A stretch of 57,682 nt of DNA from NCBI GenBank assembly GCA_900552565.1, contig USAK01000010.1, positions 1 to 57,682 on the forward strand. The letters are read 5' to 3'. How positions within the stretch are numbered: position 1 is the stretch's first letter; each line of letters begins with the position of its first letter. Shown here one piece after another: positions 1 to 57,682 of this stretch. Under the pieces are notes generated by a model. That model had not been told where the DNA came from, made no database searches, and saw nothing but the letters and a program-made list of their open reading frames with translations. Source of the DNA: an uncultured Selenomonas sp. (GTDB lineage Bacteria; Bacillota; Negativicutes; Selenomonadales; Selenomonadaceae). A program made the position numbers and the translations under genes.

Positions 1-54
1 TCCGAAGATGACAGATTTACAGTCTGTTCCCTTTAACCACTCGGGCACCTACCC
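1..54 (-). tRNA. tRNA-Tyr (GTA), 3' part outside the window
   Basis: Read on the minus strand, the acceptor 5' strand GGGTAGG starts at 54. It is followed by T8-G9, a D arm with CCCGA and GGTTAAAGGG, and an anticodon stem-loop at 11-27 with anticodon GTA (bases 20-18). The long variable arm typical of bacterial tRNA-Tyr begins at the edge, and the T arm and 3' acceptor strand lie outside the window. A consensus promoter lies just upstream, so it is probably transcribed independently of ftsZ. Confidence 0.93.
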
Positions 55-58
55 ATGT

Positions 59-76
59 CTTAACAAGTGCGTTAAG
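59..76. other. 18-bp palindrome between the tRNA promoter and tRNA-Tyr
   Basis: CTTAAC and GTTAAG flank a 6-base spacer. The palindrome lies between the -10 box (87-92) and the 5' end of the tRNA (54), so it would form a small hairpin in the tRNA precursor leader or act as an operator. Its role is not known. Confidence 0.4.
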
Positions 77-86
77 AACAGTATTT

Positions 87-115
87 ATTATATCTGCTCT
101 TTGTGCACTTGTCAA
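87..115 (-). promoter_or_regulatory. consensus promoter for tRNA-Tyr
   Basis: On the minus strand TTGACA (115-110) and TATAAT (92-87) are separated by exactly 17 bases. Both hexamers match the sigma-70/A consensus perfectly. Transcription would start near 80, about 25 bases before the tRNA. Confidence 0.85.
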
Positions 116-140
116 TACCTTATTTAAAATTTATTTATTT

Positions 141-1289
141 TTATTTTCTGCGCATCCAGACAGGGATATCGATCAAGCTGTCCGCCCCCACCGTACTGCC
201 AATCCCAGCGGTATTATTCTGAGCCGGCTGCTGCGGTGCTGCCTGCTGCGTCTGGGCAGTCTGCGGCTGTGCAGGAGCCTGTGCTTTAGTATCTGGTACG
301 CCTACCGTCTCCTCAGGGGCGTCAAAGCCCGTAGCGATGACCGTGACACGTACAGTATCCCCCATCGAATCGTCAATGGATGCACCCCAAATGATATTGG
401 CCTGCGAATCTGCGGCTTTTTCAATTGCTTCCGATGCTTCCGTAACCTCGAACATGCTGAGGTTCTCTTCTGCGCCCGTTACATTGAGCAGAACGCCGCG
501 TGCACCGTCAATGCTCGTCTCGAGCAGCGGCGAAGCGATGGCTGCCTTTGCCGCCTCAACAGCGGCGTTCTCGCCCGAAGCCTCGCCAATGCCCATGAGT
601 GCAGAACCTGCATTGCTCATGATGCTCTTGACGTCAGCGAAGTCGAGGTTGATAAGTCCCGGCAGGGCAATGAGATCCGAAATGCCCTTGACGCCCTGGC
701 GGAGGACATCATCCGCGATACTGAACGCCTGCGTAATCGGCGTTTTTTTATCCACGACCTGCATAAGACGGTCATTCGGGATGGTGATAATCGTATCCAC
801 GTGTTTTTTGAGATTCTCGATACCGAGCTCTGCATTGCGGCGGCGCTTCATGCCCTCAAATGAGAACGGACGCGTCACAACACCGACAGTCAGCGCGCCG
901 ATTTCGCGTGCGCACTCAGCGACCACAGGAGCGGCACCTGTACCCGTGCCGCCGCCCATGCCGGCCGTCACAAAAACCATATCTGCACCGCGCAACGTAT
1001 CAAGGATATCATCGCGGCTTTCCTCTGCAGCTTTTTGGCCAATCTCCGGCTGAGCACCGGCACCAAGGCCGCGCGTGAGTTTTTCACCAATCTGCATGCG
1101 CTTCGGGGCCAGCGACTTCAGCAGAGCCTGAGCATCTGTATTGACAGCGATGAATTCCACGCCCTGAAGTCCCAGATTAATCATACGGTTGACAGCATTG
1201 CTGCCGCCGCCGCCTACACCGATTACTTTAATTTTGGCCAATTGATCGAGCCCGTTATCATCCAGTTCAAACACTGCCTTAACCCCCAT
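141..1289 (-). CDS. ftsZ: cell division GTPase FtsZ
   Basis: This is the tubulin-like GTPase that polymerises at midcell and recruits the division machinery. The GGGGSN loop (about 26-31) and the GTP-binding GGGTGTG signature (112-118) are intact. A Gln/Ala/Pro-rich linker (about 330-360) leads to the C-terminal peptide ending IPVWMRRK, which in this family binds membrane anchors and regulators. The length (382 aa) is normal. The start is uncertain: ATG at 1289 has no Shine-Dalgarno, while an in-frame GTG at 1274 follows GGGGGTTAAGG and would give VFELDD, closer to related proteins. It is the last gene of the dcw cluster, 170 bp after ftsQ. No ftsA lies between them, although that is the usual neighbour. 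Confidence 0.97.
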
Positions 1290-1457
1290 CGATAATATAG
1301 TGATATATAGTCCGACATCCTCAAAACATGGATGTCTATTTCTTGTATAAAATAAGATACCTCTATCAGTTTACCATCATTTTATACTGAATACCATAGG
1401 TAAAATGAAAAATTCTTCCAGCTCTGCCACAGCGAAAGGTTATGACACACTGTCAGC

Positions 1458-2234
1458 TTACGACTTTTCTTTATTCTTATCCTCCGCATTGGGGTCAAAG
1501 CCCTTCAGCTTGATAAACGGGGCCTCATAGCTGAAATCGACATACTCGATGGCATGACGGCTCGTCTTGAGAGATTTAACAAAGTCCGCCGTGAGCTGTG
1601 CCTTTTCATCCAGACGCTCCAGTTTGCCCAGACGAATCTGCACGGAACTATTCGTATAAGCAACCACCGCATCCGGATTGGCCATATTGACTTCGGAAAT
1701 CTGATTCAGAGCCTCTACATCAATTTGGTCAAGGAAATACAGGACTTTATTGATATTTTCATCCGTGACATCATCGCCTAAATAAAGGCCTGTGACCTCC
1801 ACTCCCGTAATCAGCGGAATGGGCACGCTGTGCAGGGCCCGGTATGCCGAGATGATTTTTCCGTTATGATCGAGGTCAAGATAGCCGTAATCGCAGGCGA
1901 CCGTCGCAACCGGCTTGCGTTCCGTTACTTCAATCTCCAGGCGGTCAGGCAGTCTCCTCCTGACCACGGCCGATTCGATGCGCAGGTCATGCATGAGATT
2001 CTGCGCCACAGCATCTGTCTGCAGCTGAAAAAGCGGCTCTCCCATGTGGATGCGTCCAATCTCGCAGATCTGCTCCTGCGTCAGATATGTCGTACCGCTG
2101 ACTTCCACACGCTTGAGCGTAAAGATTGGCGTGTAAACGACAATGGCCATGATAAGTCCGCAGGCAGCCAGGAACAGGAGTCCCTTAAAAAGCCGCCTGC
2201 CGCTGCGATGTTTTTTCTGCTCTTGTTCCTTCAC
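1458..2234 (-). CDS. ftsQ: cell division protein FtsQ/DivIB
   Basis: This is a bitopic membrane protein of the divisome that scaffolds FtsL and FtsB-type partners outside the membrane. A basic cytoplasmic N-terminus (1-15) precedes one membrane segment (about 16-36), a POTRA domain (about 38-108) and an FtsQ/DivIB beta domain. The start was set to GTG at 2234 because GGAGGAG lies 8 bases upstream, giving 258 aa. The longer frame from 2291 would include the upstream hairpin and has no comparable ribosome site. It sits between ddl and ftsZ, in the place where murB, ftsQ and ftsA often occur. Confidence 0.9.
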   Translation of the reverse strand: MKEQEQKKHRSGRRLFKGLLFLAACGLIMAIVVYTPIFTLKRVEVSGTTYLTQEQICEIGRIHMGEPLFQLQTDAVAQNLMHDLRIESAVVRRRLPDRLEIEVTERKPVATVACDYGYLDLDHNGKIISAYRALHSVPIPLITGVEVTGLYLGDDVTDENINKVLYFLDQIDVEALNQISEVNMANPDAVVAYTNSSVQIRLGKLERLDEKAQLTADFVKSLKTSRHAIEYVDFSYEAPFIKLKGFDPNAEDKNKEKS

Positions 2235-2255
2235 GTAATTACTCCTCCTGTATGC

Positions 2256-2286
2256 AAAAGCGCCGGACAAGATAAAAGTCCGGCGC
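2256..2286 (-). terminator. hairpin with short U run between ddl and ftsQ
   Basis: A perfect 9-bp stem GCGCCGGAC/GTCCGGCGC with a 9-base loop is followed on the minus strand by TTTT. It lies 32 bases after the ddl stop and 22 bases before the ftsQ start. The short U run suggests a partial terminator or attenuator that lowers ftsQ-ftsZ expression relative to the mur genes, or an mRNA-processing element. Confidence 0.6.
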
Positions 2287-2317
2287 AGCAAGCAAAAAAT
2301 GTCTGCTCAGTTCATTC

Positions 2318-3256
2318 TCACTTCTTGAAGCCAGCCATTTCCAGGATGCGTTCGCAAAGCTCAGGGAACTCTACGCCCATCGCACGGCCGGCATCCGGTA
2401 CAAGCGAAAGCTCTGTCATGCCCGGCACCGAATTGACCTCAATGACATACGGCGTGCCGTCTTCACTAAGCATCATGTCAACGCGTGCAACACCGCGGCA
2501 GCCGCAGGCCGTAAACGTTTTGACGGCCAGGTCCTGAATCTCTTTCGTCTTCTCTGCCGAAACACGGGCTGGAATGATATGGGTCGAAGCACCCTTCGTG
2601 TACTTGCTCTCATAATCGTAACGGCCGGAGGTCGTCGTAATCTCGATGATCGGGAACGCCTCTTTCTTCTCTTCATCGCCCCAGACGGCAACCGTGAGTT
2701 CCTTGCCGCGAATGAATTCTTCGACAAGTACTTCGTCATTATAAGAGAATGCCTCTTTCAGGGCGTCTTCGAGGGCATCCTTCGTTTCAACGATATAAAC
2801 GCCAATGCTCGAGCCCTGCGAAGCTGCCTTGACAACAACCGGCAGCGAAAAATCGCGCTCAATTTCTGCGGCAAGGTCACGTTTCATCTCGTAACGATAG
2901 AACGTATGCGAACGCGGCGTCGAGATGCCTTCTGCAACAAAAACGCGTTTCGAAGCAGCCTTGTCCATCGTGACAGCTGCAGCGAGAACGCCCGAACCCG
3001 TATACGGGATGCCGAGCATGTCAAGCGTGCCCTGCAGGACACCGTCTTCACCGAATTTGCCGTGAAGGGCATTGAAGACGATAGCACAGCCGCTCTTCTT
3101 GATATCTTCAGCAAAGGTCGGCGGGTTGAGTTCCATGCCTTCCGCGTTGTAGCCTTTCGACTGCAGTGCCTTGAGGATGGCCGAGCCCGTCTGACGGGAA
3201 ATCTCGGCTTCTGTGGAAGGGCCACCCATGACTACGACGATCTTATCCTGATTCAT
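2318..3256 (-). CDS. ddl: D-alanine--D-alanine ligase
   Basis: This cytoplasmic ATP-grasp enzyme joins two D-alanines to supply the terminal dipeptide used by MurF. Visible signatures are the N-terminal VVMGG.STEAEIS, the QGSSIGV loop, the tyrosine-containing YESKY region expected for D-Ala-D-Ala rather than D-Ala-D-lactate ligases, and the C-terminal IEVNSVPGMT metal and ATP site. The start was set to ATG at 3256 behind AAGGAGA (312 aa); the frame is open 11 codons further upstream without a ribosome site. It lies between murC and ftsQ. Residue identity argues against intrinsic vancomycin-type D-lactate synthesis by this enzyme, which is an inference. Confidence 0.95.
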   Translation of the reverse strand: MNQDKIVVVMGGPSTEAEISRQTGSAILKALQSKGYNAEGMELNPPTFAEDIKKSGCAIVFNALHGKFGEDGVLQGTLDMLGIPYTGSGVLAAAVTMDKAASKRVFVAEGISTPRSHTFYRYEMKRDLAAEIERDFSLPVVVKAASQGSSIGVYIVETKDALEDALKEAFSYNDEVLVEEFIRGKELTVAVWGDEEKKEAFPIIEITTTSGRYDYESKYTKGASTHIIPARVSAEKTKEIQDLAVKTFTACGCRGVARVDMMLSEDGTPYVIEVNSVPGMTELSLVPDAGRAMGVEFPELCERILEMAGFKK

Positions 3257-3300
3257 TCTGAAACTCTCCTTTAATTCTTCGGGCCTCATCAGCCTCTATC

Positions 3301-4698
3301 TTACTTTTCCTGCAGCATAGCGGCGAGTTCTTCGCCGGTCTTATAGATGTCGCCGGCGCCCATCGTAATGACGAGGTCACCCGGCTTTACAAAATCTTTG
3401 AGGAAGGCAGCGAGCTTTGCGCGCGCCGGTTCATAAATAACCTGCTGGCCGGACTGGCGCTTGACTTCGTCCACAATCGTCTGGCCGCTGATTCCCGCAA
3501 TCGGGGCTTCACCTGCTGCATAGACATCCGTGAGCAGAAGGACATCGGCCGAAACAAAAGCCCTGCCAAACTCCTCATGCAGGAGCTGCGTACGCGAATA
3601 GCGGTGCGGCTGGAACACACAGATCAGGCGCTTAGGACTCGTTTCCTTAGCAGCCTTGAGCGTAGCAGCAATCTCGGTCGGATGATGCGCATAGTCATCG
3701 ACAATCCAGACACCATTGATGCGGGCTTTGGTCTGGAAACGGCGCTTGGCACCATGGAAGGCAGCGAGTCCCGCTGCCATCTTCTCAAAGCTGACACCGA
3801 GCGAAAGTCCCGTGACGATGCAGGCCATCGCATCGAGAACGTTATGACGGCCCGGGATATTGAGGTCAACATGGCCCAGTTTTTCTTCACCATGCCATAC
3901 ATCAAACGAGATGCCCGTACCGCTGTGCTTGACATTCTTCGCGCGGTAATCCGCTTCATGGTCAATAGCATACGTAATGTATCTGCGGTCGAGATTTTTT
4001 GCCATATGGCGCAGATTTTCATTGTCGAAGCAGATGACAGCGTATCCCGTCTCCTTATCGACATTCTGGATGAACTGCGTGAACGCCTTAATGATGTTCT
4101 CCATTGTGCCGTAATGGTCCATATGGTCATCTTCCACGTTCGTCACGACAGCGATATGCGGATGCAGCTTGAGGAAGGAACCATCGCTCTCATCCGCCTC
4201 CGATACAAGGTAATCGCTCTTGCCGAGCACGGCGTTCGTGCCGAGATCCGGCACTTCACCGCCGACAACGACAGACGGCGAAACACCCGCGTGCGTTAAA
4301 GCCACGCCGAGCATCGAAGTCGTCGTCGTCTTGCCGTGTGCACCAGCCACAGCGATGCCTTTATATTCATTGACCAGCGCTGCATTGATATCCGAACGGT
4401 GCAGCTTCGTGATGCCAAGGTCTTTGGCAGCCAGTACCTCGGGATTGTCAAAGGGGATTGCTGTCGAAACAACGATAGCATCAACGCCGCGTACATTCTC
4501 CGCTTTCTGTCCGCCCAGCGTGATTTTTGCCCCCATCTGGCGCAGCTTTTCAATGATGCCGGAATCCTCGCGGTCCGAGCCAGACACCTCATAGCCGAGC
4601 TCGACCATTATCTTTGCCAGTGGGCTCATACCGGCACCGCCGATGCCCACAAAATGAATTTTCTTGATGCCTTTCAGCTCTTTGAGCTCCTTATGCAC
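3301..4698 (-). CDS. murC: UDP-N-acetylmuramate--L-alanine ligase MurC
   Basis: MurC adds the first amino acid of the stem peptide to UDP-MurNAc in the cytoplasm. The dinucleotide-fold motif HFVGIGGAGMS lies near the N-terminus, followed by the Mur ligase ATP loop GAHGKTTTT and the C-terminal DDYAHHPTEI motif typical of MurC. GTG at 4698 was chosen because AAAGGTG lies 6 bases upstream and the resulting 465 aa fit the family. An open extension to a GTG at 4785 adds 29 residues that precede the normal N-terminus. It is followed by ddl after 44 bases. Confidence 0.95.
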   Translation of the reverse strand: MHKELKELKGIKKIHFVGIGGAGMSPLAKIMVELGYEVSGSDREDSGIIEKLRQMGAKITLGGQKAENVRGVDAIVVSTAIPFDNPEVLAAKDLGITKLHRSDINAALVNEYKGIAVAGAHGKTTTTSMLGVALTHAGVSPSVVVGGEVPDLGTNAVLGKSDYLVSEADESDGSFLKLHPHIAVVTNVEDDHMDHYGTMENIIKAFTQFIQNVDKETGYAVICFDNENLRHMAKNLDRRYITYAIDHEADYRAKNVKHSGTGISFDVWHGEEKLGHVDLNIPGRHNVLDAMACIVTGLSLGVSFEKMAAGLAAFHGAKRRFQTKARINGVWIVDDYAHHPTEIAATLKAAKETSPKRLICVFQPHRYSRTQLLHEEFGRAFVSADVLLLTDVYAAGEAPIAGISGQTIVDEVKRQSGQQVIYEPARAKLAAFLKDFVKPGDLVITMGAGDIYKTGEELAAMLQEK

Positions 4699-4811
4699 TC
4701 CAATCACCTTTCCCTGTTGTCCTGATTCTTTCGAAATATTTATTGTATGACAGCTGCCCCGGTTCATGGCCGCTGATTCGTTCACGGCCTGCTGAATGGG
4801 CAGCTCCTGAT

Positions 4812-5921
4812 TTATTTTTTTGCGATATCGAGAATAATGTCAGCGATATCTCCTGCTGCCTGAGGACGGCCCATGGCCCTGCTGGCTTTCGCCATGGCCT
4901 GCAGCTTATCCGGTTCACTCAGAAGTTCTGCCAGCACCGCATTAAGGGATTCTGCCGTCAAGTCCTTATCAAGAATCATGCGTGCGGCACCTGCTTCCTG
5001 CAGGGCTCTGGCATTGTGCTCCTGATGATTTTCCGCTGCATACGGATACGGAATCAGAATCGCAGGAATACCGCGTGCCGTAAGTTCTGCCAGACCCGTC
5101 GCCCCTGCGCGGAAAATGGCGAGGTCCGCCATAGCCATGGCCTGCGGCATATTATACAGATACGGTTTGACGAGGATATGCGGACATTTGGCCAGCTCTA
5201 CGCCCTCTTTGGACAGACGGTCCATGACATCGGCATAACCGAGTTTGCCCGTCACATGCAGGAACTGTACGCTCGGATAGTCTGCCGCATGCTTGAGCAC
5301 GCCAATCATGGCGCGGTTGATGGCACGCGCACCGCGGCTGCCGCCCGAAACGAGCACCGTCGTTTTCTTAGGGTCAAGGCCAAAGGCGGCTGCCCCTTCT
5401 TCACGCTGTGCCGAAAGCACCTCGCTGCGGATGGGGTTGCCCGTGAAGACGACTTTGTCCGCAGGGAAATGCTTCATGGCTTCTTCGGTACCTGCAGCAA
5501 TTTTCGTGACGAATTTCGAAAGAATCTTGTTCGTAATGCCCGGAACGACATTCTGCTCCTGGATGAGCGTCGGAATGTGCATGAGACTTGCTGCCAAGAG
5601 AATCGGCCCGCAGACGTAGCCGCCCGTGCCAATGACAACATCCGGCTGAAACTTATGGACAATGCGCGTGGCTTTGGCCACGCCAATCATAGCACGGCCC
5701 GCGCGCAGGATATTGTCCGGCGTCAGATGGCGCTCAAAGCCCTGAATATCCACCGTCGTAAAGGGAAGACCTTCCTTGGGGATGATATCGGCTTCAAGAC
5801 CGCGTTTTGTACCGACATAAAGAAATTTTGCATCGGGAACTTTCTGCTGGATGGTCCGGATGATGGTGATGGCCGGATAGATATGACCGCCCGTGCCACC
5901 GCCGGAAACAATGATATTCAA
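4812..5921 (-). CDS. murG: MurG, undecaprenyl-PP-MurNAc-pentapeptide GlcNAc transferase
   Basis: This GT28 glycosyltransferase acts on the inner membrane face and converts lipid I to lipid II. The N-terminal glycine-rich loop SGGGTGGHIYPA, the second loop VSGGSRGARAIN and the C-terminal UDP-GlcNAc site region around LTARGIPAILIPYPYAAENHQ are present (369 aa). The start codon is TTG at 5921, supported by AGGAGG nine bases upstream. It follows murD directly, with no ftsW between them, although ftsW separates murD and murG in many bacteria. Confidence 0.95.
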   Translation of the reverse strand: MNIIVSGGGTGGHIYPAITIIRTIQQKVPDAKFLYVGTKRGLEADIIPKEGLPFTTVDIQGFERHLTPDNILRAGRAMIGVAKATRIVHKFQPDVVIGTGGYVCGPILLAASLMHIPTLIQEQNVVPGITNKILSKFVTKIAAGTEEAMKHFPADKVVFTGNPIRSEVLSAQREEGAAAFGLDPKKTTVLVSGGSRGARAINRAMIGVLKHAADYPSVQFLHVTGKLGYADVMDRLSKEGVELAKCPHILVKPYLYNMPQAMAMADLAIFRAGATGLAELTARGIPAILIPYPYAAENHQEHNARALQEAGAARMILDKDLTAESLNAVLAELLSEPDKLQAMAKASRAMGRPQAAGDIADIILDIAKK

Positions 5922-5952
5922 GATTTGACGCCTCCTGTCATCTCTATCATGT

Positions 5953-7362
5953 TCATTCTGCCTTCTTCTGTTTCGTCAATTCATGCACAAGGTGCTTGAA
6001 ATCGCGGCCGCGCTCTGCCATGTTGTGGTACATGTCAAAGCTGGCGCAGGCCGGCGAGAGCAGCACGACATCTGGTGCCTTGGCAAGTGCATGGGCAATC
6101 TCCACGGCACGGGACATGGAATATCCCGCCGCATAGATATGTTCCTCGGGGAAGCCATTGTCGACAGCAGCACCATAAAAACGCTCCGCTGCGCGGCCGA
6201 TGAGGATGAGTTCATCGACGCGTTCCTTGACGAGTTTCATGAAATCCGTCAGGTCCGTCATCTTGTCGTCGCCGCCCGCGAGCAGAATGATATGGCCGTC
6301 AAAAGTCTCCAGGGCCTTGATGGCTGAATCCGTATTCGTCGCTTTCGAATCATTGTAATACGGCACACCGTTGATGGTCGTCACATACTCGATGCGATGT
6401 TCTACGCCGCGGAATTCCTTGAGGACCGGCACCATCTTTTCCGGCTCGCAGCCAGCAAAGAACGCCGAGGCAATCGCCGCGAGGGCGTTCTCAACATTAT
6501 GCGGGCCCTTGATGCCCAGTTCATTTGTATGGCAGACTTCCTGCTCTTTGCCGTCCCAGCGGATGACAATCATGCCGTCCCTGACGCTGCCGCGGACAAA
6601 TACGCCTTCCGGCAGCTCTTCGCGGCGGCTGAAATAGCAGACTCTGGCATGGGCGCGCTCTTTCATGGAACGCGTGCGCTCATCATCATAATTGAGCACG
6701 AGGAAATCTGCCGGCGTCTGTTCGCGGAAAATGCGTTCCTTCATGGCCTGATAGACTTCCATCGAGCCATGGCGCACGATATGGTCCGGCGTCACATTGA
6801 GCACAGCAGCAACATGCGGATGGAAATGTTCCGTTGCTTCCATCTGATAACTCGAGATTTCTGCAGCAATGCAGCCGCCCCTGCCAACACGCAGAGCTTC
6901 TTCTGATAATGGCACACCGATATTGCCGCCAACGCCGACCTTATCATAATGCGTCTTTAAGAGGAGGCCCAGAAGCGTCGTCGTTGTCGTCTTGCCGTTC
7001 GTACCCGTCACAGCACAGAACGGCGACTCTGCGATATCAAAGGCCAGCTCGACTTCACTCATGACGCGGATGCCTTTTTTATAGGCAGCCTGTACTAAGG
7101 GAATGCGCACAGGCACGGCCGGCGAAACAATCACCGTGTCTACGCCGTCGAGCATGCTTTCCTGCTGCGGCCCGAAGACGAGCTTCACGCCTGCATCACG
7201 CAGTTTCGAAAAATCGTCGCCAAGCTTTTCCAATTCCTCTTCCGTTTTGGCATCACTCAGCGTGACCTCAGCTCCGAAACGACGCGCAAGCTTCGCAGCG
7301 GCAAAACCGCTGATACCAGCACCGATGACTAAGACATGTTTCTGTTTCCAATCCAACTCCAT
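5953..7362 (-). CDS. murD: UDP-N-acetylmuramoylalanine--D-glutamate ligase MurD
   Basis: MurD attaches D-glutamate to UDP-MurNAc-L-Ala. The N-terminal Rossmann motif VLVIGAGISG, the ATP loop GTNGKTTTTT and the domain 3 motifs YNDSKATN and LLAGGDDK identify the family. ATG at 7362 was chosen as the start because a GGGGGG run precedes it and it gives the usual 469 aa; the frame is open for 8 more codons. It lies between mraY and murG. Confidence 0.95.
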   Translation of the reverse strand: MELDWKQKHVLVIGAGISGFAAAKLARRFGAEVTLSDAKTEEELEKLGDDFSKLRDAGVKLVFGPQQESMLDGVDTVIVSPAVPVRIPLVQAAYKKGIRVMSEVELAFDIAESPFCAVTGTNGKTTTTTLLGLLLKTHYDKVGVGGNIGVPLSEEALRVGRGGCIAAEISSYQMEATEHFHPHVAAVLNVTPDHIVRHGSMEVYQAMKERIFREQTPADFLVLNYDDERTRSMKERAHARVCYFSRREELPEGVFVRGSVRDGMIVIRWDGKEQEVCHTNELGIKGPHNVENALAAIASAFFAGCEPEKMVPVLKEFRGVEHRIEYVTTINGVPYYNDSKATNTDSAIKALETFDGHIILLAGGDDKMTDLTDFMKLVKERVDELILIGRAAERFYGAAVDNGFPEEHIYAAGYSMSRAVEIAHALAKAPDVVLLSPACASFDMYHNMAERGRDFKHLVHELTKQKKAE

Positions 7363-7410
7363 GACGAATCCCCCCGGATATGACAAGAAAATATGATAAA
7401 ACAGCCGCTA

Positions 7411-8364
7411 TTATGGCATCATCCAAAGTCCGACGAGGCTGGCCAAAAGACCGACCATCCAGAAGACGAATACGACTTTCGTCTCCTTCCAGCCGCCGAG
7501 CTCGAAATGATGGTGAATCGGACTCATGCGGAAGACGCGCTTGCCCGTCGTCTTGAACGAGATGACCTGAATGATGACCGACAGGGCCTCGCAGACAAAG
7601 ACAAAGCCGATGACGGCCAGCAGGATTTCCGTATGGGTCAGGATGCCGACGGCAGCGATGGCACCGCCAAGCGCCAGAGAGCCTGTATCCCCCATGAATA
7701 CCTTGGCCGGATGGGCATTAAAGCGCAGGAAAGCCACACAGGCCATCATCATGGCCACGCAGAACAGAGCGAGGTCAAAATGCCCCGTCAGATAGCACAC
7801 CAGTGCATAAGCACCGGAAGCAATCGCGACCGTGCCAGAGGCAAGACCATCAAGACCGTCAGTCAGATTGACGGCATTGCTCGTGCCGACGAGTACGAAC
7901 AGCACGAGGAAATAGTAGCCGGCGCCGATGTCGATATTGATGTTGGCCACAGGAATCCAGATGCTCGTGTCAATGCCGAGCACACGCGTGCCGACAATCA
8001 TCGTGACAATGGCAATGATAATCTGGCCGAGCATCTTCTGTTTGGCCTTGAGGCCGAGGTTGCGCTTCTTGACGACCTTGATGTAGTCATCGAGGAAGCC
8101 GAGTACAAAATGGCCGAGCGTGATAAACAGGGCCAAAAGTATCGCCGGCGTCAATGGGGCTGCCGCTACCGTCGCGAGCACGATGGCCAAAATAATCATG
8201 ATGCCGCCCATCGTCGGCGTACCGCTCTTGGCCTGATGGCTCTTCGGTCCTTCCTCACGGATGCTCTGTCCGAATTTAAGCTTATGCAGCTCTGGAATGA
8301 GTATTGGCCCTATGCTGAGCACGAGGCCGGCGGCAATAATGGCCGCAAGCAATATCTTATCCAA
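7411..8364 (-). CDS. mraY: MraY, phospho-MurNAc-pentapeptide transferase
   Basis: This integral membrane enzyme transfers phospho-MurNAc-pentapeptide to undecaprenyl phosphate, giving lipid I. About ten hydrophobic segments are visible. The motif KSGTPTMGG, the catalytic aspartates in LDDYIK and NLTDGLDGL, and the MSPIHHHFEL histidine motif are all present. The start is TTG at 8364, with GGAGA about 10 bases upstream (317 aa). It is coupled to murF and murD in the cluster. Confidence 0.96.
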   Translation of the reverse strand: MDKILLAAIIAAGLVLSIGPILIPELHKLKFGQSIREEGPKSHQAKSGTPTMGGIMIILAIVLATVAAAPLTPAILLALFITLGHFVLGFLDDYIKVVKKRNLGLKAKQKMLGQIIIAIVTMIVGTRVLGIDTSIWIPVANINIDIGAGYYFLVLFVLVGTSNAVNLTDGLDGLASGTVAIASGAYALVCYLTGHFDLALFCVAMMMACVAFLRFNAHPAKVFMGDTGSLALGGAIAAVGILTHTEILLAVIGFVFVCEALSVIIQVISFKTTGKRVFRMSPIHHHFELGGWKETKVVFVFWMVGLLASLVGLWMMP

Positions 8365-8442
8365 AATCTAACGTCTCCACTCTCTTGATTGATTTCTTTC
8401 CTAATGAATAGAATGCTGTCCGCACGTTTTGACCAAAGCAGA

Positions 8443-9816
8443 TCAAAGCATGTCAATGATTTTTTCCATCTGCATGCCACGCGAGCCCTTGAAGAGGATG
8501 GTATCCCCCGGCTCTAAAATCTTATGCAGATAGTCTGCAGCTTCTTCATGCGAACCGGCGCGGAAAACTTCAGGCACGCCGCCCTCCTCTGCACCATCAG
8601 CAATAAACGAGCCCATGGGACCGCGCGTGACGACCGCGGCAAAGTTATGGGCCGCGAGTTCGCGCCCGACTTCCTTATGCGCTTCTTCTGAGACACTGCC
8701 GAGTTCGAGCATATCGCCCATGACCGCAATCTTGCGTCCCTTCGTGAGCTCCGAAAGCGTCTCGATGGCAGCTTTCATCGACATCGGGCTGGCATTGTAG
8801 GCATCGTTGATGACATGGTAATGCTTGACCTCTTTTACTTCAAAGCGCATTTTCGTCGCCTTGAGATTGCGCAGTCCCGAAGCTGCTTCCGCCGGCGTCA
8901 GGCCGAGAGCAAAACCGGCTGCAATGGCAGCGAGGGCATTGTAAACATTGTGGCGGCCGACCATGGCGAACGTGAATCTCTGCTGGCGACCTTTCCACTC
9001 GAGCAGGAAGCTCGTCTCGTGGCCATCGATGGTCTCGATTTCCGAAGCTTTGACGTCGGCGTCGTGCTCAATGCCAAACGTCAGCACACGAACGCCGTCT
9101 TTTGCTTTCGTGCGCATCGCTGCGACATAAGGATTATCCGCATTGAGCACGACCGTGCCGCCTTCAGGAATGGCCTCGACCATTTCCGACTTAGCCCTTG
9201 CGATATTTTCAATCGAGCCCAGAAGTTCCATATGCGTCTCGCCGACGTTCGTGACAATACCGACCGACGGTGCGGCAATCGGGGCCATGGCCTCAATCTG
9301 ATGCAGGCCGCGCATGCCGATTTCGACTACAGCCGCCGTATGCTCCTTGCGCAGGCCGAGCAGGGTCATCGGCAGACCGATTTCATTATTATAGTTTGCC
9401 TGTGTCTTGAGGACAGGGCCGCGCGCGGAAAGCACCGCTGCCGTGAGGTCTTTCGTCGTGGTCTTGCCATTGGAACCCGTGATGGCAACCACGGGCACGT
9501 TAAAGCGCATGCGCCAGGCATGGGCGAGCTGCTGATAAGCTTTGAGTGTATCCGGAACAATGAGTACCGTGGCCTTGAGGCCGGCAAGCTGGGCTTTCTG
9601 GCAGCCATCGCTGACCATGACAGCGTTGGCCCCCTTCTCCACAGCCTCGCGCACGAAATCTTCGCCATTGAAGCGTTCCCCTTTAAACGCAAGGAAAAGC
9701 ACGCCCGGCGTAATTTTGCGCGTATCCGTCACGACATCCGTGAATTCTTCCTGTTCAATCCGATAGAGCTGTGCGCCCGTTGCTTCGCGGACCTCATCAA
9801 GCGTAAATGCTGGCAT
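8443..9816 (-). CDS. murF: UDP-MurNAc-tripeptide--D-Ala-D-Ala ligase MurF
   Basis: MurF adds the D-Ala-D-Ala made by Ddl to complete the pentapeptide precursor. The ATP loop GSNGKTTTKDL and the C-terminal domain motifs NDAYNASP and KGSRGMQMEKI are typical. ATG at 9816 follows AAGGGAGA by 7 bases. The length of 457 aa is normal, and it lies 38 bases after murE. Confidence 0.95.
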   Translation of the reverse strand: MPAFTLDEVREATGAQLYRIEQEEFTDVVTDTRKITPGVLFLAFKGERFNGEDFVREAVEKGANAVMVSDGCQKAQLAGLKATVLIVPDTLKAYQQLAHAWRMRFNVPVVAITGSNGKTTTKDLTAAVLSARGPVLKTQANYNNEIGLPMTLLGLRKEHTAAVVEIGMRGLHQIEAMAPIAAPSVGIVTNVGETHMELLGSIENIARAKSEMVEAIPEGGTVVLNADNPYVAAMRTKAKDGVRVLTFGIEHDADVKASEIETIDGHETSFLLEWKGRQQRFTFAMVGRHNVYNALAAIAAGFALGLTPAEAASGLRNLKATKMRFEVKEVKHYHVINDAYNASPMSMKAAIETLSELTKGRKIAVMGDMLELGSVSEEAHKEVGRELAAHNFAAVVTRGPMGSFIADGAEEGGVPEVFRAGSHEEAADYLHKILEPGDTILFKGSRGMQMEKIIDML

Positions 9817-9854
9817 CAGTTTTCTCCCTTCTGAACCTTCTCCAACGCTGCTCT

Positions 9855-11369
9855 TTATTCAGCGGCTTTGCCCAGTTTCGCAGCGACAGCTGCACGGGCT
9901 TCTTCTTTATCATCAAAGTGAATCGTCTTATCCTTAAGAATCTGATAGTTCTCATGGCCTTTGCCGAGGATGACGACGATATCATCTTTCTGAGCAAGTT
10001 CAATGGCGCGGTAAATGGCCTCACGGCGGTCGGTGATTTTCTCGTGATGCTTTTTGCCGTTCGACTCCTTCAGGCCCTCTTTGACGCCTTCTTCCACCTG
10101 CGACAGGATGAATTCCGGGTCTTCCGTACGCGGATTGTCCGACGTCGCGATGACAACATCAGCGAGCTCTGCAGCCAATTTGCCCATGATTGGACGCTTC
10201 GTACGGTCGCGGTCGCCGCCGCAGCCAAAGACGGCAATGATGCGTTTCTTGGCAATCTTGCGCGCCGTCTTGAGGACATTCTCGACACCGTCCGGTGTAT
10301 GTGCATAGTCAACAATAATGGAAAAGTCCTGTCCGGCCTTGACGAGCTCAAAGCGCCCCGGCACGGCCGTGAAGTCTTCCAGTGCTTCCTTGATGTATTT
10401 GGCCTCAATGTGTTCTGCCAGAGCCGCGCCGACGGCACTCATGACATTGTAGACATTGAAAATGCCCGTGATATGGAGCTTCAATGGCATTTTGCCGAAG
10501 CTCTCATGATTGAGGACAAACTCGGCGCCATTGGCATGCACGAGGATATCTGTAGCACGCAGGTCAGCTTCTTTTTCGATGGCATACGTCAGATGCGTGC
10601 ATTTGGCATGCTCGAGCATCGTCGTGCTGGCCGCATCATCGATATTGACGACAGCCGTCTTGCCCTGCTTGACACCGGCTTCCGATACATGGTCAAAGAG
10701 CTTAGCCTTGGCGAGCTTGTAATTCTCGAGTGTCTTGTGGTAGTCAAGATGGTCCTGCGTGAGATTCGTGAACACCGCCGTATCAAACTCGATGCCGGCC
10801 ACGCGGTTCTGGTCAAGTGCATGCGAAGAAACTTCCATGACAACATAATCCATGCCGGCATCGCGCATCATGGCAAGCGTGTGCTGGAGCTCGACAACAT
10901 CCGGCGTCGTGTTGTGGATAGGCAGCACCTCCTCCTCAATCATAATCTGAATGGTGCCGATGAGGCCGACCTTGTAGCCGGCGCGGCGCAGGATGGCACG
11001 CGTGATGTAGCTCGTCGTCGTCTTGCCGTTCGTGCCCGTAATGCCGATGACACGCATTTTGCGGGCCGGATAATCATGGAAGAACGGCACAATTGTATCG
11101 AGGGCCGGCTGCAGCTCTTTGACACGCAGGACGGCGATGCCCTCCGGTACCTCAGCATCCTCACGCGTCGTCAAGATGGCACTCGCCCCGGCCTTCACGG
11201 CCTGCGGAATAAATTTATGTCCATCGACATGAACGCCCGGAATACAGACAAAAAGCGTACCCTTCCCGACCTTGCGGGAATCATGCTCAATCCCTGTGAT
11301 GACCGTATCTTTATCTCCGATGACAGCAGCATCCTTGACAAGTGCTGCGAGCTGACCGATTGTTTTCAT
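9855..11369 (-). CDS. murE: UDP-MurNAc-tripeptide synthetase MurE (probably meso-DAP adding)
   Basis: MurE adds the third stem-peptide residue. The ATP loop GTNGKTTTSY and the C-terminal motif DNPRTEDP are visible; in this family DNPR marks enzymes specific for meso-diaminopimelate rather than lysine. The start ATG at 11369 has GAGGAGG in front (504 aa). Unlike the usual arrangement, ftsI/spoVD is missing between ftsL and murE. The 150-bp gap instead carries a good promoter, so murE and the genes after it can be transcribed independently of mraZ-rsmH-ftsL. Confidence 0.95.
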   Translation of the reverse strand: MKTIGQLAALVKDAAVIGDKDTVITGIEHDSRKVGKGTLFVCIPGVHVDGHKFIPQAVKAGASAILTTREDAEVPEGIAVLRVKELQPALDTIVPFFHDYPARKMRVIGITGTNGKTTTSYITRAILRRAGYKVGLIGTIQIMIEEEVLPIHNTTPDVVELQHTLAMMRDAGMDYVVMEVSSHALDQNRVAGIEFDTAVFTNLTQDHLDYHKTLENYKLAKAKLFDHVSEAGVKQGKTAVVNIDDAASTTMLEHAKCTHLTYAIEKEADLRATDILVHANGAEFVLNHESFGKMPLKLHITGIFNVYNVMSAVGAALAEHIEAKYIKEALEDFTAVPGRFELVKAGQDFSIIVDYAHTPDGVENVLKTARKIAKKRIIAVFGCGGDRDRTKRPIMGKLAAELADVVIATSDNPRTEDPEFILSQVEEGVKEGLKESNGKKHHEKITDRREAIYRAIELAQKDDIVVILGKGHENYQILKDKTIHFDDKEEARAAVAAKLGKAAE

Positions 11370-11424
11370 CTTTTTTCCTCCTCACCGCTCCGCGCATCTT
11401 CTACTTGGTGGCGGACCGTAACTT

Positions 11425-11453
11425 ATTATAAACCGTATCTCTGCGTCCTGCAA
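11425..11453 (-). promoter_or_regulatory. internal promoter ahead of murE
   Basis: On the minus strand TTGCAG (11453-11448) is followed by a 17-base spacer and a perfect TATAAT (11430-11425). The predicted start lies about 50 bases before the murE ATG. It sits where ftsI is normally found. Confidence 0.75.
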
Positions 11454-11457
11454 ACAC

Positions 11458-11485
11458 AAAAGAAGCTGCGCATCTTCTTTGCAGC
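11458..11485 (-). terminator. possible weak terminator after ftsL
   Basis: AAAGAAG and CTTCTTT pair around an 8-base loop just after ftsL, and the minus strand continues TTTTGTGTTT. The stem is short and AT-rich, so it may only attenuate readthrough into murE. Confidence 0.35.
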
Positions 11486-11520
11486 CTCTTGGAAAAGACC
11501 TTCATGGTCTCCTATGTAAT

Positions 11521-11907
11521 TCATTTACTCTCGTGCGCAAAATACGTCTTCTTGGGAACCTGCATGTTAAGCTGGCTCTCCGCAATCGACTTGATGCGCT
11601 CCGGATTCTTGAGTTTCGCGATGTCGACATTCAGCCGTTCATTCTCCTGCTCAATCTGCTGTGCTTCATTCTGTGTTTCCACAAGCGTATAGCCGCGGCT
11701 TGCGCTGATGCCGCTGCCGATGGTCACGAGCATGGCAAGAAACGCCGTGACGATGAAGAGAATCTGGAAATGGGAACGAAGCGACGTATTGAGCACGCGG
11801 TGAACAAACGCATCCCTGTCTGAGGAACGTTCTTCCTGCACGTCTTCATGATGTTCCGCATGATTGGCATCGTAAAAATCTTCCTGTTTTTCCTGTCTGG
11901 CCAGCAT
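11521..11907 (-). CDS. ftsL: cell division protein FtsL-like
   Basis: This is a small bitopic divisome protein (128 aa). A charged cytoplasmic tail (1-45) precedes a membrane segment (about 48-70) and a coiled coil (about 75-105) with a leucine-type heptad pattern, ending in a region resembling FtsL/DivIC septum proteins. The ATG overlaps the rsmH stop codon as TGATG, and GGAGGAG lies inside the rsmH end, so the two are translationally coupled. Sequence identity in this family is low; the assignment rests on position and architecture. Confidence 0.8.
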   Translation of the reverse strand: MLARQEKQEDFYDANHAEHHEDVQEERSSDRDAFVHRVLNTSLRSHFQILFIVTAFLAMLVTIGSGISASRGYTLVETQNEAQQIEQENERLNVDIAKLKNPERIKSIAESQLNMQVPKKTYFAHESK

Positions 11908-12911
11908 CAGCGCTCCTCCTTTCCCTCACAATTGATATTTTTCTCCTGCGCATCCGCGGTGGGCAGTTTTTCGGCAATGCGCAGCTTAGCACTCTTCGAA
12001 CGCGAATTATGCGCGAGCTCTTCGCTGGTCGCCTGCTTCGGCTTGCCCAGCAGCCGGATTTCCGGCTTATGATGGCATACACAGACCGGCAGCTCCGGCG
12101 GGCAGATACAGCCGCGTGCCATTTCCTTCAGCGTGTTCTTGGCAATGCGGTCTTCCAGCGAATGGAAGGTAATGATGGCAATGCGTCCGCCCGGTTTCAA
12201 GTGATGCACGGCCGTCTTAAAGGCATTTTCCAAAATGCCGAGCTCATCATTGACCTCAATGCGGATGGCCTGAAAAATGCGCTTGGCCGGATGGCCGTTC
12301 GCCGCCTGACGCACAGCCTTCGGCACAGCCTTGCAGATGATGTCGACAAGCTCTCCCGTACGCTCAATTGGCTTTTTTTCGCGCTCCTTGACAATGAACT
12401 GCGCAATGCGCCTGCCCCAGCGTTCCTCGCCGTAATCGTGAAAAATACGGTCAAGCTCTTTTTCGCTGTACGTATTGACGACATCATAAGCCGAAAACTT
12501 TGCTTCCGGGTCCATGCGCATATCCAGCGGGGCATCGTGCATGTAGGAGAAGCCGCGTTCTGCCGTGTCAATCTGATGCGACGACACACCGAGGTCAAAG
12601 ACGACACCGTCAACAAGCGGTGCATGTTCCGCTTTCAGGATTTCATCGAGATGTGAGAAATTGCTGTGCACGATATCGACGTGGCATTTGACGTCTTTGA
12701 GGCGTTCTTTCGCCGCCTCAATGGCCTCTTCATCCTGGTCGATGCCGATGATGCGCCCTTCTGGCGAAAGCATCTCGGCGATGCGATGGGAATGGCCCGC
12801 GCCGCCTAAGGTACAGTCAACATAGATCCCTTCTTTATTTGTCACGAGACCTTTGACTGTCTCCTCCAGCATGACGCTGATATGATGAAACTCCACCGTT
12901 TCTGCCCCCAT
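11907..12911 (-). CDS. rsmH: 16S rRNA (cytosine1402-N4)-methyltransferase RsmH/MraW
   Basis: RsmH methylates C1402 of 16S rRNA using S-adenosylmethionine. HHISVMLEE at the N-terminus, the SAM-binding VDCTLGGAGHS loop, VFDLGVSSHQID, and the C-terminal ITFHSLEDR are conserved (334 aa). The site ahead of ATG 12911 is only weakly purine-rich (AGAAGATAAAAG). It is the second gene of the cluster, 15 bases after mraZ. Confidence 0.95.
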   Translation of the reverse strand: MGAETVEFHHISVMLEETVKGLVTNKEGIYVDCTLGGAGHSHRIAEMLSPEGRIIGIDQDEEAIEAAKERLKDVKCHVDIVHSNFSHLDEILKAEHAPLVDGVVFDLGVSSHQIDTAERGFSYMHDAPLDMRMDPEAKFSAYDVVNTYSEKELDRIFHDYGEERWGRRIAQFIVKEREKKPIERTGELVDIICKAVPKAVRQAANGHPAKRIFQAIRIEVNDELGILENAFKTAVHHLKPGGRIAIITFHSLEDRIAKNTLKEMARGCICPPELPVCVCHHKPEIRLLGKPKQATSEELAHNSRSKSAKLRIAEKLPTADAQEKNINCEGKEER

Positions 12912-12926
12912 CTTTTATCTTCTGCT

Positions 12927-13358
12927 TCATATGCCGAGTTCTGCCAGTGATGCCGCGATGGCCGTCACTTCCGGCTCGACTTCATTATTATACTGCAGCC
13001 ATTGTTCTTTGCTCCAGACTTCAATGCGGTTGTCCGCTCCTGTGAGCACGACATTCTGCCGCAGGGAAATATCTGCATAACTGCGCAGGTTGGCTGGCAC
13101 GAGGAAACGCCCCTGTTTGTCGCATTCGAGCGTCCGTGCGCCGGAAAAGAAAAACCGTACGATGGCCCTCGCCTCAGGCTTTGCCAAAGGCAGTGCCCGA
13201 AGTTTTGCGGCGAGCTCTTCCCATGCCTGCTGACCGTAAAGGAAAAGACATTTATCGAGTCCCTTCGTGATGACAAAAGAGACGCCGAGTTCCTGACGAA
13301 AATCCGCAGGGAGAATGACGCGTCCTTTCGCGTCAATCGCATGGGAGTATTCTCCCAT
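12927..13358 (-). CDS. mraZ: MraZ, regulator of the dcw cluster
   Basis: MraZ is a nucleoid-associated, AbrB-fold DNA-binding protein that controls its own operon. Two SpoVT/AbrB-like repeats are visible, with DAKGRVILP near residues 10-18 and CDKQGRFLVP in the second half. ATG at 13358 was chosen because AGGAGG lies 6 bases upstream, while the ATG at 13364 abuts that motif. The gene is preceded by a good promoter and three in-phase GTGG repeats. Confidence 0.95.
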   Translation of the reverse strand: MGEYSHAIDAKGRVILPADFRQELGVSFVITKGLDKCLFLYGQQAWEELAAKLRALPLAKPEARAIVRFFFSGARTLECDKQGRFLVPANLRSYADISLRQNVVLTGADNRIEVWSKEQWLQYNNEVEPEVTAIAASLAELGI

Positions 13359-13370
13359 AAACATCCTCCT

Positions 13371-13415
13371 GCACCCCTTTCTTCAGAGCCACTTTTCCCC
13401 ACAATTCACCACTTT
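13371..13415 (-). promoter_or_regulatory. MraZ operator: in-phase GTGG repeats
   Basis: Reading the minus strand, three 10-base units follow without gap, each with GTGG in the same register: AAAGTGGTGA (13415-13406), ATTGTGGGGA (13405-13396) and AAAGTGGCTC (13395-13386). A related AAAGGGGTGC lies at 13380-13371. Known MraZ sites are short GTGG/TGGG repeats at helical phasing upstream of mraZ. These fall at and after the expected transcription start, which fits repression. Confidence 0.75.
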
Positions 13416-13426
13416 ATCTATTCTTT

Positions 13427-13455
13427 TTTATAGCAGATATTTCCTGCTTTGGCAA
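13427..13455 (-). promoter_or_regulatory. mraZ promoter
   Basis: TTGCCA (13455-13450), a 17-base spacer and TATAAA (13432-13427) lie on the minus strand. The MraZ boxes begin about 12 bases downstream of the -10. Confidence 0.75.
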
Positions 13456-13477
13456 GCGGAAATTCATTCTTTCATAG

Positions 13478-13519
13478 AAAAAAGCCCTTTCCTGCGAAAA
13501 AATCGCAGAAAAAGGGCTT
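13478..13519 (-). terminator. terminator after the polysaccharide deacetylase gene
   Basis: AAGCCCTTT and AAAGGGCTT, with an inner CTGCGA/TCGCAG stem, form a long hairpin followed on the minus strand by a run of T. It separates the deacetylase gene from the mraZ promoter. Confidence 0.85.
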
Positions 13520-13547
13520 CTGGAATGACATAATTTCGTTTTATGCC

Positions 13548-14381
13548 TCAATGTTTTGTCCAGCCAAAACTCTCAAAAAGCGGCGTGTAATGAATGCGTT
13601 CGACAAAGTCTTTATTCGTATGTTCCGTATGGAAAATCGGCACGCGTTCCAGTGCGTAGATATTGCTCTTACGGCTGACGCCGCCGTATTTGATGGTGAA
13701 GGCAGCTTTATAGCCAGCCTCGCGGACAAGCTGGGCTATGTGAAGATTATATGTTCCCGTCGGATAAGCCATATACTTCACTTCGTGACCAAGCTCTGCT
13801 TCCGCTTTTTTCTTTGACTCGACGAGCTCCGCACGCAGCTGGTCGTTCGTGAGGTCGGTCATTGACTTATGGTCGACCGTATGGGATGCCACAGTCATGC
13901 CGTTCTTTTCCATCTCGCGGCATTCATCCCAGGTCAGGTAGCCCTTGCGCGTGCCGAGGAAACTCGTAACGACAAAGACCGTTCCTTTAAAGCCGTACTT
14001 CTTGAGAATAGGATACGCGTTGTCATAGTTATCCTGATAGCCATCGTCAAATGTAATCAGCACAGGATTTTCTGGCAGCGACCCCATGCCTTCCAGCGCC
14101 GCATAAAGTTCATCCGGCGTAATGGAGTGGTAATTATGCTCCTTGAGATAACGCATCTGCCAGTCAAAATCTGCAGGGGCCACAGCCAGTGACAGGAATT
14201 CATCGCTGACCTTATGATAATTGAGTACCATAATCTGGGGGCCTGCTTCTGTATCTGACGAGGCACTGTCATTTTCGGCCATCTCTGCCTGCTGCAGATA
14301 GGCAGGCCAAAGGCATACAGCCGTCAGGAAGAGCATCATCGTCAAAAAAGCCAGTCCCAGGACATGACGGGAACGTTTCAT
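13548..14381 (-). CDS. exported polysaccharide deacetylase (NodB domain)
   Basis: The protein has an N-terminal hydrophobic segment (about 8-28; signal peptide or anchor) and a carbohydrate esterase 4 domain. The metal-binding motifs TFDDGY (110-115) and SHTVDH (166-171) are intact, as is the downstream YPTGTYN region. It probably removes acetyl groups from an N-acetylated glycan outside the cytoplasmic membrane. The NYHKVSDE start of the domain resembles the PgaB/IcaB branch, but no polysaccharide synthase is adjacent, so the substrate is open. It is transcribed alone from an extended -10 promoter. Confidence 0.88.
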   Translation of the reverse strand: MKRSRHVLGLAFLTMMLFLTAVCLWPAYLQQAEMAENDSASSDTEAGPQIMVLNYHKVSDEFLSLAVAPADFDWQMRYLKEHNYHSITPDELYAALEGMGSLPENPVLITFDDGYQDNYDNAYPILKKYGFKGTVFVVTSFLGTRKGYLTWDECREMEKNGMTVASHTVDHKSMTDLTNDQLRAELVESKKKAEAELGHEVKYMAYPTGTYNLHIAQLVREAGYKAAFTIKYGGVSRKSNIYALERVPIFHTEHTNKDFVERIHYTPLFESFGWTKH

Positions 14382-14436
14382 CGTGAAAAACTCCTTAATA
14401 TGATTGTAGAACTATCCTCTATCATCTTGATATCAT

Positions 14437-14462
14437 CGTAACGACTCGATTATATCACAGAA
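14437..14462 (-). promoter_or_regulatory. extended -10 promoter for the deacetylase gene
   Basis: On the minus strand TGATATAAT gives an extended -10 about 60-75 bases before the ATG, in an otherwise AT-rich stretch. The -35 (TTCGCA) is poor, as expected for an extended -10 promoter. The coordinates cover the -10 and part of the spacer and are approximate. Confidence 0.5.
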
Positions 14463-14513
14463 TCACGCACATGCGAAAAACTTTCTTTCGCTTTTTAGTT
14501 TCCCCGAAGTGTC

Positions 14514-14543
14514 TTGTCTTTTTGACCTGATGTGTGTTATAAT
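14514..14543 (+). promoter_or_regulatory. promoter of the DUF1858-type gene
   Basis: TTGTCT (14514-14519), an 18-base spacer and TATAAT (14538-14543) lie about 95 bases before the start codon, leaving a leader that contains a palindrome. Confidence 0.65.
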
Positions 14544-14577
14544 TCCTGTGATGGTGAATATACCCCATCCACGTATA

Positions 14578-14593
14578 TGTGACTTCCATCACA
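14578..14593 (+). promoter_or_regulatory. Crp/Fnr-family palindrome TGTGA-N6-TCACA
   Basis: A perfect TGTGA/TCACA dyad with the six-base spacing of Crp/Fnr-type operators lies in the leader of the DUF1858-type gene, about 35 bases after the predicted transcription start. HcpR, a regulator of hybrid cluster protein genes in anaerobes, uses this kind of site. The position suggests repression from this promoter, or activation of an unrecognised downstream one. Confidence 0.55.
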
Positions 14594-14638
14594 AACACGA
14601 TTACACTTGTATGATTTTACCATAGGAGGATTTTTATT

Positions 14639-14836
14639 ATGGCAATCACGAAAGATATGAGCATTCTTGAAGTCGTTCAGCAGTATCCGGATACGGTTGA
14701 CGTATTCGTCAACGCTGGCATGGGCTGCCTCGGCTGCGCTGCCGCTCATTTTGAAAACATCGAGCAGGGCGCTATGGCTCACGGCATCGACGTTGACCAG
14801 CTCGTTAAGGACCTCAACACGGTTATCGGTGCTTAA
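14639..14836 (+). CDS. DUF1858-type redox-disulfide protein
   Basis: This 65-aa cytoplasmic protein has the pattern of the DUF1858 / hybrid-cluster-protein-associated redox disulfide family. The N-terminus KDMSILEVVQQYP is followed by the Cys pair in GCLGCAAAHFE (about 30-40) and a C-terminal helix with IDVDQLVKDLN. The family is proposed to act in redox chemistry through the CxxC pair; no partner is encoded nearby. ATG at 14639 follows TAGGAGGA. It is a single-gene unit between its own promoter and a bidirectional terminator. Confidence 0.85.
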   Translation: MAITKDMSILEVVQQYPDTVDVFVNAGMGCLGCAAAHFENIEQGAMAHGIDVDQLVKDLNTVIGA

Positions 14837-14854
14837 GCATCTGCAAAACAACGA

Positions 14855-14890
14855 CAAAAAACCACGCATCAATCGATGCGTGGTTTTTTT
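14855..14890. terminator. bidirectional terminator between the DUF1858 gene and proS
   Basis: A perfect 10-bp stem ACCACGCATC/GATGCGTGGT with loop AATC is flanked by an A run on the left and a T run on the right. It serves the plus-strand small gene and the minus-strand operon ending with proS. Confidence 0.92.
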
Positions 14891-14900
14891 CTGCCTGAAA

Positions 14901-16616
14901 TCAGAGATTTGCGAGCAGTTCCTTGACTTTTCCGAGATAGTCCTCGCGCGTGAAGTTATAGACTTCCCCCGTCTTGCGAACCTTGACTTCAATGACATCC
15001 TCATCGACGGCTTTCGGACCGATTGTCACGCGGACCGGATAACCGATGAGGTCGCAGTCCTTGAACTTGACGCCGGCACGTTCCCTGCGGTCGTCGAGCA
15101 GGACATCGAGACCTGCCTTGCGGCATTCTTCATAAATGCCCTCAGCATAGGCAAGCTGTTCTTCCTTCTTCGCATTGACCGCGACAATGACGACTTCGAA
15201 CGGCGCGATAGCACGCGGCCAGACAATCCCCTGTTCATCATTGTTCTGCTCAATGGCAGCAGCCATCGTGCGGCCGACGCCGATGCCGTAGCAACCCATG
15301 ACAAGCGGTTTTTCCTTGCCGTTCTCGTCGAGGAACGTCGCGCCCATGGCCTTGCTGTACTTCGTGCCGAGCGTGAAGACCTGACCGGCCTCAATACCGC
15401 GCGTCATCTTCATCGGAGCACCGCAGTGCGGGCACGGGTCGCCCTCTTTGACCATGCGCAGGTCCGTGACAATGATATTTTCCTTGTCGAAATCGCGCTG
15501 CGGGTTGACATTCTTGTAGTGAACGTCGGCTTCATTGGCACCCGTAACGGCGTTGTGCATATTCATGACGGAAGCATCGACGAGCACATGCGTGCCCTTT
15601 TTGATGCCGATGGGGCCCATGAAGCCCGGGCAGCCGCCGGCAGCGCGGATGGTCTCTTCGTCAGCCATGCGCAGGTCAAGAGCGCCTTCAATCTGGTTGA
15701 TGACTTTGACTTCATTGACATCATGGTCGCCGCGGATGAAAGCGAGTACAAGCTCATCCTTATCCGTCTGATAAGCCACGGCCTTGATAGTCTTGTCGGC
15801 TGGGACTTTGAGGAATTCGCAGAGAGATTCAATTGTATTCGTGCCCGGCGTAGCCATTTTTTCCAGCGGCAGCTCTTCTTCCGGAACTTCCGCAATCGGC
15901 TTGAGCTCTGCCTTCTCGTCGCTGGCTGCATAGTCGCATTTCGTGCAGACGGCAATGTTCGACTCGCCGGCATCGGCGAGGACCGTGAACTCATGCGAAT
16001 GGCCGCCGCCAATGGCGCCGTTATCCGCTTCGACTGGGCGAAACTCGAGGCCCATGCGCGTGAAAATATTCGTATAGGCATCGTACATCTTCTTGTAGGA
16101 CTCGTTCATGCCCTCGACATCCTTATCAAAGGAATAGAGGTCCTTCATGATGAACTCGCGGCTGCGCATCAGGCCGAAACGCGGGCGGCGCTCATCGCGG
16201 AACTTGTCCTGAATCTGATAGAGCATCAGCGGCAGCTGCTTGTAGGAACGAACCTCATCGCGGACAAGCGCCGTAATCATCTCTTCATGCGTCGGTCCAA
16301 GGCAGAACTCACGGCCATGACGGTCCTTCAGGCGCATCATCTCGTCGCCGTAAGCACTCCAGCGGCCGCTTTCCTGCCAGAATTCTGCCGGCTGCAGAAT
16401 CGGCATCATAATTTCCTGACCGCCGGCAGCGTCCATTTCCTCGCGGATAATCTGCTCAATCTTGCGGATGGTGCGCCAGGCAAGCGGCAGGAACGTGTAC
16501 ATGCCGCCCGCCGTCTTGCGGATCATGCCGGCTCTATACATGAGCTGATGGCTGGCAATCTCAGCCTCGGCCGGAGTATTTCTAAGGGTTGGTGCATAAA
16601 GGTTACTTGCTCTCAT
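14901..16616 (-). CDS. proS: prolyl-tRNA synthetase
   Basis: This class II aminoacyl-tRNA synthetase charges tRNA-Pro. Motif 1 region ([12 protein letters not shown]), motif 2 ([17 protein letters not shown]), the YbaK-like editing insertion (about 220-400) and motif 3 ([10 protein letters not shown]) mark the bacterial type (571 aa). ATG at 16616 was chosen from GGAGGA about 10 bases upstream and the typical [10 protein letters not shown] start. The upstream open frame runs inside ispG. It overlaps the ispG end by 14 bases, implying translational coupling, and closes the uppS operon. Confidence 0.96.
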
Positions 16617-17703
16617 GAGATTTACGTTCCTCCAATATCTGATCGATTTCCTTGAATAATTCCTCGACAAGGTCTTCTTCCCTGACTTTGCGGACAATCT
16701 CGCCCTTGCGGAAAATCAGGCCTTCGCCGTTGCCGCCCGCGATGCCGACATCGGCGCCGCGCGCTTCACCGGGGCCATTGACGACACAGCCCATAACGGC
16801 GACTTCTATCGGCTCGGAAAGGCCGGCAAGTTTCTTCTCGACTTTTTCGGCAATGGCCGGCAGGTCGATGCTCGTGCGGCCGCAGGTCGGGCAGGCCACG
16901 AGCGTCGGACCGTATTCCTTAAGGCCGAGGGACTTGAGGATTTCGTTGGCCACGCGGACCTCAACGACGGGGTCGCCTGTCAGCGAGATGCGGAAAGTAT
17001 CGCCAATGCCCTCGGCGAGCAGTGCCCCGATGCCGACGGCCGACTTGATGATGCCGGTATTGACCGTACCTGCCTCGGTGATGCCGAGATGCAGCGGATA
17101 GTCAACGGTCTGGCTCATCAGGCGGTAGGCCGCAATCGTCAAAGGTACATCATGTGCCTTGAGCGAGATTTTCATATCGTGGAAATCCAGGGCTTCAAGA
17201 ATGTGGACATGCTCCATGGCCGACTCAACAAGAGCCTCCGGCGTGACCCCGCCGTATTTCTTGAGGATTTTCTTGTCGAGAGACCCCGCATTGACGCCGA
17301 TGCGGATGGGGATATTTGCTTCCTTCGCCGCACGGACGACGGCCTTGACTTTTTCTTCGCCGCCGATATTGCCCGGATTGAGACGCAGGCCATCGATGCC
17401 CTGGTGGATGGCCTCAAGTGCCAGTTTGTAGTCGAAATGGATATCTGCCACAAGCGGCACGCTGACCTGCCGAATGATATTGCCGAGATTCTTGGCTGCG
17501 GCCATGTCAGGTACAGCCAGACGCACGATATCACAGCCCGCAGCCTGCAGGGCGCGAATCTGCGCGACCGTGGCCTCGGTATCCGTCGTCTTCGTATTCG
17601 TCATCGACTGTACGGAAATCGGCGCACCGCCGCCAATGGCGACTTTGCCGATGTGAATCTGGCGCGTCGGACGGCGTCGTTTTAAATCGTACAAATGGGA
17701 CAC
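16603..17703 (-). CDS. ispG: 4-hydroxy-3-methylbut-2-enyl diphosphate synthase IspG/GcpE
   Basis: IspG is an Fe4S4 reductase that converts methylerythritol cyclodiphosphate to HMBPP in the MEP isoprenoid pathway. The TIM-barrel start ([15 protein letters not shown]) and the C-terminal cluster domain with [10 protein letters not shown] and the third Cys in [10 protein letters not shown] are intact (366 aa). The assigned start is GTG at 17703, but AAGGGA lies too close to it. TTG at 17694 has better spacing and may be the real start. Confidence 0.95.
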
Positions 17704-17735
17704 TTCCCTTCTATATTATGACTAAGATGCTCCCG

Positions 17736-18770
17736 TCAGCCGCCGAACAGCACGCGGACGATATCGTTCTTTGTCGCGAGAATCATCAACAGAAGCAGCA
17801 GGATGATGCCGACATTCTGCGTGTAGCGCAGGGCTGCAGGGCTCAGCGGCTTGCCGCGGACAGCCTCGACGCAGAGCGTCAGAAAGTGGCCGCCGTCCAG
17901 CGCCGGAATCGGGAACAAGTTGACGATGCCGAGGTTGAGGCTCAGGAACGCCGCAAAGTTCAAGAGCGGCACAAAGCCCATCTGCGCGACTTCGCCGGCC
18001 ATCTGCGCGACACCGATTGGTCCGGCAAGTTCAGCACCCGAGAGTTCCAGAATAATCTTATACAGGGCATCCACCATCATGTAGAGAATGGCCCCTGTCT
18101 TCTGTACCGCGAGTGACGCAGATTCCACGAGCCCCGGATACCGCGTATTGACCGTGCCCATAACGCCGACCATCGCGCGCTGTGTGCTACTGTCGTAAGT
18201 CGGTGTAACTTCGGCATCAAACGTCGTGTCGCCGCGCTGAATCGTCAAATCGACAGGCTCTGTGCTGTCCTTGACGCCATTGACAAAGTCCGACCATGTC
18301 GAGATAGACTGTCCGTCGATGGCAAGCACACGGTCGCCGTTCTGCAGGCCCGCTTCTGCCGCCGGTTTGCCTGCCAGCACCGTGCCGAGCACAGGTTCAG
18401 GGCTCGGCGTGCTGACGCCGGCAAAAAAGAAGATGCCGAAAAACAGGAAAAGCGGCAGGATAAAATTCATGATGGACCCTGCCAAAATGACAATCATGCG
18501 CGAGCCCACGGGCTTTTCGCAGTAGCCGCGGCTGCCCGCATCGTTATTCTCAGGGTCCATGCCCGCAATATCATTAAAGCCGCCGAGCGGAATAGCGCGA
18601 ATGGAATAAACCGTCTCGCCGCGCTGGAAGCTCACGAGTTTCGGCCCAAAGCCAATGGCAAACTCATCTACGCGCATCCCCGTCATTTTCGCCGTGACAA
18701 AGTGGCCAAGTTCATGCACGAGCACGAGCAGACCAAAGACAAAAATCGCGGCTGCAATTGTCAAAACCAT
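17736..18770 (-). CDS. rseP: RseP-type site-2 membrane protease
   Basis: This intramembrane zinc metalloprotease of the RseP/RasP family (344 aa) cleaves membrane-bound anti-sigma factors or signal-peptide remnants. HELGH (about 19-23) lies in the first membrane segment, a PDZ domain spans about 105-190, and the second metal motif lies in NLFPIPALDGG. Its location between dxr and ispG is common and probably reflects envelope biogenesis grouping. The physiological substrate cannot be read from the sequence. Confidence 0.92.
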   Translation of the reverse strand: MVLTIAAAIFVFGLLVLVHELGHFVTAKMTGMRVDEFAIGFGPKLVSFQRGETVYSIRAIPLGGFNDIAGMDPENNDAGSRGYCEKPVGSRMIVILAGSIMNFILPLFLFFGIFFFAGVSTPSPEPVLGTVLAGKPAAEAGLQNGDRVLAIDGQSISTWSDFVNGVKDSTEPVDLTIQRGDTTFDAEVTPTYDSSTQRAMVGVMGTVNTRYPGLVESASLAVQKTGAILYMMVDALYKIILELSGAELAGPIGVAQMAGEVAQMGFVPLLNFAAFLSLNLGIVNLFPIPALDGGHFLTLCVEAVRGKPLSPAALRYTQNVGIILLLLLMILATKNDIVRVLFGG

Positions 18771-18783
18771 TGATTCACCATCC

Positions 18784-19947
18784 TCATTCCTTCTGCTGCA
18801 GGTCCTTCAGTAGCGATTCGGCATAAGCACGGGCCCAGCGGTCTTCCTCGAAGAGTTCTTCCAGCGTCGGCGAAAGAACGCATTCGCGTTTCATCATGGC
18901 CGACTCAATGATATCGTAGATATCGAGGAAATGAATCTGCCCCTTGAGGAAGGCACCGACGGCCACTTCATTGGCCGCATTGAAAATACACGGCATCGAA
19001 CCGCCCATCTTTCCAGCCTCATAGGCAAAACGCAGGCCCTTGAAGGTCTCCGTATCCGGCTTTTCAAACGTCAGGTCCTTGAGTTTCCAGAAGTCAAGTC
19101 GCTCAAAATTCGAAGGCCGGCGCGTTGGATACGTCAGTGCGTACTGGATGGGCAGCTTCATATCTGGGCAGCCAAGCTGCGCGATGACAGAACCATCGAC
19201 AAACTCAACCATTGAATGGATGATGCTCTGCGGATGCACGACGACCTGAATCTGGTCATAGCTGACGCCATAGAGCCATTTGGCCTCGATGACTTCGAGC
19301 CCCTTATTGACGAGCGAGGCAGAGTCAACCGTGATTTTCTGTCCCATGTTCCACGTCGGATGGGCAAGGACCTGCGCCTTCGTCGCGCCAATGAGTTCTT
19401 CGCGCTTTTTGCCGCGGAACGGGCCGCCCGAACAGGTCAGCAGGAGTTTTTCAATCGTTTCACGCTTCTCCCCCTGCAGGCACTGGAAAAAGGCGCAGTG
19501 CTCACTGTCGACCGGCAGGATGGATACGCCCTGCTCTTTCGCGCGGCGCATGACAATCTCGCCAGCCACGACGAGCGTTTCTTTGTTGGCCAGAGCAATA
19601 TTTTTCTTCGCGTCCAGTGCTTTCATCGTCGGTTCAAGGCCGGCAAAGCCCATCATCGAAGTCACGACCGTATCGACATCCGGATAAGCCGCGGCATCGA
19701 TGAAGGCTTGACGTCCGCCGGCGAGCTTCGTTCTGCCGGTATAACGTTCTTTCAGCCGCGCATAGGCCCTTTCGTCAGAAAGCACTGCCAGCTCCGGCTC
19801 AAACTCGCGAATCTGCTGTTCGAGAAGTTCGTCACTCGAATTCGCCGCGAGTACGGAAATATGAAAGAGTTCCGGATGCGAACGCACGACAGCCAGTGTC
19901 TGCGTGCCGATGGAACCCGTAGAGCCTAAAACGGCAATATTTTTCAT
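18784..19947 (-). CDS. dxr: 1-deoxy-D-xylulose 5-phosphate reductoisomerase
   Basis: DXR makes 2-C-methylerythritol 4-phosphate with NADPH in the first committed MEP step. The N-terminal LGSTGSIGTQT nucleotide motif, LANKETLV, and the substrate and metal motif VDSEHCAFFQ are present, followed by the usual C-terminal helical domain (387 aa). ATG at 19947 follows GAGGAGG. It is operonic with cdsA, rseP and ispG. Confidence 0.96.
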   Translation of the reverse strand: MKNIAVLGSTGSIGTQTLAVVRSHPELFHISVLAANSSDELLEQQIREFEPELAVLSDERAYARLKERYTGRTKLAGGRQAFIDAAAYPDVDTVVTSMMGFAGLEPTMKALDAKKNIALANKETLVVAGEIVMRRAKEQGVSILPVDSEHCAFFQCLQGEKRETIEKLLLTCSGGPFRGKKREELIGATKAQVLAHPTWNMGQKITVDSASLVNKGLEVIEAKWLYGVSYDQIQVVVHPQSIIHSMVEFVDGSVIAQLGCPDMKLPIQYALTYPTRRPSNFERLDFWKLKDLTFEKPDTETFKGLRFAYEAGKMGGSMPCIFNAANEVAVGAFLKGQIHFLDIYDIIESAMMKRECVLSPTLEELFEEDRWARAYAESLLKDLQQKE

Positions 19948-19964
19948 GAAACCTCCTCACTTCC

Positions 19965-20795
19965 TCACTTCAGGCCAATGCCCGAAAGCAGCACGAAATA
20001 ATAGACCAGCGGCGCCGTGAGCAGCACGCTGTCAAAGCGGTCCCAGACACCGCCGTGTCCCGGGATGATGTTGCCGGAGTCCTTGATGCCCGTATAGCGC
20101 TTGGCGACGGATTCCACGAGGTCGCCGAGCGTCGCGATGATGGAAATGCAAAAGCCAAGCACAGCCATCTCAAGGACGGGCAGAGAAAAGAATACGCCAA
20201 GCCCTGCCACCGCAGCCGTCGTGCCGACGACAGAACCGAGGAAGCCCTCTACCGTCTTATTCGGGCTGATGGTCGGGCAAAGTTTATGTCTGCCAAGGGC
20301 AGAGCCCGTAAAATACGCAAACGTATCACTGGCCCAGGTGCCGATAAACATAACCCAAATCATCGCACAGCCGAATTCAAACGGGCCGAAGGATGTTGCC
20401 AGCTGCTGCTCCGGATAGAGGAAGCGCAGCATGACCATGTGCGCAAACGGATAACCGAAATAGAAGATACCGGCGGCCGATGTGCAGGCGTCGACAAAGG
20501 AAACACGGCCATGCAGAAGAACACTCTCCAAAAGGACAACGAGAACGATGCCCGTACTTACGGCCATGGTCTCCTCCGCATTTCCGAGCCACGCACAGCC
20601 CCAAAGCAGGAAAAGTCCAATGATGCCAGTGATAAACGTGATGTTCATCCCTTTTTTATGGAAAGCACGTGCATACTCAAACCAGGCTATGAGAGAAAGC
20701 ACAAGGGCAAAACCGGCAAAAAGAGCCCCGCCCATCTGGATGATAAGGGCAGCCAGCGCAATGCCGACCACGCCAGTGATGATTCTGGTAAACAA
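19965..20795 (-). CDS. cdsA: phosphatidate cytidylyltransferase CdsA
   Basis: CdsA makes CDP-diacylglycerol from phosphatidic acid and CTP for phospholipid synthesis in the cytoplasmic membrane. About eight membrane segments are visible, and the CTP-transferase signature appears near the C-terminus (KDSGNIIPGHGGVWDRFDS). The start is TTG at 20795 behind AGGAGCG (276 aa). Confidence 0.94.
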   Translation of the reverse strand: MFTRIITGVVGIALAALIIQMGGALFAGFALVLSLIAWFEYARAFHKKGMNITFITGIIGLFLLWGCAWLGNAEETMAVSTGIVLVVLLESVLLHGRVSFVDACTSAAGIFYFGYPFAHMVMLRFLYPEQQLATSFGPFEFGCAMIWVMFIGTWASDTFAYFTGSALGRHKLCPTISPNKTVEGFLGSVVGTTAAVAGLGVFFSLPVLEMAVLGFCISIIATLGDLVESVAKRYTGIKDSGNIIPGHGGVWDRFDSVLLTAPLVYYFVLLSGIGLK

Positions 20796-20812
20796 AGAAA
20801 ACGCTCCTATCC

Positions 20813-21607
20813 TTATTTATTGGTGAGTCCGCCGAAACGGCGGTCGCGGCCGGCAAAGTCTACCATCGCGTCGACAAAGCATTCCGGCGTGAAATCCGGC
20901 CAGTTGACATCCGTAAAGTAAAATTCAGCATAAGCCGACTGCCAGAGCAGGAAGTTCGAGAGACGCTGGTCGCCGCTCGTGCGGATGACCAGGTCAACCG
21001 GCGGGTCCCCTGCCGTATCGAGTTCCTGTTCCATGGCTTCCGCATCAATGTCCTCTGCGGCAAATTCTCCAGCGGCGACTTTTTTCGCCAGGGAGCGGGC
21101 CGCGCGCAGCAGCTCGTCCTGACCGCCATAGTTCGCGGCTACATTGAAACGGATGCCCGTATTGTGCTTCATGAGCTCTTCCGCTTCATTCATCTGGCGC
21201 TGCAGCCCTTCAGGCATGCCGTCCCTGCGGCCGATGAAGCGAATGCGCACGTTGTAGTCATTCATTTCCTCGAGCTCTTTCAGCAGATACTCTGAAAACA
21301 GCTTCATAAGAAAGTCGACCTCAGGGCGCGGGCGCTTCCAGTTCTCCGTTGAGAACGCGTAGACCGTCAGGGCCTCGAGCCGCAGGTCAATCGCGGCTTT
21401 TAAAACATTCTTGAGCGTCTTGACGCCGGCCTTATGCCCCGCCGTGCGTATCATGCCGCGGCTCTGGGCCCAGCGGCCGTTGCCGTCCATAATGATAGCC
21501 ACATGGCGCGGCAGGCGCTGCCAGTTGATTCTATCGTAGATCGGATTCATGCCCGATGGCTTCTTTTCCGCCGCCGGTTTAGATCCGCCGAATATCTTTT
21601 TCCACAT
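20813..21607 (-). CDS. uppS: undecaprenyl diphosphate synthase UppS
   Basis: This is a cis-prenyltransferase making the C55 carrier used by MraY and MurG. The HVAIIMDGNGRWA motif, the FSTENW region and the C-terminal RTSGDQRLSNFLLWQ motif are intact. ATG at 21607 was chosen because GGAGG lies 8 bases upstream (264 aa); the ATG five codons earlier overlaps that site. It heads the uppS-cdsA-dxr-rseP-ispG-proS operon. Confidence 0.96.
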   Translation of the reverse strand: MWKKIFGGSKPAAEKKPSGMNPIYDRINWQRLPRHVAIIMDGNGRWAQSRGMIRTAGHKAGVKTLKNVLKAAIDLRLEALTVYAFSTENWKRPRPEVDFLMKLFSEYLLKELEEMNDYNVRIRFIGRRDGMPEGLQRQMNEAEELMKHNTGIRFNVAANYGGQDELLRAARSLAKKVAAGEFAAEDIDAEAMEQELDTAGDPPVDLVIRTSGDQRLSNFLLWQSAYAEFYFTDVNWPDFTPECFVDAMVDFAGRDRRFGGLTNK

Positions 21608-21631
21608 GCAAAGGTCCTCCATCCTGAGGAT

Positions 21632-21640
21632 ATTCTATCA
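21632..21640 (-). promoter_or_regulatory. extended -10 element ahead of uppS
   Basis: TGATAGAAT on the minus strand is an extended -10 placed about 25 bases before the uppS start, just after the terminator of the preceding operon. No good -35 is seen. Confidence 0.4.
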
Positions 21641-21653
21641 TGTACAAATAGCG

Positions 21654-21685
21654 AAAAGCCCCTCTCAACATATCATAAGAGGGGC
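21654..21685 (-). terminator. terminator after the ferredoxin gene
   Basis: GCCCCTCT and AGAGGGGC (8 bp) enclose a 12-base loop, and TTTT follows on the minus strand. It separates the rpsB-to-ferredoxin block from uppS. Confidence 0.8.
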
Positions 21686-21698
21686 CGCTCATCATAGA

Positions 21699-21869
21699 TC
21701 AGGGAGCTTCAATTGCGGATACCGGGCAGCCGGCAGCGCAAGCACCGCACTCAACGCATTTGTCAGCGTCGATTTCATAGTGCTCTGCACCCTCGCTGAT
21801 TGCCTCAACCGGGCAAGTAGCAGCGCAGGAACCGCAAGAAATGCAGTCATCAGTAATCTTGTATGCCAT
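21699..21869 (-). CDS. 2[4Fe-4S] ferredoxin
   Basis: This 56-aa electron carrier has two CxxCxxCxxxCP clusters (CISCGSCAATCP and CVECGACAAGCP). ATG at 21869 has AGGAGG 9 bases upstream; the 7 codons before it in frame are the ribosome site itself. Clostridial-type ferredoxins serve anaerobic redox enzymes such as IspG; the proximity to ispG is suggestive only. It is co-directional with frr and the 72-aa protein gene. Confidence 0.95.
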   Translation of the reverse strand: MAYKITDDCISCGSCAATCPVEAISEGAEHYEIDADKCVECGACAAGCPVSAIEAP

Positions 21870-21870
21870 A

Positions 21871-22089
21871 TTATTTCGCCTCCTTTCCAAGCTTTCTCTG
21901 CTTTGCAGCCAGAGTCAGCAAGATTTCGCCATCCGAGAGGATTTTCTCCCGGACGACATAGAGACAGGTTTCATCTGTCTTGAAAAAATCACGCGTGGGG
22001 CGTGTAATTTCTGTAGTATAGCGGCAGCCAGCTGCCGAGAGCATCTGCTCTGCCTCAGGGAGCGACCTTGCCAGTACGTCAGGTGTCAT
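21871..22089 (-). CDS. hypothetical protein (72 aa) between frr and the ferredoxin gene
   Basis: The ATG lies 1 base after the frr stop codon, with GGAAG at proper spacing, and the stop falls beside the ferredoxin ribosome site, so the three genes are tightly packed. The protein MTPDVLARSLPEAE... has a Cys at about residue 22, a predicted beta-rich centre (CLYVVREKIL) and a lysine-rich C-terminus. No domain is recognised and no function is proposed. Packing and codon use support a real gene. Confidence 0.72.
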   Translation of the reverse strand: MTPDVLARSLPEAEQMLSAAGCRYTTEITRPTRDFFKTDETCLYVVREKILSDGEILLTLAAKQRKLGKEAK

Positions 22090-22090
22090 A

Positions 22091-22647
22091 TCAGACTTCC
22101 ATGACTTCTTTCTCTTTGACGGCTTTAGCGTCATCAGCGAGTTTGACATACTTGTCAACGAGCTTCTGCATGGCTTCCTGACCGCGCTTCGACTCATCTT
22201 CTGTGATTTCTTTCGCCTTCTCCATTTTCTTGAAGGCTTCATTACCGTCGCGGCGGATGTTGCGCAGTGCTACTTTTGCCTCTTCCGTCTTTTTGTTGAC
22301 CGTCTTGACAAGTTCCTGACGGCGTTCCTGCGTCAGCGCAGGGATGGACAGGCGGATGACTGTACCGTCCGAATTTGGCGAAAGGCCGAGGTCCGATTTC
22401 ATGATGGCGACTTCGATGTCATGAAGAATGGATTTTTCCCATGGCTGAATCGTAATCATGCGCGGCTCCGGTACCGTAACTTTGGCAATCTGGTTAACCG
22501 GCGTCGGGGCACCGTAGTAATCTACCATGACCTTATCGAGCAGGGACGGCGTAGCACGGCCTGCACGCAGCGAAGCAAACTCATGCTTGAGCGCTTCGAT
22601 GCTCTTTTTCATGCGGTCCTCATGGGACGCGAGAATATCTGTTACCA

Positions 22648-22648
<1 letters not shown>
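22091..22648 (-). CDS. frr: ribosome recycling factor
   Basis: RRF splits post-termination ribosomes together with EF-G. The 185-aa protein has the normal three-helix bundle plus beta domain. LRAGRATPSLLD, the YYGAPTPVNQIA region and the C-terminal helix DESKRGQEAMQKL are conserved. Its ATG overlaps the pyrH stop as TGATG, giving coupled translation. Confidence 0.97.
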
Positions 22649-23388
<740 letters not shown>

Positions 23389-23412
23389 CTAAATATCACT
23401 GCATCTTTCTCT

Positions 23413-23441
23413 ATTATAACCTTTAAAAAAAGAGAACACAA
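23413..23441 (-). promoter_or_regulatory. pyrH promoter overlapping the tsf terminator
   Basis: On the minus strand TTGTGT (23441-23436), 17 bases, and TATAAT (23418-23413). The -35 lies in the loop-proximal stem of the terminator and the spacer covers its U run, so both signals share the same bases. Confidence 0.7.
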
Positions 23442-23458
23442 TCCATTATGTGTTCTCT
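23424..23458 (-). terminator. terminator after tsf
   Basis: AGAGAACACA and TGTGTTCTCT form a 10-bp stem with an 8-base loop, followed on the minus strand by seven T. Confidence 0.88.
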
Positions 23459-23490
23459 TTCTTTCCAAATTTTACCGTTCTTACGGGTAA

Positions 23491-24360
23491 TTATTTCATC
23501 TGAGCAGCGACTTCAGCAGCGAAGTTCTCCTGCTTCTTCTCGATGCCTTCGCCGAGCTGATAACGCGTGAATGCCGTTACCTTGACATCGCCAAGAACAT
23601 CGCTGATCGTCTTGTCGGAATCCTTGACGAAAATCTGCTCGTTGAGGCAGACTTCCTTGTAGTACTTCTTGATGCGGCCATCGACAATGCGGTCGATAAT
23701 CTTAGCCGGCTTGCCTTCTTCTTCCGCCTGCTTGCGGGCAACTTCCTTCTCGTGCTCAACGATTTCAGCCGGAACACCCGTCTCATCGATAGCAACCGGA
23801 TTTGCTGCAGCAATCTGCATAGCAATGTCCTTGCCGAGAGCAGCGTCGCCGCCCGTCAGGTCAACGAGGACACCGATCTTGCCGCCCATGTGGATGTAGC
23901 TGGCGATGCGGCCTTCCGTCTCATAGCAGACGAAACGGCGCAGCGAGATCTTCTCACCAATCGTAGCCGTAGCTTCCGTAACGAGGGAAGCAACCGTCTT
24001 GCCGTCGATTTCGCTGTTGTTGAGAGCGTCGAGGTCTGCCGGTTTCGTGTCAGCAACGTGCTTAGCAATCTTCTCTGCGAGCTCGCGGAACTGCTCATTG
24101 CCAGCAGCGAAGTCCGTTTCGCAGTTGACTTCAACGAGAGCACCGACTTTCGCATCTTCGCTGATGTAAGCGACGACAGCACCCTCTGCAGCGATGCGGC
24201 CGGCTTTCTTTTCAGCCTTCGAGATGCCCTTTTCACGGAGCCAGTCGATAGCTTTTGCCTTGTCGCCGTCCGTAGCCGTCAGGGCCTTCTTGCAGTCCAT
24301 CATGCCTGCGCCAGTGGTCTCGCGCAGCTCTTTTACCATTGCAGCCGTAATCTTTGCCAT
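23491..24360 (-). CDS. tsf: elongation factor Ts
   Basis: EF-Ts exchanges GDP for GTP on EF-Tu. The N-terminal UBA-like domain (VKELRETTGAGMMDCKKAL), the TDFAAGNEQF core motif and the C-terminal domain are present (289 aa). ATG at 24360 follows AGGAGG, which lies right behind the terminator-like hairpin separating tsf from rpsB. Confidence 0.97.
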   Translation of the reverse strand: MAKITAAMVKELRETTGAGMMDCKKALTATDGDKAKAIDWLREKGISKAEKKAGRIAAEGAVVAYISEDAKVGALVEVNCETDFAAGNEQFRELAEKIAKHVADTKPADLDALNNSEIDGKTVASLVTEATATIGEKISLRRFVCYETEGRIASYIHMGGKIGVLVDLTGGDAALGKDIAMQIAAANPVAIDETGVPAEIVEHEKEVARKQAEEEGKPAKIIDRIVDGRIKKYYKEVCLNEQIFVKDSDKTISDVLGDVKVTAFTRYQLGEGIEKKQENFAAEVAAQMK

Positions 24361-24379
24361 TGGTTCTTTTCCTCCTAAT

Positions 24380-24415
24380 AAAAAAGAGGAGCAAGGGATA
24401 ACTCCCTTACCCCTC
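24380..24415 (-). terminator. intra-operon terminator or attenuator between rpsB and tsf
   Basis: A 13-bp stem with two G-U pairs (24403-24415 with 24386-24398) and a 4-base loop is followed on the minus strand by TTTTTT. It lies directly before the tsf ribosome site and probably reduces tsf transcription relative to rpsB. Confidence 0.75.
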
Positions 24416-24438
24416 CCGGTCTCTTTATCGAATCTGGA

Positions 24439-25164
24439 TTATTCAGCAGCCAGAGCTTCTGCAGCTTCAGCTTCGCTGTCCTCACCCTGACGACCCTCGA
24501 GGACTGCATCAGCCATGCGGCCCGTGAGGAGTTTGACAGCGCGGATAGCATCGTCGTTGCCTGGGATGACATAATCGATCTCGTCCGGATCGCAGTTCGT
24601 ATCAACGATAGCAACGATAGGAATATTGAGCTTGCGTGCCTCAGCGACAGCAATACGCTCCTTGCGCGGGTCTACGATGAAGAGTGCGCCCGGCAGCTTG
24701 TTCATCTCTTTGATACCGCCGAGATACTGCTCGAGTTTCTCCATCTCATGACGGAGACCCTGAACCTCTTTCTTCGTGAGGACTTCGAACGTGCCGTCAG
24801 CTTCCATAGCCTCGAGCTCTTTGAGACGGGCAATGCGCTTCTGGATCGTGCGGAAGTTCGTCATCATGCCGCCGAGCCAGCGCTCGTTGACATAGAACTG
24901 GCCAGCACGCGTAGCCTCTTCTTTGATGGCTTCCTGTGCCTGCTTCTTCGTGCCGACGAACAGAACGCTCTTGCCTTCTTCAGCAACGCTGCGAAGGAAT
25001 GCATATGCTTCGTCAACCTTCTTGACCGTCTTCTGCAGGTCAATGATGTAGATGCCGTTACGCTCCGTGAAGATGTACTTTGCCATCTTCGGGTTCCAGC
25101 GGCGCGTCTGATGTCCGAAGTGGACACCTGCTTCAAGTAACTGTTTCATGGAAATAACTGCCAT
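24439..25164 (-). CDS. rpsB: 30S ribosomal protein S2
   Basis: S2 is a late-assembling small subunit protein. The N-terminus [17 protein letters not shown] and the [12 protein letters not shown] and NTNCDP-type motif ([15 protein letters not shown]) are diagnostic (241 aa, with a Glu/Ala-rich tail). ATG at 25164 follows AGGAGGTG; the longer open frame covers the leader. It heads the rpsB-tsf unit. Confidence 0.97.
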
Positions 25165-25266
25165 GTTGGTGCACCTCCTGTTTTTTTCTTCCGCGTCCTT
25201 CATCTCTCTGCACCACCCTCTTTGGGGCACAGGGCAGCGATCAGGCCGCGTGCTATTTTTACACCG
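25165..25266 (-). promoter_or_regulatory. structured 5' leader of rpsB
   Basis: About 100 bases lie between the predicted transcription start (near 25266) and the rpsB ATG. They include GC-rich segments able to pair (GCACGCGG and the CTGCCCTGTGC side). Autogenous S2 leaders are known in several phyla, so this may be one; no consensus could be tested. Confidence 0.35.
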
Positions 25267-25272
25267 CTAAAG

Positions 25273-25301
25273 ATTATATCATAAGTAAAGGTGGTTGACA
25301 A
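25273..25301 (-). promoter_or_regulatory. rpsB promoter
   Basis: TTGTCA (25301-25296), 17 bases, and TATAAT (25278-25273) with an upstream TGA giving an extended -10. It is a strong promoter, as expected for a ribosomal protein gene. Confidence 0.82.
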
Positions 25302-25409
25302 TCATTCATAGAAAAATTTTTTCTCATGGATGCCGGTAAATTTATCATTATTTTACTAATTTTTACACCAATATACATTGAAATTGTTTTCATTTGTATA
25401 AAATTGTAT

Positions 25410-25422
25410 GTATACCGTATAC
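25410..25422 (+). promoter_or_regulatory. palindrome upstream of the symporter promoter
   Basis: GTATAC-C-GTATAC forms a 13-base dyad 15 bases upstream of the -35. The placement suits an activator site. No regulator gene is adjacent. Confidence 0.4.
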
Positions 25423-25436
25423 TTATCTTTTAGCAA

Positions 25437-25465
25437 TAGACAAACATACACATTTTACCTATAAT
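25437..25465 (+). promoter_or_regulatory. promoter of the symporter gene
   Basis: TAGACA (25437-25442), a 17-base spacer and TATAAT (25460-25465). Confidence 0.72.
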
Positions 25466-25528
25466 TAAGACTGTGATAAGCAAATGGCATCATAAGTCAT
25501 AGTAATACATTCTAAAGGAGTGAGCTTC

Positions 25529-26752
25529 ATGAACTTATCCGTCAAGATTTTTATCTCGCTCGTGCTGGCCGTCATTGTCGGTCTCATCGCGGGTGAACCT
25601 GCACTCCCCTTCATTAACTGGTGGATTGCTCCAATCGGCACGATCTTCATTAACCTCATCAAGATGATGATTGTCCCGGTGGTCCTCTGTTCGCTGGTCG
25701 TCGGCATGACGAGCCTCGGCGATACCTCAAAACTCGGCCGCATCGGTGTCAAGACGATTTTACTCTACCTTGTTACTACGGCCATCGCCATTGTCATCGG
25801 CTTCGGCGTCGCCGGTCTTGCTCATCCGGGTCTTGGCCTGCAGATGACCACGGATGCGGTCGTCAAGGTCAAAGAAGCCCCGTCCATCATGCAGGTCTTC
25901 GTGGCCATGATTCCTGCCAACCCAGTTCAGTCCATGGCTAAAGCAGATATTCTGCCGGTCATCGTCTTCGCCCTGTTCATCGGCGTCGGCATCCTCAAAG
26001 TCGGCGGCGAACGCGCTGACATCCTCATCAAATTCTTTGATGCCTGCGCAGAAGTCTCCTATAAAATCATCGGCATTGTCATGAGCTTCGCTCCTATCGG
26101 TGTCTTCGCCCTGCTGCTGCCGGTCGTTGCTAAAAACGGCCCGTCGGTCCTGCTGCCGCTGATTTCCGTCATCGCCTGCGTCGCTGTCGGCTGCGTCATC
26201 CATGCGGTCGGCGTCTACTCGACGCTTGCCAAAGTCTGGGGCAGCCATACGCCGGTTCAGTTCTTCCGCGGCATGAGTGAAGCCATGCTCATCGCCTTCA
26301 CGACCTGCTCGAGCGCCGCTGCCCTGCCAGTCAACATGAAGAACAGTCAGGAAAAACTTGGCGTCTCGCGTGATGTTTCGTCCTTCGTCCTGCCGCTCGG
26401 TGCGACCATCAACATGGACGGCACGGCGCTTTACATGGGCGTCTGCTCCCTGTTCATCGCCAATGTCTTTGGCATTGACCTCACGTACGGCCAGATGGCC
26501 ATGATCGTCCTCACGGGTACGCTCGCCTCCATCGGCACGGCAGGTGTCCCGGGCGCCGGCCTCATCATGCTCGCCATGGTCCTGCAGAGCGTCAACCTCC
26601 CGATGGAAGGCCTCGCTCTCGTCGCCGGCATCGACCGTGTCCTCGATATGTTCCGTACCTGCCTGAACATCACTGGTGATGGCGCCGTTGCCATCGTCAT
26701 GGACCAGGAAGAAAAGAAATACGCCGCCAAAAAGGCTAAGGCCGCGGCCTGA
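25529..26752 (+). CDS. dicarboxylate/amino acid:cation symporter (DAACS family)
   Basis: This is an integral membrane secondary transporter of the glutamate/dicarboxylate family (407 aa). The family landmarks are all visible: a serine-rich SSAAALP hairpin, NMDGTALYMG in TM7, GTAGVPGAG in the second hairpin and RTCLNITGDGAVAIVMD in TM8. They imply Na+- or H+-coupled uptake of glutamate, aspartate, C4-dicarboxylates or serine, and substrate choice cannot be settled here. The Arg in the TM8 RTCLN motif is the residue usually linked to acidic side-chain binding. ATG at 25529 has AAGGAG upstream. It is a single-gene unit. Confidence 0.9.
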   Translation: MNLSVKIFISLVLAVIVGLIAGEPALPFINWWIAPIGTIFINLIKMMIVPVVLCSLVVGMTSLGDTSKLGRIGVKTILLYLVTTAIAIVIGFGVAGLAHPGLGLQMTTDAVVKVKEAPSIMQVFVAMIPANPVQSMAKADILPVIVFALFIGVGILKVGGERADILIKFFDACAEVSYKIIGIVMSFAPIGVFALLLPVVAKNGPSVLLPLISVIACVAVGCVIHAVGVYSTLAKVWGSHTPVQFFRGMSEAMLIAFTTCSSAAALPVNMKNSQEKLGVSRDVSSFVLPLGATINMDGTALYMGVCSLFIANVFGIDLTYGQMAMIVLTGTLASIGTAGVPGAGLIMLAMVLQSVNLPMEGLALVAGIDRVLDMFRTCLNITGDGAVAIVMDQEEKKYAAKKAKAAA

Positions 26753-26781
26753 TTTTCTTTCCTAAATAAATGCAACTTACC

Positions 26782-26825
26782 AGACACCCTTACAGACTGA
26801 CCAAGTCTGCAAGGGTGTTTTTCGT
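26782..26825 (+). terminator. terminator after the symporter gene
   Basis: ACACCCTTACAGACT pairs with AGTCTGCAAGGGTGT around GACCA, followed by TTTTTCG. Confidence 0.88.
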
Positions 26826-26845
26826 TAAAACGAGCTGGACAGTGA

Positions 26846-27042
26846 GGAGAGGCGGCCGCAGCCCAAAAGAGCAGCGTTCAAAGTTCTGCGTGAAGAACCT
26901 ATTTTTGTCTTCCGCTGTTTCCCTTGAAAAGAGTAACCGTTCAAGCGGCAGCGCGTTTTACTCTTTTCGAGGGATAAATTAAGAGACAAAAATAGGTTTA
27001 GCAGAACTTTGCCGCGGAGCGTTGGGCTGCGGCCGCCTCTCC
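26846..27042. repeat. 197-bp imperfect palindromic element
   Basis: The arms pair in four blocks: 26846-26865 with 27023-27042 (20 of 20), 26879-26889 with 27001-27011 (11 of 11), 26896-26910 with 26984-26998 (15 of 15) and 26921-26936 with 26958-26973 (15 pairs plus one G-T). Short internal loops separate them and a 21-base apical loop remains. It lies between two convergent terminators and encodes no credible protein. It could be a MITE-like or palindromic intergenic repeat, or an RNA hairpin. No target-site duplication was identified. A further small hairpin (27055-27071) follows. Confidence 0.75.
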
Positions 27043-27102
27043 GCCTTTGCTGTTGGGGAAAGTATCTCCCCTCGGCCCGGCCCTTTATTTTTTCCTCACA
27101 AT

Positions 27103-27140
27103 AAAAAAGCTGCTTTCCTGAAATCTTGGAAAACAGCTTT
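27103..27140 (-). terminator. terminator after the amino acid permease gene
   Basis: AAAGCTGTTTTCC pairs with GGAAAGCAGCTTT across a 9-base loop, and the minus strand continues in a T run. Confidence 0.85.
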
Positions 27141-27149
27141 TGAATTTGT

Positions 27150-28529
27150 TCAGTGGATGGCGCGTGCGGCGCTGGCGGCGCGGCGGCGCTGACGCAGACG
27201 GTACCAGGCCATCGGGATGATGAGCATGGGGACGCCGGCGTAAAGGGCCTCACGGAGCTCCGGCTCAAAGACCATGACCACGAGGCAGAAGACCTGTGCC
27301 CAGATGCCAAACAGCGTGACATACGGGAAGAACGGCGTCTTGTAACGCAGCTTCTTATCCGTGCCGAGCGCAATCATGCGCTTGCGGCTGCGGTACTGGC
27401 TCCAGCAGATGGAAATCCACGCGATGGCACCCGTAAAGCCAGAGACGGCCAGCAGATACGTATAAAGTGCCGAATCCGGGTCAAACGAATAGAGCAGGAT
27501 TACAGCCCAGCAGGCGCAGATGGAAACGAGAATAGAGCGCGACGGCATGCCGTTCTTATTGATGTGAGCCAGCGTGCTCGGTGCCATGTCCATGCGCGCA
27601 AGAGCGTGCAGGGCGCGAGCTGCGCCGTAAAGACCAGAGTTCGAGCACGAAATCGCGGCCGTCAGGATGACAAACGCGAAAAACGCACCGAAGCCCGAGA
27701 AGCCGTACTGCGTAACAGCCGCGGCAAAAACGCTTTCATCGAGGCCCGCTTTATCCCATGGCAGGATAGAAATGAGCAGCGAAATCGGAATGATATAGAG
27801 CGCGATGATGCGCCACGTCACATTGCGCACCGCAATCGGGATGCTCTTTTCCGGTTTTTCGCATTCGCCGGCGGCCAGACCGATGATTTCCGTACCCTGG
27901 AAGTTCACGAGGATGATGACCATCGTCAGAACGATGGACCAGTAGCCATTCGGTGCAAAACCGCCGCTGCCCAAAAGGACCTTGGTGCCGATATAGCCCT
28001 GATCGCCGATGAGGCCGAGGCAGATGAGCGCGGCCACGATGCTGAAGGCTGCGAGCGCGATAATCTTGATAAGGGATAACCAGAATTCGCTCTCGCCGAA
28101 CTTATCGACATGAAACAGATTGAGAATCGTCACCAGCAGTCCAAAGAAAACAGCCCACCAGAGCTGACTGACTGCCGGTATAAAGTTGTTCATGATGATG
28201 CCAGCGGCAATCATCTCGGAGGGCACGTACGCCACCCAGGTCGTCCAGTAGGCCCAGCCTACACCGCAGGCCCAGGTCGGCGAGATATGCTCGCGCGCGT
28301 ACGTGACAAATGAACCTGAAACAGGTTTTTCCACCGCCAGCTCCGCAAGGCAGAGCATGACGCAAAGCACGATGACCCCGCCTAAGAGATAGGCGAGTAT
28401 CGCGGCCGGGCCCGCTTTTTCGAGAACATACCCGGTGCCGAGGAAATAACCACTGCCGATGACTCCGCCCAGCGAAATCAGCTGCAGATGGCGATTCTTT
28501 AACCCTCTGTTCATTTTCGACTCGTTCAT
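27150..28529 (-). CDS. amino acid permease (APC superfamily, AAT-like)
   Basis: This 459-aa protein has about 12 membrane segments. The TM1 signature LGGVIGSGYFLGTG and the conserved FQGTEIIGLAAGECEKPEKSIP stretch (TM6-TM7) mark the amino acid transporter subfamily, which includes lysine, GABA and proline permeases. The substrate is not predictable from the sequence. The C-terminus is very basic (RLRQRRRAASAARAIH). The ATG at 28529 has only a weak ribosome site (AAGGTA). The gene is alone on its strand here, facing away from the YigZ-like gene. Confidence 0.88.
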   Translation of the reverse strand: MNESKMNRGLKNRHLQLISLGGVIGSGYFLGTGYVLEKAGPAAILAYLLGGVIVLCVMLCLAELAVEKPVSGSFVTYAREHISPTWACGVGWAYWTTWVAYVPSEMIAAGIIMNNFIPAVSQLWWAVFFGLLVTILNLFHVDKFGESEFWLSLIKIIALAAFSIVAALICLGLIGDQGYIGTKVLLGSGGFAPNGYWSIVLTMVIILVNFQGTEIIGLAAGECEKPEKSIPIAVRNVTWRIIALYIIPISLLISILPWDKAGLDESVFAAAVTQYGFSGFGAFFAFVILTAAISCSNSGLYGAARALHALARMDMAPSTLAHINKNGMPSRSILVSICACWAVILLYSFDPDSALYTYLLAVSGFTGAIAWISICWSQYRSRKRMIALGTDKKLRYKTPFFPYVTLFGIWAQVFCLVVMVFEPELREALYAGVPMLIIPMAWYRLRQRRRAASAARAIH

Positions 28530-28697
28530 TACCTTAATAACACAACCTTCCCAGTGCCGCTTCGATTTGTGATTTGTATAGCAATGCCATCCGCGACACT
28601 TCCATTATTTCTACTAAAGGATACTACAAAACGAGGTCAATTACCATACTTTCAGGAATAAAATTTTCTGATGCCCGCAGACAGACAGAAAATACGG

Positions 28698-28703
28698 TAT
28701 AAT
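28698..28703 (+). promoter_or_regulatory. -10 box of the YigZ-family gene
   Basis: TATAAT lies 29 bases before the ATG. No convincing -35 is seen at the usual distance. Confidence 0.45.
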
Positions 28704-28731
28704 ATAAGGAAGAAATTTTCAGGAGGATACC

Positions 28732-29370
28732 ATGAACCTTTACCGCACCATCAGCGAAGCGGATGCTTCCGTCGAAACGCTCTACGAGATACAGAAATCA
28801 AAATTCATCACGCATATCCGTCATGTCGAAACCGAGGAAGACGCACGCACGTTCATCCAGTCCATGAAGAAGAAATACTTCGATGCGCGCCACAACTGCT
28901 CAGCCTACGTGCTCGGCGAACGCGCCGACAAGCAGAAATCCAACGATGACGGCGAACCCGGCGGTACGGCCGGCAATCCTATCCTTGAGGCCATCAAGAA
29001 AAATGGACTGACCGATGTTGTCATTGTCGTCACGCGTTATTTCGGCGGCATCAAGCTCGGCGCCGGCGGACTCATCCGCGCCTACGGCCATGCCGCCGTG
29101 CTCGGCATTGAAGCCGCCTCCTGCATTGAGATGACACCGTTCACCGAACTTGCCGTGACAATTGGCTACGACCTGCTCGCGAGCGTCGAACACTGGGTCC
29201 GTCAGGAAAACATACGCAGCGAAGAAGCCGACTATGCCGAAACTGTCACACTGCATCTTTTGCTGCCGCCCGCCGAGGTCGAACAGCGCCTCACAGAGCT
29301 CCGCGATCTCACGAGCGCCAATTTCAAAGCCGAAACGGGGCAGACACGGCGCCTTCCCCTGCCCTGCTGA
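28732..29370 (+). CDS. YigZ/IMPACT family protein
   Basis: The 212-aa protein has the UPF0029 N-terminal domain with KSKFITHIRHVETEEDA, GEPGGTAGNPIL and VTRYFGGIKLGAGGLIRAYG, followed by the C-terminal DUF1949-like domain. IMPACT-family proteins are linked to translation control in eukaryotes, while the bacterial role is unclear. ATG at 28732 follows AGGAGGA. It is preceded by a TATAAT and is not obviously operonic. Confidence 0.88.
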   Translation: MNLYRTISEADASVETLYEIQKSKFITHIRHVETEEDARTFIQSMKKKYFDARHNCSAYVLGERADKQKSNDDGEPGGTAGNPILEAIKKNGLTDVVIVVTRYFGGIKLGAGGLIRAYGHAAVLGIEAASCIEMTPFTELAVTIGYDLLASVEHWVRQENIRSEEADYAETVTLHLLLPPAEVEQRLTELRDLTSANFKAETGQTRRLPLPC

Positions 29371-29424
29371 GCCCCCGTTGGTACGGCCAGCACAAAATTC
29401 TTCCTATGTCTGCGATTTGCCGCA

Positions 29425-29453
29425 TTGACAGTATCATCACAGTAACGTATAAT
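29425..29453 (+). promoter_or_regulatory. consensus promoter of the sulfur amino acid operon
   Basis: TTGACA (29425-29430), 17 bases, and TATAAT (29448-29453): a perfect consensus. Confidence 0.88.
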
Positions 29454-29463
29454 ATCTCCATAT

Positions 29464-29486
29464 ATACATAGTAATATGATATGTAT
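29464..29486 (+). promoter_or_regulatory. dyad ATACATA-N9-TATGTAT at the transcription start
   Basis: Two 7-base half-sites in inverted orientation begin about 10 bases after the -10 box, where a repressor would block initiation from this very strong promoter. The regulator is unknown. Confidence 0.45.
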
Positions 29487-29532
29487 TTTACATTTTGACC
29501 GGTATTGTATTTTAGATTAAGGAGGAATTTTC

Positions 29533-30672
29533 ATGAGCGACTATACCCTCGAAGTACATGGCTGTCATCAGTACGATGCAACCGGCGCCATCAGCGAGCC
29601 GATTTACCTTTCCGCAACCTACCGCCATCCCGGCTACAAACAGAGCACGGGTTTTGACTATGGCCGCGTTGCCAATCCGACACGCACAGAGCTGGAGACG
29701 GTCCTCGCCCGCCTTGAGCAGGGCGAACGCGCCTGGGCTCTCTCTTCCGGCATGGCTGCCATCAACATGGTCTTTCACCTGCTGAACCCCGGCGACCACG
29801 TCGTCCTTTCCGAGGACCTCTACGGCGGCACCGTACGCCTGGCCAATGACATCTATAAAAAATACGGCGTGAAATGCGACTATGTCGACACGGCAAACCT
29901 GGAAAAAACGGCAGCTGCCATCAAGAAAGAAACGAAACTTCTCTTCATTGAAACGCCGTCCAACCCGATGATGCGTGTCAGCGACATCCGCGCCCTTGCC
30001 AAGCTCGCCCATGAAAATGGCGCCCTGCTGGCTGTAGACAATACATTCCTCTCGCCGCATTTCCAGAAGCCGCTGACGCTCGGTGCCGACATCGTCGTGC
30101 ACAGCGCTACGAAATACCTCTGCGGTCACAACGATATCATTGCCGGCGTCATCGCCATCGCCGACGCCCAGTCTGACTACGGTCAGACACTCGACCTCTA
30201 CATCAAATCTGAAGGACCGAACCTCACGCCGATGGATTCGTGGCTGCTGCTGCGCAGCATCAAGACGCTTGGTATCCGCGTAGAACGTCAGGAAAAGAAC
30301 GCTGCCATCGTTGCAGAATGGCTGAAAACGCAGCCAAATGTCACAGACGTCTATTATGTCGGACTGCCCGAACATCCGGGTCACGAGCTCCACAAGAGTC
30401 AGGCCACGGGCTTTGGCAGCATGATTTCCTTTAAAGTCAAGACGCCGGAACTCGCCGTCGCCCTGCTCGGCAAACTCAAACTCATCGCCTTTGCCGAGAG
30501 TCTCGGCGGTGTCGAGAGTCTCCTGACCTACCCGATTGCCCAGACCCATGCTGAGATGCCGAAAGAACTCTTGGAGCGCACGGGCCTTGATGACCGCCTG
30601 CTGCGCCTGTCCATCGGTATCGAAGACGTCGAAGATATCAAAGCCGACCTCGAGCAAGCTCTGAATGCCTGA
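29533..30672 (+). CDS. trans-sulfuration PLP enzyme (cystathionine gamma-synthase/lyase type)
   Basis: This is a Cys/Met metabolism PLP enzyme of 379 aa. The tyrosine motif YGRVANPT, ALSSGMAAI, the cofactor region VDNTFLSP and the Schiff-base lysine in SATKYLCGHND are all present. Candidate reactions are cystathionine gamma-synthase, O-acetylhomoserine sulfhydrylase or cystathionine lyase, and these cannot be separated by eye. Pairing with the MalY/PatB-type beta-lyase downstream favours a route from cysteine to homocysteine. ATG at 29533 follows AAGGAGGA. Confidence 0.88.
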   Translation: MSDYTLEVHGCHQYDATGAISEPIYLSATYRHPGYKQSTGFDYGRVANPTRTELETVLARLEQGERAWALSSGMAAINMVFHLLNPGDHVVLSEDLYGGTVRLANDIYKKYGVKCDYVDTANLEKTAAAIKKETKLLFIETPSNPMMRVSDIRALAKLAHENGALLAVDNTFLSPHFQKPLTLGADIVVHSATKYLCGHNDIIAGVIAIADAQSDYGQTLDLYIKSEGPNLTPMDSWLLLRSIKTLGIRVERQEKNAAIVAEWLKTQPNVTDVYYVGLPEHPGHELHKSQATGFGSMISFKVKTPELAVALLGKLKLIAFAESLGGVESLLTYPIAQTHAEMPKELLERTGLDDRLLRLSIGIEDVEDIKADLEQALNA

Positions 30673-30708
30673 ACTCATACACCAGTCTTAAGAAAGTGAG
30701 GGATTTTC

Positions 30709-31884
30709 ATGACTGTCAATTTTGATGGAATCATCGACCGCCGCGGCACTTCGTGCCTCAAATATGACTTTGCCGTCGAACGCGGCTATCCGCAGGGCAT
30801 CCTGCCGTTCTGGGTCGCCGATATGGATTTCCGCGCCCCGCAACCCGTCATCGACGAACTCACGCGCCGCGTCCAGCATGGCATCTTCGGCTACACGGAC
30901 CCGAAGGAAAGCTATAAAGAAATCATCGTCAACTGGATGACGAAACACCACGGCTGGACGCCGTCGACCAAGGCCCTGACGATAACCCCGGGTGTCGTCT
31001 TCGCCCTTGCCGTGGCCATCCGCTGCTTCACAAAGCCCGGCGAAGCCGTTCTGCTGCAGCAGCCGGTCTACTATCCGTTCACAGAGATGATTCGTCAGAA
31101 TAACCGTGAACTCGTCAACAGTCCGCTCGTCCTCAAAGACGGCCATTACGAGATTGACTTCGACGACTTTGAAGAAAAAATCGTCAAACACGATGTCAAG
31201 CTCTTCCTGCTCTGCAGCCCGCACAATCCTGCCGGCCGCGTCTGGACACGTGACGAACTTCTGCGCATGGCATCCATCTGCCTCAAGCACAATGTCCTGA
31301 TTGTCGCCGATGAGATTCACCACGAATTCGTGCGTCCAGGCTTTAAGCATACGGTACTCGCTTCGCTGTCGCCAGAAATCGCCAGCCAGACGATTACCTG
31401 CACCTCGCCATCAAAGACCTTCAACCTCGCCGGCCTGCAGGTCTCCAATATCTTCATCGAGAATGACGAACTGCGCAGGAAATTCCGTGCAGAAATCTCT
31501 GCCGCCGGCTACAGCCAGCCCAATTCCCTCGGTCTCTTCGCTGCCCAGGCAGCTTACGAACACGGTGCCGAATGGCTCAAAGAGCTTCTCGCCTACATCG
31601 AATCCAATTACCAGAAGGCTAAAGCCTTCTTTGCCGAGCAGATGCCTAAAGTCAAACTCATCGAGCCGGAAGGCACGTATCTGCTCTGGCTTGACTTTTC
31701 GGCCTACGGCCTGACGGATGAAGAGCTCGATGACATCATCATCAACGATGCCAATCTCTGGCTCGACTCCGGCCATATCTTCGGCAAGGCCGGACGCGGC
31801 TTCCAGCGCCTCAACATCGCCTGCCCGTGGAGCACGCTCGAAAACGGTCTGCAGCATCTTGCCAAAGCCTTTGCTGACAAATAA
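30709..31884 (+). CDS. PatB/MalY-type cystathionine beta-lyase
   Basis: This fold type I aminotransferase-like C-S lyase (391 aa) has FWVADMDF, GIFGYTD, the SPHNPAGRVWT loop, ADEIHHEFV and the PLP lysine in SPSKTFNLAGLQ. These are typical of MalY/PatB enzymes, which release homocysteine from cystathionine or sulfide from cysteine. It lies 36 bases after the trans-sulfuration gene in the same operon, with AGTGAGGG ahead of the ATG. Confidence 0.9.
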   Translation: MTVNFDGIIDRRGTSCLKYDFAVERGYPQGILPFWVADMDFRAPQPVIDELTRRVQHGIFGYTDPKESYKEIIVNWMTKHHGWTPSTKALTITPGVVFALAVAIRCFTKPGEAVLLQQPVYYPFTEMIRQNNRELVNSPLVLKDGHYEIDFDDFEEKIVKHDVKLFLLCSPHNPAGRVWTRDELLRMASICLKHNVLIVADEIHHEFVRPGFKHTVLASLSPEIASQTITCTSPSKTFNLAGLQVSNIFIENDELRRKFRAEISAAGYSQPNSLGLFAAQAAYEHGAEWLKELLAYIESNYQKAKAFFAEQMPKVKLIEPEGTYLLWLDFSAYGLTDEELDDIIINDANLWLDSGHIFGKAGRGFQRLNIACPWSTLENGLQHLAKAFADK

Positions 31885-31927
31885 AAACCGTCGGTATAGT
31901 CAATATAAATGGAAGGAATGACCCCGT

Positions 31928-32431
31928 ATGCTCTGTATCGGCCTCTCGCCGAACATTGATAAAAATTGCAAAGTCCTGATTCTCGGCTCCATGCCCGGCG
32001 TCAAGTCGCTGGAGGAGCAGCAGTATTACGCACATCCGCAGAACCGCTTCTGGCCGATGATGGCTTATCTTTTAAAAGAAGAACTGCCCACGGATTATCC
32101 GGCAAAACTCTCCATGCTGCTGCGCCATCATATCGCCCTCTGGGATTCCATCGGCAGCTGTGAGCGTGAAGGCAGCCTCGATTCAGCCATCCGCAACGAA
32201 AAGGGCAATGACTTTTCCGCTTTGCTACAGGACTATCCAAAAATCAGGACCATCTGCTTCAATGGCGGCAAGTCCGCGCAGACGTTCAAGCGCTACAATA
32301 AAGAGCTCATGAAGCGCAGGGATATCGCCTTCCATGCCATGCCGTCGACGAGCCCCGCCAACGCCCGCTGGCGCCTGCCCATGCTTGAAGAAACGTGGGG
32401 AAATGTTTTGACAGAGGCACTTTCCCTCTGA
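31928..32431 (+). CDS. DNA-deoxyinosine (hypoxanthine) glycosylase, UDG superfamily
   Basis: The 167-aa protein has the uracil-DNA glycosylase fold with LGSMPGVKSLEEQQYYAHPQNRFWP at the N-terminus and MPSTSPANA near the C-terminus, as in the family 6 hypoxanthine-DNA glycosylases. It would excise deaminated adenine at the start of base excision repair. It follows the sulfur operon by 43 bases, with GGAAGGA before the ATG, and may be cotranscribed with it. Confidence 0.82.
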   Translation: MLCIGLSPNIDKNCKVLILGSMPGVKSLEEQQYYAHPQNRFWPMMAYLLKEELPTDYPAKLSMLLRHHIALWDSIGSCEREGSLDSAIRNEKGNDFSALLQDYPKIRTICFNGGKSAQTFKRYNKELMKRRDIAFHAMPSTSPANARWRLPMLEETWGNVLTEALSL

Positions 32432-32494
32432 TATACTGAATTTAGGAAAACAAATTTCGTATTCACCCCGTGCCATCATCGACAGGAGGTATTT

Positions 32495-32578
32495 ATGCCA
32501 TCTTCCATCTGGCTGATTTTAGCCATCATCGTCACAGCGTTCTTCTTCTACATCGAAACGCGCGACGTCGAAGATTGA
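32495..32578 (+). CDS. 27-aa membrane peptide
   Basis: The start codon follows GACAGGAGG by 5 bases, a near-ideal ribosome site. The peptide is MPSSIWLILAII followed by VTAFFFY and an acidic tail ETRDVED. It is one predicted membrane helix with a charged end, and its stop lies 12 bases before a strong terminator. Small single-pass peptides of this kind often bind membrane complexes, but there is no indication which one. It may belong to the same transcript as the glycosylase gene. Confidence 0.6.
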   Translation: MPSSIWLILAIIVTAFFFYIETRDVED

Positions 32579-32590
32579 CATTCACAAAAA

Positions 32591-32622
32591 CGCCGCACTC
32601 AATAAAATGAGTACGGCGCTTT
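32591..32622 (+). terminator. terminator after the small membrane peptide
   Basis: CGCCGCACTCA pairs with TGAGTACGGCG (one mismatch) around a 6-base loop, followed by CTTTCT. It closes the 29.5-32.6 kb transcript. Confidence 0.75.
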
Positions 32623-32736
32623 CTATTCTCAAAGCTTTTTCATCTCTTCTGGCAGATAAATTTAATATCCTGTCTCTAAAATATGATAAGTATTCTCAAA
32701 AGTTCATTTTCATGACAGATATACCGACAGAAAGAG

Positions 32737-33480
32737 ATGACTTCTTTATGTACAAACTGCATCAACGAAAAGCTCTGCGGCAAGCCCGTTAAATACGTCA
32801 TCAACACGCATTATCACTTTGACCATACTGCCAATGATGCTTACTTCGATGCAGCCTTCATGACACCGGCAAGCGTTGACTACGCTACAATTCCGTACAA
32901 GGGCTTCAGCGGCATCTCCTTCCCGCGCAATTATCCCGTCGTTACGGTGCAGGATGGCTATCCGCTGAACCTCGGCAGCCGCGCGCTCACCATCATTGAA
33001 TTCCCTCATGCCAATCATACCATCGGCGGCATTGCCATTCTCGACCCCTCCAGGCGCATCCTCTTCACAGGCGACGAATTTCTGCTCCCGAATAAAGCTG
33101 ACCTCATCATCTCACGCAGGGACTTTGCCGACAACATGAACCGCGTGGAAAAGGTCCGTAAGGATTTCGACGTCATGTACTCCGGCACCGGCCTCAAGGA
33201 CGGCAGCGTTTTCGATACGTATTATCAGGCGGCTCTCTATGGCATCTCCCCAGACTTCCAGCCAGACAGCACGGCAGCCGCTGCCGTTCAGGGCCGCAAA
33301 CCAGCCGCTGCCGCAGCAGACAGCAGAACCACGGTTTATGACCGCGGACGCGTGCGTCCGGGAGATGCCACCGAAAACGCACCGGAAAAAACGCCTCAGG
33401 GTACACGCAAGACCTTTACCTATCAGGGTTTTCCAGTCAGCTATATCGAACCAGCCGGACAAGACGGCACAAACAAATAA
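32737..33480 (+). pseudogene. 5'-truncated metallo-beta-lactamase-fold hydrolase
   Basis: The reading frame begins in the middle of the fold. The zinc motif THYHFDH (24-30) appears about 50-80 residues earlier than in intact family members, so the first strands with the DTG motif are missing. The later ligands H94 (HANH) and D113 (TGDEF) remain. The C-terminal part contains a Pro/Ala-rich linker and ends in a YQGFPVSYIEP segment. No signal peptide or upstream in-frame coding sequence is visible. A weak site (GAAAGAG) precedes ATG 32737, so a fragment could be translated. I regard it as a remnant, but a start in another frame or an assembly error cannot be excluded. Confidence 0.62.
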
Positions 33481-33491
33481 ACGAATAAAAT

Positions 33492-33533
33492 AAAACAGCA
33501 GCATCCTGCAGAGGCAGGGTACTGCTGTTTTTT
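33492..33533. terminator. terminator between the MBL gene and feoB
   Basis: AACAGCAG/CTGCTGTT outer and CCTGC/GCAGG inner stems are followed by TTTTTT on the plus strand. An A run on the other side makes it usable by feoB in reverse. Confidence 0.88.
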
Positions 33534-33558
33534 ATACTATGCTGAAAAATTTATCCTA

Positions 33559-35904
33559 TCATAGCAGCAGGCCAATCGTATGGACGATAAATGCCACAAT
33601 CCAGGCGACAATGCACTGGAAAATGACAACCCAGACGGCCCATTTCGTGCCGAGTTCGCGCTTGACAGAGGTGATGGCTGCCACGCAGGGAGTATAGAGC
33701 AGGCAGAACGCCAGGAGTGACGCAGCGGACAGCGGCGTCAACACGGTCGACAGAGAGCTTGTGCCAAACAGGACACCGAGCGTCGACACGACACTTTCCT
33801 TGGCCATGAAGCCGGAAATCAGGGCTGTCGAGATGCGCCAGTCGCCAAAGCCCAGCGGTGCAAAAATCGGCGTGATGACACCGGCAATCGAGGCAAGTAT
33901 GCTTTCCGACGAATCCGTCACCATGTCGAGGCGGAAATCAAACGTCTGCAGGAACCAGATGACGATGGTCGCCACAAAGATAATGGAGAATGCACGCTCC
34001 AAGAAGTCCTTCGACTTTTCCCATAAGAGCTGCATAACGTTGCGGCGTCCCGGCATGCGGTAGTTCGGCAGTTCCATGACGAACGGCACAGCCTCGCCCT
34101 TGAAAATCGTATTCTTGCCGAGATAAGCCACGAGGATGCCCACGGCCATCGCGCCAAAATAGAGGATAATCATCGGCAGGGCGCCGTAATTCCCGAAAAA
34201 GGCGGCAATGAAAAAGCCGTAGATTGGCAGTTTCGCCGAACAGCTCATAAACGGCGTCAAAAGAATCGTCATGCGGCGGTCGCGCTCCGACGGCAGCGTG
34301 CGCGTCGCCATGATGGCCGGCACCGAGCAGCCAAAGCCAATGAGCAGCGGCACGATGCTGCGGCCCGAAAGGCCGATTTTACGCAGCCACTTGTCCATGA
34401 CAAAAGCAATGCGCGCCATGTAGCCCGTATCCTCAAGCAGTGACAGGAAGAAAAACAGCGTCACGATGATGGGCAGGAACGACAGCACTGTACCGACGCC
34501 CTGGAAAACACCATCGATGACGAGAGAACGCATCGCGTCATTGACACCGGCAGCCGTCAGGGCCGCATCGGTCTCATCCTGCAGAAAGCCGATGGCCGAA
34601 GCCATGAGGTCCTGCAAAGCCGCACCGATGACATTGAACGTCAGGAAAAACACAAGGCTCATGATGGCGATAAAGGCCGGAATGGCCGTGTACTTGCCCG
34701 TCAGAATCTTATCGATGCGGCGGCTGCGTTCGTGCTGGCGGCTTTCGTGTGCCTTGTGGAACGTGCGGTCGACGAGTTTGCCGATGAACGCAAAGCGCAT
34801 GTCCGCAATGGCCGCCGCGCGGTCGAGGCCGCGTTCCTTCTCCATCTGACGGATGATGTGCTCAATCATATCCATCTCATTCTGGTCGAGCATCAGCGAT
34901 TCGATGATGCGGCTGTCGCCCTCGACCACCTTGGTCGCCGCAAAACGCACGGGAACGCGCGCAGCCTTGGCATGGTCCTCGATGAGATGCATGATGCCAT
35001 GCAGGCAGCGGTGAACGGCACCATTGTGGTCGTTGACATCGCAGAAGTCCATGCGTCCCGGCTTTTCCTGATAATGCGCGACATGCAGGGCATGCTGCAC
35101 GAGCTCTTCGATGCCTTCGCCCTTCGCCGCCGAAATCGGCACAACAGGAATGCCGAGTATCGACTCCATCGCGTTGATATCAACGGAACCGCCATTGCCC
35201 GTGAGTTCATCCATCATGTTGAGAGCGAGGACCATCGGGCGGTCGAGTTCAATGAGCTGCAGTGTCAGGTAAAGATTGCGTTCGATATTCGTCGCATCAA
35301 CGATGTTGATGATACCCGTCGGCTGCTCGCGCAGGATGAATTCGCGCGAGACAATCTCTTCATCGGTGTACGGCGACATCGAGTAGATGCCCGGCAAATC
35401 CGTAATCATGGTATTCTCATGGCCGCGGATGCTGCCGCTCTTCTGGTCCACCGTGACCCCGGGGAAATTGCCGACATGCTGCTTTGAGCCCGTGAGCTGG
35501 TTGAAAAGCGTCGTCTTGCCGCAGTTCTGATTGCCCGCCAGCGCAAAGGTCAAAAGCTGATTTTCCGGCAGCGGATGTTCGCCCTTGCGCACATGGTAGC
35601 GCCCGCCCTCGCCGAGGCCCGGATGGTCCGTCGGCTCATGCGGAATCCTGACCACGGGATGCTGGTCCGACTCCCAGTCCGGCATTTTTTCAATGGTAAT
35701 CTGGCGGGCATCATCGACGCGCAGCGTCAGTTCATATTCATGGATACGAAATTCAATGGGGTCGCCCATCGGCGCGAATTTCACCAGCGTAATCTCTGCT
35801 CCCGGGATTACGCCCATATCCAGGAAATGCTGACGCAGGGCACCTTCGCCGCCCACAGAATGCACGACAGCGCGCTCGCCGGCTTTCAATTCGTTTAAAT
35901 GCAT
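33559..35904 (-). CDS. feoB: ferrous iron transporter, FeoA-FeoB fusion
   Basis: This is a 781-aa Fe(II) importer of the cytoplasmic membrane. Residues 1-74 form a FeoA (SH3-like) domain, which is usually a separate protein. After a His-containing linker (75-115), the FeoB G domain shows G1 GNQNCGKTT (124-132), G2 NFPGVT (146-151), G3 DLPG (169-172) and G4 NMMD (229-232), then a helical GDI region and a membrane part with two Gate motifs (GFGCSVPAIMATRT and LYTPCVAAI). ATG 35904 follows GGAG. It is transcribed alone, next to tatA. No Fur box was recognised. Confidence 0.96.
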   Translation of the reverse strand: MHLNELKAGERAVVHSVGGEGALRQHFLDMGVIPGAEITLVKFAPMGDPIEFRIHEYELTLRVDDARQITIEKMPDWESDQHPVVRIPHEPTDHPGLGEGGRYHVRKGEHPLPENQLLTFALAGNQNCGKTTLFNQLTGSKQHVGNFPGVTVDQKSGSIRGHENTMITDLPGIYSMSPYTDEEIVSREFILREQPTGIINIVDATNIERNLYLTLQLIELDRPMVLALNMMDELTGNGGSVDINAMESILGIPVVPISAAKGEGIEELVQHALHVAHYQEKPGRMDFCDVNDHNGAVHRCLHGIMHLIEDHAKAARVPVRFAATKVVEGDSRIIESLMLDQNEMDMIEHIIRQMEKERGLDRAAAIADMRFAFIGKLVDRTFHKAHESRQHERSRRIDKILTGKYTAIPAFIAIMSLVFFLTFNVIGAALQDLMASAIGFLQDETDAALTAAGVNDAMRSLVIDGVFQGVGTVLSFLPIIVTLFFFLSLLEDTGYMARIAFVMDKWLRKIGLSGRSIVPLLIGFGCSVPAIMATRTLPSERDRRMTILLTPFMSCSAKLPIYGFFIAAFFGNYGALPMIILYFGAMAVGILVAYLGKNTIFKGEAVPFVMELPNYRMPGRRNVMQLLWEKSKDFLERAFSIIFVATIVIWFLQTFDFRLDMVTDSSESILASIAGVITPIFAPLGFGDWRISTALISGFMAKESVVSTLGVLFGTSSLSTVLTPLSAASLLAFCLLYTPCVAAITSVKRELGTKWAVWVVIFQCIVAWIVAFIVHTIGLLL

Positions 35905-35973
35905 AACACACTCCTATTCCTTTAATACAATACACACTTTCATTTTACTCATATTTTAAAGAAAAGCAAACAA

Positions 35974-36020
35974 CAAAAAAAGAAGCCGCATCCCACTTTC
36001 CGTAGAAATACAGCTTCTTT
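35974..36020 (-). terminator. terminator after tatA
   Basis: AAAGAAGC and GCTTCTT form the stem around a long loop, and the minus strand ends in a seven-T run. Confidence 0.72.
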
Positions 36021-36038
36021 CCGACATAATTTCCAGAT

Positions 36039-36242
36039 TTACTTGGCAGCCGTCTCTGTCTTGCTGTTCGACTGAGCAATCTGTTTCGGCTCTGCCTTCT
36101 CATCTTCCGTAACGGCAGATTTAAATTCGCGGACGCTCTTGCCCAGCGATTTGCCGACGAGCGGCAGCTTGCCCGGTCCAAAGACCAGCAGACCAATGGC
36201 AAAAATCAGCAGCAGTTTTGGCACCGTAAGACCCATCAACAT
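36039..36242 (-). CDS. tatA: twin-arginine translocase subunit TatA/E
   Basis: This 67-aa protein has an N-terminal membrane helix, the LLVFGPGKLPLVGKSLGKSVREFK hinge and amphipathic helix (quoted in part), and a charged tail, as in TatA/E. It forms the pore for export of folded proteins. ATG at 36242 was chosen because GGAG lies 8 bases upstream; the GTG three codons earlier is part of that site. tatC is not in the window. The conserved FGPGKLP phrase replaces the more common FGPKKLP. Confidence 0.93.
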   Translation of the reverse strand: MLMGLTVPKLLLIFAIGLLVFGPGKLPLVGKSLGKSVREFKSAVTEDEKAEPKQIAQSNSKTETAAK

Positions 36243-36305
36243 AAAAAGCACTCCTATCTTTCTACATACTACATACAGCTCATAGCTTCGTTATCATTTC
36301 TTCCT

Positions 36306-36314
36306 ATTATATCA
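36306..36314 (-). promoter_or_regulatory. extended -10 promoter of tatA
   Basis: TGATATAAT on the minus strand, about 65 bases before the start codon. Confidence 0.5.
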
Positions 36315-36330
36315 TGGATGAACGCGCAGG

Positions 36331-36373
36331 GAAAATATAGATTCCCTATCAGCTGCATAGTAAATATCTATAT
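36331..36373 (-). terminator. AT-rich terminator after the MocR gene
   Basis: ATATAGAT/ATCTATAT and an inner CTAT/ATAG pair form the hairpin, followed on the minus strand by TTTTCC. Confidence 0.5.
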
Positions 36374-36397
36374 CTCAAGATTTCATCATAACTTTTT

Positions 36398-37801
36398 TCA
36401 TGACAGACAGTCGGCCAGGCGCGCCACAGCGAGATGGATGACCTCGGGGTCCGCCGACAGGCCGGAATAATTGAGTACAAAAATATGAGCTGCATCCTCT
36501 GCTTCACCGGCATAATAATCACGCAGCGGCCGCATGCGTATCCCCTTTGCCTCTAGCTCTGCCTGCAGGGCTTTGTCGTCCTTTTCCGTATGGAAGCGCA
36601 GCAGAAAATGCAGGCCGGAACCGCGCTCAATAATATCTGCCCGCGCAAAGAGCTCGCCGTCTTTCATCGCCTGCAGCAGCGCTTCACGGCGTTTGCGATA
36701 GCAGTTGCGCATACGGTTGATGTGTTTTTCAAAATGCCCGTCTTTAATGAAGCGTGCCAGCGTGTACTGCTCAAAATTCGAGACCGTACAGTTATAGAAG
36801 CCCAACTGCTGTTGGAATACCTGCACGAGCTTCTCGGGCAGCACCATGTAGCTGATGCGGATGGTCGGTGTCAATGTCTTCGAGAACGTATTCATGTAAA
36901 TGACGCGGCCGCTGACATCGATGCCCATCATCGTGGGGATGGGCCTGCCCGTCAGGCGGAACTCGCTGTCATAATCATCTTCGATGATATAGCGACCCTC
37001 AGCTGCACTGGCCCACCCCAAAAGCTCGTAACGGCGGCTGATGGGCGTGATGCAGCCGGTCGGGAAATGATGCGACGGACTGATGTGCAGCACATCAACA
37101 TGCTTTTCTAAGAGTTCAGCAGGAATTATGCCCTGCTCGTCCATCGCCACAGGCACGCAGCGCACGCCGTGCTGCTGGTAGACTTTGCGTATCTTATCAA
37201 AGCCCGGATTCTCGACGCCAAAGCATTTCTCGCGTCCCAGAAGCTGTACCAAAAGTCCGTAAAGATACTCCGTACCTGCGCCGATGACAATCTGTCCGGC
37301 ACTGACATCGAGACCGCGGAAACTCCTGAGATGCGCGGCTATCGTCTCGCGCAGGCTCAGGATGCCCATGCCCGGCGAACGTTTCAGGAGATTTTCTGCC
37401 TGCCCCGCCATGACCTGACGCAGAAGATGTGTCCAGGTCTTGAAAGGGAAATCTGCTGGCGGCAGGCTGTTGGCGGTAAAGTCGGCCAGATACTTTTTCT
37501 GCGGCAGGCTTTTTTCTGCCGGCTTTTTTTCTGCCGGTACCGACCTCAAGGGGAGACTCGTGAGCTTTGCGACAAAAAATCCTTTTTTCGGCACTGACTG
37601 ACAATATCCTTCGGCGACTAACTGACCATATGCCCCCTCGACCGTGATGACACTGATGCCGAGCTGACGTGCCAAAGCGCGCTTTGACGGCAGCTTCTCC
37701 CCTGCCTGCAGACGGCCGGCAAGGATATCTGCGCGAATACAGCGGTAAAGATGTTCATAGAGGGACTCATCTCCTATATTTTCAAATGAATATGTCAGCA
37801 T
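36398..37801 (-). CDS. MocR-family PLP-dependent transcription regulator
   Basis: An N-terminal GntR-type winged helix (about 10-75, with LPSKRALARQLGISVITVEGAY) is fused to an aminotransferase class I domain. The PLP lysine lies in NTFSKTLTPTIR. MocR proteins sense pyridoxal phosphate or amino compounds; the best known, PdxR, controls vitamin B6 supply, and GabR controls GABA use. ATG at 37801 follows AAGGTGA (467 aa); an open extension lacks a ribosome site. The gene is divergent from an ECF S component, which is the reason to suspect a B6 uptake role. Confidence 0.9.
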   Translation of the reverse strand: MLTYSFENIGDESLYEHLYRCIRADILAGRLQAGEKLPSKRALARQLGISVITVEGAYGQLVAEGYCQSVPKKGFFVAKLTSLPLRSVPAEKKPAEKSLPQKKYLADFTANSLPPADFPFKTWTHLLRQVMAGQAENLLKRSPGMGILSLRETIAAHLRSFRGLDVSAGQIVIGAGTEYLYGLLVQLLGREKCFGVENPGFDKIRKVYQQHGVRCVPVAMDEQGIIPAELLEKHVDVLHISPSHHFPTGCITPISRRYELLGWASAAEGRYIIEDDYDSEFRLTGRPIPTMMGIDVSGRVIYMNTFSKTLTPTIRISYMVLPEKLVQVFQQQLGFYNCTVSNFEQYTLARFIKDGHFEKHINRMRNCYRKRREALLQAMKDGELFARADIIERGSGLHFLLRFHTEKDDKALQAELEAKGIRMRPLRDYYAGEAEDAAHIFVLNYSGLSADPEVIHLAVARLADCLS

Positions 37802-37862
37802 AGCGTCACCTTCTGGTATTAGTCCTTCATCATGATTTGAATATTTTTTTAAGGCCAAAAAC

Positions 37863-37891
37863 AGTATATACTATCTACCAAAAGGACACAA
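37863..37891 (-). promoter_or_regulatory. promoter of the MocR gene
   Basis: On the minus strand TTGTGT (37891-37886), 17 bases, and TATACT (37868-37863). The -35 lies within the GGAC-N4-GTCC dyad, which allows autoregulation. Confidence 0.62.
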
Positions 37892-37917
37892 GTCCAAAAT
37901 TTCAGTTCCGACTGAAA
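37884..37917. promoter_or_regulatory. two dyads in the MocR/ECF intergenic region
   Basis: GGAC-ACAA-GTCC (37884-37895) and TTTCAGT-TCCG-ACTGAAA (37900-37917) lie between the divergent genes. The second is a perfect 7-bp dyad ending 9 bases before the S-component AAGGA ribosome site, so it could be an operator or an mRNA hairpin. Confidence 0.55.
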
Positions 37918-37934
37918 CAGAAAGAAGGATTCTT

Positions 37935-38462
37935 ATGACATCATCTGTAAATCATTCCTCGGCCATGACGACGCGCGAGCTCTGCCTCGCAGCTGTCATG
38001 ACGGCCGTCGTCTTCCTTGCAACCTTCGTACCGCGCATCCCCATCCCGCTTGGCTACGCCCACCTCGGTGACGCGGCGATTTTTCTCATGGTCCTGTTCC
38101 TCGGACGCCGCGAGACGCTGATTGCCGCCTGCTTCGGCTCAGCTCTGTCTGACCTTTTAGGCGGCTTCCCCCTCTGGATTGTGCCAACCATCATCATCAA
38201 ATTTTTCATGGCGGATATCGCCTGGCGCGTCATCCGCCCAAATACCAGAACAGCCGGCGCGGTCCGACTGCTTGCAGGCTTCCTGCTCGCCTCCGTCTGG
38301 ATGGCCGCAGCCTACACGCTTTTTGGCGCCCTGCTCTACGACAGCCTCGCTGCCGGTCTCGCTTCTGCGCCCGGACTCATCGCTGAAGGCGTCCTGAACA
38401 GCATCATCGCCGTCATCGCCGCCGGTATCCTCAAAAAAACACCGCTCGGACAGAAACATTAA
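37935..38462 (+). CDS. ECF transporter S component (vitamin uptake, possibly B6)
   Basis: This 175-aa protein has about five to six membrane segments, with the S-component pattern HLGDAAIFLMVLFLGRRE followed by GSALSDLLGGFP. S components bind a vitamin and are energised by a shared EcfAAT module encoded elsewhere. Because the divergent gene encodes a MocR regulator, pyridoxine or a relative is the leading guess; hydroxymethylpyrimidine or thiamine precursors are alternatives. ATG at 37935 follows AAGGA. Its stop overlaps the convergent ogt-type gene by 4 bases. Confidence 0.82.
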   Translation: MTSSVNHSSAMTTRELCLAAVMTAVVFLATFVPRIPIPLGYAHLGDAAIFLMVLFLGRRETLIAACFGSALSDLLGGFPLWIVPTIIIKFFMADIAWRVIRPNTRTAGAVRLLAGFLLASVWMAAAYTLFGALLYDSLAAGLASAPGLIAEGVLNSIIAVIAAGILKKTPLGQKH

Positions 38463-38914
38463 TGCTGCTGTTCCAGCGCCAATAAATATTTTTTCATTGG
38501 CAGTCCCCAGGCATAGCCTGTGAGGCTGCCATTTGTGCCTATGACGCGGTGACAGGGAACCAGGATGCTCAAGGGGTTCGCCCCCACCGCGCCGCCCACG
38601 GCATGATAGGCACCAGGGCGTCCTATGGCTTCTGCCAATTTTTTATACGTCGTTGTTGTGCCATACGGAACTTTTGCCAGTTCCCGCCAGACCTGCAGAC
38701 GAAACGGCGTGCCGCGGAATTCATACGGAATTGTGAAGACTCTGCGCTGTCCCGCTAGGTACTCCGCCAGTTCCTGCGCCGCTTCATCCGTCACAGGGCT
38801 CGGCGATACATCCTCTGCCCTTTCCTTTACCACGTCAATGACAATGACTTTTCCTGCCTCTTCCTCAATACGGAAATAGCCAAAAGGACAGGCATAACAG
38901 CCAACATGTTTCAT
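38459..38914 (-). CDS. methylated-DNA--protein-cysteine methyltransferase
   Basis: This suicidal repair protein transfers the methyl group of O6-methylguanine to its own cysteine in PCHRVIG. GTTTTYKKLAEAIGRP and the C-terminal GYAWGLPMKKYLLALE are family features (151 aa). ATG at 38914 follows GAGGTGA. The short N-terminal domain contains two Cys (HVGCYACPFG), unlike the zinc-binding Ada N-domain, so it is of the Ogt type. Confidence 0.92.
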   Translation of the reverse strand: MKHVGCYACPFGYFRIEEEAGKVIVIDVVKERAEDVSPSPVTDEAAQELAEYLAGQRRVFTIPYEFRGTPFRLQVWRELAKVPYGTTTTYKKLAEAIGRPGAYHAVGGAVGANPLSILVPCHRVIGTNGSLTGYAWGLPMKKYLLALEQQH

Positions 38915-38969
38915 GAATATCACCTCGTATTCCATTATAGTCGGTCTGTCAGTCCCGCATAGGAAAAAC

Positions 38970-39010
38970 ATCACGAAAAAAACTCCCCCTACGAGGAGCT
39001 TTTTCGTGAT
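38970..39010 (-). terminator. terminator after the exported DUF2939-like gene
   Basis: CTCC/GGAG and a longer ATCACGAAAAA/TTTTTTCGTGAT outer pairing form a long hairpin with a T run on the minus strand. Confidence 0.78.
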
Positions 39011-39013
39011 ATT

Positions 39014-39685
39014 TTACTGCCAGCCCTGCAGCGTCCAGTAATCTTCGACGCCTTTGACTACAGGAGCAAACATATCTTCAATATTTGAGATGCGCATAAC
39101 TTGGAAATGACCGTCCTCATGCTGCATGAGTTCTGCCTTGACCGTCAGTTCCGGCACAAGACGGCCGTAGTCGGAATCATCCCCCGTAATGGTAAACGTC
39201 GCTTCGGCCCAGTCGCCCTTGCGTTCCACCTTGTCGAGCTTGACACTGTAATGTTTCGTGAACGTATCCGCTTCCCTCGCCAGCCACTGTGCTTTCTGGT
39301 CATTCTCGCCAATCGGCGTGAGCGATGGCGTCAGGAAGAATTCCAAGCTGCGGTTGATGAAGACGATATCATTATCGCGGCGGTCGGCGATATACTGTTT
39401 CATAAATGACGTATCATGACGGAAGAACCAGTCATCCGGATATTCTTTCTGCAGCACACCAATATCTCGCGCCAGAATTTCCGTGCTCTGGTCATAGCTT
39501 ATCGTCACAATGGAAGTAAGGTCCGCATAACGCTGCACTTTTTTCATATCGCGTTCCTGCACGCCTTCCATCAGCTGGTCGAGTGCGTATTCCGGTGTAC
39601 GGGATGACTGGTAGCAGTAGCCGCTGACGCCAATCGCCACCAGCACGATGATCAGGATGGCAATGAATCCCTTCCTGCGTTTCAT
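39014..39685 (-). CDS. exported protein of unknown function (DUF2939-like)
   Basis: A short basic start and a hydrophobic segment (about 5-25) suggest an anchor or uncleaved signal, and the rest is predicted to be outside. The sequence after it (TPEYALDQLMEGVQERDMKKV) resembles DUF2939 proteins, whose function is unknown, and a beta-rich C-terminal half follows. ATG at 39685 has GGAGGT 7 bases upstream (223 aa). It is transcribed alone, divergent from the metal-domain gene. Confidence 0.75.
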   Translation of the reverse strand: MKRRKGFIAILIIVLVAIGVSGYCYQSSRTPEYALDQLMEGVQERDMKKVQRYADLTSIVTISYDQSTEILARDIGVLQKEYPDDWFFRHDTSFMKQYIADRRDNDIVFINRSLEFFLTPSLTPIGENDQKAQWLAREADTFTKHYSVKLDKVERKGDWAEATFTITGDDSDYGRLVPELTVKAELMQHEDGHFQVMRISNIEDMFAPVVKGVEDYWTLQGWQ

Positions 39686-39827
39686 AAAAAAACCTCCCAT
39701 GGAAAAAAGGGTACAAAACTCCTAGTTTATGGAGATATTTTAGCAGTCTTTTCTGAGGATTATCTGGAGACAGACAAATGTCTTCTCTGTACCTTCCCTA
39801 CATTTGGTACTTTTACGGCCGCTGCCC

Positions 39828-39856
39828 TTGACTTATACCCCCAAGTGGTATATAAA
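39828..39856 (+). promoter_or_regulatory. promoter of the membrane-anchored HMA gene
   Basis: TTGACT (39828-39833), 17 bases, and TATAAA (39851-39856). The spacer is almost fully occupied by a CsoR-like operator. Confidence 0.78.
39834..39852 (+). promoter_or_regulatory. CsoR-like operator
   Basis: TATACC-N7-GGTATA is a 19-base dyad containing TACC-N7-GGTA, the arrangement I recall for Bacillus copper-operon CsoR sites. It covers the spacer of the promoter, so a bound repressor would prevent transcription until copper (or another inducer of this family) is present. Confidence 0.62.
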
Positions 39857-39913
39857 TATAGATGAAGATGATTTTCATTGACATTATATAACTATCCTTA
39901 GGGGGAATGCATC

Positions 39914-40276
39914 ATGGCAACAGCAATTGTCGGTATCGTCGTTCTTATTGCCCTGGGCTTTGCGGTCAAGGGCGTGCTTAAACATTGGCGCGGGGAAAGC
40001 AGCTGCTGCAGCGGCGGAGCCATCACGCCGCCGCCCAAGAAAAAACTCGATGGTGCCATCGTCGACACGAAGATTGTCGACATCGAGGGCATGACCTGCG
40101 GCAACTGCAAAATCCGCGTGGAACAGGCCCTGGATACCATCGACGGAGCTGCCGCCGAAGTCAATCTGCACCGCAATCACGCCGTCGTCAAGATGACGCG
40201 CGAAGTCAGCAACGAGGAAATCCGTCAGGCTCTCGCTGGCAGCGGCTACACGATTACCGGCATTCATGCCAAATAA
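39914..40276 (+). CDS. membrane-anchored heavy-metal-associated (HMA) domain protein
   Basis: The 120-aa protein starts with one membrane helix (about 3-20). A short Cys-rich stretch follows (SSCCSGG, 29-35), resembling the FeoB-associated Cys-rich membrane protein family. After a PPPKKK linker comes an HMA ferredoxin-like domain with GMTCGNCKIRVEQAL (59-73) and IRQALAGSGY. HMA domains bind Cu(I) or similar soft metals through the CxxC pair. The fusion suggests a tethered copper chaperone or metal donor at the membrane. The CsoR-like operator supports copper control. AGGGGGA precedes the ATG. No copper ATPase is encoded in the window. Confidence 0.82.
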   Translation: MATAIVGIVVLIALGFAVKGVLKHWRGESSCCSGGAITPPPKKKLDGAIVDTKIVDIEGMTCGNCKIRVEQALDTIDGAAAEVNLHRNHAVVKMTREVSNEEIRQALAGSGYTITGIHAK

Positions 40277-40320
40277 ATATATGCGCTTCAGATATCTCCA
40301 AGTGGGTTCCTGAAGAATCG

Positions 40321-40360
40321 AAAAATCCGCATCGGCGCTGCGCGCTGGATGCGGATTTTT
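40321..40360. terminator. bidirectional terminator between HMA and SGNH genes
   Basis: AAAAATCCGCATC pairs perfectly with GATGCGGATTTTT (13 bp) around a 14-base loop, with A and T runs on both sides. Confidence 0.93.
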
Positions 40361-40380
40361 TGTTCTTTTATCGCGCTAGG

Positions 40381-41778
40381 TCAGGGATTTACCTGTTTTT
40401 TCATCAGCCCCTGCGTGACCCATGGAAATGTCGCTTCCAGATAAGCGCCAATCTTTTCGCCCATGGACTTCTTGGCAAGATAGTCAGGATGCAGACCGTC
40501 CGTCGTATAGTCGGAACGCAGCCAGCCGCGTTCATCAGCAAGAGCACTGGCAACATCGACAGAATACGGCTGTTTCTTGACCCAGTCACAGACATACTGC
40601 TGATGCACGAGCCAGTCCGGCGTCGGATGCTCGATGCCGGCGCGGTGAATCATCAGGCTCGGATTAATAGGCGTCGGCGTCACAAAGACGGGGATGATGC
40701 CATAGGCCGCACATTTTTCCTTCAGAGCCTTGAGATGCTGCACGACGGTCCAGCCATACGTGCCGGCGCGGTAATCGTTGACGCCGCCCATAATGACGAG
40801 AATGCGCGGGGAAAATGGCAGTACATCGTGTTCGAAACGGTCAATCATATCCTGTGTCGTATTGCCGCTGACCCCGAGATTCTTGATGGGCACGGACGAA
40901 TACGTCTCCCAGTTGTAGAGCTGATACGACGGCGGCACGCTCATGACACCGCCGCCATGCGTGATGCTGTCGCCAAGTGCTGCAATCGGCGTAGGCGAAG
41001 TGACGGTAAAGCCGTTCTTGTCCGACCAGCCGCTGAGCGGGCTGCCGTTCTCATCGACAGAACGCACGCGCCAGTAGTAGCGCCCCGGCGTCGTATACGC
41101 ATCCCAGTCATAGACATCGTATTCGCCGGCCTGCAGGGTCTTGAGGTACATGTCTTTGCCGCTCTCCTCGCGGTAAACCTGTACTTCATGATGCGTGGCC
41201 CCCGGCATCGGAATCCACGAATACACAGGGTATTCCGCGGCATAGTCCATGCTGTCATAGTCTGACGTCGCGAGCGGTGCCGTCGGATTCAGCGTGCCCG
41301 AAGCCAACGGCTGCGGGGCAGAATAGGAATTCACCGGACTGCCGTTGTAGTCAAGGCCGCGGACTTTCCAATAAAAATTCGCATTGGCCTTGCCGTAGCG
41401 GCTGACGTCGATATCCACGCCATTCGTGAAAATCTGATTCTGTGTCATGATGACATTCGTCAGCGTATCATCGGCCGACCCTAAGATTTCCACCTGATAT
41501 TTAACTGCGCCCGGCACCGGCTGCCAGAGCAGACGTACGCTCTTGATGTCGACCGCCGGGCCTTTCTGTATATCGGAAGACGACTTCGCGGCCGCTTCAA
41601 TGCGCTGGGCAGCCTGCGTCTCGGTAACGGCTGGCTGCTGTCCTGCCTTTTCCGCCAGTACAGATGTGGCCGTGACATGACCATTGTCTCCTGTAGCAGC
41701 CTGCGTGATCGACGGCATCGCCAGACCTGCAGTCAGGCAGCAGGCCCCGAGCAGCTTCGCGATTTTCTTTATCTGCAT
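40381..41778 (-). CDS. exported SGNH/GDSL hydrolase with fibronectin-like modules
   Basis: A signal peptide (about 1-27, ending near TQAATGDN) is followed by two fibronectin-III-like repeats with WxPVPGAVKYQVE and WIPMPGATHHEVQ and a C-terminal SGNH esterase domain. The catalytic blocks are GDSITHGGG (Ser), LGVSGNT (Gly), GGVNDY (Asn) and the DGLHPD Asp-His pair. It probably removes esters such as acetyl groups from a surface or food polysaccharide. ATG at 41778 was chosen because GGGAAGAG precedes it and it creates a proper signal peptide (465 aa). It is transcribed alone. Confidence 0.88.
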   Translation of the reverse strand: MQIKKIAKLLGACCLTAGLAMPSITQAATGDNGHVTATSVLAEKAGQQPAVTETQAAQRIEAAAKSSSDIQKGPAVDIKSVRLLWQPVPGAVKYQVEILGSADDTLTNVIMTQNQIFTNGVDIDVSRYGKANANFYWKVRGLDYNGSPVNSYSAPQPLASGTLNPTAPLATSDYDSMDYAAEYPVYSWIPMPGATHHEVQVYREESGKDMYLKTLQAGEYDVYDWDAYTTPGRYYWRVRSVDENGSPLSGWSDKNGFTVTSPTPIAALGDSITHGGGVMSVPPSYQLYNWETYSSVPIKNLGVSGNTTQDMIDRFEHDVLPFSPRILVIMGGVNDYRAGTYGWTVVQHLKALKEKCAAYGIIPVFVTPTPINPSLMIHRAGIEHPTPDWLVHQQYVCDWVKKQPYSVDVASALADERGWLRSDYTTDGLHPDYLAKKSMGEKIGAYLEATFPWVTQGLMKKQVNP

Positions 41779-41842
41779 CTTATCTCTTCCCTTCTGATGA
41801 TTGCCTTTCCATCTTATCACGCTCCGCTGCTTTTTGCCAGAC

Positions 41843-41872
41843 AAAACCTGCCGCTTCTCGAAAAGTCAGGTT
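41843..41872 (-). terminator. possible terminator after thiD
   Basis: AACCTG/CAGGTT with an inner CTT/AAG pair, followed on the minus strand by TTTTGTCT. It overlaps the thiD stop region and is only moderately stable. Confidence 0.4.
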
Positions 41873-42683
41873 AATTCTCGAAAAAATCACCGTGAAGATT
41901 CCAGCCATGGTCCACAGGGCCGCTGCCCTTGCCGAGATTCATTTTTGCCAGCAGGGCGCCGAAAAGATACGATTTAGCGCGCCCGATGGCTTCCGGCAGG
42001 TCAAAATCTTTCGCGAGATTCGCCGCAATGGCGCTTGAGAGCGTACAGCCCGTACCATGCGTGTTGGGATTGTCTACGCGTGTGCCGCGGTACCACTTCT
42101 CACTGCCATCGTTCATGACGAGAAGGTCACTGGCATCGCCCACAGAATGACCGCCTTTTGCCAATACATTGACATGAGCTGACTGCTGCAATTCATGAGC
42201 AGCCCTGCTGAAAGAAGATTCATCCGTAATTGTCTCACCAGTCAGCACACCGAGTTCCGGAATGTTCGGCGTAATGACCTCTGCGAGCGGGAATAACCGG
42301 TCTCGGAGAACAGCAATGGCCTCGTCAGCCAAAAGTTTGGCCCCGCTTGTCGCGACCATGACAGGGTCGACGACAATATGCTCTGCCTTATACGCCTGCA
42401 GTTTCTCCGCGATAACTTCAATGAGCTTTGGCGAAGACACCATGCCGATTTTCACCGCATCCGGACGGATATCTTCAAAGACGGCATCAAGTTCGGCTGC
42501 CAAAAAGTCAGCCGACGCTTCCTGGACCATGCGTACTCCCTTTGTATTCTGCGCCGTCAGCGCCGTAATGGCACTCATGCCATAAACACCATTGGCCAGC
42601 ATCGTCTTGAGGTCTGCCTGAATGCCAGCCCCGCCGCTTGAATCACTGCCCGCGATGGTCAGTACTTTACGAATTTCTTCCAT
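41871..42683 (-). CDS. thiD: hydroxymethylpyrimidine/phosphomethylpyrimidine kinase ThiD
   Basis: This ribokinase-fold kinase phosphorylates HMP and HMP-P in thiamine synthesis, and some relatives also act on pyridoxine. TIAGSDSSGGAGIQAD at the N-terminus and the anion-hole region NPNTHGTGCTLSSAIAANLA are diagnostic (270 aa). GGGAGG precedes the ATG. No TPP riboswitch is present in the roughly 90-base leader, and no other thiamine gene is next to it. A B6 salvage role is possible given the MocR/ECF pair 4 kb away. Confidence 0.9.
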   Translation of the reverse strand: MEEIRKVLTIAGSDSSGGAGIQADLKTMLANGVYGMSAITALTAQNTKGVRMVQEASADFLAAELDAVFEDIRPDAVKIGMVSSPKLIEVIAEKLQAYKAEHIVVDPVMVATSGAKLLADEAIAVLRDRLFPLAEVITPNIPELGVLTGETITDESSFSRAAHELQQSAHVNVLAKGGHSVGDASDLLVMNDGSEKWYRGTRVDNPNTHGTGCTLSSAIAANLAKDFDLPEAIGRAKSYLFGALLAKMNLGKGSGPVDHGWNLHGDFFEN

Positions 42684-42724
42684 AAATAAGCCTCCCTGTC
42701 GTTTTTCGCAAAATAAACACTTTT

Positions 42725-42753
42725 ATCTTACAACGCGGATATCTGGCTGTAAA
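42725..42753 (-). promoter_or_regulatory. probable thiD promoter
   Basis: On the minus strand TTTACA (42753-42748), 17 bases, and TAAGAT (42730-42725). Confidence 0.5.
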
Positions 42754-42834
42754 GTCAGCCACCATATATTTTATCTTGTTATCTTCCACTTGCCTGCGAT
42801 TGACAGGAAGTTGCATCGGCTTGCAGGATTGCTC

Positions 42835-42862
42835 TTGCATTTTTCCGGCAATGAAGTAAAAT
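42835..42862 (+). promoter_or_regulatory. promoter of the MFS transporter gene
   Basis: TTGCAT (42835-42840), a 16-base spacer and TAAAAT (42857-42862), immediately upstream of a large dyad. Confidence 0.65.
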
Positions 42863-42872
42863 AGACAGTAAA

Positions 42873-42900
42873 TATTTCAGTTGTCAAGACAGTTGAAATA
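42873..42900 (+). promoter_or_regulatory. 28-bp dyad operator of the MFS transporter gene
   Basis: TATTTCA/TGAAATA outer half-sites and TGTC-AA-GACA inner half-sites form a dyad with 22 of 26 arm bases matching. It covers the predicted transcription start, the position of a repressor site. The inner TGTC-AA-GACA is of the kind bound by small-molecule repressors such as NiaR, but I cannot confirm the consensus from memory. Confidence 0.6.
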
Positions 42901-42950
42901 ACTTTGTCATCATATCTGTCATCCATACGATTGGGAAAGGGGTTATTTTC

Positions 42951-44294
42951 ATGATTCTCGAACGCTTGGAAGCTCTGCCTGTCGGCTCCTTCCAGTACAA
43001 GCTGCTCATGGTCACGGGCCTTGGCTGGCTCTTTGACTCCATGGACACGGGCCTCATCGCCTTCGTCCTGCCTGTGCTGACAAAAGACTGGGGACTTTCG
43101 CCAGCACAGGCCGGCTGGATTGGCTCGATTGGCCTCATTGGCATGGCTCTCGGCGCCGTTCTTGCCGGCACCGTTGCCGACCGCATCGGCCGCAAGAAGG
43201 TCTTTACGATTACGGTGCTGCTCTACAGCATCTCGACGGGTCTCTGCGCTCTCGCCTGGGATTATACGTCCCTGCTCGTCTTCCGTTTTCTCGTGGGCTT
43301 TGGCCTTGGCGGTGAGTTGCCTGTCGCCGCTACGCTCATGAGCGAATACGCACCGAGCCATCTGCGCGGCCGTTTCATTGTGCTGCTCGAGAGCTTCTGG
43401 GGCGTGGGCTGGCTCGTGGCGGCCTGCATCGCCTATCTGCTGATTCCGCGCTTCGGCTGGCAGATTGCCTTTGTCATCGGCACAATTCCTGCTCTTTACG
43501 TTTTCCTTATCCGCCTGCATATGCCGGAATCCATCCGCTACCTGATTTCGCATAACCGCATCAATGAAGCAAAAGACATCATCCTCGACCTTGAAAAGAA
43601 ACTCCACGTTGAGAGCCGCCCGTTTGCGAGCCAGCTCAGCCCGGCTGAACTTGAACAGCCAAAAGCTGCTGCGACGAGCTTCACGACGCTCTGGACGAAG
43701 CCGTTCCGCACGCGTACCATCATGCTCTGGCTCGCCTGGTTTGGCATCGTCTTCAGCTATTACGGCATCTTCATGTGGCTGCCGTCCATCGTCTTTGCGC
43801 AGGGATTTGCTGTTGTCAAAACCTTTGAGTACGTTCTCATCATGACGCTTGCACAGCTGCCCGGCTATTACGCTGCTGCCTGGCTCGTCGATGTCATCGG
43901 CCGCAAATATACGCTGTCGCTGTTTCTGCTGATGTCCGGTGTCTGCAGCTTCTTCTTCGGCAATGCCGCGACGGCTTCGAGCCTCCTGATGTGGGGCGCC
44001 GCTATGAGCTTCTTCAACCTTGGTGCCTGGGGCGTCATCTACACGTACACGCCGGAGCAGTACCCGACGACGATTCGCGCACTCGGTTCCGGCTGGGCCG
44101 CAGGCTTTGGCCGCATCGGCGGCATGATTGCCCCGATGCTCGTCGGTCTCATGCTCGCCAACGCCTTTGGCATGAGTACGATTTTCCTGATGTTCGCTTC
44201 GGTCTTCGTCATCATCTCCGCCGTCGTGCTGACACTCGGCAAAGAAAGCAAGCAGAAGACGCTCGAGGAGCTCGAAGAAGCTTACGAAAACTGA
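42951..44294 (+). CDS. MFS transporter (metabolite:H+ symporter, NiaP-like)
   Basis: The 447-aa protein has 12 predicted membrane helices with the MFS motif ADRIGRKKVF after TM2, RFLVGFGLGGELPVAATLMSEY (quoted across TM4; central GGELPVA) and VIGRKYT after TM8. The GGELPVAATLMSEY pattern is typical of the aromatic acid and niacin transporter group. Nicotinate uptake is a candidate that the dyad operator would allow to be tested. ATG at 42951 follows AAAGGGG. It is a single-gene unit ending in a strong terminator. Confidence 0.85.
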   Translation: MILERLEALPVGSFQYKLLMVTGLGWLFDSMDTGLIAFVLPVLTKDWGLSPAQAGWIGSIGLIGMALGAVLAGTVADRIGRKKVFTITVLLYSISTGLCALAWDYTSLLVFRFLVGFGLGGELPVAATLMSEYAPSHLRGRFIVLLESFWGVGWLVAACIAYLLIPRFGWQIAFVIGTIPALYVFLIRLHMPESIRYLISHNRINEAKDIILDLEKKLHVESRPFASQLSPAELEQPKAAATSFTTLWTKPFRTRTIMLWLAWFGIVFSYYGIFMWLPSIVFAQGFAVVKTFEYVLIMTLAQLPGYYAAAWLVDVIGRKYTLSLFLLMSGVCSFFFGNAATASSLLMWGAAMSFFNLGAWGVIYTYTPEQYPTTIRALGSGWAAGFGRIGGMIAPMLVGLMLANAFGMSTIFLMFASVFVIISAVVLTLGKESKQKTLEELEEAYEN

Positions 44295-44333
44295 CTTTCC
44301 TACTATAACATTTATTTCTATATAAAGAAGAAG

Positions 44334-44367
44334 GGCCTGCCCATATCACGGGGCAGGTCTTTTTTTA
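44334..44367 (+). terminator. terminator after the MFS gene
   Basis: GGCCTGCCC pairs with GGGCAGGTC across an 8-base loop, followed by eight T. Confidence 0.92.
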
Positions 44368-44412
44368 CTGCATTTTCTTGCGCTTTCTGCTTGGCAAGAA
44401 GGAAAATGCTGC

Positions 44413-44442
44413 TTAAACGCGAATGTATCTTAAGTATATAAT
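44413..44442 (+). promoter_or_regulatory. promoter of the flavodoxin-like gene
   Basis: TTAAAC, an 18-base spacer and TATAAT (44437-44442). The -35 is weak. Confidence 0.5.
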
Positions 44443-44476
44443 TGATATATTTTCATAAAACTTGAGGTGACTTAGG

Positions 44477-45106
44477 ATGAGCAAGATTCTTTTAATCAAT
44501 GGCAGTCCGCATGAAAAGGGCTGCACGTATACGGCACTGCACGAAATGGCCGAGACTTTTGCCAAACTTGATGTAGAGACCGAGCTTCTCTGGCTGGGCA
44601 AAAAGCCCCTGCAGGACTGCATCGCCTGCAATCAGTGCATGAAAACAGGACACTGCGCTTTTTCTGATATCGTCAATGAAACCGCAGCTAAGCTCAAGGA
44701 CTTTGCCGGTATTGTCGTTGGCTCGCCTGTGTATTATGGCGGTCCTACGGGCATTATCACGAGCTTCCTTGACCGGCTGACGTTCAGCTGCACAAAGGAT
44801 GCCCGCCTGCAGGGCAAGCTCGCGGCCTCTGTCGTTTCCTGCCGCCGCGGCGGTGCTACGGCCGCTTTCGACCGTCTCAACAAATACTTCCAGATGAGCA
44901 ATATGGCCGTTGTCGGCTCCCAGTACTGGAATCAGGTCCACGGCTTTACGCCCGACGAGGTCCGCAAAGACCTCGAGGGCCTGCAGACCATGCGCACGCT
45001 CGCAAGAAACATGGCCTGGCTCGCCAAATGCATCGAAGCGGGCAGACAGGCTGGCATCGACGATCCGCAGCATGAGCCTGTGACCATGACCAATTTCATT
45101 GACTGA
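44477..45106 (+). CDS. flavodoxin-like NAD(P)H-dependent reductase (iron-sulfur flavoprotein type)
   Basis: The 209-aa protein has the FMN phosphate loop NGSPHEKGCTYTAL, SPVYYGGPTG and the Cys cluster CIACNQCMKTGHC (48-60). It resembles NADPH-dependent FMN reductases and iron-sulfur flavoproteins of anaerobes, which handle oxygen species or quinone-like acceptors. The spacing CxxCxxCx5C could bind an Fe-S cluster. GAGGTGA precedes the ATG. It is transcribed alone. Confidence 0.85.
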   Translation: MSKILLINGSPHEKGCTYTALHEMAETFAKLDVETELLWLGKKPLQDCIACNQCMKTGHCAFSDIVNETAAKLKDFAGIVVGSPVYYGGPTGIITSFLDRLTFSCTKDARLQGKLAASVVSCRRGGATAAFDRLNKYFQMSNMAVVGSQYWNQVHGFTPDEVRKDLEGLQTMRTLARNMAWLAKCIEAGRQAGIDDPQHEPVTMTNFID

Positions 45107-45123
45107 ACATCTGCATGACGCAA

Positions 45124-45167
45124 TAAAAAAGCTTACGCCCCTTCTCCGGAGACGTAAGCTTTTTTTG
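45124..45167. terminator. terminator after the flavodoxin-like gene
   Basis: AGCTTACG/CGTAAGCT extended by A/T pairs, with T runs usable in both directions. Confidence 0.9.
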
Positions 45168-45179
45168 TGAAAGATGACA

Positions 45180-45392
45180 TCATAGCCTGACCTTTGCGGG
45201 TATCGCCTTCATATTTTCCTTTTCCGCAGGAACTTTCTTCAGACTCAGCAGGGCCCCGAAAAGCATCAGCGCCACACCAAGCACAATGCGGCCCGTGATG
45301 GCTTCACCGAGAAAAAGCCAGGCAAAAAACGGACTCAGGGCAGGCTTGATAAAATACGTCAGGCTGCCAATAAAGGTCGAGCCGCATTTCAT
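45180..45392 (-). pseudogene. remnant of an EamA/DMT transporter (C-terminal end)
   Basis: About 60 residues (LTYFIKPALSPFFAWLFLGE and the following membrane helix) match the last two helices of drug/metabolite transporters of the EamA type. The rest of the transporter (roughly 220 residues) is absent. The fragment is fused in frame to unrelated sequence, so it is a decayed end piece. Confidence 0.72.
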
Positions 45393-45396
45393 GGCC

Positions 45397-45551
45397 TTAA
45401 ACCAGCAAAAGCGCGGTTTCATCGACAACGCCGCCGCGCGATGTATTGATGAGAATGAGCCGCGGATTGGCCTTGCAAAGACCTCCGCATTGAACATATA
45501 CCTTGTGCTGTCCGTCAGCGGTACATGAATGCTGATGATATCCGCTTTCAC
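45397..45551 (-). pseudogene. remnant of a D-2-hydroxyacid dehydrogenase (D-lactate dehydrogenase type)
   Basis: The frame from GTG 45551 reads ADIISIHVPLTDSTRYMFNAE, the NAD-domain stretch of LdhA-type enzymes. It then loses the match; after a +1 shift the next frame continues LILINTSRGGVVDETALL, including the conserved SRGG motif, and stops at 45397. This is a frameshifted internal fragment with both ends missing, directly joined to the EamA remnant. Confidence 0.78.
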
Positions 45552-45558
45552 TATATTC

Positions 45559-45597
45559 CAAGAAGTTCATGCAGATTCGGCATGAACTTCTTTTTTT
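45559..45597 (+). terminator. terminator-like hairpin with plus-strand T run
   Basis: AAGAAGTTCATGC and GCATGAACTTCTT pair perfectly (13 bp), followed on the plus strand by seven T. There is no intact plus-strand gene in front of it. On the minus strand it follows the stop codon of the 130-aa membrane protein but lacks a good U run there. Confidence 0.6.
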
Positions 45598-45988
45598 AGT
45601 TCAATACCACGTAGCCGATGACAAAGCTGATGATGAATAAAATGAAGTAAATGATGATGGCCTTATTGCTGAGCCAGTCACTTTCGAGATTGACCTCGGG
45701 CATCTCGATTTTGTGTAAATCAACATGAGGCACGTTGACATGCGGTACCTCGACATGGGGCATTTCTACATGCGGCATCTCCATATGCGGCATTTGCGGC
45801 TTTGGCGTCTGCGGCAGCTGTGTCGTGCGGATGCGCGCACGCAGCTCCGGGATGAGCGGCACGACAAAGACGAGGGCCGCGAGGATGACCGCGCCGCTGA
45901 CACTCACGAGCTTCATCGCGATGACACCGACCAATATCCCAATGGCAATGCCAAAGCACAGGACTTTTTTCTCTCTATCGTTAATCAT
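45596..45988 (-). CDS. membrane protein with His/Pro pentapeptide repeat
   Basis: This 130-aa protein has no recognised domain. Two hydrophobic segments (about 9-28 and 32-47) and a C-terminal one (about 108-128) flank a soluble stretch. In it a 5-residue unit of the form P-H-[VM]-[EDN]-[MV] repeats about seven times (66-101), for example PHMEM, PHVEM, PHVEV, PHVNV. The periodic His and Pro suggest an extended, possibly metal-binding rod. It has a good promoter and is a single-gene unit next to gene remnants. Function is unknown. Confidence 0.75.
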   Translation of the reverse strand: MINDREKKVLCFGIAIGILVGVIAMKLVSVSGAVILAALVFVVPLIPELRARIRTTQLPQTPKPQMPHMEMPHVEMPHVEVPHVNVPHVDLHKIEMPEVNLESDWLSNKAIIIYFILFIISFVIGYVVLN

Positions 45989-46013
45989 GATACAACACTT
46001 CCCTTGCCTGCTA

Positions 46014-46042
46014 GTATAGCATGATGGCCCCGCGAGAACAAG
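46014..46042 (-). promoter_or_regulatory. promoter of the pentapeptide-repeat gene
   Basis: On the minus strand TTGTTC (46042-46037), 17 bases, and TATACT (46019-46014). Confidence 0.7.
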
Positions 46043-46055
46043 GATGCTCTTTGAC

Positions 46056-48233
46056 TCAAAGCTTCTGCAGCTTCACGCGGAAGGCAATACTGCGGTTCGT
46101 CGCGAGTTCGTCAAAATGAATGACATACGCGCCCTTCTCATGGTCAACGGCCACAATCGTGCCATCGCCAAATACGCGGTGCGTCACGCGGTCGCCTTCT
46201 TGAAAAACAGCTGGCTCAGCCTGACGCGACAGCCGCCTCTTAGAAGCCTTGACAAAATCTCTGGCGTCACGCACGAGCTTTTCCGGCAGCGGCGCCGTAA
46301 ATTTTAGCAGCTGCGGGTCGATATCGAGGATGAAGCGCGAAGGATAGCGCATGGAACCATCGATATTGAGCCCTTCGGCATCCGAGAGGTACAGGCCCTT
46401 CTCAGCACGCGTCATAGCGACAAAGGCCAGACGCCGCTCTTCTTCCATTGCCTCCGGCGTGCGCGTCTTGCGCGAAGGAAAGACACCTTCATTGAGGGCA
46501 CAAAGGAAAACGTAGGGAAATTCCAGTCCCTTCGCCGTATGAACCGTCATGAGACGGACCTTGTCCCCAGGGTCGCCGGTATCCTGATTCGTGAACAAAG
46601 CCGCATGATTGAGATAATCCGTGAGGCCGGCTTCTTCGCCGCAGCTGACTTCATACTCATGTACCGACTGCTTGAGTTCCGCGAGATTGTCGAGACGCAC
46701 CTGACTGCCCTCCGTCCGCAGCATCGCCTCATAGCCGCTCTGGTCAAGCACCTGCGCCAGGATTTCCGAAACGGATTCTCCCTGACTGACTTCTGCCAGA
46801 TTTTCCACAAGGGCAATGAAGTCTTTGGCCTTCGTCCCCTTCCAGATGGGGTCTTCCAGGCTGGCTTTCATGGCTTCAAACAGAGTCAGCTGATGCGCCT
46901 CGGCAAATTCCGTGAGGAATTTGCGGCGCCGCTCGCCGATATTGCGCTTCGGCACATTGACGACACGCAGCAGGGATAAATCATCGCGGTAAGCCAAAAA
47001 CCGCAGATAACAGAGCGCATCCTTGATTTCACGGCGCGCAAAGAACTGCACGCCGCTGTAAATCGTATAGGGAATCTCTGCCTTCAGGAGCTGTTCCTCG
47101 ATGCTGCGCGTGATATAGTGCGCGCGGTAGAGTACCGTGATATCGCGATATGGTACATTTTGCGCGTGCAGTCTGGCAATTTCACCGGCCAGCCACGAAG
47201 CCTCTTCTTTCGCAGCCGCGGCATGATGGCAGACGACTTTTTCTCCATGCGGCAGGACAGGCACGAGGTCTTTTTCGACACGGCTCGTATTTTTGGCGAT
47301 GAGCGAATTGACCACGGAGAGGATTTCCGGCGTCGAACGGTAGTTCTCGAGCATGAAGATGGTCTTCGTTCCCGGAAAATGCGCTTCAAAATCGAGCAGG
47401 TACCTGCCCGAGGCACCGCGCCAGCTGTAAATCGTCTGGTCAGGGTCGCCGACGACAAAGAGATTCTTGTGCCAGCCACAGAGGACGTTCATCAGGCGGT
47501 ACTGCGGCTCATCGATATCCTGAAATTCATCAATCATGATATACTCGAGACGCTGCTGCCACTTTTTGCGGATATCGTCGTGCTCGGCAAAAATGTAGAG
47601 TGAGAACTTGATGAGGTCGTTATAGTCGAGGCCAAAACATTTCTTTTCTTCATATAAATATCCGTAGAACAGGATATCCTGCTTCGACTGTGCCTTATCG
47701 TATTTTTCCTTTAAGTCAGCCAGCGGCAGGGCAATGAGCTCCTTATAATAATCCGGCTGCTGCACGAGCTTGCGCATCTCGAACATATCGCGTGCCTGCC
47801 CATACGTCATATCGCGCAGCGTGAGACCGCGCTCCTCGTAAATCCGCGCGAGCATATCATCGATATCTGCGTTGTCGAGCACGAGAAAACTCTTCGGATA
47901 GCCCACGGCATGGCTGTCCTCCTGCAGGATGGAAACGCAGAAGCCATGGAACGTATTGATATAGCCCGTGTCGTTGTCGCCCGTCAGCGCATGGATGCGG
48001 CTGCGCATTTCTGTCGCGGCTTTATTCGTAAAGGTCACGCAGAGGATATTGCCCGGCAGGATGCCGAGCTCTTCCACGAGATAGGCAAACCGGTGCGTGA
48101 GCGCACGCGTCTTGCCCGAACCGGCCCCTGCCAAAACGCGCACAAAGCCCTCCGTCGCCGTTACAGCCTCGTGCTGCGCCGCGTTGAGCCCTGCAAGTAA
48201 ATCCATCTCATCTTCCTCATTCATGCGGTCCAT
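46056..48233 (-). CDS. UvrD/PcrA-like SF1A DNA helicase
   Basis: This 725-aa 3'-5' helicase has Walker A AGAGSGKT (35-42), motif Ia FTNKAATEM, motif II DEFQD, motif III GDPDQTIYSWRGA, VHTAKGLE (motif V) and VAMTRAEKGLYLS (motif VI). A C-terminal SH3/Tudor-like segment (GDRVTHRVFGDGTIVAV) is like the RNA-polymerase-binding end of PcrA. It probably acts in repair and clearance of stalled complexes. Whether it is the essential PcrA or a paralog cannot be told from the window. ATG 48233 follows GGGAGG. Confidence 0.92.
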   Translation of the reverse strand: MDRMNEEDEMDLLAGLNAAQHEAVTATEGFVRVLAGAGSGKTRALTHRFAYLVEELGILPGNILCVTFTNKAATEMRSRIHALTGDNDTGYINTFHGFCVSILQEDSHAVGYPKSFLVLDNADIDDMLARIYEERGLTLRDMTYGQARDMFEMRKLVQQPDYYKELIALPLADLKEKYDKAQSKQDILFYGYLYEEKKCFGLDYNDLIKFSLYIFAEHDDIRKKWQQRLEYIMIDEFQDIDEPQYRLMNVLCGWHKNLFVVGDPDQTIYSWRGASGRYLLDFEAHFPGTKTIFMLENYRSTPEILSVVNSLIAKNTSRVEKDLVPVLPHGEKVVCHHAAAAKEEASWLAGEIARLHAQNVPYRDITVLYRAHYITRSIEEQLLKAEIPYTIYSGVQFFARREIKDALCYLRFLAYRDDLSLLRVVNVPKRNIGERRRKFLTEFAEAHQLTLFEAMKASLEDPIWKGTKAKDFIALVENLAEVSQGESVSEILAQVLDQSGYEAMLRTEGSQVRLDNLAELKQSVHEYEVSCGEEAGLTDYLNHAALFTNQDTGDPGDKVRLMTVHTAKGLEFPYVFLCALNEGVFPSRKTRTPEAMEEERRLAFVAMTRAEKGLYLSDAEGLNIDGSMRYPSRFILDIDPQLLKFTAPLPEKLVRDARDFVKASKRRLSRQAEPAVFQEGDRVTHRVFGDGTIVAVDHEKGAYVIHFDELATNRSIAFRVKLQKL

Positions 48234-48265
48234 CGTATCCTCCCTTTTGTTTTTTCTTCCTTATC

Positions 48266-48274
48266 ATTCTATCA
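48266..48274 (-). promoter_or_regulatory. extended -10 of the helicase gene
   Basis: TGATAGAAT on the minus strand, about 35 bases before the start codon. Confidence 0.4.
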
Positions 48275-48301
48275 CATCTGGCCAGCCGCAGTTTCACAGG
48301 T

Positions 48302-48329
48302 ATAACAAAAACTTTACAGAGGGATAACA
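48302..48329 (+). promoter_or_regulatory. Pho-box-like repeats
   Basis: ATAACA (48302-48307), TTTACA (48313-48318) and ATAACA (48324-48329) occur with exact 11-base spacing. This matches the layout of Firmicutes PhoP sites (TTAACA-like hexamers every 11 bases). They lie about 21-48 bases upstream of a plausible -10 (TAAAGT, 48350-48355), ahead of an exported phosphatase gene. Confidence 0.65.
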
Positions 48330-48414
48330 AAGAAAACGCTCTCCGATGCTAAAGTGAAGACAGTAAACAAAGCAAACAAAAGGAAAGAGTTGTATTTATC
48401 GAGGAGGGTACTTC

Positions 48415-49968
48415 ATGTCCATGAAGCTTTTCAAGAACAAAAAACGTCTTACCGCCTATGTACTTGCTGCACTCTGTGTCGCTTCGACGGGCTTTGCCGC
48501 TACGGAGCATTGGAACGATGCTTCGACGACGCCAAAAACGGTCGTTGCCACGCAGGCCGGCGATGAGAACTGGGAACAGTGGAAATCGAGCTGGGAAAAC
48601 ATCAAGACAGACTTTGAGCAGGTCTCTATTGCTCCCGGCAAAGATGCCACCCAGATGAACTTCGGCTGGTATTCCAAGGATAAAGCCAAGGCTGCCGAAG
48701 TCCGCATCTCCAAGAATGCAGATATGTCGGACGCCCGTTCTTTCCTCGGCACATCCAAAGAAGGCACGGTCATCGACGGCATGCAGTACTACACGAACAA
48801 GGCTACGGTCAAGGACCTCAAACCGGATACGACGTATTACTATCAGGTCAAGATTGACGGCCAGTGGAAAGATGCCCAGTCCTTCAAGACGGGCAATCCG
48901 GATGATTTCTCCTTCATGTACGTCGGCGACCCGCAGATTGGTGCTTCGAAAGGTCAGACCTCTTCGGAAGGCAACAAACAAGACGGCGACCTCGCAACGC
49001 GCAACGATGCTTACAACTGGAATAAGACCCTCAACAGCGCCCTTGCCCAGCATCCGGAAATCAACTTTCTCGTCTCCCCTGGCGACCAGATTAACGAGCC
49101 GGCAGAAGACCAGTCCGCCGCTAAGATTCATCTGCAGGAAACACAGTACGCCGGCTATCTCTCGGCTAAAGCCCTCCGCAGCCTGCCGGAAGCATCGAGC
49201 ATCGGCAACCATGACAGCATGACGACGGGATATCAGAACCACTTCAACGTACCAAATCCGTTCACGGAAGAGGCCAACCCGACGAAGGCCGGCCATGGCT
49301 ACTATTACACGTACGGCAATGCCCTGTTCATCGTCATCAACGCCAACAACTACAACGCAGCCGACCATGAAGCCCTCATCAAGAAGGCCATCAAAGCTCA
49401 TCCGAATACGAAATGGCGTATCGTCGTCATGCACCAGGACATCTACGGCACGGGCCTCGACCACTCCGATTCCGATGGTATCCTGATGCGCACGCAGCTC
49501 ACGCCGATTTACGATGCCAATAAGATTGATGTTGTCCTGCAGGGTCATGACCATACGTACGCCCGTACGTACCAGCTCTCGAGCGACGGCAAGCAGCATG
49601 CTTCCTTCGATGACTACAAAGTCAAAGGTCAGCAGGGCCAGCACCACAATATCCTCAATGAAGCCCTCAAGGACAGCACGAAGAAAGATGCTTATGAGAG
49701 CCAGAACCTCTGCTACACGATTGCCGATATGCAGCAGGGCACGCTGCACAATCCGAAAGGCGTATTCTACATGTCCTCGAACTCCGCTACGGGCTCGAAA
49801 TTCTACAATCTGATTCCGCAGCAGCAGGATTACATCGCCGCCCGCAGCCAGAACTGGCGCCCGACGTACTCTGTCGTCCACATCACGAAGAACCAGTTCC
49901 GCATCGATACGTATGATGCCGAGACCGGTACGCCGATTGACCAGACGTACAGTATCGTCAAAGACTGA
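48415..49968 (+). CDS. exported metallophosphoesterase (purple acid phosphatase-like)
   Basis: A signal peptide (1-29, ending FAA) is followed by a fibronectin-like domain (about 60-160, LKPDTTYYYQVKIDG) and a calcineurin-like phosphoesterase domain. Metal ligand motifs are seen in order: GDPQIG, SPGDQIN, GNHD, a His in VVMHQ, and GHDHTYAR. It probably releases phosphate from organic esters outside the membrane, and the upstream Pho-box-like repeats support induction by phosphate starvation. ATG at 48415 is preceded by GAGGAGGG (517 aa); ATG 48421 is an alternative. Confidence 0.9.
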   Translation: MSMKLFKNKKRLTAYVLAALCVASTGFAATEHWNDASTTPKTVVATQAGDENWEQWKSSWENIKTDFEQVSIAPGKDATQMNFGWYSKDKAKAAEVRISKNADMSDARSFLGTSKEGTVIDGMQYYTNKATVKDLKPDTTYYYQVKIDGQWKDAQSFKTGNPDDFSFMYVGDPQIGASKGQTSSEGNKQDGDLATRNDAYNWNKTLNSALAQHPEINFLVSPGDQINEPAEDQSAAKIHLQETQYAGYLSAKALRSLPEASSIGNHDSMTTGYQNHFNVPNPFTEEANPTKAGHGYYYTYGNALFIVINANNYNAADHEALIKKAIKAHPNTKWRIVVMHQDIYGTGLDHSDSDGILMRTQLTPIYDANKIDVVLQGHDHTYARTYQLSSDGKQHASFDDYKVKGQQGQHHNILNEALKDSTKKDAYESQNLCYTIADMQQGTLHNPKGVFYMSSNSATGSKFYNLIPQQQDYIAARSQNWRPTYSVVHITKNQFRIDTYDAETGTPIDQTYSIVKD

Positions 49969-49999
49969 GTTATCCCCAGAGACCCCCTGTTTCTCTGAT

Positions 50000-50038
50000 A
50001 AAAAAGAGACCTCTGACTTTTGTCTCAGGTCTCTTTTA
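50000..50038 (+). terminator. terminator after the phosphoesterase gene
   Basis: AGAGACCT and AGGTCTCT with a partly paired centre, followed by TTTTATC. It ends just before the next gene's leader. Confidence 0.85.
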
Positions 50039-50075
50039 TCATATGAAACTATATGAACATGAAAGGAACATTCCT

Positions 50076-51254
50076 ATGAATTCATCCTCTTCCGCTTCAT
50101 CATCCCAAACAAAATTATGGAATTTCGGCAAACGCCTGCTCATCGCTCTGGCGGTATTCGTCGCTCTGGCCGCTGTCGTACAGCTCAATGACGTCACTAA
50201 GCCAAATCTCGTCAATACCGATGGACGTACCTTCATGAAGGCCGTGGTCACGGATATCGTGCGCGATAACGTGCAGGAAAACGGCAGCCGTATCGGCGAC
50301 CAGATTGTCGCCCTGAAACTCGCCGATGGCAGCGAAGTCACGGCGAACTGTCCAAACGGCATGCTGTTCGGCACCGTTTGTGAGCCCGGCATGTCCGTCG
50401 TCGTCATCGCCAGCCAGACGGGCAGTCTCTCATCTTATACGGTTTACAGCTATGACCGCATGACCGCAGTAGCTGCCTTTCTCGCGTTCTTCTGCCTGCT
50501 GCTGATGGCCGTCGGCGGACGTAAAGGCGTCAAATCCGTCATCGCCCTGGCTGCCACCTTCGCCTGCTTCCTGTTCTTCTTCTTTCCGCTGCTCATGCAC
50601 GGGCTTTCCCCAGTATTTGCCGCAGTCATCACGGCCACGCTGATTCCCGCGATGACCGTATGGCTCATCTGCGGCCCGACAAAAAAAGCACTCGCCGCGG
50701 GGCTCGCTTCCTTTGGCGGTGTTCTCTCCGCCGGCATTGCGGCCGAAGTCTTTGGCCGCATGGCCCATCTTTCCGGCTACAACGTGCCGAATATTGAAGC
50801 CCTGATGTTTGTCAGCCAGAACACGAAAATTGACGTTGGCGGCCTGCTGTTTGCCGGCATCCTCTTCGCCAGCCTCGGTGCCGTGCTCGATATCGCCATG
50901 GACGTTTCGGCAGCCGTCACAGAAATTCATGAGGAAAATCCTGAAAAAACCGAGCGTGCCCTCTTCAAGAGCGGCATGCGCGTCGGTCAGGATGTCATGG
51001 GCACGATGGCTGCGACCCTCATCCTCGCCGTCTTTGGCGGCAGCCTCGGCACCTGGGTGCTCGACTACGTCTACAACCTGCCGCTGCTGCAGCTCCTCAA
51101 CTCCAACAGCCTGGACATTGTCATCATGCAGGGCCTTTCGGGCGGCATCGGCGTCATCATGACCGTACCGCTCGCGGCTGCATTCTCTGCACTGCTGCTC
51201 AAACATGCTTTCGTCACAAACTGCCATGCTTCCGTCGTTAAGCCCCCCGAATGA
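50076..51254 (+). CDS. YibE/F family membrane protein
   Basis: The 392-aa protein has an N-terminal membrane segment, a soluble beta-rich domain (about 45-110, external) and about seven further helices. It has the YibE/F pattern GLLFAGILFASLGAVLDIAMD and SGMRVGQDVMGTMAATL (each quoted in part). The family's function is unknown. ATG at 50076 follows AAAGGAAC; the ATG at 50043 has no ribosome site. It lies just behind the phosphatase terminator, and no separate promoter was recognised. Confidence 0.85.
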   Translation: MNSSSSASSSQTKLWNFGKRLLIALAVFVALAAVVQLNDVTKPNLVNTDGRTFMKAVVTDIVRDNVQENGSRIGDQIVALKLADGSEVTANCPNGMLFGTVCEPGMSVVVIASQTGSLSSYTVYSYDRMTAVAAFLAFFCLLLMAVGGRKGVKSVIALAATFACFLFFFFPLLMHGLSPVFAAVITATLIPAMTVWLICGPTKKALAAGLASFGGVLSAGIAAEVFGRMAHLSGYNVPNIEALMFVSQNTKIDVGGLLFAGILFASLGAVLDIAMDVSAAVTEIHEENPEKTERALFKSGMRVGQDVMGTMAATLILAVFGGSLGTWVLDYVYNLPLLQLLNSNSLDIVIMQGLSGGIGVIMTVPLAAAFSALLLKHAFVTNCHASVVKPPE

Positions 51255-51272
51255 TAACCCGCATAATCCCAT

Positions 51273-51315
51273 AAAAAGAAGACCTCAATGCTATCCCCTG
51301 CATTGAGGTCTTTTG
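51273..51315. terminator. bidirectional terminator between YibE/F and the 82-aa gene
   Basis: GACCTCAATGC pairs perfectly with GCATTGAGGTC (11 bp) around an 8-base loop, with T runs on both strands. Confidence 0.9.
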
Positions 51316-51361
51316 TCTCTTACAAAAGTATCAAGTAAACTGTAAGAATATCATACTGCAA

Positions 51362-51610
51362 TCAGCGTGCTGCAATCTGGCCGTTATCAGCGATTTCAGC
51401 AACACCGGCTTTGCCGTTTTCATAATAGGCTACTTTATAAGCCGTCTGTGCGCCATTTTTCATATCCGTCACATTCTCGACTTCTGCCTGCGGATGCAGG
51501 CTCTGCACGACTTCCGCAGCGATGTCTGCCGTGACTTTCGGCGTGCCCTGCAGCATGAGCAGTCCGCCCCATACACATAAACCAATGATTGCAAAAATAC
51601 CATTCTTCAT
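51362..51610 (-). CDS. small exported or membrane-anchored hypothetical protein
   Basis: The 82-aa protein starts with an uncleaved-looking hydrophobic segment (about 5-21) followed by a polar domain with alternating hydrophobic residues (YKVAYYENGKAGVAEI). No domain is recognised. GGGATTGG lies ahead of the ATG. It is flanked by a terminator on its 3' side and about 165 AT-rich, gene-free bases on its 5' side. Confidence 0.7.
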   Translation of the reverse strand: MKNGIFAIIGLCVWGGLLMLQGTPKVTADIAAEVVQSLHPQAEVENVTDMKNGAQTAYKVAYYENGKAGVAEIADNGQIAAR

Positions 51611-51774
51611 CGTACCAATCCCTTTCCTTTATGGTAAATCTTCTTTCCGAGGACTAGTATACTCTATTTTTCATCAATTGTTTACACTTTAAAGGTAAGT
51701 ATTATGTATTCTTGCAAAGTTGTGTAACAATTATGATTAATACATAGGCTTATACTGTATGCATCTTTTCTTCT

Positions 51775-54006
51775 TTAGCGTTTGAATCCATAATGCAATC
51801 GTTCTGCCAGCAGTGTATAGCGTTTTCGTGTATAGTCATTGCTGACTGCTGTATTCAGGGCAGCTTTTGAGCCGAGCAGGATGACCTCCTGCTTCGCCCT
51901 TGTCACTGCCGTATAGAGAAGGTTGCGCTGCAGCATGATATGATGCGCAGAGATCAGCGGCAGGATGACGACGGGATATTCACTGCCCTGACTTTTATGA
52001 ACGGTCAGGGCATAGGCCAGCTGCAGTTCCTTGTATTCCGTCCCCTCATACTCCACTTCCAGATCCTCGCCAAAATGGACCGTCAATTTGCCCGGCTCAA
52101 TGGCCATGATGAAGCCAATATCGCCGTTAAATACCTGCTTGCTGTAGTTATTCTTCGTCTGAATGACCTTGTCCCCCAGACGGAAGGTCTGCACGCCATT
52201 CGTCAGTTCAGGACGACGCGGCGATTTCGGGTTCAGCGCCGCCTGCAGAATGCGGTTGAGATTATCCGTGCCACAGACATTGCGGTGCATCGGCGCCAGG
52301 ACCTGTACATCTGTAAGCGGTGAAAAGCCCTGCTCCGGCAGGACCTTGCTGCAGAGATGAACAATCTCTTCCGCAGCGGTTTCCTCATCGGGCATTTCCA
52401 AAAACTGGAAATCCCCATGCTGTGAGCAGACAGGCAGACGTCCGGCGTTGATGGCATGCGCATTCATGACAATGCTGCTCTCACCCTGCTGACGGAAAAT
52501 ATCCGTCAGGCGAACGCTTGGAATGACGCCGGAGCGCAGGATATCCTTGAGCACTGCGCCGGGGCCGACAGACGGCAGCTGGTCGACGTCGCCGACGAGG
52601 ATGACATGGGCGCCGTCCGGCACGGCCGCCAGAAAATGCTGCATGAGGACAATATCCATCATCGAGACTTCATCCAGGATGATGATGTCCGCCTCAAGCT
52701 GCTCATCTTCATTTTTTCCGAAAGCAGGCGCGCCGCCGGCGCTTGCACCCTGCGCTTCCAAGAGGCGGTGCACGGTCATGGCCTTCTGGCCGGTAGCCTC
52801 AGCGAGGCGTTTGGCCGCACGGCCTGTCGGCGCGCCGAGCATGACTGTGAGCCCCTGCATCTGCAGGAGGTCAATCATGCCGCGTACGACGGTAGTCTTG
52901 CCTGTACCAGGACCGCCCGTCAGCACGAAAACGCCGTACTGCAGGATATCCTCCAGTGCTTCTTTCTGTTTCTCGGCCAGCTGTATCCCCGAAATCTTCT
53001 CCCAATTGGCCACAAGAAGTCTGGGATCTTCCTCCATCGGAATATCGTCGGCATATTTCTGCAGGTAGAGCAGTTTGCGTGCTGTCTTGATTTCCGCGCG
53101 GTAAAGATACTGCGGGTAAATCAGCGTTTCTGCCCCCACGTATTCCACGGCCAGCTTCTTCTCTGCCAAAAGCTCCTTCAGCGTCCTGCGCACGTTCTCA
53201 CGGTCGACTGCAAGGATTTTGGCAGCCAGCTCTGCCAGTTTGTCTGCAGGAATACAGCAGTGTCCCTTCTGTGCGATTTCCTGCAGCGTAAAATCGATGC
53301 CCGCCGCAATGCGGTAGCGGTTGTCTGCGGCAATGCCAAGGCTCATGGCAATGGTATCGGCAATCTTGAAGCCAATGCCCTCGACTTCGCTGGCCAGCTG
53401 ATATGGATGATTTTCAAGCGTATCAATCGAAAAAGAACCGTATTTTTTGAAAATGCGCGCAGCATACGTCCCCGAAATCTTATGGGATTCCAGCCAGAGC
53501 ATGATATCCCGAAGCTCGGACTGTGCCATATACGAAGAGGATATCTTCGCGATGGTCTTCCTGCCGATGCCCGGCACTTCGCTGAGCCGGTGCGGACTCT
53601 GCTCGATGATATGCAGCGTATCCGCACCAAACTGTGCCACGATGCGGCGGGCCAGCGACGGGCCTACCCCATCGACAACGCCGGATGCCAGAAAACGCTC
53701 GATGCCCTCTGCGCTCGATGGCACTTCCATATGCATGCCCGTGGCCTTGAACTGCAGGCCATACCGTTTATGTGTGACCCACTTGCCGCGCAGATGCAGC
53801 TGCTGGCCGACAAGAGGGGCCTCTGCGTTGACCGTCACCGTGATGCGGCCGTTCTGACGGTTGGGCTTGAACGAGAACACAGAAAAACGGCCGTCTTCAC
53901 TGGCAAAGATGATGCTTTCGACAACACCTTCCATTTTTTCTTCCACGTCTGTATCCAGTCCTGGCAGCGGCCGCTGGAGTTCCTGTTCCTGTTCTTTTCT
54001 CGGCAT
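51775..54006 (-). CDS. recD2: RecD2 (YrrC) 5'-3' DNA helicase
   Basis: RecD2 helicases act outside RecBCD in repair and fork maintenance. The 743-aa protein has the long N-terminal region of this class with an OB-like part and helix-hairpin-helix repeats (GVVDGVGPSLAR and SEVPGIGRKT). It then has Walker A GGPGTGKTT (364-372), DEVSMMD, GDVDQLPSVGPG, and the C-terminal SH3-containing helicase motifs HKSQGSEYP and VTRAKQEV. ATG 54006 follows AGGAGGGG. It is co-directional with the ABC-F gene 86 bases upstream. Confidence 0.95.
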   Translation of the reverse strand: MPRKEQEQELQRPLPGLDTDVEEKMEGVVESIIFASEDGRFSVFSFKPNRQNGRITVTVNAEAPLVGQQLHLRGKWVTHKRYGLQFKATGMHMEVPSSAEGIERFLASGVVDGVGPSLARRIVAQFGADTLHIIEQSPHRLSEVPGIGRKTIAKISSSYMAQSELRDIMLWLESHKISGTYAARIFKKYGSFSIDTLENHPYQLASEVEGIGFKIADTIAMSLGIAADNRYRIAAGIDFTLQEIAQKGHCCIPADKLAELAAKILAVDRENVRRTLKELLAEKKLAVEYVGAETLIYPQYLYRAEIKTARKLLYLQKYADDIPMEEDPRLLVANWEKISGIQLAEKQKEALEDILQYGVFVLTGGPGTGKTTVVRGMIDLLQMQGLTVMLGAPTGRAAKRLAEATGQKAMTVHRLLEAQGASAGGAPAFGKNEDEQLEADIIILDEVSMMDIVLMQHFLAAVPDGAHVILVGDVDQLPSVGPGAVLKDILRSGVIPSVRLTDIFRQQGESSIVMNAHAINAGRLPVCSQHGDFQFLEMPDEETAAEEIVHLCSKVLPEQGFSPLTDVQVLAPMHRNVCGTDNLNRILQAALNPKSPRRPELTNGVQTFRLGDKVIQTKNNYSKQVFNGDIGFIMAIEPGKLTVHFGEDLEVEYEGTEYKELQLAYALTVHKSQGSEYPVVILPLISAHHIMLQRNLLYTAVTRAKQEVILLGSKAALNTAVSNDYTRKRYTLLAERLHYGFKR

Positions 54007-54092
54007 AAGCCCCTCCTTTCCGGCAAATCCGGCCTGTCACATCATAAAACAGCGCGTATGGATGCTCGATGCCTTCCCCAGTCGCTCTGCGT

Positions 54093-56081
54093 TCAGGCCT
54101 CTGTCAGACGTTCCCATTTCTCATAGCGCTGCTCTATCTCTTTTTCCTTAGCTGCATAGGCTTCTGCAATTTCCTGGCTCTTCTGCAGGTCCGACTGGAT
54201 GGCAGGGTCGTTCATCTGGAATTCAAGGCCCTTGAGCTCTGCTTCGGCCATGGCAATCTCGGCCTCCGCGCGCTGAATCATCTCTTCGCGCTTCTGGTCG
54301 CTCATGCTCTGGATGCGCCCGATTTCCGCGCGCTTCTTTTCTTCCGCACGGCGTTTTTCCTCAGCCTCTTTCTGCTTCAATGCATCGGCAGCCTGTACCT
54401 TTTTCTCTTTCGCCGCGTGTTTCGCTTTTTCCTTCGCCTCTTTGGCCAGCTGCGCTTTTTCTTCGGCTTCGCGGGTCTCACGCGCCTCTTCTTGAGCCAG
54501 TTCTTTCTTCATTAAATAGTAGCTGTAATTGCCGAGATATTCCGTGAGCTTGCCATTTTCGAGCTCCAATGTACAGTTGGCCACCTTATCAAGAAAATAA
54601 CGGTCATGGGATACGGCGAGAAATGTTCCTGGAAAAGCCATCAAAGCCTCTTCCACAGCCTCACGCGCCGGAATGTCGAGATGATTCGTCGGCTCATCGA
54701 GTACCAGGAAGTTGGCACCGGTCAGCATGAGCTTCAGAAAGGCCACGCGCGACTGCTCGCCGCCGGAAAGGTCGCCGATACGGCGCAGGACTTCGTCGCC
54801 ATGGAACAGAAAAGCACCGAGATAACGGCGGGCCTGTTCCTCGTTGATGCCGTATTCGTAGATGAGCTCATCGAGAATCGTATTGTCCATGTGCAGGCCT
54901 TCATGCTGCTGCGAGAAATAGCCAATCTTGACACGGCTGCCAATCTTGACACGGCCTGTCGGCGACTCCAGCTCGCCTACGAGAATGCGCAGAAGCGTCG
55001 TCTTGCCCGCACCATTCGGGCCGACAAGTGCCACGCCATCGCCGCGGCGAATCAGCATCGAGATATGGTCAAAAATCTTATGACTGCCAAATGCCATCGA
55101 GACATCCTCGAGCTCTGCGACACGCTGGGCGCACTCCGGCGGCTTGTTGAGGGCAAAGTAATTGAAGGAAGCATCCTCCGGCGGTAGAACGATGCGTTCG
55201 AGACGGTTGAGCTGGCTCTGCCGGCCGCGGGCCTGCTTGCTCTTAATACCGGCCTTGTAGCGGCGGATGTATTCCTCCGTCTTCCGGATATGCTCCTGCT
55301 GCTTTTCGTAGGCCGACTGCAGAGCAGCACGGCGCTCCGTCTTGACTTTCATATAATACGTATAATTGCCATCGTAATTCGTGACCGTCTTGCCCGCAAG
55401 CTCAAGAATGCGCGTGGCCACGCGGTCGAGGAAATAACGGTCATGCGAGATAATCAGCACGCCGCCGGCATAGTTCTTAAGGAAGCCCTCAAGCCATTCA
55501 ATCATATGGATATCGAGATGGTTTGTCGGTTCATCGAGGAACAGAAAGTCCGGCTCGCGTAAAAGTGCTTTCGTCAGGCAGATACGCGTCTTCTGTCCGC
55601 CGGAAAAATGCGCGACGTTCTTCGTGAAATCCGCTTCCGTAAAGCCAAGGCCGAAAGCCACGCGGCGGATGCGGCTTTCGTAATCATAGCCGCCGAGCAT
55701 TTCAAAGCGCTCCACGACTTTGCTGTAAGCTTTCATCGTCTCTTCGTCATGGTCGACAGCAATCTTCTTCTCGAGTTCCTTCTTGCGTTCGCCGAGGGCA
55801 ATGACATCATCAAACGCACGCAGAAATTCCTCATAAAGCGTGCCATCGCCAAAATCCGCCTGCTGCTCTACATAGCCGATAGTCGCGGCCTCGTCAAGCT
55901 GCACCGTGCCGCCGTCATATTCTTCCTGCCCCAAAAGACAGCGCATGAGCGTCGTCTTGCCCGCGCCATTTGCGCCGACAAAGCCGACTTTATCCCCGCG
56001 TGCCACTTCAAAATTGACATCATGAAAGAGTTCATCAATGCCAAAAGCCTTCTTGAGCCCTGTTACCCGTAGCATTGCCAA
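54093..56081 (-). CDS. ABC-F family ATPase
   Basis: This 662-aa protein has two ABC domains and no membrane part. The first has Walker A GANGAGKTT (36-44) and the signature SGGQKTR; the second has GPNGAGKTT and LSGGEQSRV, and each is followed by DEPTNHLDI. A P-site tRNA interaction linker lies between them. The C-terminus carries a long Glu/Lys/Ala-rich coiled coil (about 530-655), longer than in most subfamilies. ABC-F proteins act on ribosomes. The subfamily (Uup, YdiF or YfmR type) was not resolved. TTG at 56081 is favoured because GGAG lies about 9 bases upstream. Confidence 0.92.
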   Translation of the reverse strand: MAMLRVTGLKKAFGIDELFHDVNFEVARGDKVGFVGANGAGKTTLMRCLLGQEEYDGGTVQLDEAATIGYVEQQADFGDGTLYEEFLRAFDDVIALGERKKELEKKIAVDHDEETMKAYSKVVERFEMLGGYDYESRIRRVAFGLGFTEADFTKNVAHFSGGQKTRICLTKALLREPDFLFLDEPTNHLDIHMIEWLEGFLKNYAGGVLIISHDRYFLDRVATRILELAGKTVTNYDGNYTYYMKVKTERRAALQSAYEKQQEHIRKTEEYIRRYKAGIKSKQARGRQSQLNRLERIVLPPEDASFNYFALNKPPECAQRVAELEDVSMAFGSHKIFDHISMLIRRGDGVALVGPNGAGKTTLLRILVGELESPTGRVKIGSRVKIGYFSQQHEGLHMDNTILDELIYEYGINEEQARRYLGAFLFHGDEVLRRIGDLSGGEQSRVAFLKLMLTGANFLVLDEPTNHLDIPAREAVEEALMAFPGTFLAVSHDRYFLDKVANCTLELENGKLTEYLGNYSYYLMKKELAQEEARETREAEEKAQLAKEAKEKAKHAAKEKKVQAADALKQKEAEEKRRAEEKKRAEIGRIQSMSDQKREEMIQRAEAEIAMAEAELKGLEFQMNDPAIQSDLQKSQEIAEAYAAKEKEIEQRYEKWERLTEA

Positions 56082-56124
56082 ATATATCCACTCCCATAAA
56101 TCTGGTCATTTCTTCTTATTGTCA

Positions 56125-56148
56125 GAAAGACGGAGCACACGCTCCGTC
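56125..56148 (-). terminator. terminator after the LCP gene
   Basis: GACGGAGC/GCTCCGTC with an ACAC loop, followed on the minus strand by TTTCTG. Confidence 0.8.
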
Positions 56149-56153
56149 TCACA

Positions 56154-57461
56154 TCATTTTCCTGTTTTATGATAGTCCCTGCCGATATTGACCACAGCCT
56201 GATTCGAGCTGCCGCCATCCTTGATGACGCAGGCAAACGGCATGCCGTAGAACACATCCGTATTGCGCGTGGACGTCGTAATGGTCGTTGTCGGATTCGA
56301 ACTCGTCCTGCCGTTCTCCACACCAGAGATGATGAATCCCTTTTTCTGAAGCGCAGCTGCCACTTCCGCGCCGGCACCATCGATGCCGCTGGAATTGATG
56401 ACCATGACGGAAATTTCCTCCGGCTTCATCGGTGTATCATCTTCATCCTTTTTCTGGTCAGTGAGCTTCGTGCCGCCACTGGTCTTATGTGCCAGCAGCT
56501 TGAGGTCCTTCGGAAGGTCAGCATCGTATTTATCCTCTGCTTCCTGCGCTTCCTGCTCAGCGGCATCCGTCAGCGTCAGGCCAAGCTCCGAAGCCATGAG
56601 CTCACGCACATCCGTGATATCCGGAATCCAGTAGCTGATATCCTTATGATATGCCGGCTGTCCCGGTACCATCTGCGTCTCAAGGCCGTTGGCCTGGAAC
56701 GTCTTCATCTGCTTCGCAAAGCTCAAAAGCTCCGTTACGGACATATCCGTTTTGACCGCCGAGCTGACTTCCTTGACGATATCCGGCAGGCGCGGCAGGA
56801 TTTCCGGCGACAATACCTGTGCCATGACGGCCTTCATGAATTTCTGCTGCCGTCCGATACGGCCGATGTCACCTTCACCATCGCGATAGCGCACATACTG
56901 GATGGCCTTTTTGCCATCCATATGCTGCTCTCCTGGATAAAGGTCAATGACAAGACCGCCATTATCATCCCATGGGTCTTCATAATGCATGCGTTTCTCG
57001 ACGTTGATATCCACGCCGCCAATTGCATCGATGATGCGTTCAAACGCTTTCGTATCAATGATGATATAATGGTCCATAGGCACGCCGAGCAATGTCTCCA
57101 GAGACTTCTGCGTCAGCTCATGTCCGCCATACGCATAAGCATGATTGATTTTATCGTAGCCATGACCATCAATAGCAACACGCGTATCGCGCGGAATCGA
57201 GAGCAGCGCTGCCTTTTCCGCCGTCTGGTCAATCGACGTGACCATCAGCGTATCACTGCGGCCAACATCATCTTTACGGCTGTCAACGCCCATAATCATG
57301 ACATGGGTAATCGCATGATTCGTATCCCCGATTTCATGGACGGATGACTTTTGATGCAGGGCTGCATAACCGCCAACTACAATTAGTATGATAACAGCAA
57401 GAACCAAACCAATCCATTTGATTCGCCGAAAACTGCGCTTCTGCCTGCGCGTTTTACGCAT
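56154..57461 (-). CDS. LytR-CpsA-Psr (LCP) family glycopolymer transferase with LytR_C domain
   Basis: The 435-aa protein has a basic cytoplasmic start, one membrane helix (about 18-38), an extracytoplasmic LCP domain and a C-terminal LytR_C domain (about 345-435). The LCP domain has VMIMGVDSRKDDVGRSDTL, SIPRDTRV and IGRIGRQQKFM, with the Arg and Asp residues that bind pyrophosphate lipids. LCP enzymes attach teichoic-acid-like or capsular polymers to peptidoglycan. In a diderm Negativicute the acceptor is an open question. ATG at 57461 follows AAGGAG; the GTG two codons earlier is inferior. Confidence 0.93.
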   Translation of the reverse strand: MRKTRRQKRSFRRIKWIGLVLAVIILIVVGGYAALHQKSSVHEIGDTNHAITHVMIMGVDSRKDDVGRSDTLMVTSIDQTAEKAALLSIPRDTRVAIDGHGYDKINHAYAYGGHELTQKSLETLLGVPMDHYIIIDTKAFERIIDAIGGVDINVEKRMHYEDPWDDNGGLVIDLYPGEQHMDGKKAIQYVRYRDGEGDIGRIGRQQKFMKAVMAQVLSPEILPRLPDIVKEVSSAVKTDMSVTELLSFAKQMKTFQANGLETQMVPGQPAYHKDISYWIPDITDVRELMASELGLTLTDAAEQEAQEAEDKYDADLPKDLKLLAHKTSGGTKLTDQKKDEDDTPMKPEEISVMVINSSGIDGAGAEVAAALQKKGFIISGVENGRTSSNPTTTITTSTRNTDVFYGMPFACVIKDGGSSNQAVVNIGRDYHKTGK

Positions 57462-57505
57462 CCTCACCGCTCCTTGTGAAAATAATGAAACGTTACAACT
57501 TATTC

Positions 57506-57534
57506 AGTATATCAAATCTACAAAGTATCTGCAA
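57506..57534 (-). promoter_or_regulatory. promoter of the LCP gene
   Basis: On the minus strand TTGCAG (57534-57529), 17 bases, and TATACT (57511-57506). Confidence 0.72.
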
Positions 57535-57584
57535 ATATGAAACTCGTTTCCAGACGATAGGAAAAAATTATACGCTTGAAACAC

Positions 57585-57610
57585 AAAAAAGGCCCCGCCA
57601 CAGCGGAGCC
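57585..57610 (-). terminator. rRNA operon terminator
   Basis: GGCTCCGC/GCGGGGCC (one G-U pair) with a 4-base loop, followed on the minus strand by TTTTTTGTG. It lies about 10 bases after the 5S end. Confidence 0.9.
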
Positions 57611-57617
57611 CTTGCTT

Positions 57618-57682
57618 AACCGGCAACTTCCTATCCTCCCAGCCCGTCTCCAGACAAGTACTTTCGGCCTCTGAATGCTTAA
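57618..57682 (-). rRNA. rrf: 5S rRNA, 3' part
   Basis: The minus strand shows the 5S 3' half: the AGTTAAGC-type end of loop C, GCCGAAAGTACTTG, GGAGACGGGCTGGGAGGATAGG (quoted in parts) and the terminal GTTGCCGG helix strand. The 5' half lies beyond the window. It is the end of an rRNA operon transcribed towards the LCP gene and closed by a terminator. Confidence 0.88.

What the first reader, a model, noticed from the sequence alone, without database searches (positions are those of the whole stretch)
26846..27042. 197-bp multi-block palindrome in a convergent intergenic gap
Four paired blocks (20, 11, 15 and 16 bp, about 62 pairs in all) are separated by small internal loops and a 21-base apical loop, and the outer 20-bp arms are perfect. 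It is not a terminator: both neighbouring genes already have their own (26782-26825 and 27103-27140). Long near-perfect palindromes are unstable unless maintained by selection or recent insertion. It may be a MITE-like mobile repeat or a stable hairpin RNA. The conservation of the arm tips is seen in sequence; the nature is inference.
Basis: partly seen in the sequence, partly recalled or inferred. Interest (0 to 1): 0.72.

Follow-up and report, generated by a model that had tools for sequence, protein, structure and literature searches.

The report
Covarying hairpin of a mobile repeat
The palindrome is one copy of an apparently undescribed family of about 190-base hairpins scattered through the genomes of Mitsuokella, Selenomonas and relatives, where it rides in small mobile DNA elements and keeps its folded shape, on one strand, while its letters change.

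Summary
The palindrome is real (26846-27042; fold z = -13) but not unique. A covariance model of it matches 60 of 189 Selenomonadaceae genomes and 62 of 380 Negativicutes. Across 89 distinct aligned copies 97.0% of pair cells are paired and 51 of 57 pairs carry double changes; no shuffle reaches this. G.T outnumbers A.C 154 to 9, or 76 to 9 without the two columns whose usual pair is G.T: one strand, the window's plus strand, is kept foldable. In four Selenomonas genomes hairpins sit in 330-720 bp elements with inverted ends; 18 of 22 such elements hold two, pointing outward. One element is missing in two relatives. In Mitsuokella the inverted ends are hardly recognisable, and solo hairpins like the window's remain. 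No transposase was found. Nothing in Rfam matches, and five literature searches found no description. Best reading: a solo hairpin module of a MITE-like non-autonomous element, selected as a folded single strand. Whether that strand is DNA or RNA is open; I lean to DNA.

The parts
26846..27042 (+). whole hairpin; the plus strand is the one kept foldable in the family
   Evidence: fold; model R1 match 26856-27032 (+), 154.6 bits against 38.3 bits on the minus strand; strand asymmetry of mismatches in the family
26846..26866 (+). P1 5' arm (21 bp, pairs with 27022-27042)
27022..27042 (+). P1 3' arm
26867..26878 (+). junction P1/P2, 5' side; the family motif GCGNAGC is not exact here in the window (GAGCAGC)
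   Evidence: family motif in 31 of 46 copies
26879..26889 (+). P2 5' arm (11 bp, pairs with 27001-27011)
26890..26894 (+). five-base bulge GTGAA (family GTNAA) facing one base, 27000
26895..26911 (+). P3 5' arm with conserved T run (17 bp, pairs with 26983-26999)
26920..26936 (+). P4 5' arm (17 bp, pairs with 26958-26974)
26937..26957 (+). apical region, conserved in the family; holds GCGGCAGC (26945-26952) in place of GCGNAGC
   Evidence: family motif in 33 of 46 copies
27012..27021 (+). junction P1/P2, 3' side; GCGGAGC at 27014-27020 fits GCGNAGC
   Evidence: family motif in 27 of 46 copies

Best explanation
The palindrome is a solo copy of the structured hairpin module of a non-autonomous, MITE-like element family of Selenomonadaceae. 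SHOWN: the module is multicopy and dispersed; in Selenomonas, elements with inverted ends carry, in 18 of 22 cases read, two modules pointing outward; one such site is empty in two relatives; in Mitsuokella, modules stay at corresponding places between two species while their stems change by compensated double substitutions; one strand (the window's plus strand) is the one kept foldable. INFERRED: the conserved loops and bulge, spaced on helices of free sequence, are read as a folded single strand by a trans-acting protein. I commit to this being mainly single-stranded DNA, exposed during replication or transfer and used in mobilising or copying the element (about 0.5 against about 0.35 for RNA). 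The window copy would be a leftover that has no recognisable ends and no partner module but still folds.
For: Copies: 60 of 189 and 62 of 380 genomes. Fold kept: 97.0% of cells paired, covariation 0.672 against 0.179 shuffled and at most 0.101 when slid; 13 syntenic pairs with 44 compensated double changes against 21 single breaks, 9 against 1 for window and M. jalaludinii. One strand: G.T 154 against A.C 9, 76 against 9 without the two G.T columns, 43 against 8 strict and 81 against 6 in own folds; plus strand more stable in 89 of 92 copies. Element: end pattern 37, 78 and 62 sites with 0 for the reversed control, 22 units of 330-720 bp, two outward hairpins in 18 of 22, empty site over 798 of 800 bases in G151 and G161. 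For DNA over RNA: no promoter-like site, no strand bias relative to genes in line, and a symmetric element that gives each DNA strand one properly folded copy.
Against: No transposase, no autonomous copy and no consistent target duplication. One empty site only, in Selenomonas, none in Mitsuokella (uninformative). The window copy shows no inverted ends. Single copies are dispensable: three are reduced to remnants at two Mitsuokella loci. 1 of 22 units has no model match and 3 have one. The alignment used for pair counts was fitted to the model. DNA rather than RNA rests on indirect arguments; covarying structure in bacteria is usually RNA.
Confidence: 0.7

Rival explanations
1. The hairpin is a structured non-coding RNA (part of an RNA-protein particle, or a regulator) that is spread by the element and kept for the host or the element.
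For: Loops conserved, helices covarying, G.U tolerated on one strand, as in RNA families in general.
Against: No promoter-like site in the two stretches scanned; no shared sequence upstream in Mitsuokella copies (no 8-mer in more than 6 of 35); position beyond terminators; no strand bias relative to genes in line (8 against 9); no Rfam match.
Confidence: 0.35
2. Palindrome upkeep without selection: one arm templates repair of the other, so double changes arise by themselves.
For: Template switching at imperfect palindromes is known (recalled); palindromes here also die by losing their centre.
Against: It should also close the internal loops, which are conserved in the family, and it should not make G.T much commoner than A.C on one strand.
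Confidence: 0.08
3. A giant REP/BIME-like repeat moved by a Y1 (RAYT) transposase.
For: Intergenic, strand-specific, structure kept, inverted pairs, as in REPs (recalled).
Against: Y1_Tnp (PF01797) has 0 matches in six hairpin-rich genomes, G006, G151, G163, G148, G181 and G184, while 14 of 22 genomes searched have it, M. jalaludinii (14) and M. multacida (5) among them (completeness of the genomes is not told). REPs have no long inverted ends (recalled).
Confidence: 0.05
4. A bidirectional transcription barrier or terminator kept between convergent genes.
For: 13 of 31 Mitsuokella copies, the window's included, lie between convergent genes and 1 of 31 between divergent genes.
Against: 17 of 31 lie between genes in line, 9 of them on the strand opposite to the genes; no T run after the stem; the conserved loops have no role in termination.
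Confidence: 0.06

Closest known systems
MITEs and other dispersed bacterial hairpin repeats (ERIC, Correia/NEMIS, YPAL, bcr1; names recalled, not compared by sequence)
   Same: Non-coding, intergenic, multicopy, inverted ends, can fold as a hairpin; one empty site.
   Different: Here the fold is a separate 190-nt module, usually present twice per element pointing outward, with sequence-free stems and conserved loops on one strand.
REP/BIME repeats with RAYT (recalled)
   Same: Intergenic, often in inverted pairs, strand-specific folded unit.
   Different: About five times longer; inverted ends; no Y1 enzyme in six rich genomes.
Integron attC sites (recalled)
   Same: Stem sequence free, shape kept, one strand meant to fold.
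   Different: Much larger, three GNA motifs, pairs in inverted orientation and no gene cassettes seen; attC boxes and an integrase were not searched for.
Single-strand origins (sso) and primosome sites of rolling-circle replicons (recalled)
   Same: Long imperfect hairpins that act as folded single-stranded DNA on one strand, with conserved loops.
   Different: Chromosomal, many copies, both strands served by inverted pairs; no replicon; no match to one element in the plasmid records.
d(GCGNAGC) extra-stable DNA mini-hairpin (PMC4686876, passages seen)
   Same: GCGNAGC with free N stands at three loop places in 31, 33 and 27 of 46 copies.
   Different: At the P1/P2 junction the two sides covary with each other (helices 2 and 3), so there it more likely forms a GNA/GNA internal loop; the mini-hairpin form is not shown.

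Membership tests
MITE (non-autonomous inverted-end element) | short, no coding capacity, dispersed copies | tested here: met
   330-720 bp, repeated copies; no gene shared among 107 loci other than host families seen in the clusters inspected
MITE (non-autonomous inverted-end element) | terminal inverted repeats | tested here: met
   in Selenomonas; not recognisable around the window copy, and two lone hits in 22 Mitsuokella loci
MITE (non-autonomous inverted-end element) | mobility (empty site in a relative) | tested here: met
   one element: G006 filled, G151 and G161 empty; two Mitsuokella tests uninformative
MITE (non-autonomous inverted-end element) | target-site duplication | tested here: inconclusive
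   22 elements read, a short TA-type match in a few, nothing consistent
MITE (non-autonomous inverted-end element) | ends shared with an autonomous transposon | tested here: inconclusive
   none seen among listed end pairs (list cut for G161) or near the outer ends
REP/BIME with RAYT | Y1 (TnpA-REP) enzyme in the genome | tested here: not met
   0 matches of PF01797 in six hairpin-rich genomes (genomes may be incomplete)
Rfam RNA family | match at gathering score | tested here: not met
   0 matches; below-threshold hits only, to unrelated microRNA and other models
Structured non-coding RNA | covarying structure on one strand | tested here: met
Structured non-coding RNA | transcription | not testable with these tools
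   no RNA data; promoter-like sites absent in two stretches scanned
Integron attC or single-strand origin | integrase, or rolling-circle replicon, acting on the folded strand | not tested
   no search for IntI, attC boxes or Rep proteins was made

The most novel reading that the evidence does not exclude
The module is a folded single-stranded-DNA device. Because a typical element carries it once on each strand, whichever strand becomes single (in replication, transfer or uptake) presents one properly folded copy, which a protein reads by shape (GNA junction, GTNAA bulge, apical GCGNAGC). This would be a class of mobile element organised around inverted, shape-read DNA hairpins.
Probability: 0.3. 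Interest if true: 0.82.

Novelty: new variant of a known kind. Interest (0 to 1): 0.64.

Why it matters
It gives a large natural data set (many paralogs per genome, corresponding copies across species) in which a 190-nt fold is held while its letters turn over. That makes it possible to ask directly whether a mobile DNA element can be under selection as a folded single strand, and it offers a conserved loop set with which to fish for the protein that reads it. It also warns that intergenic palindromes in these bacteria should not be written off as terminators or chance.

Tried and rejected
Chance palindrome: rejected. Terminator: no T run after the stem. Known RNA: no Rfam match at the gathering score. 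Phage or plasmid origin: a 16-mer of the arm gave 34 single hits in viral contigs, which I read as chance and did not follow; the palindrome has no match in phage records and one Selenomonas element none in plasmid records. REP/RAYT: Y1 enzyme not found in six rich genomes. Autonomous element: not seen among listed end pairs, among ORFs shared by 107 loci (the 25 largest clusters inspected; 5 proteins scanned: two MatE, one GGDEF, two without a family) or at the outer-end pattern. Empty sites in Mitsuokella: at the two loci tried, the flanks lie kilobases apart or only one flank matches in G003, G004 and G005, so nothing was learned. Intrastrand triplex repeats (PMC4666352, passages): a different kind of repeat. 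Papers on folded single-strand sites (none) and on insertions near terminators (listing only): nothing that fits. PMC13155455 on hairpins across genomes was seen in a listing only.

Mended on recount: the first count of elements next to a terminator-like stem (16 of 22) includes 8 whose stem belongs to an outer piece carried with the element; without elements bearing that piece it is 8 of 13. The G.T count includes two columns whose usual pair is G.T; without them it is 76 to 9. An earlier count said 11 of 11 loci keep hairpins; one search supports 10 of 11. Entry 4 says that paired hairpins always diverge; L146 holds two in the same direction. Entry 2 says that all copies fold alike; L059 is a half copy that does not.

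Rows dropped before counts: L059; 4 of 23 near-duplicates before alignment A1; strand counts use 46 of 92 rows (under 85% identity).

Full report
OBSERVATION. The palindrome lies at 26846-27042 between two convergent genes. Its outer 21-bp arms are perfect, its fold is 13 standard deviations below shuffles, and it is the most stable 210-nt stretch of the window at the steps scanned. The window shows no second copy (one model match on each strand at the same place).

HOST. The neighbouring permease is 97% and 96% identical to those of Mitsuokella jalaludinii DSM 13811 and M. multacida DSM 20544, so the window comes from a Mitsuokella or a very close relative. No whole genome is held for the window itself. 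Of the 20 related permease loci, only these two species' loci hold a blastn match to the palindrome.

COPIES. With blastn the palindrome has 10 matches in M. jalaludinii (G001), 11 in M. multacida (G002), 1 in G003 and 2 in Selenomonas ruminis (G006), and none in three others: 4 of 7 genomes. Folded one by one, the copies share one plan; the exception is L059, a half copy that was dropped. A covariance model R1 built from 19 copies finds 60 of 189 Selenomonadaceae genomes (E up to 0.001) and 62 of 380 Negativicutes (E up to 0.0001).

ANATOMY. Four main helices are joined by fixed elements: junction P1/P2 (about CATAAGCGNAGCGTT facing GCGNAGCGTTG), a five-base bulge GTNAA facing one base, an asymmetric P3/P4 loop, and an apical region around CAAGCGNAGCGCGTTT. 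GCGNAGC stands at the three loop places in 31, 33 and 27 of 46 non-redundant copies; in the window it is exact only at the 3' junction. P3 holds a nearly invariant T/A run. Shorter forms with only P1, the junction and a tiny cap also occur in Mitsuokella, three of them about 123 bp apart with different P1 arms.

SELECTION ON THE FOLD. On 92 aligned matches (89 distinct), 97.0% of cells pair and 51 of 57 pairs have changes on both sides; covariation is 0.672, against 0.179 in shuffles and 0.083-0.101 when one side is slid. The alignment was fitted to the model, which favours pairing, and shuffles do not keep relatedness. In 13 syntenic pairs of Mitsuokella copies, 44 base pairs changed on both sides and stayed paired, against 21 single breaks, 7 double breaks and 24 changes to or from G.U; window against M. 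jalaludinii gives 9 compensated, 2 G.U and 1 broken. Three of the 13 pairs are only 76-78% alike, so for two of them (L134/L143, L131/L139) replacement by another copy cannot be excluded. Mismatches are one-sided: 154 G.T against 9 A.C, 76 against 9 without the two columns whose usual pair is G.T, 43 against 8 with Watson-Crick neighbours required, and 81 against 6 in each copy's own fold. On the other strand these figures would be reversed, so the window's plus strand is the one that must fold.

MOBILITY. In Selenomonas many copies lie inside larger near-identical repeats. A 17-base end pattern gives 37, 78 and 62 sites in G006, G161 and G151, with 0 for the reversed pattern. Sites pair head to head; 22 distinct units of 330-720 bp were read from four genomes (G006, G151, G152, G161). 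Of these 22, 18 hold two hairpins, always pointing outward, 3 hold one and 1 none at the cut-off used. Close pairs in Mitsuokella also point outward, except L146 with two in the same direction. The joined flanks of one G006 unit align over 798 of 800 bases in G151 and G161, between two terminator-like hairpins: an empty site. A perfect stem of at least 8 bp lies within 70 bp of an end in 16 of 22 units, against 6 of 422 windows further off; in 8 of the 16 that stem belongs to an outer piece carried with the element, and without such units the figure is 8 of 13. Intergenic position explains part of this. No consistent target duplication and no transposase were found. The outer piece has ends like GGGACTGTGAAA, and one locus carries it without hairpins.

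MITSUOKELLA. Ten of eleven M. multacida loci have a syntenic M. jalaludinii locus that also holds a hairpin (the partner loci were chosen because they hold hairpins, so this is not a retention rate). Three pairs have the hairpin in opposite orientation, in one case with the gene beside it inverted as well. The 17-bp ends of the Selenomonas type are gone apart from two lone hits in 22 loci; one locus, L137, shows a different inverted end. Of 31 hairpins (30 in loci L129-L148, and the window's), 13 lie between convergent genes, 17 between genes in line (8 on the same strand, 9 on the other) and 1 between divergent genes (simple codon-based gene calls, corresponding copies of the two species both counted). 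In 24 of the 31 the hairpin's 3' side faces the nearer gene (my count; the window copy is not one of them), as expected if many are outer parts of former elements. Copies die by losing their centre: the second hairpin of L132 is reduced to its arms in L142, and L035 and L036 each carry one such remnant at the window's own locus. Single copies are therefore dispensable, while intact ones stay paired.

MECHANISM. The facts ask for something that reads a folded strand. RNA is the usual answer. Against it stand the place beyond terminators, the lack of a promoter-like site in the two stretches scanned, the lack of strand bias relative to genes and the symmetry of the element, which gives either DNA strand one folded copy. 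GNA and GNNA loops closed by at least two G-C pairs are reported to form extraordinarily stable DNA mini-hairpins (PMC4686876, passages); in the junction, however, the two sides covary with each other, so there the motif more likely forms a GNA/GNA internal loop. I put folded single-stranded DNA at about 0.5 and RNA at about 0.35; both remain inference.

NOVELTY. Nothing in Rfam 15 matches at the gathering score. Searches pairing Selenomonas or Mitsuokella with MITE, palindrome, REP and structured-RNA terms, and one for bacterial MITE hairpins, gave no description (listings only; most subscription papers are not held). I file it as a new variant of MITE-like elements; membership is met on dispersal, inverted ends (in Selenomonas) and the one empty site tested, and open on transposase and target duplication.

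Noticed in passing
L137:7922-8352 against L141:9113-9545; L131:9316-10672 against L139:7634-8990: Between M. multacida and M. jalaludinii a hairpin-bearing segment, and in the second case a gene beside hairpins, is inverted at the same place; inverted hairpin copies may serve as recombination sites.
   Followed up: partly
L271:1501-1629; L248:1501-2323: A second, smaller repeat with ends GGGACTGTGAAA and an internal terminator-like stem occurs alone (L271) or around a hairpin element (L248); nested insertion or composite element.
   Followed up: partly
L126:1132-1860 (G163) and L114 (G144): In other Selenomonas genomes the hairpin is paired with a different left half that looks structured too and has other ends; the family may have several element types.
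   Followed up: no
L056:2688-2984; L068:1211-1262; L133:5586-5637; L143:13784-13835: Mini-hairpins with P1 and the conserved junction but almost no inner part, three of them in a row about 123 bp apart with different P1 arms.
   Followed up: partly
G029-G041: A block of genomes with many weaker matches (best E about 1e-8 to 1e-11), perhaps a diverged branch of the family.
   Followed up: no
G144, G161 contig ends: Many contigs of these assemblies end about 30-140 bp from a hairpin, as expected if recent identical copies break the assembly; copy numbers there are underestimated.
   Followed up: no
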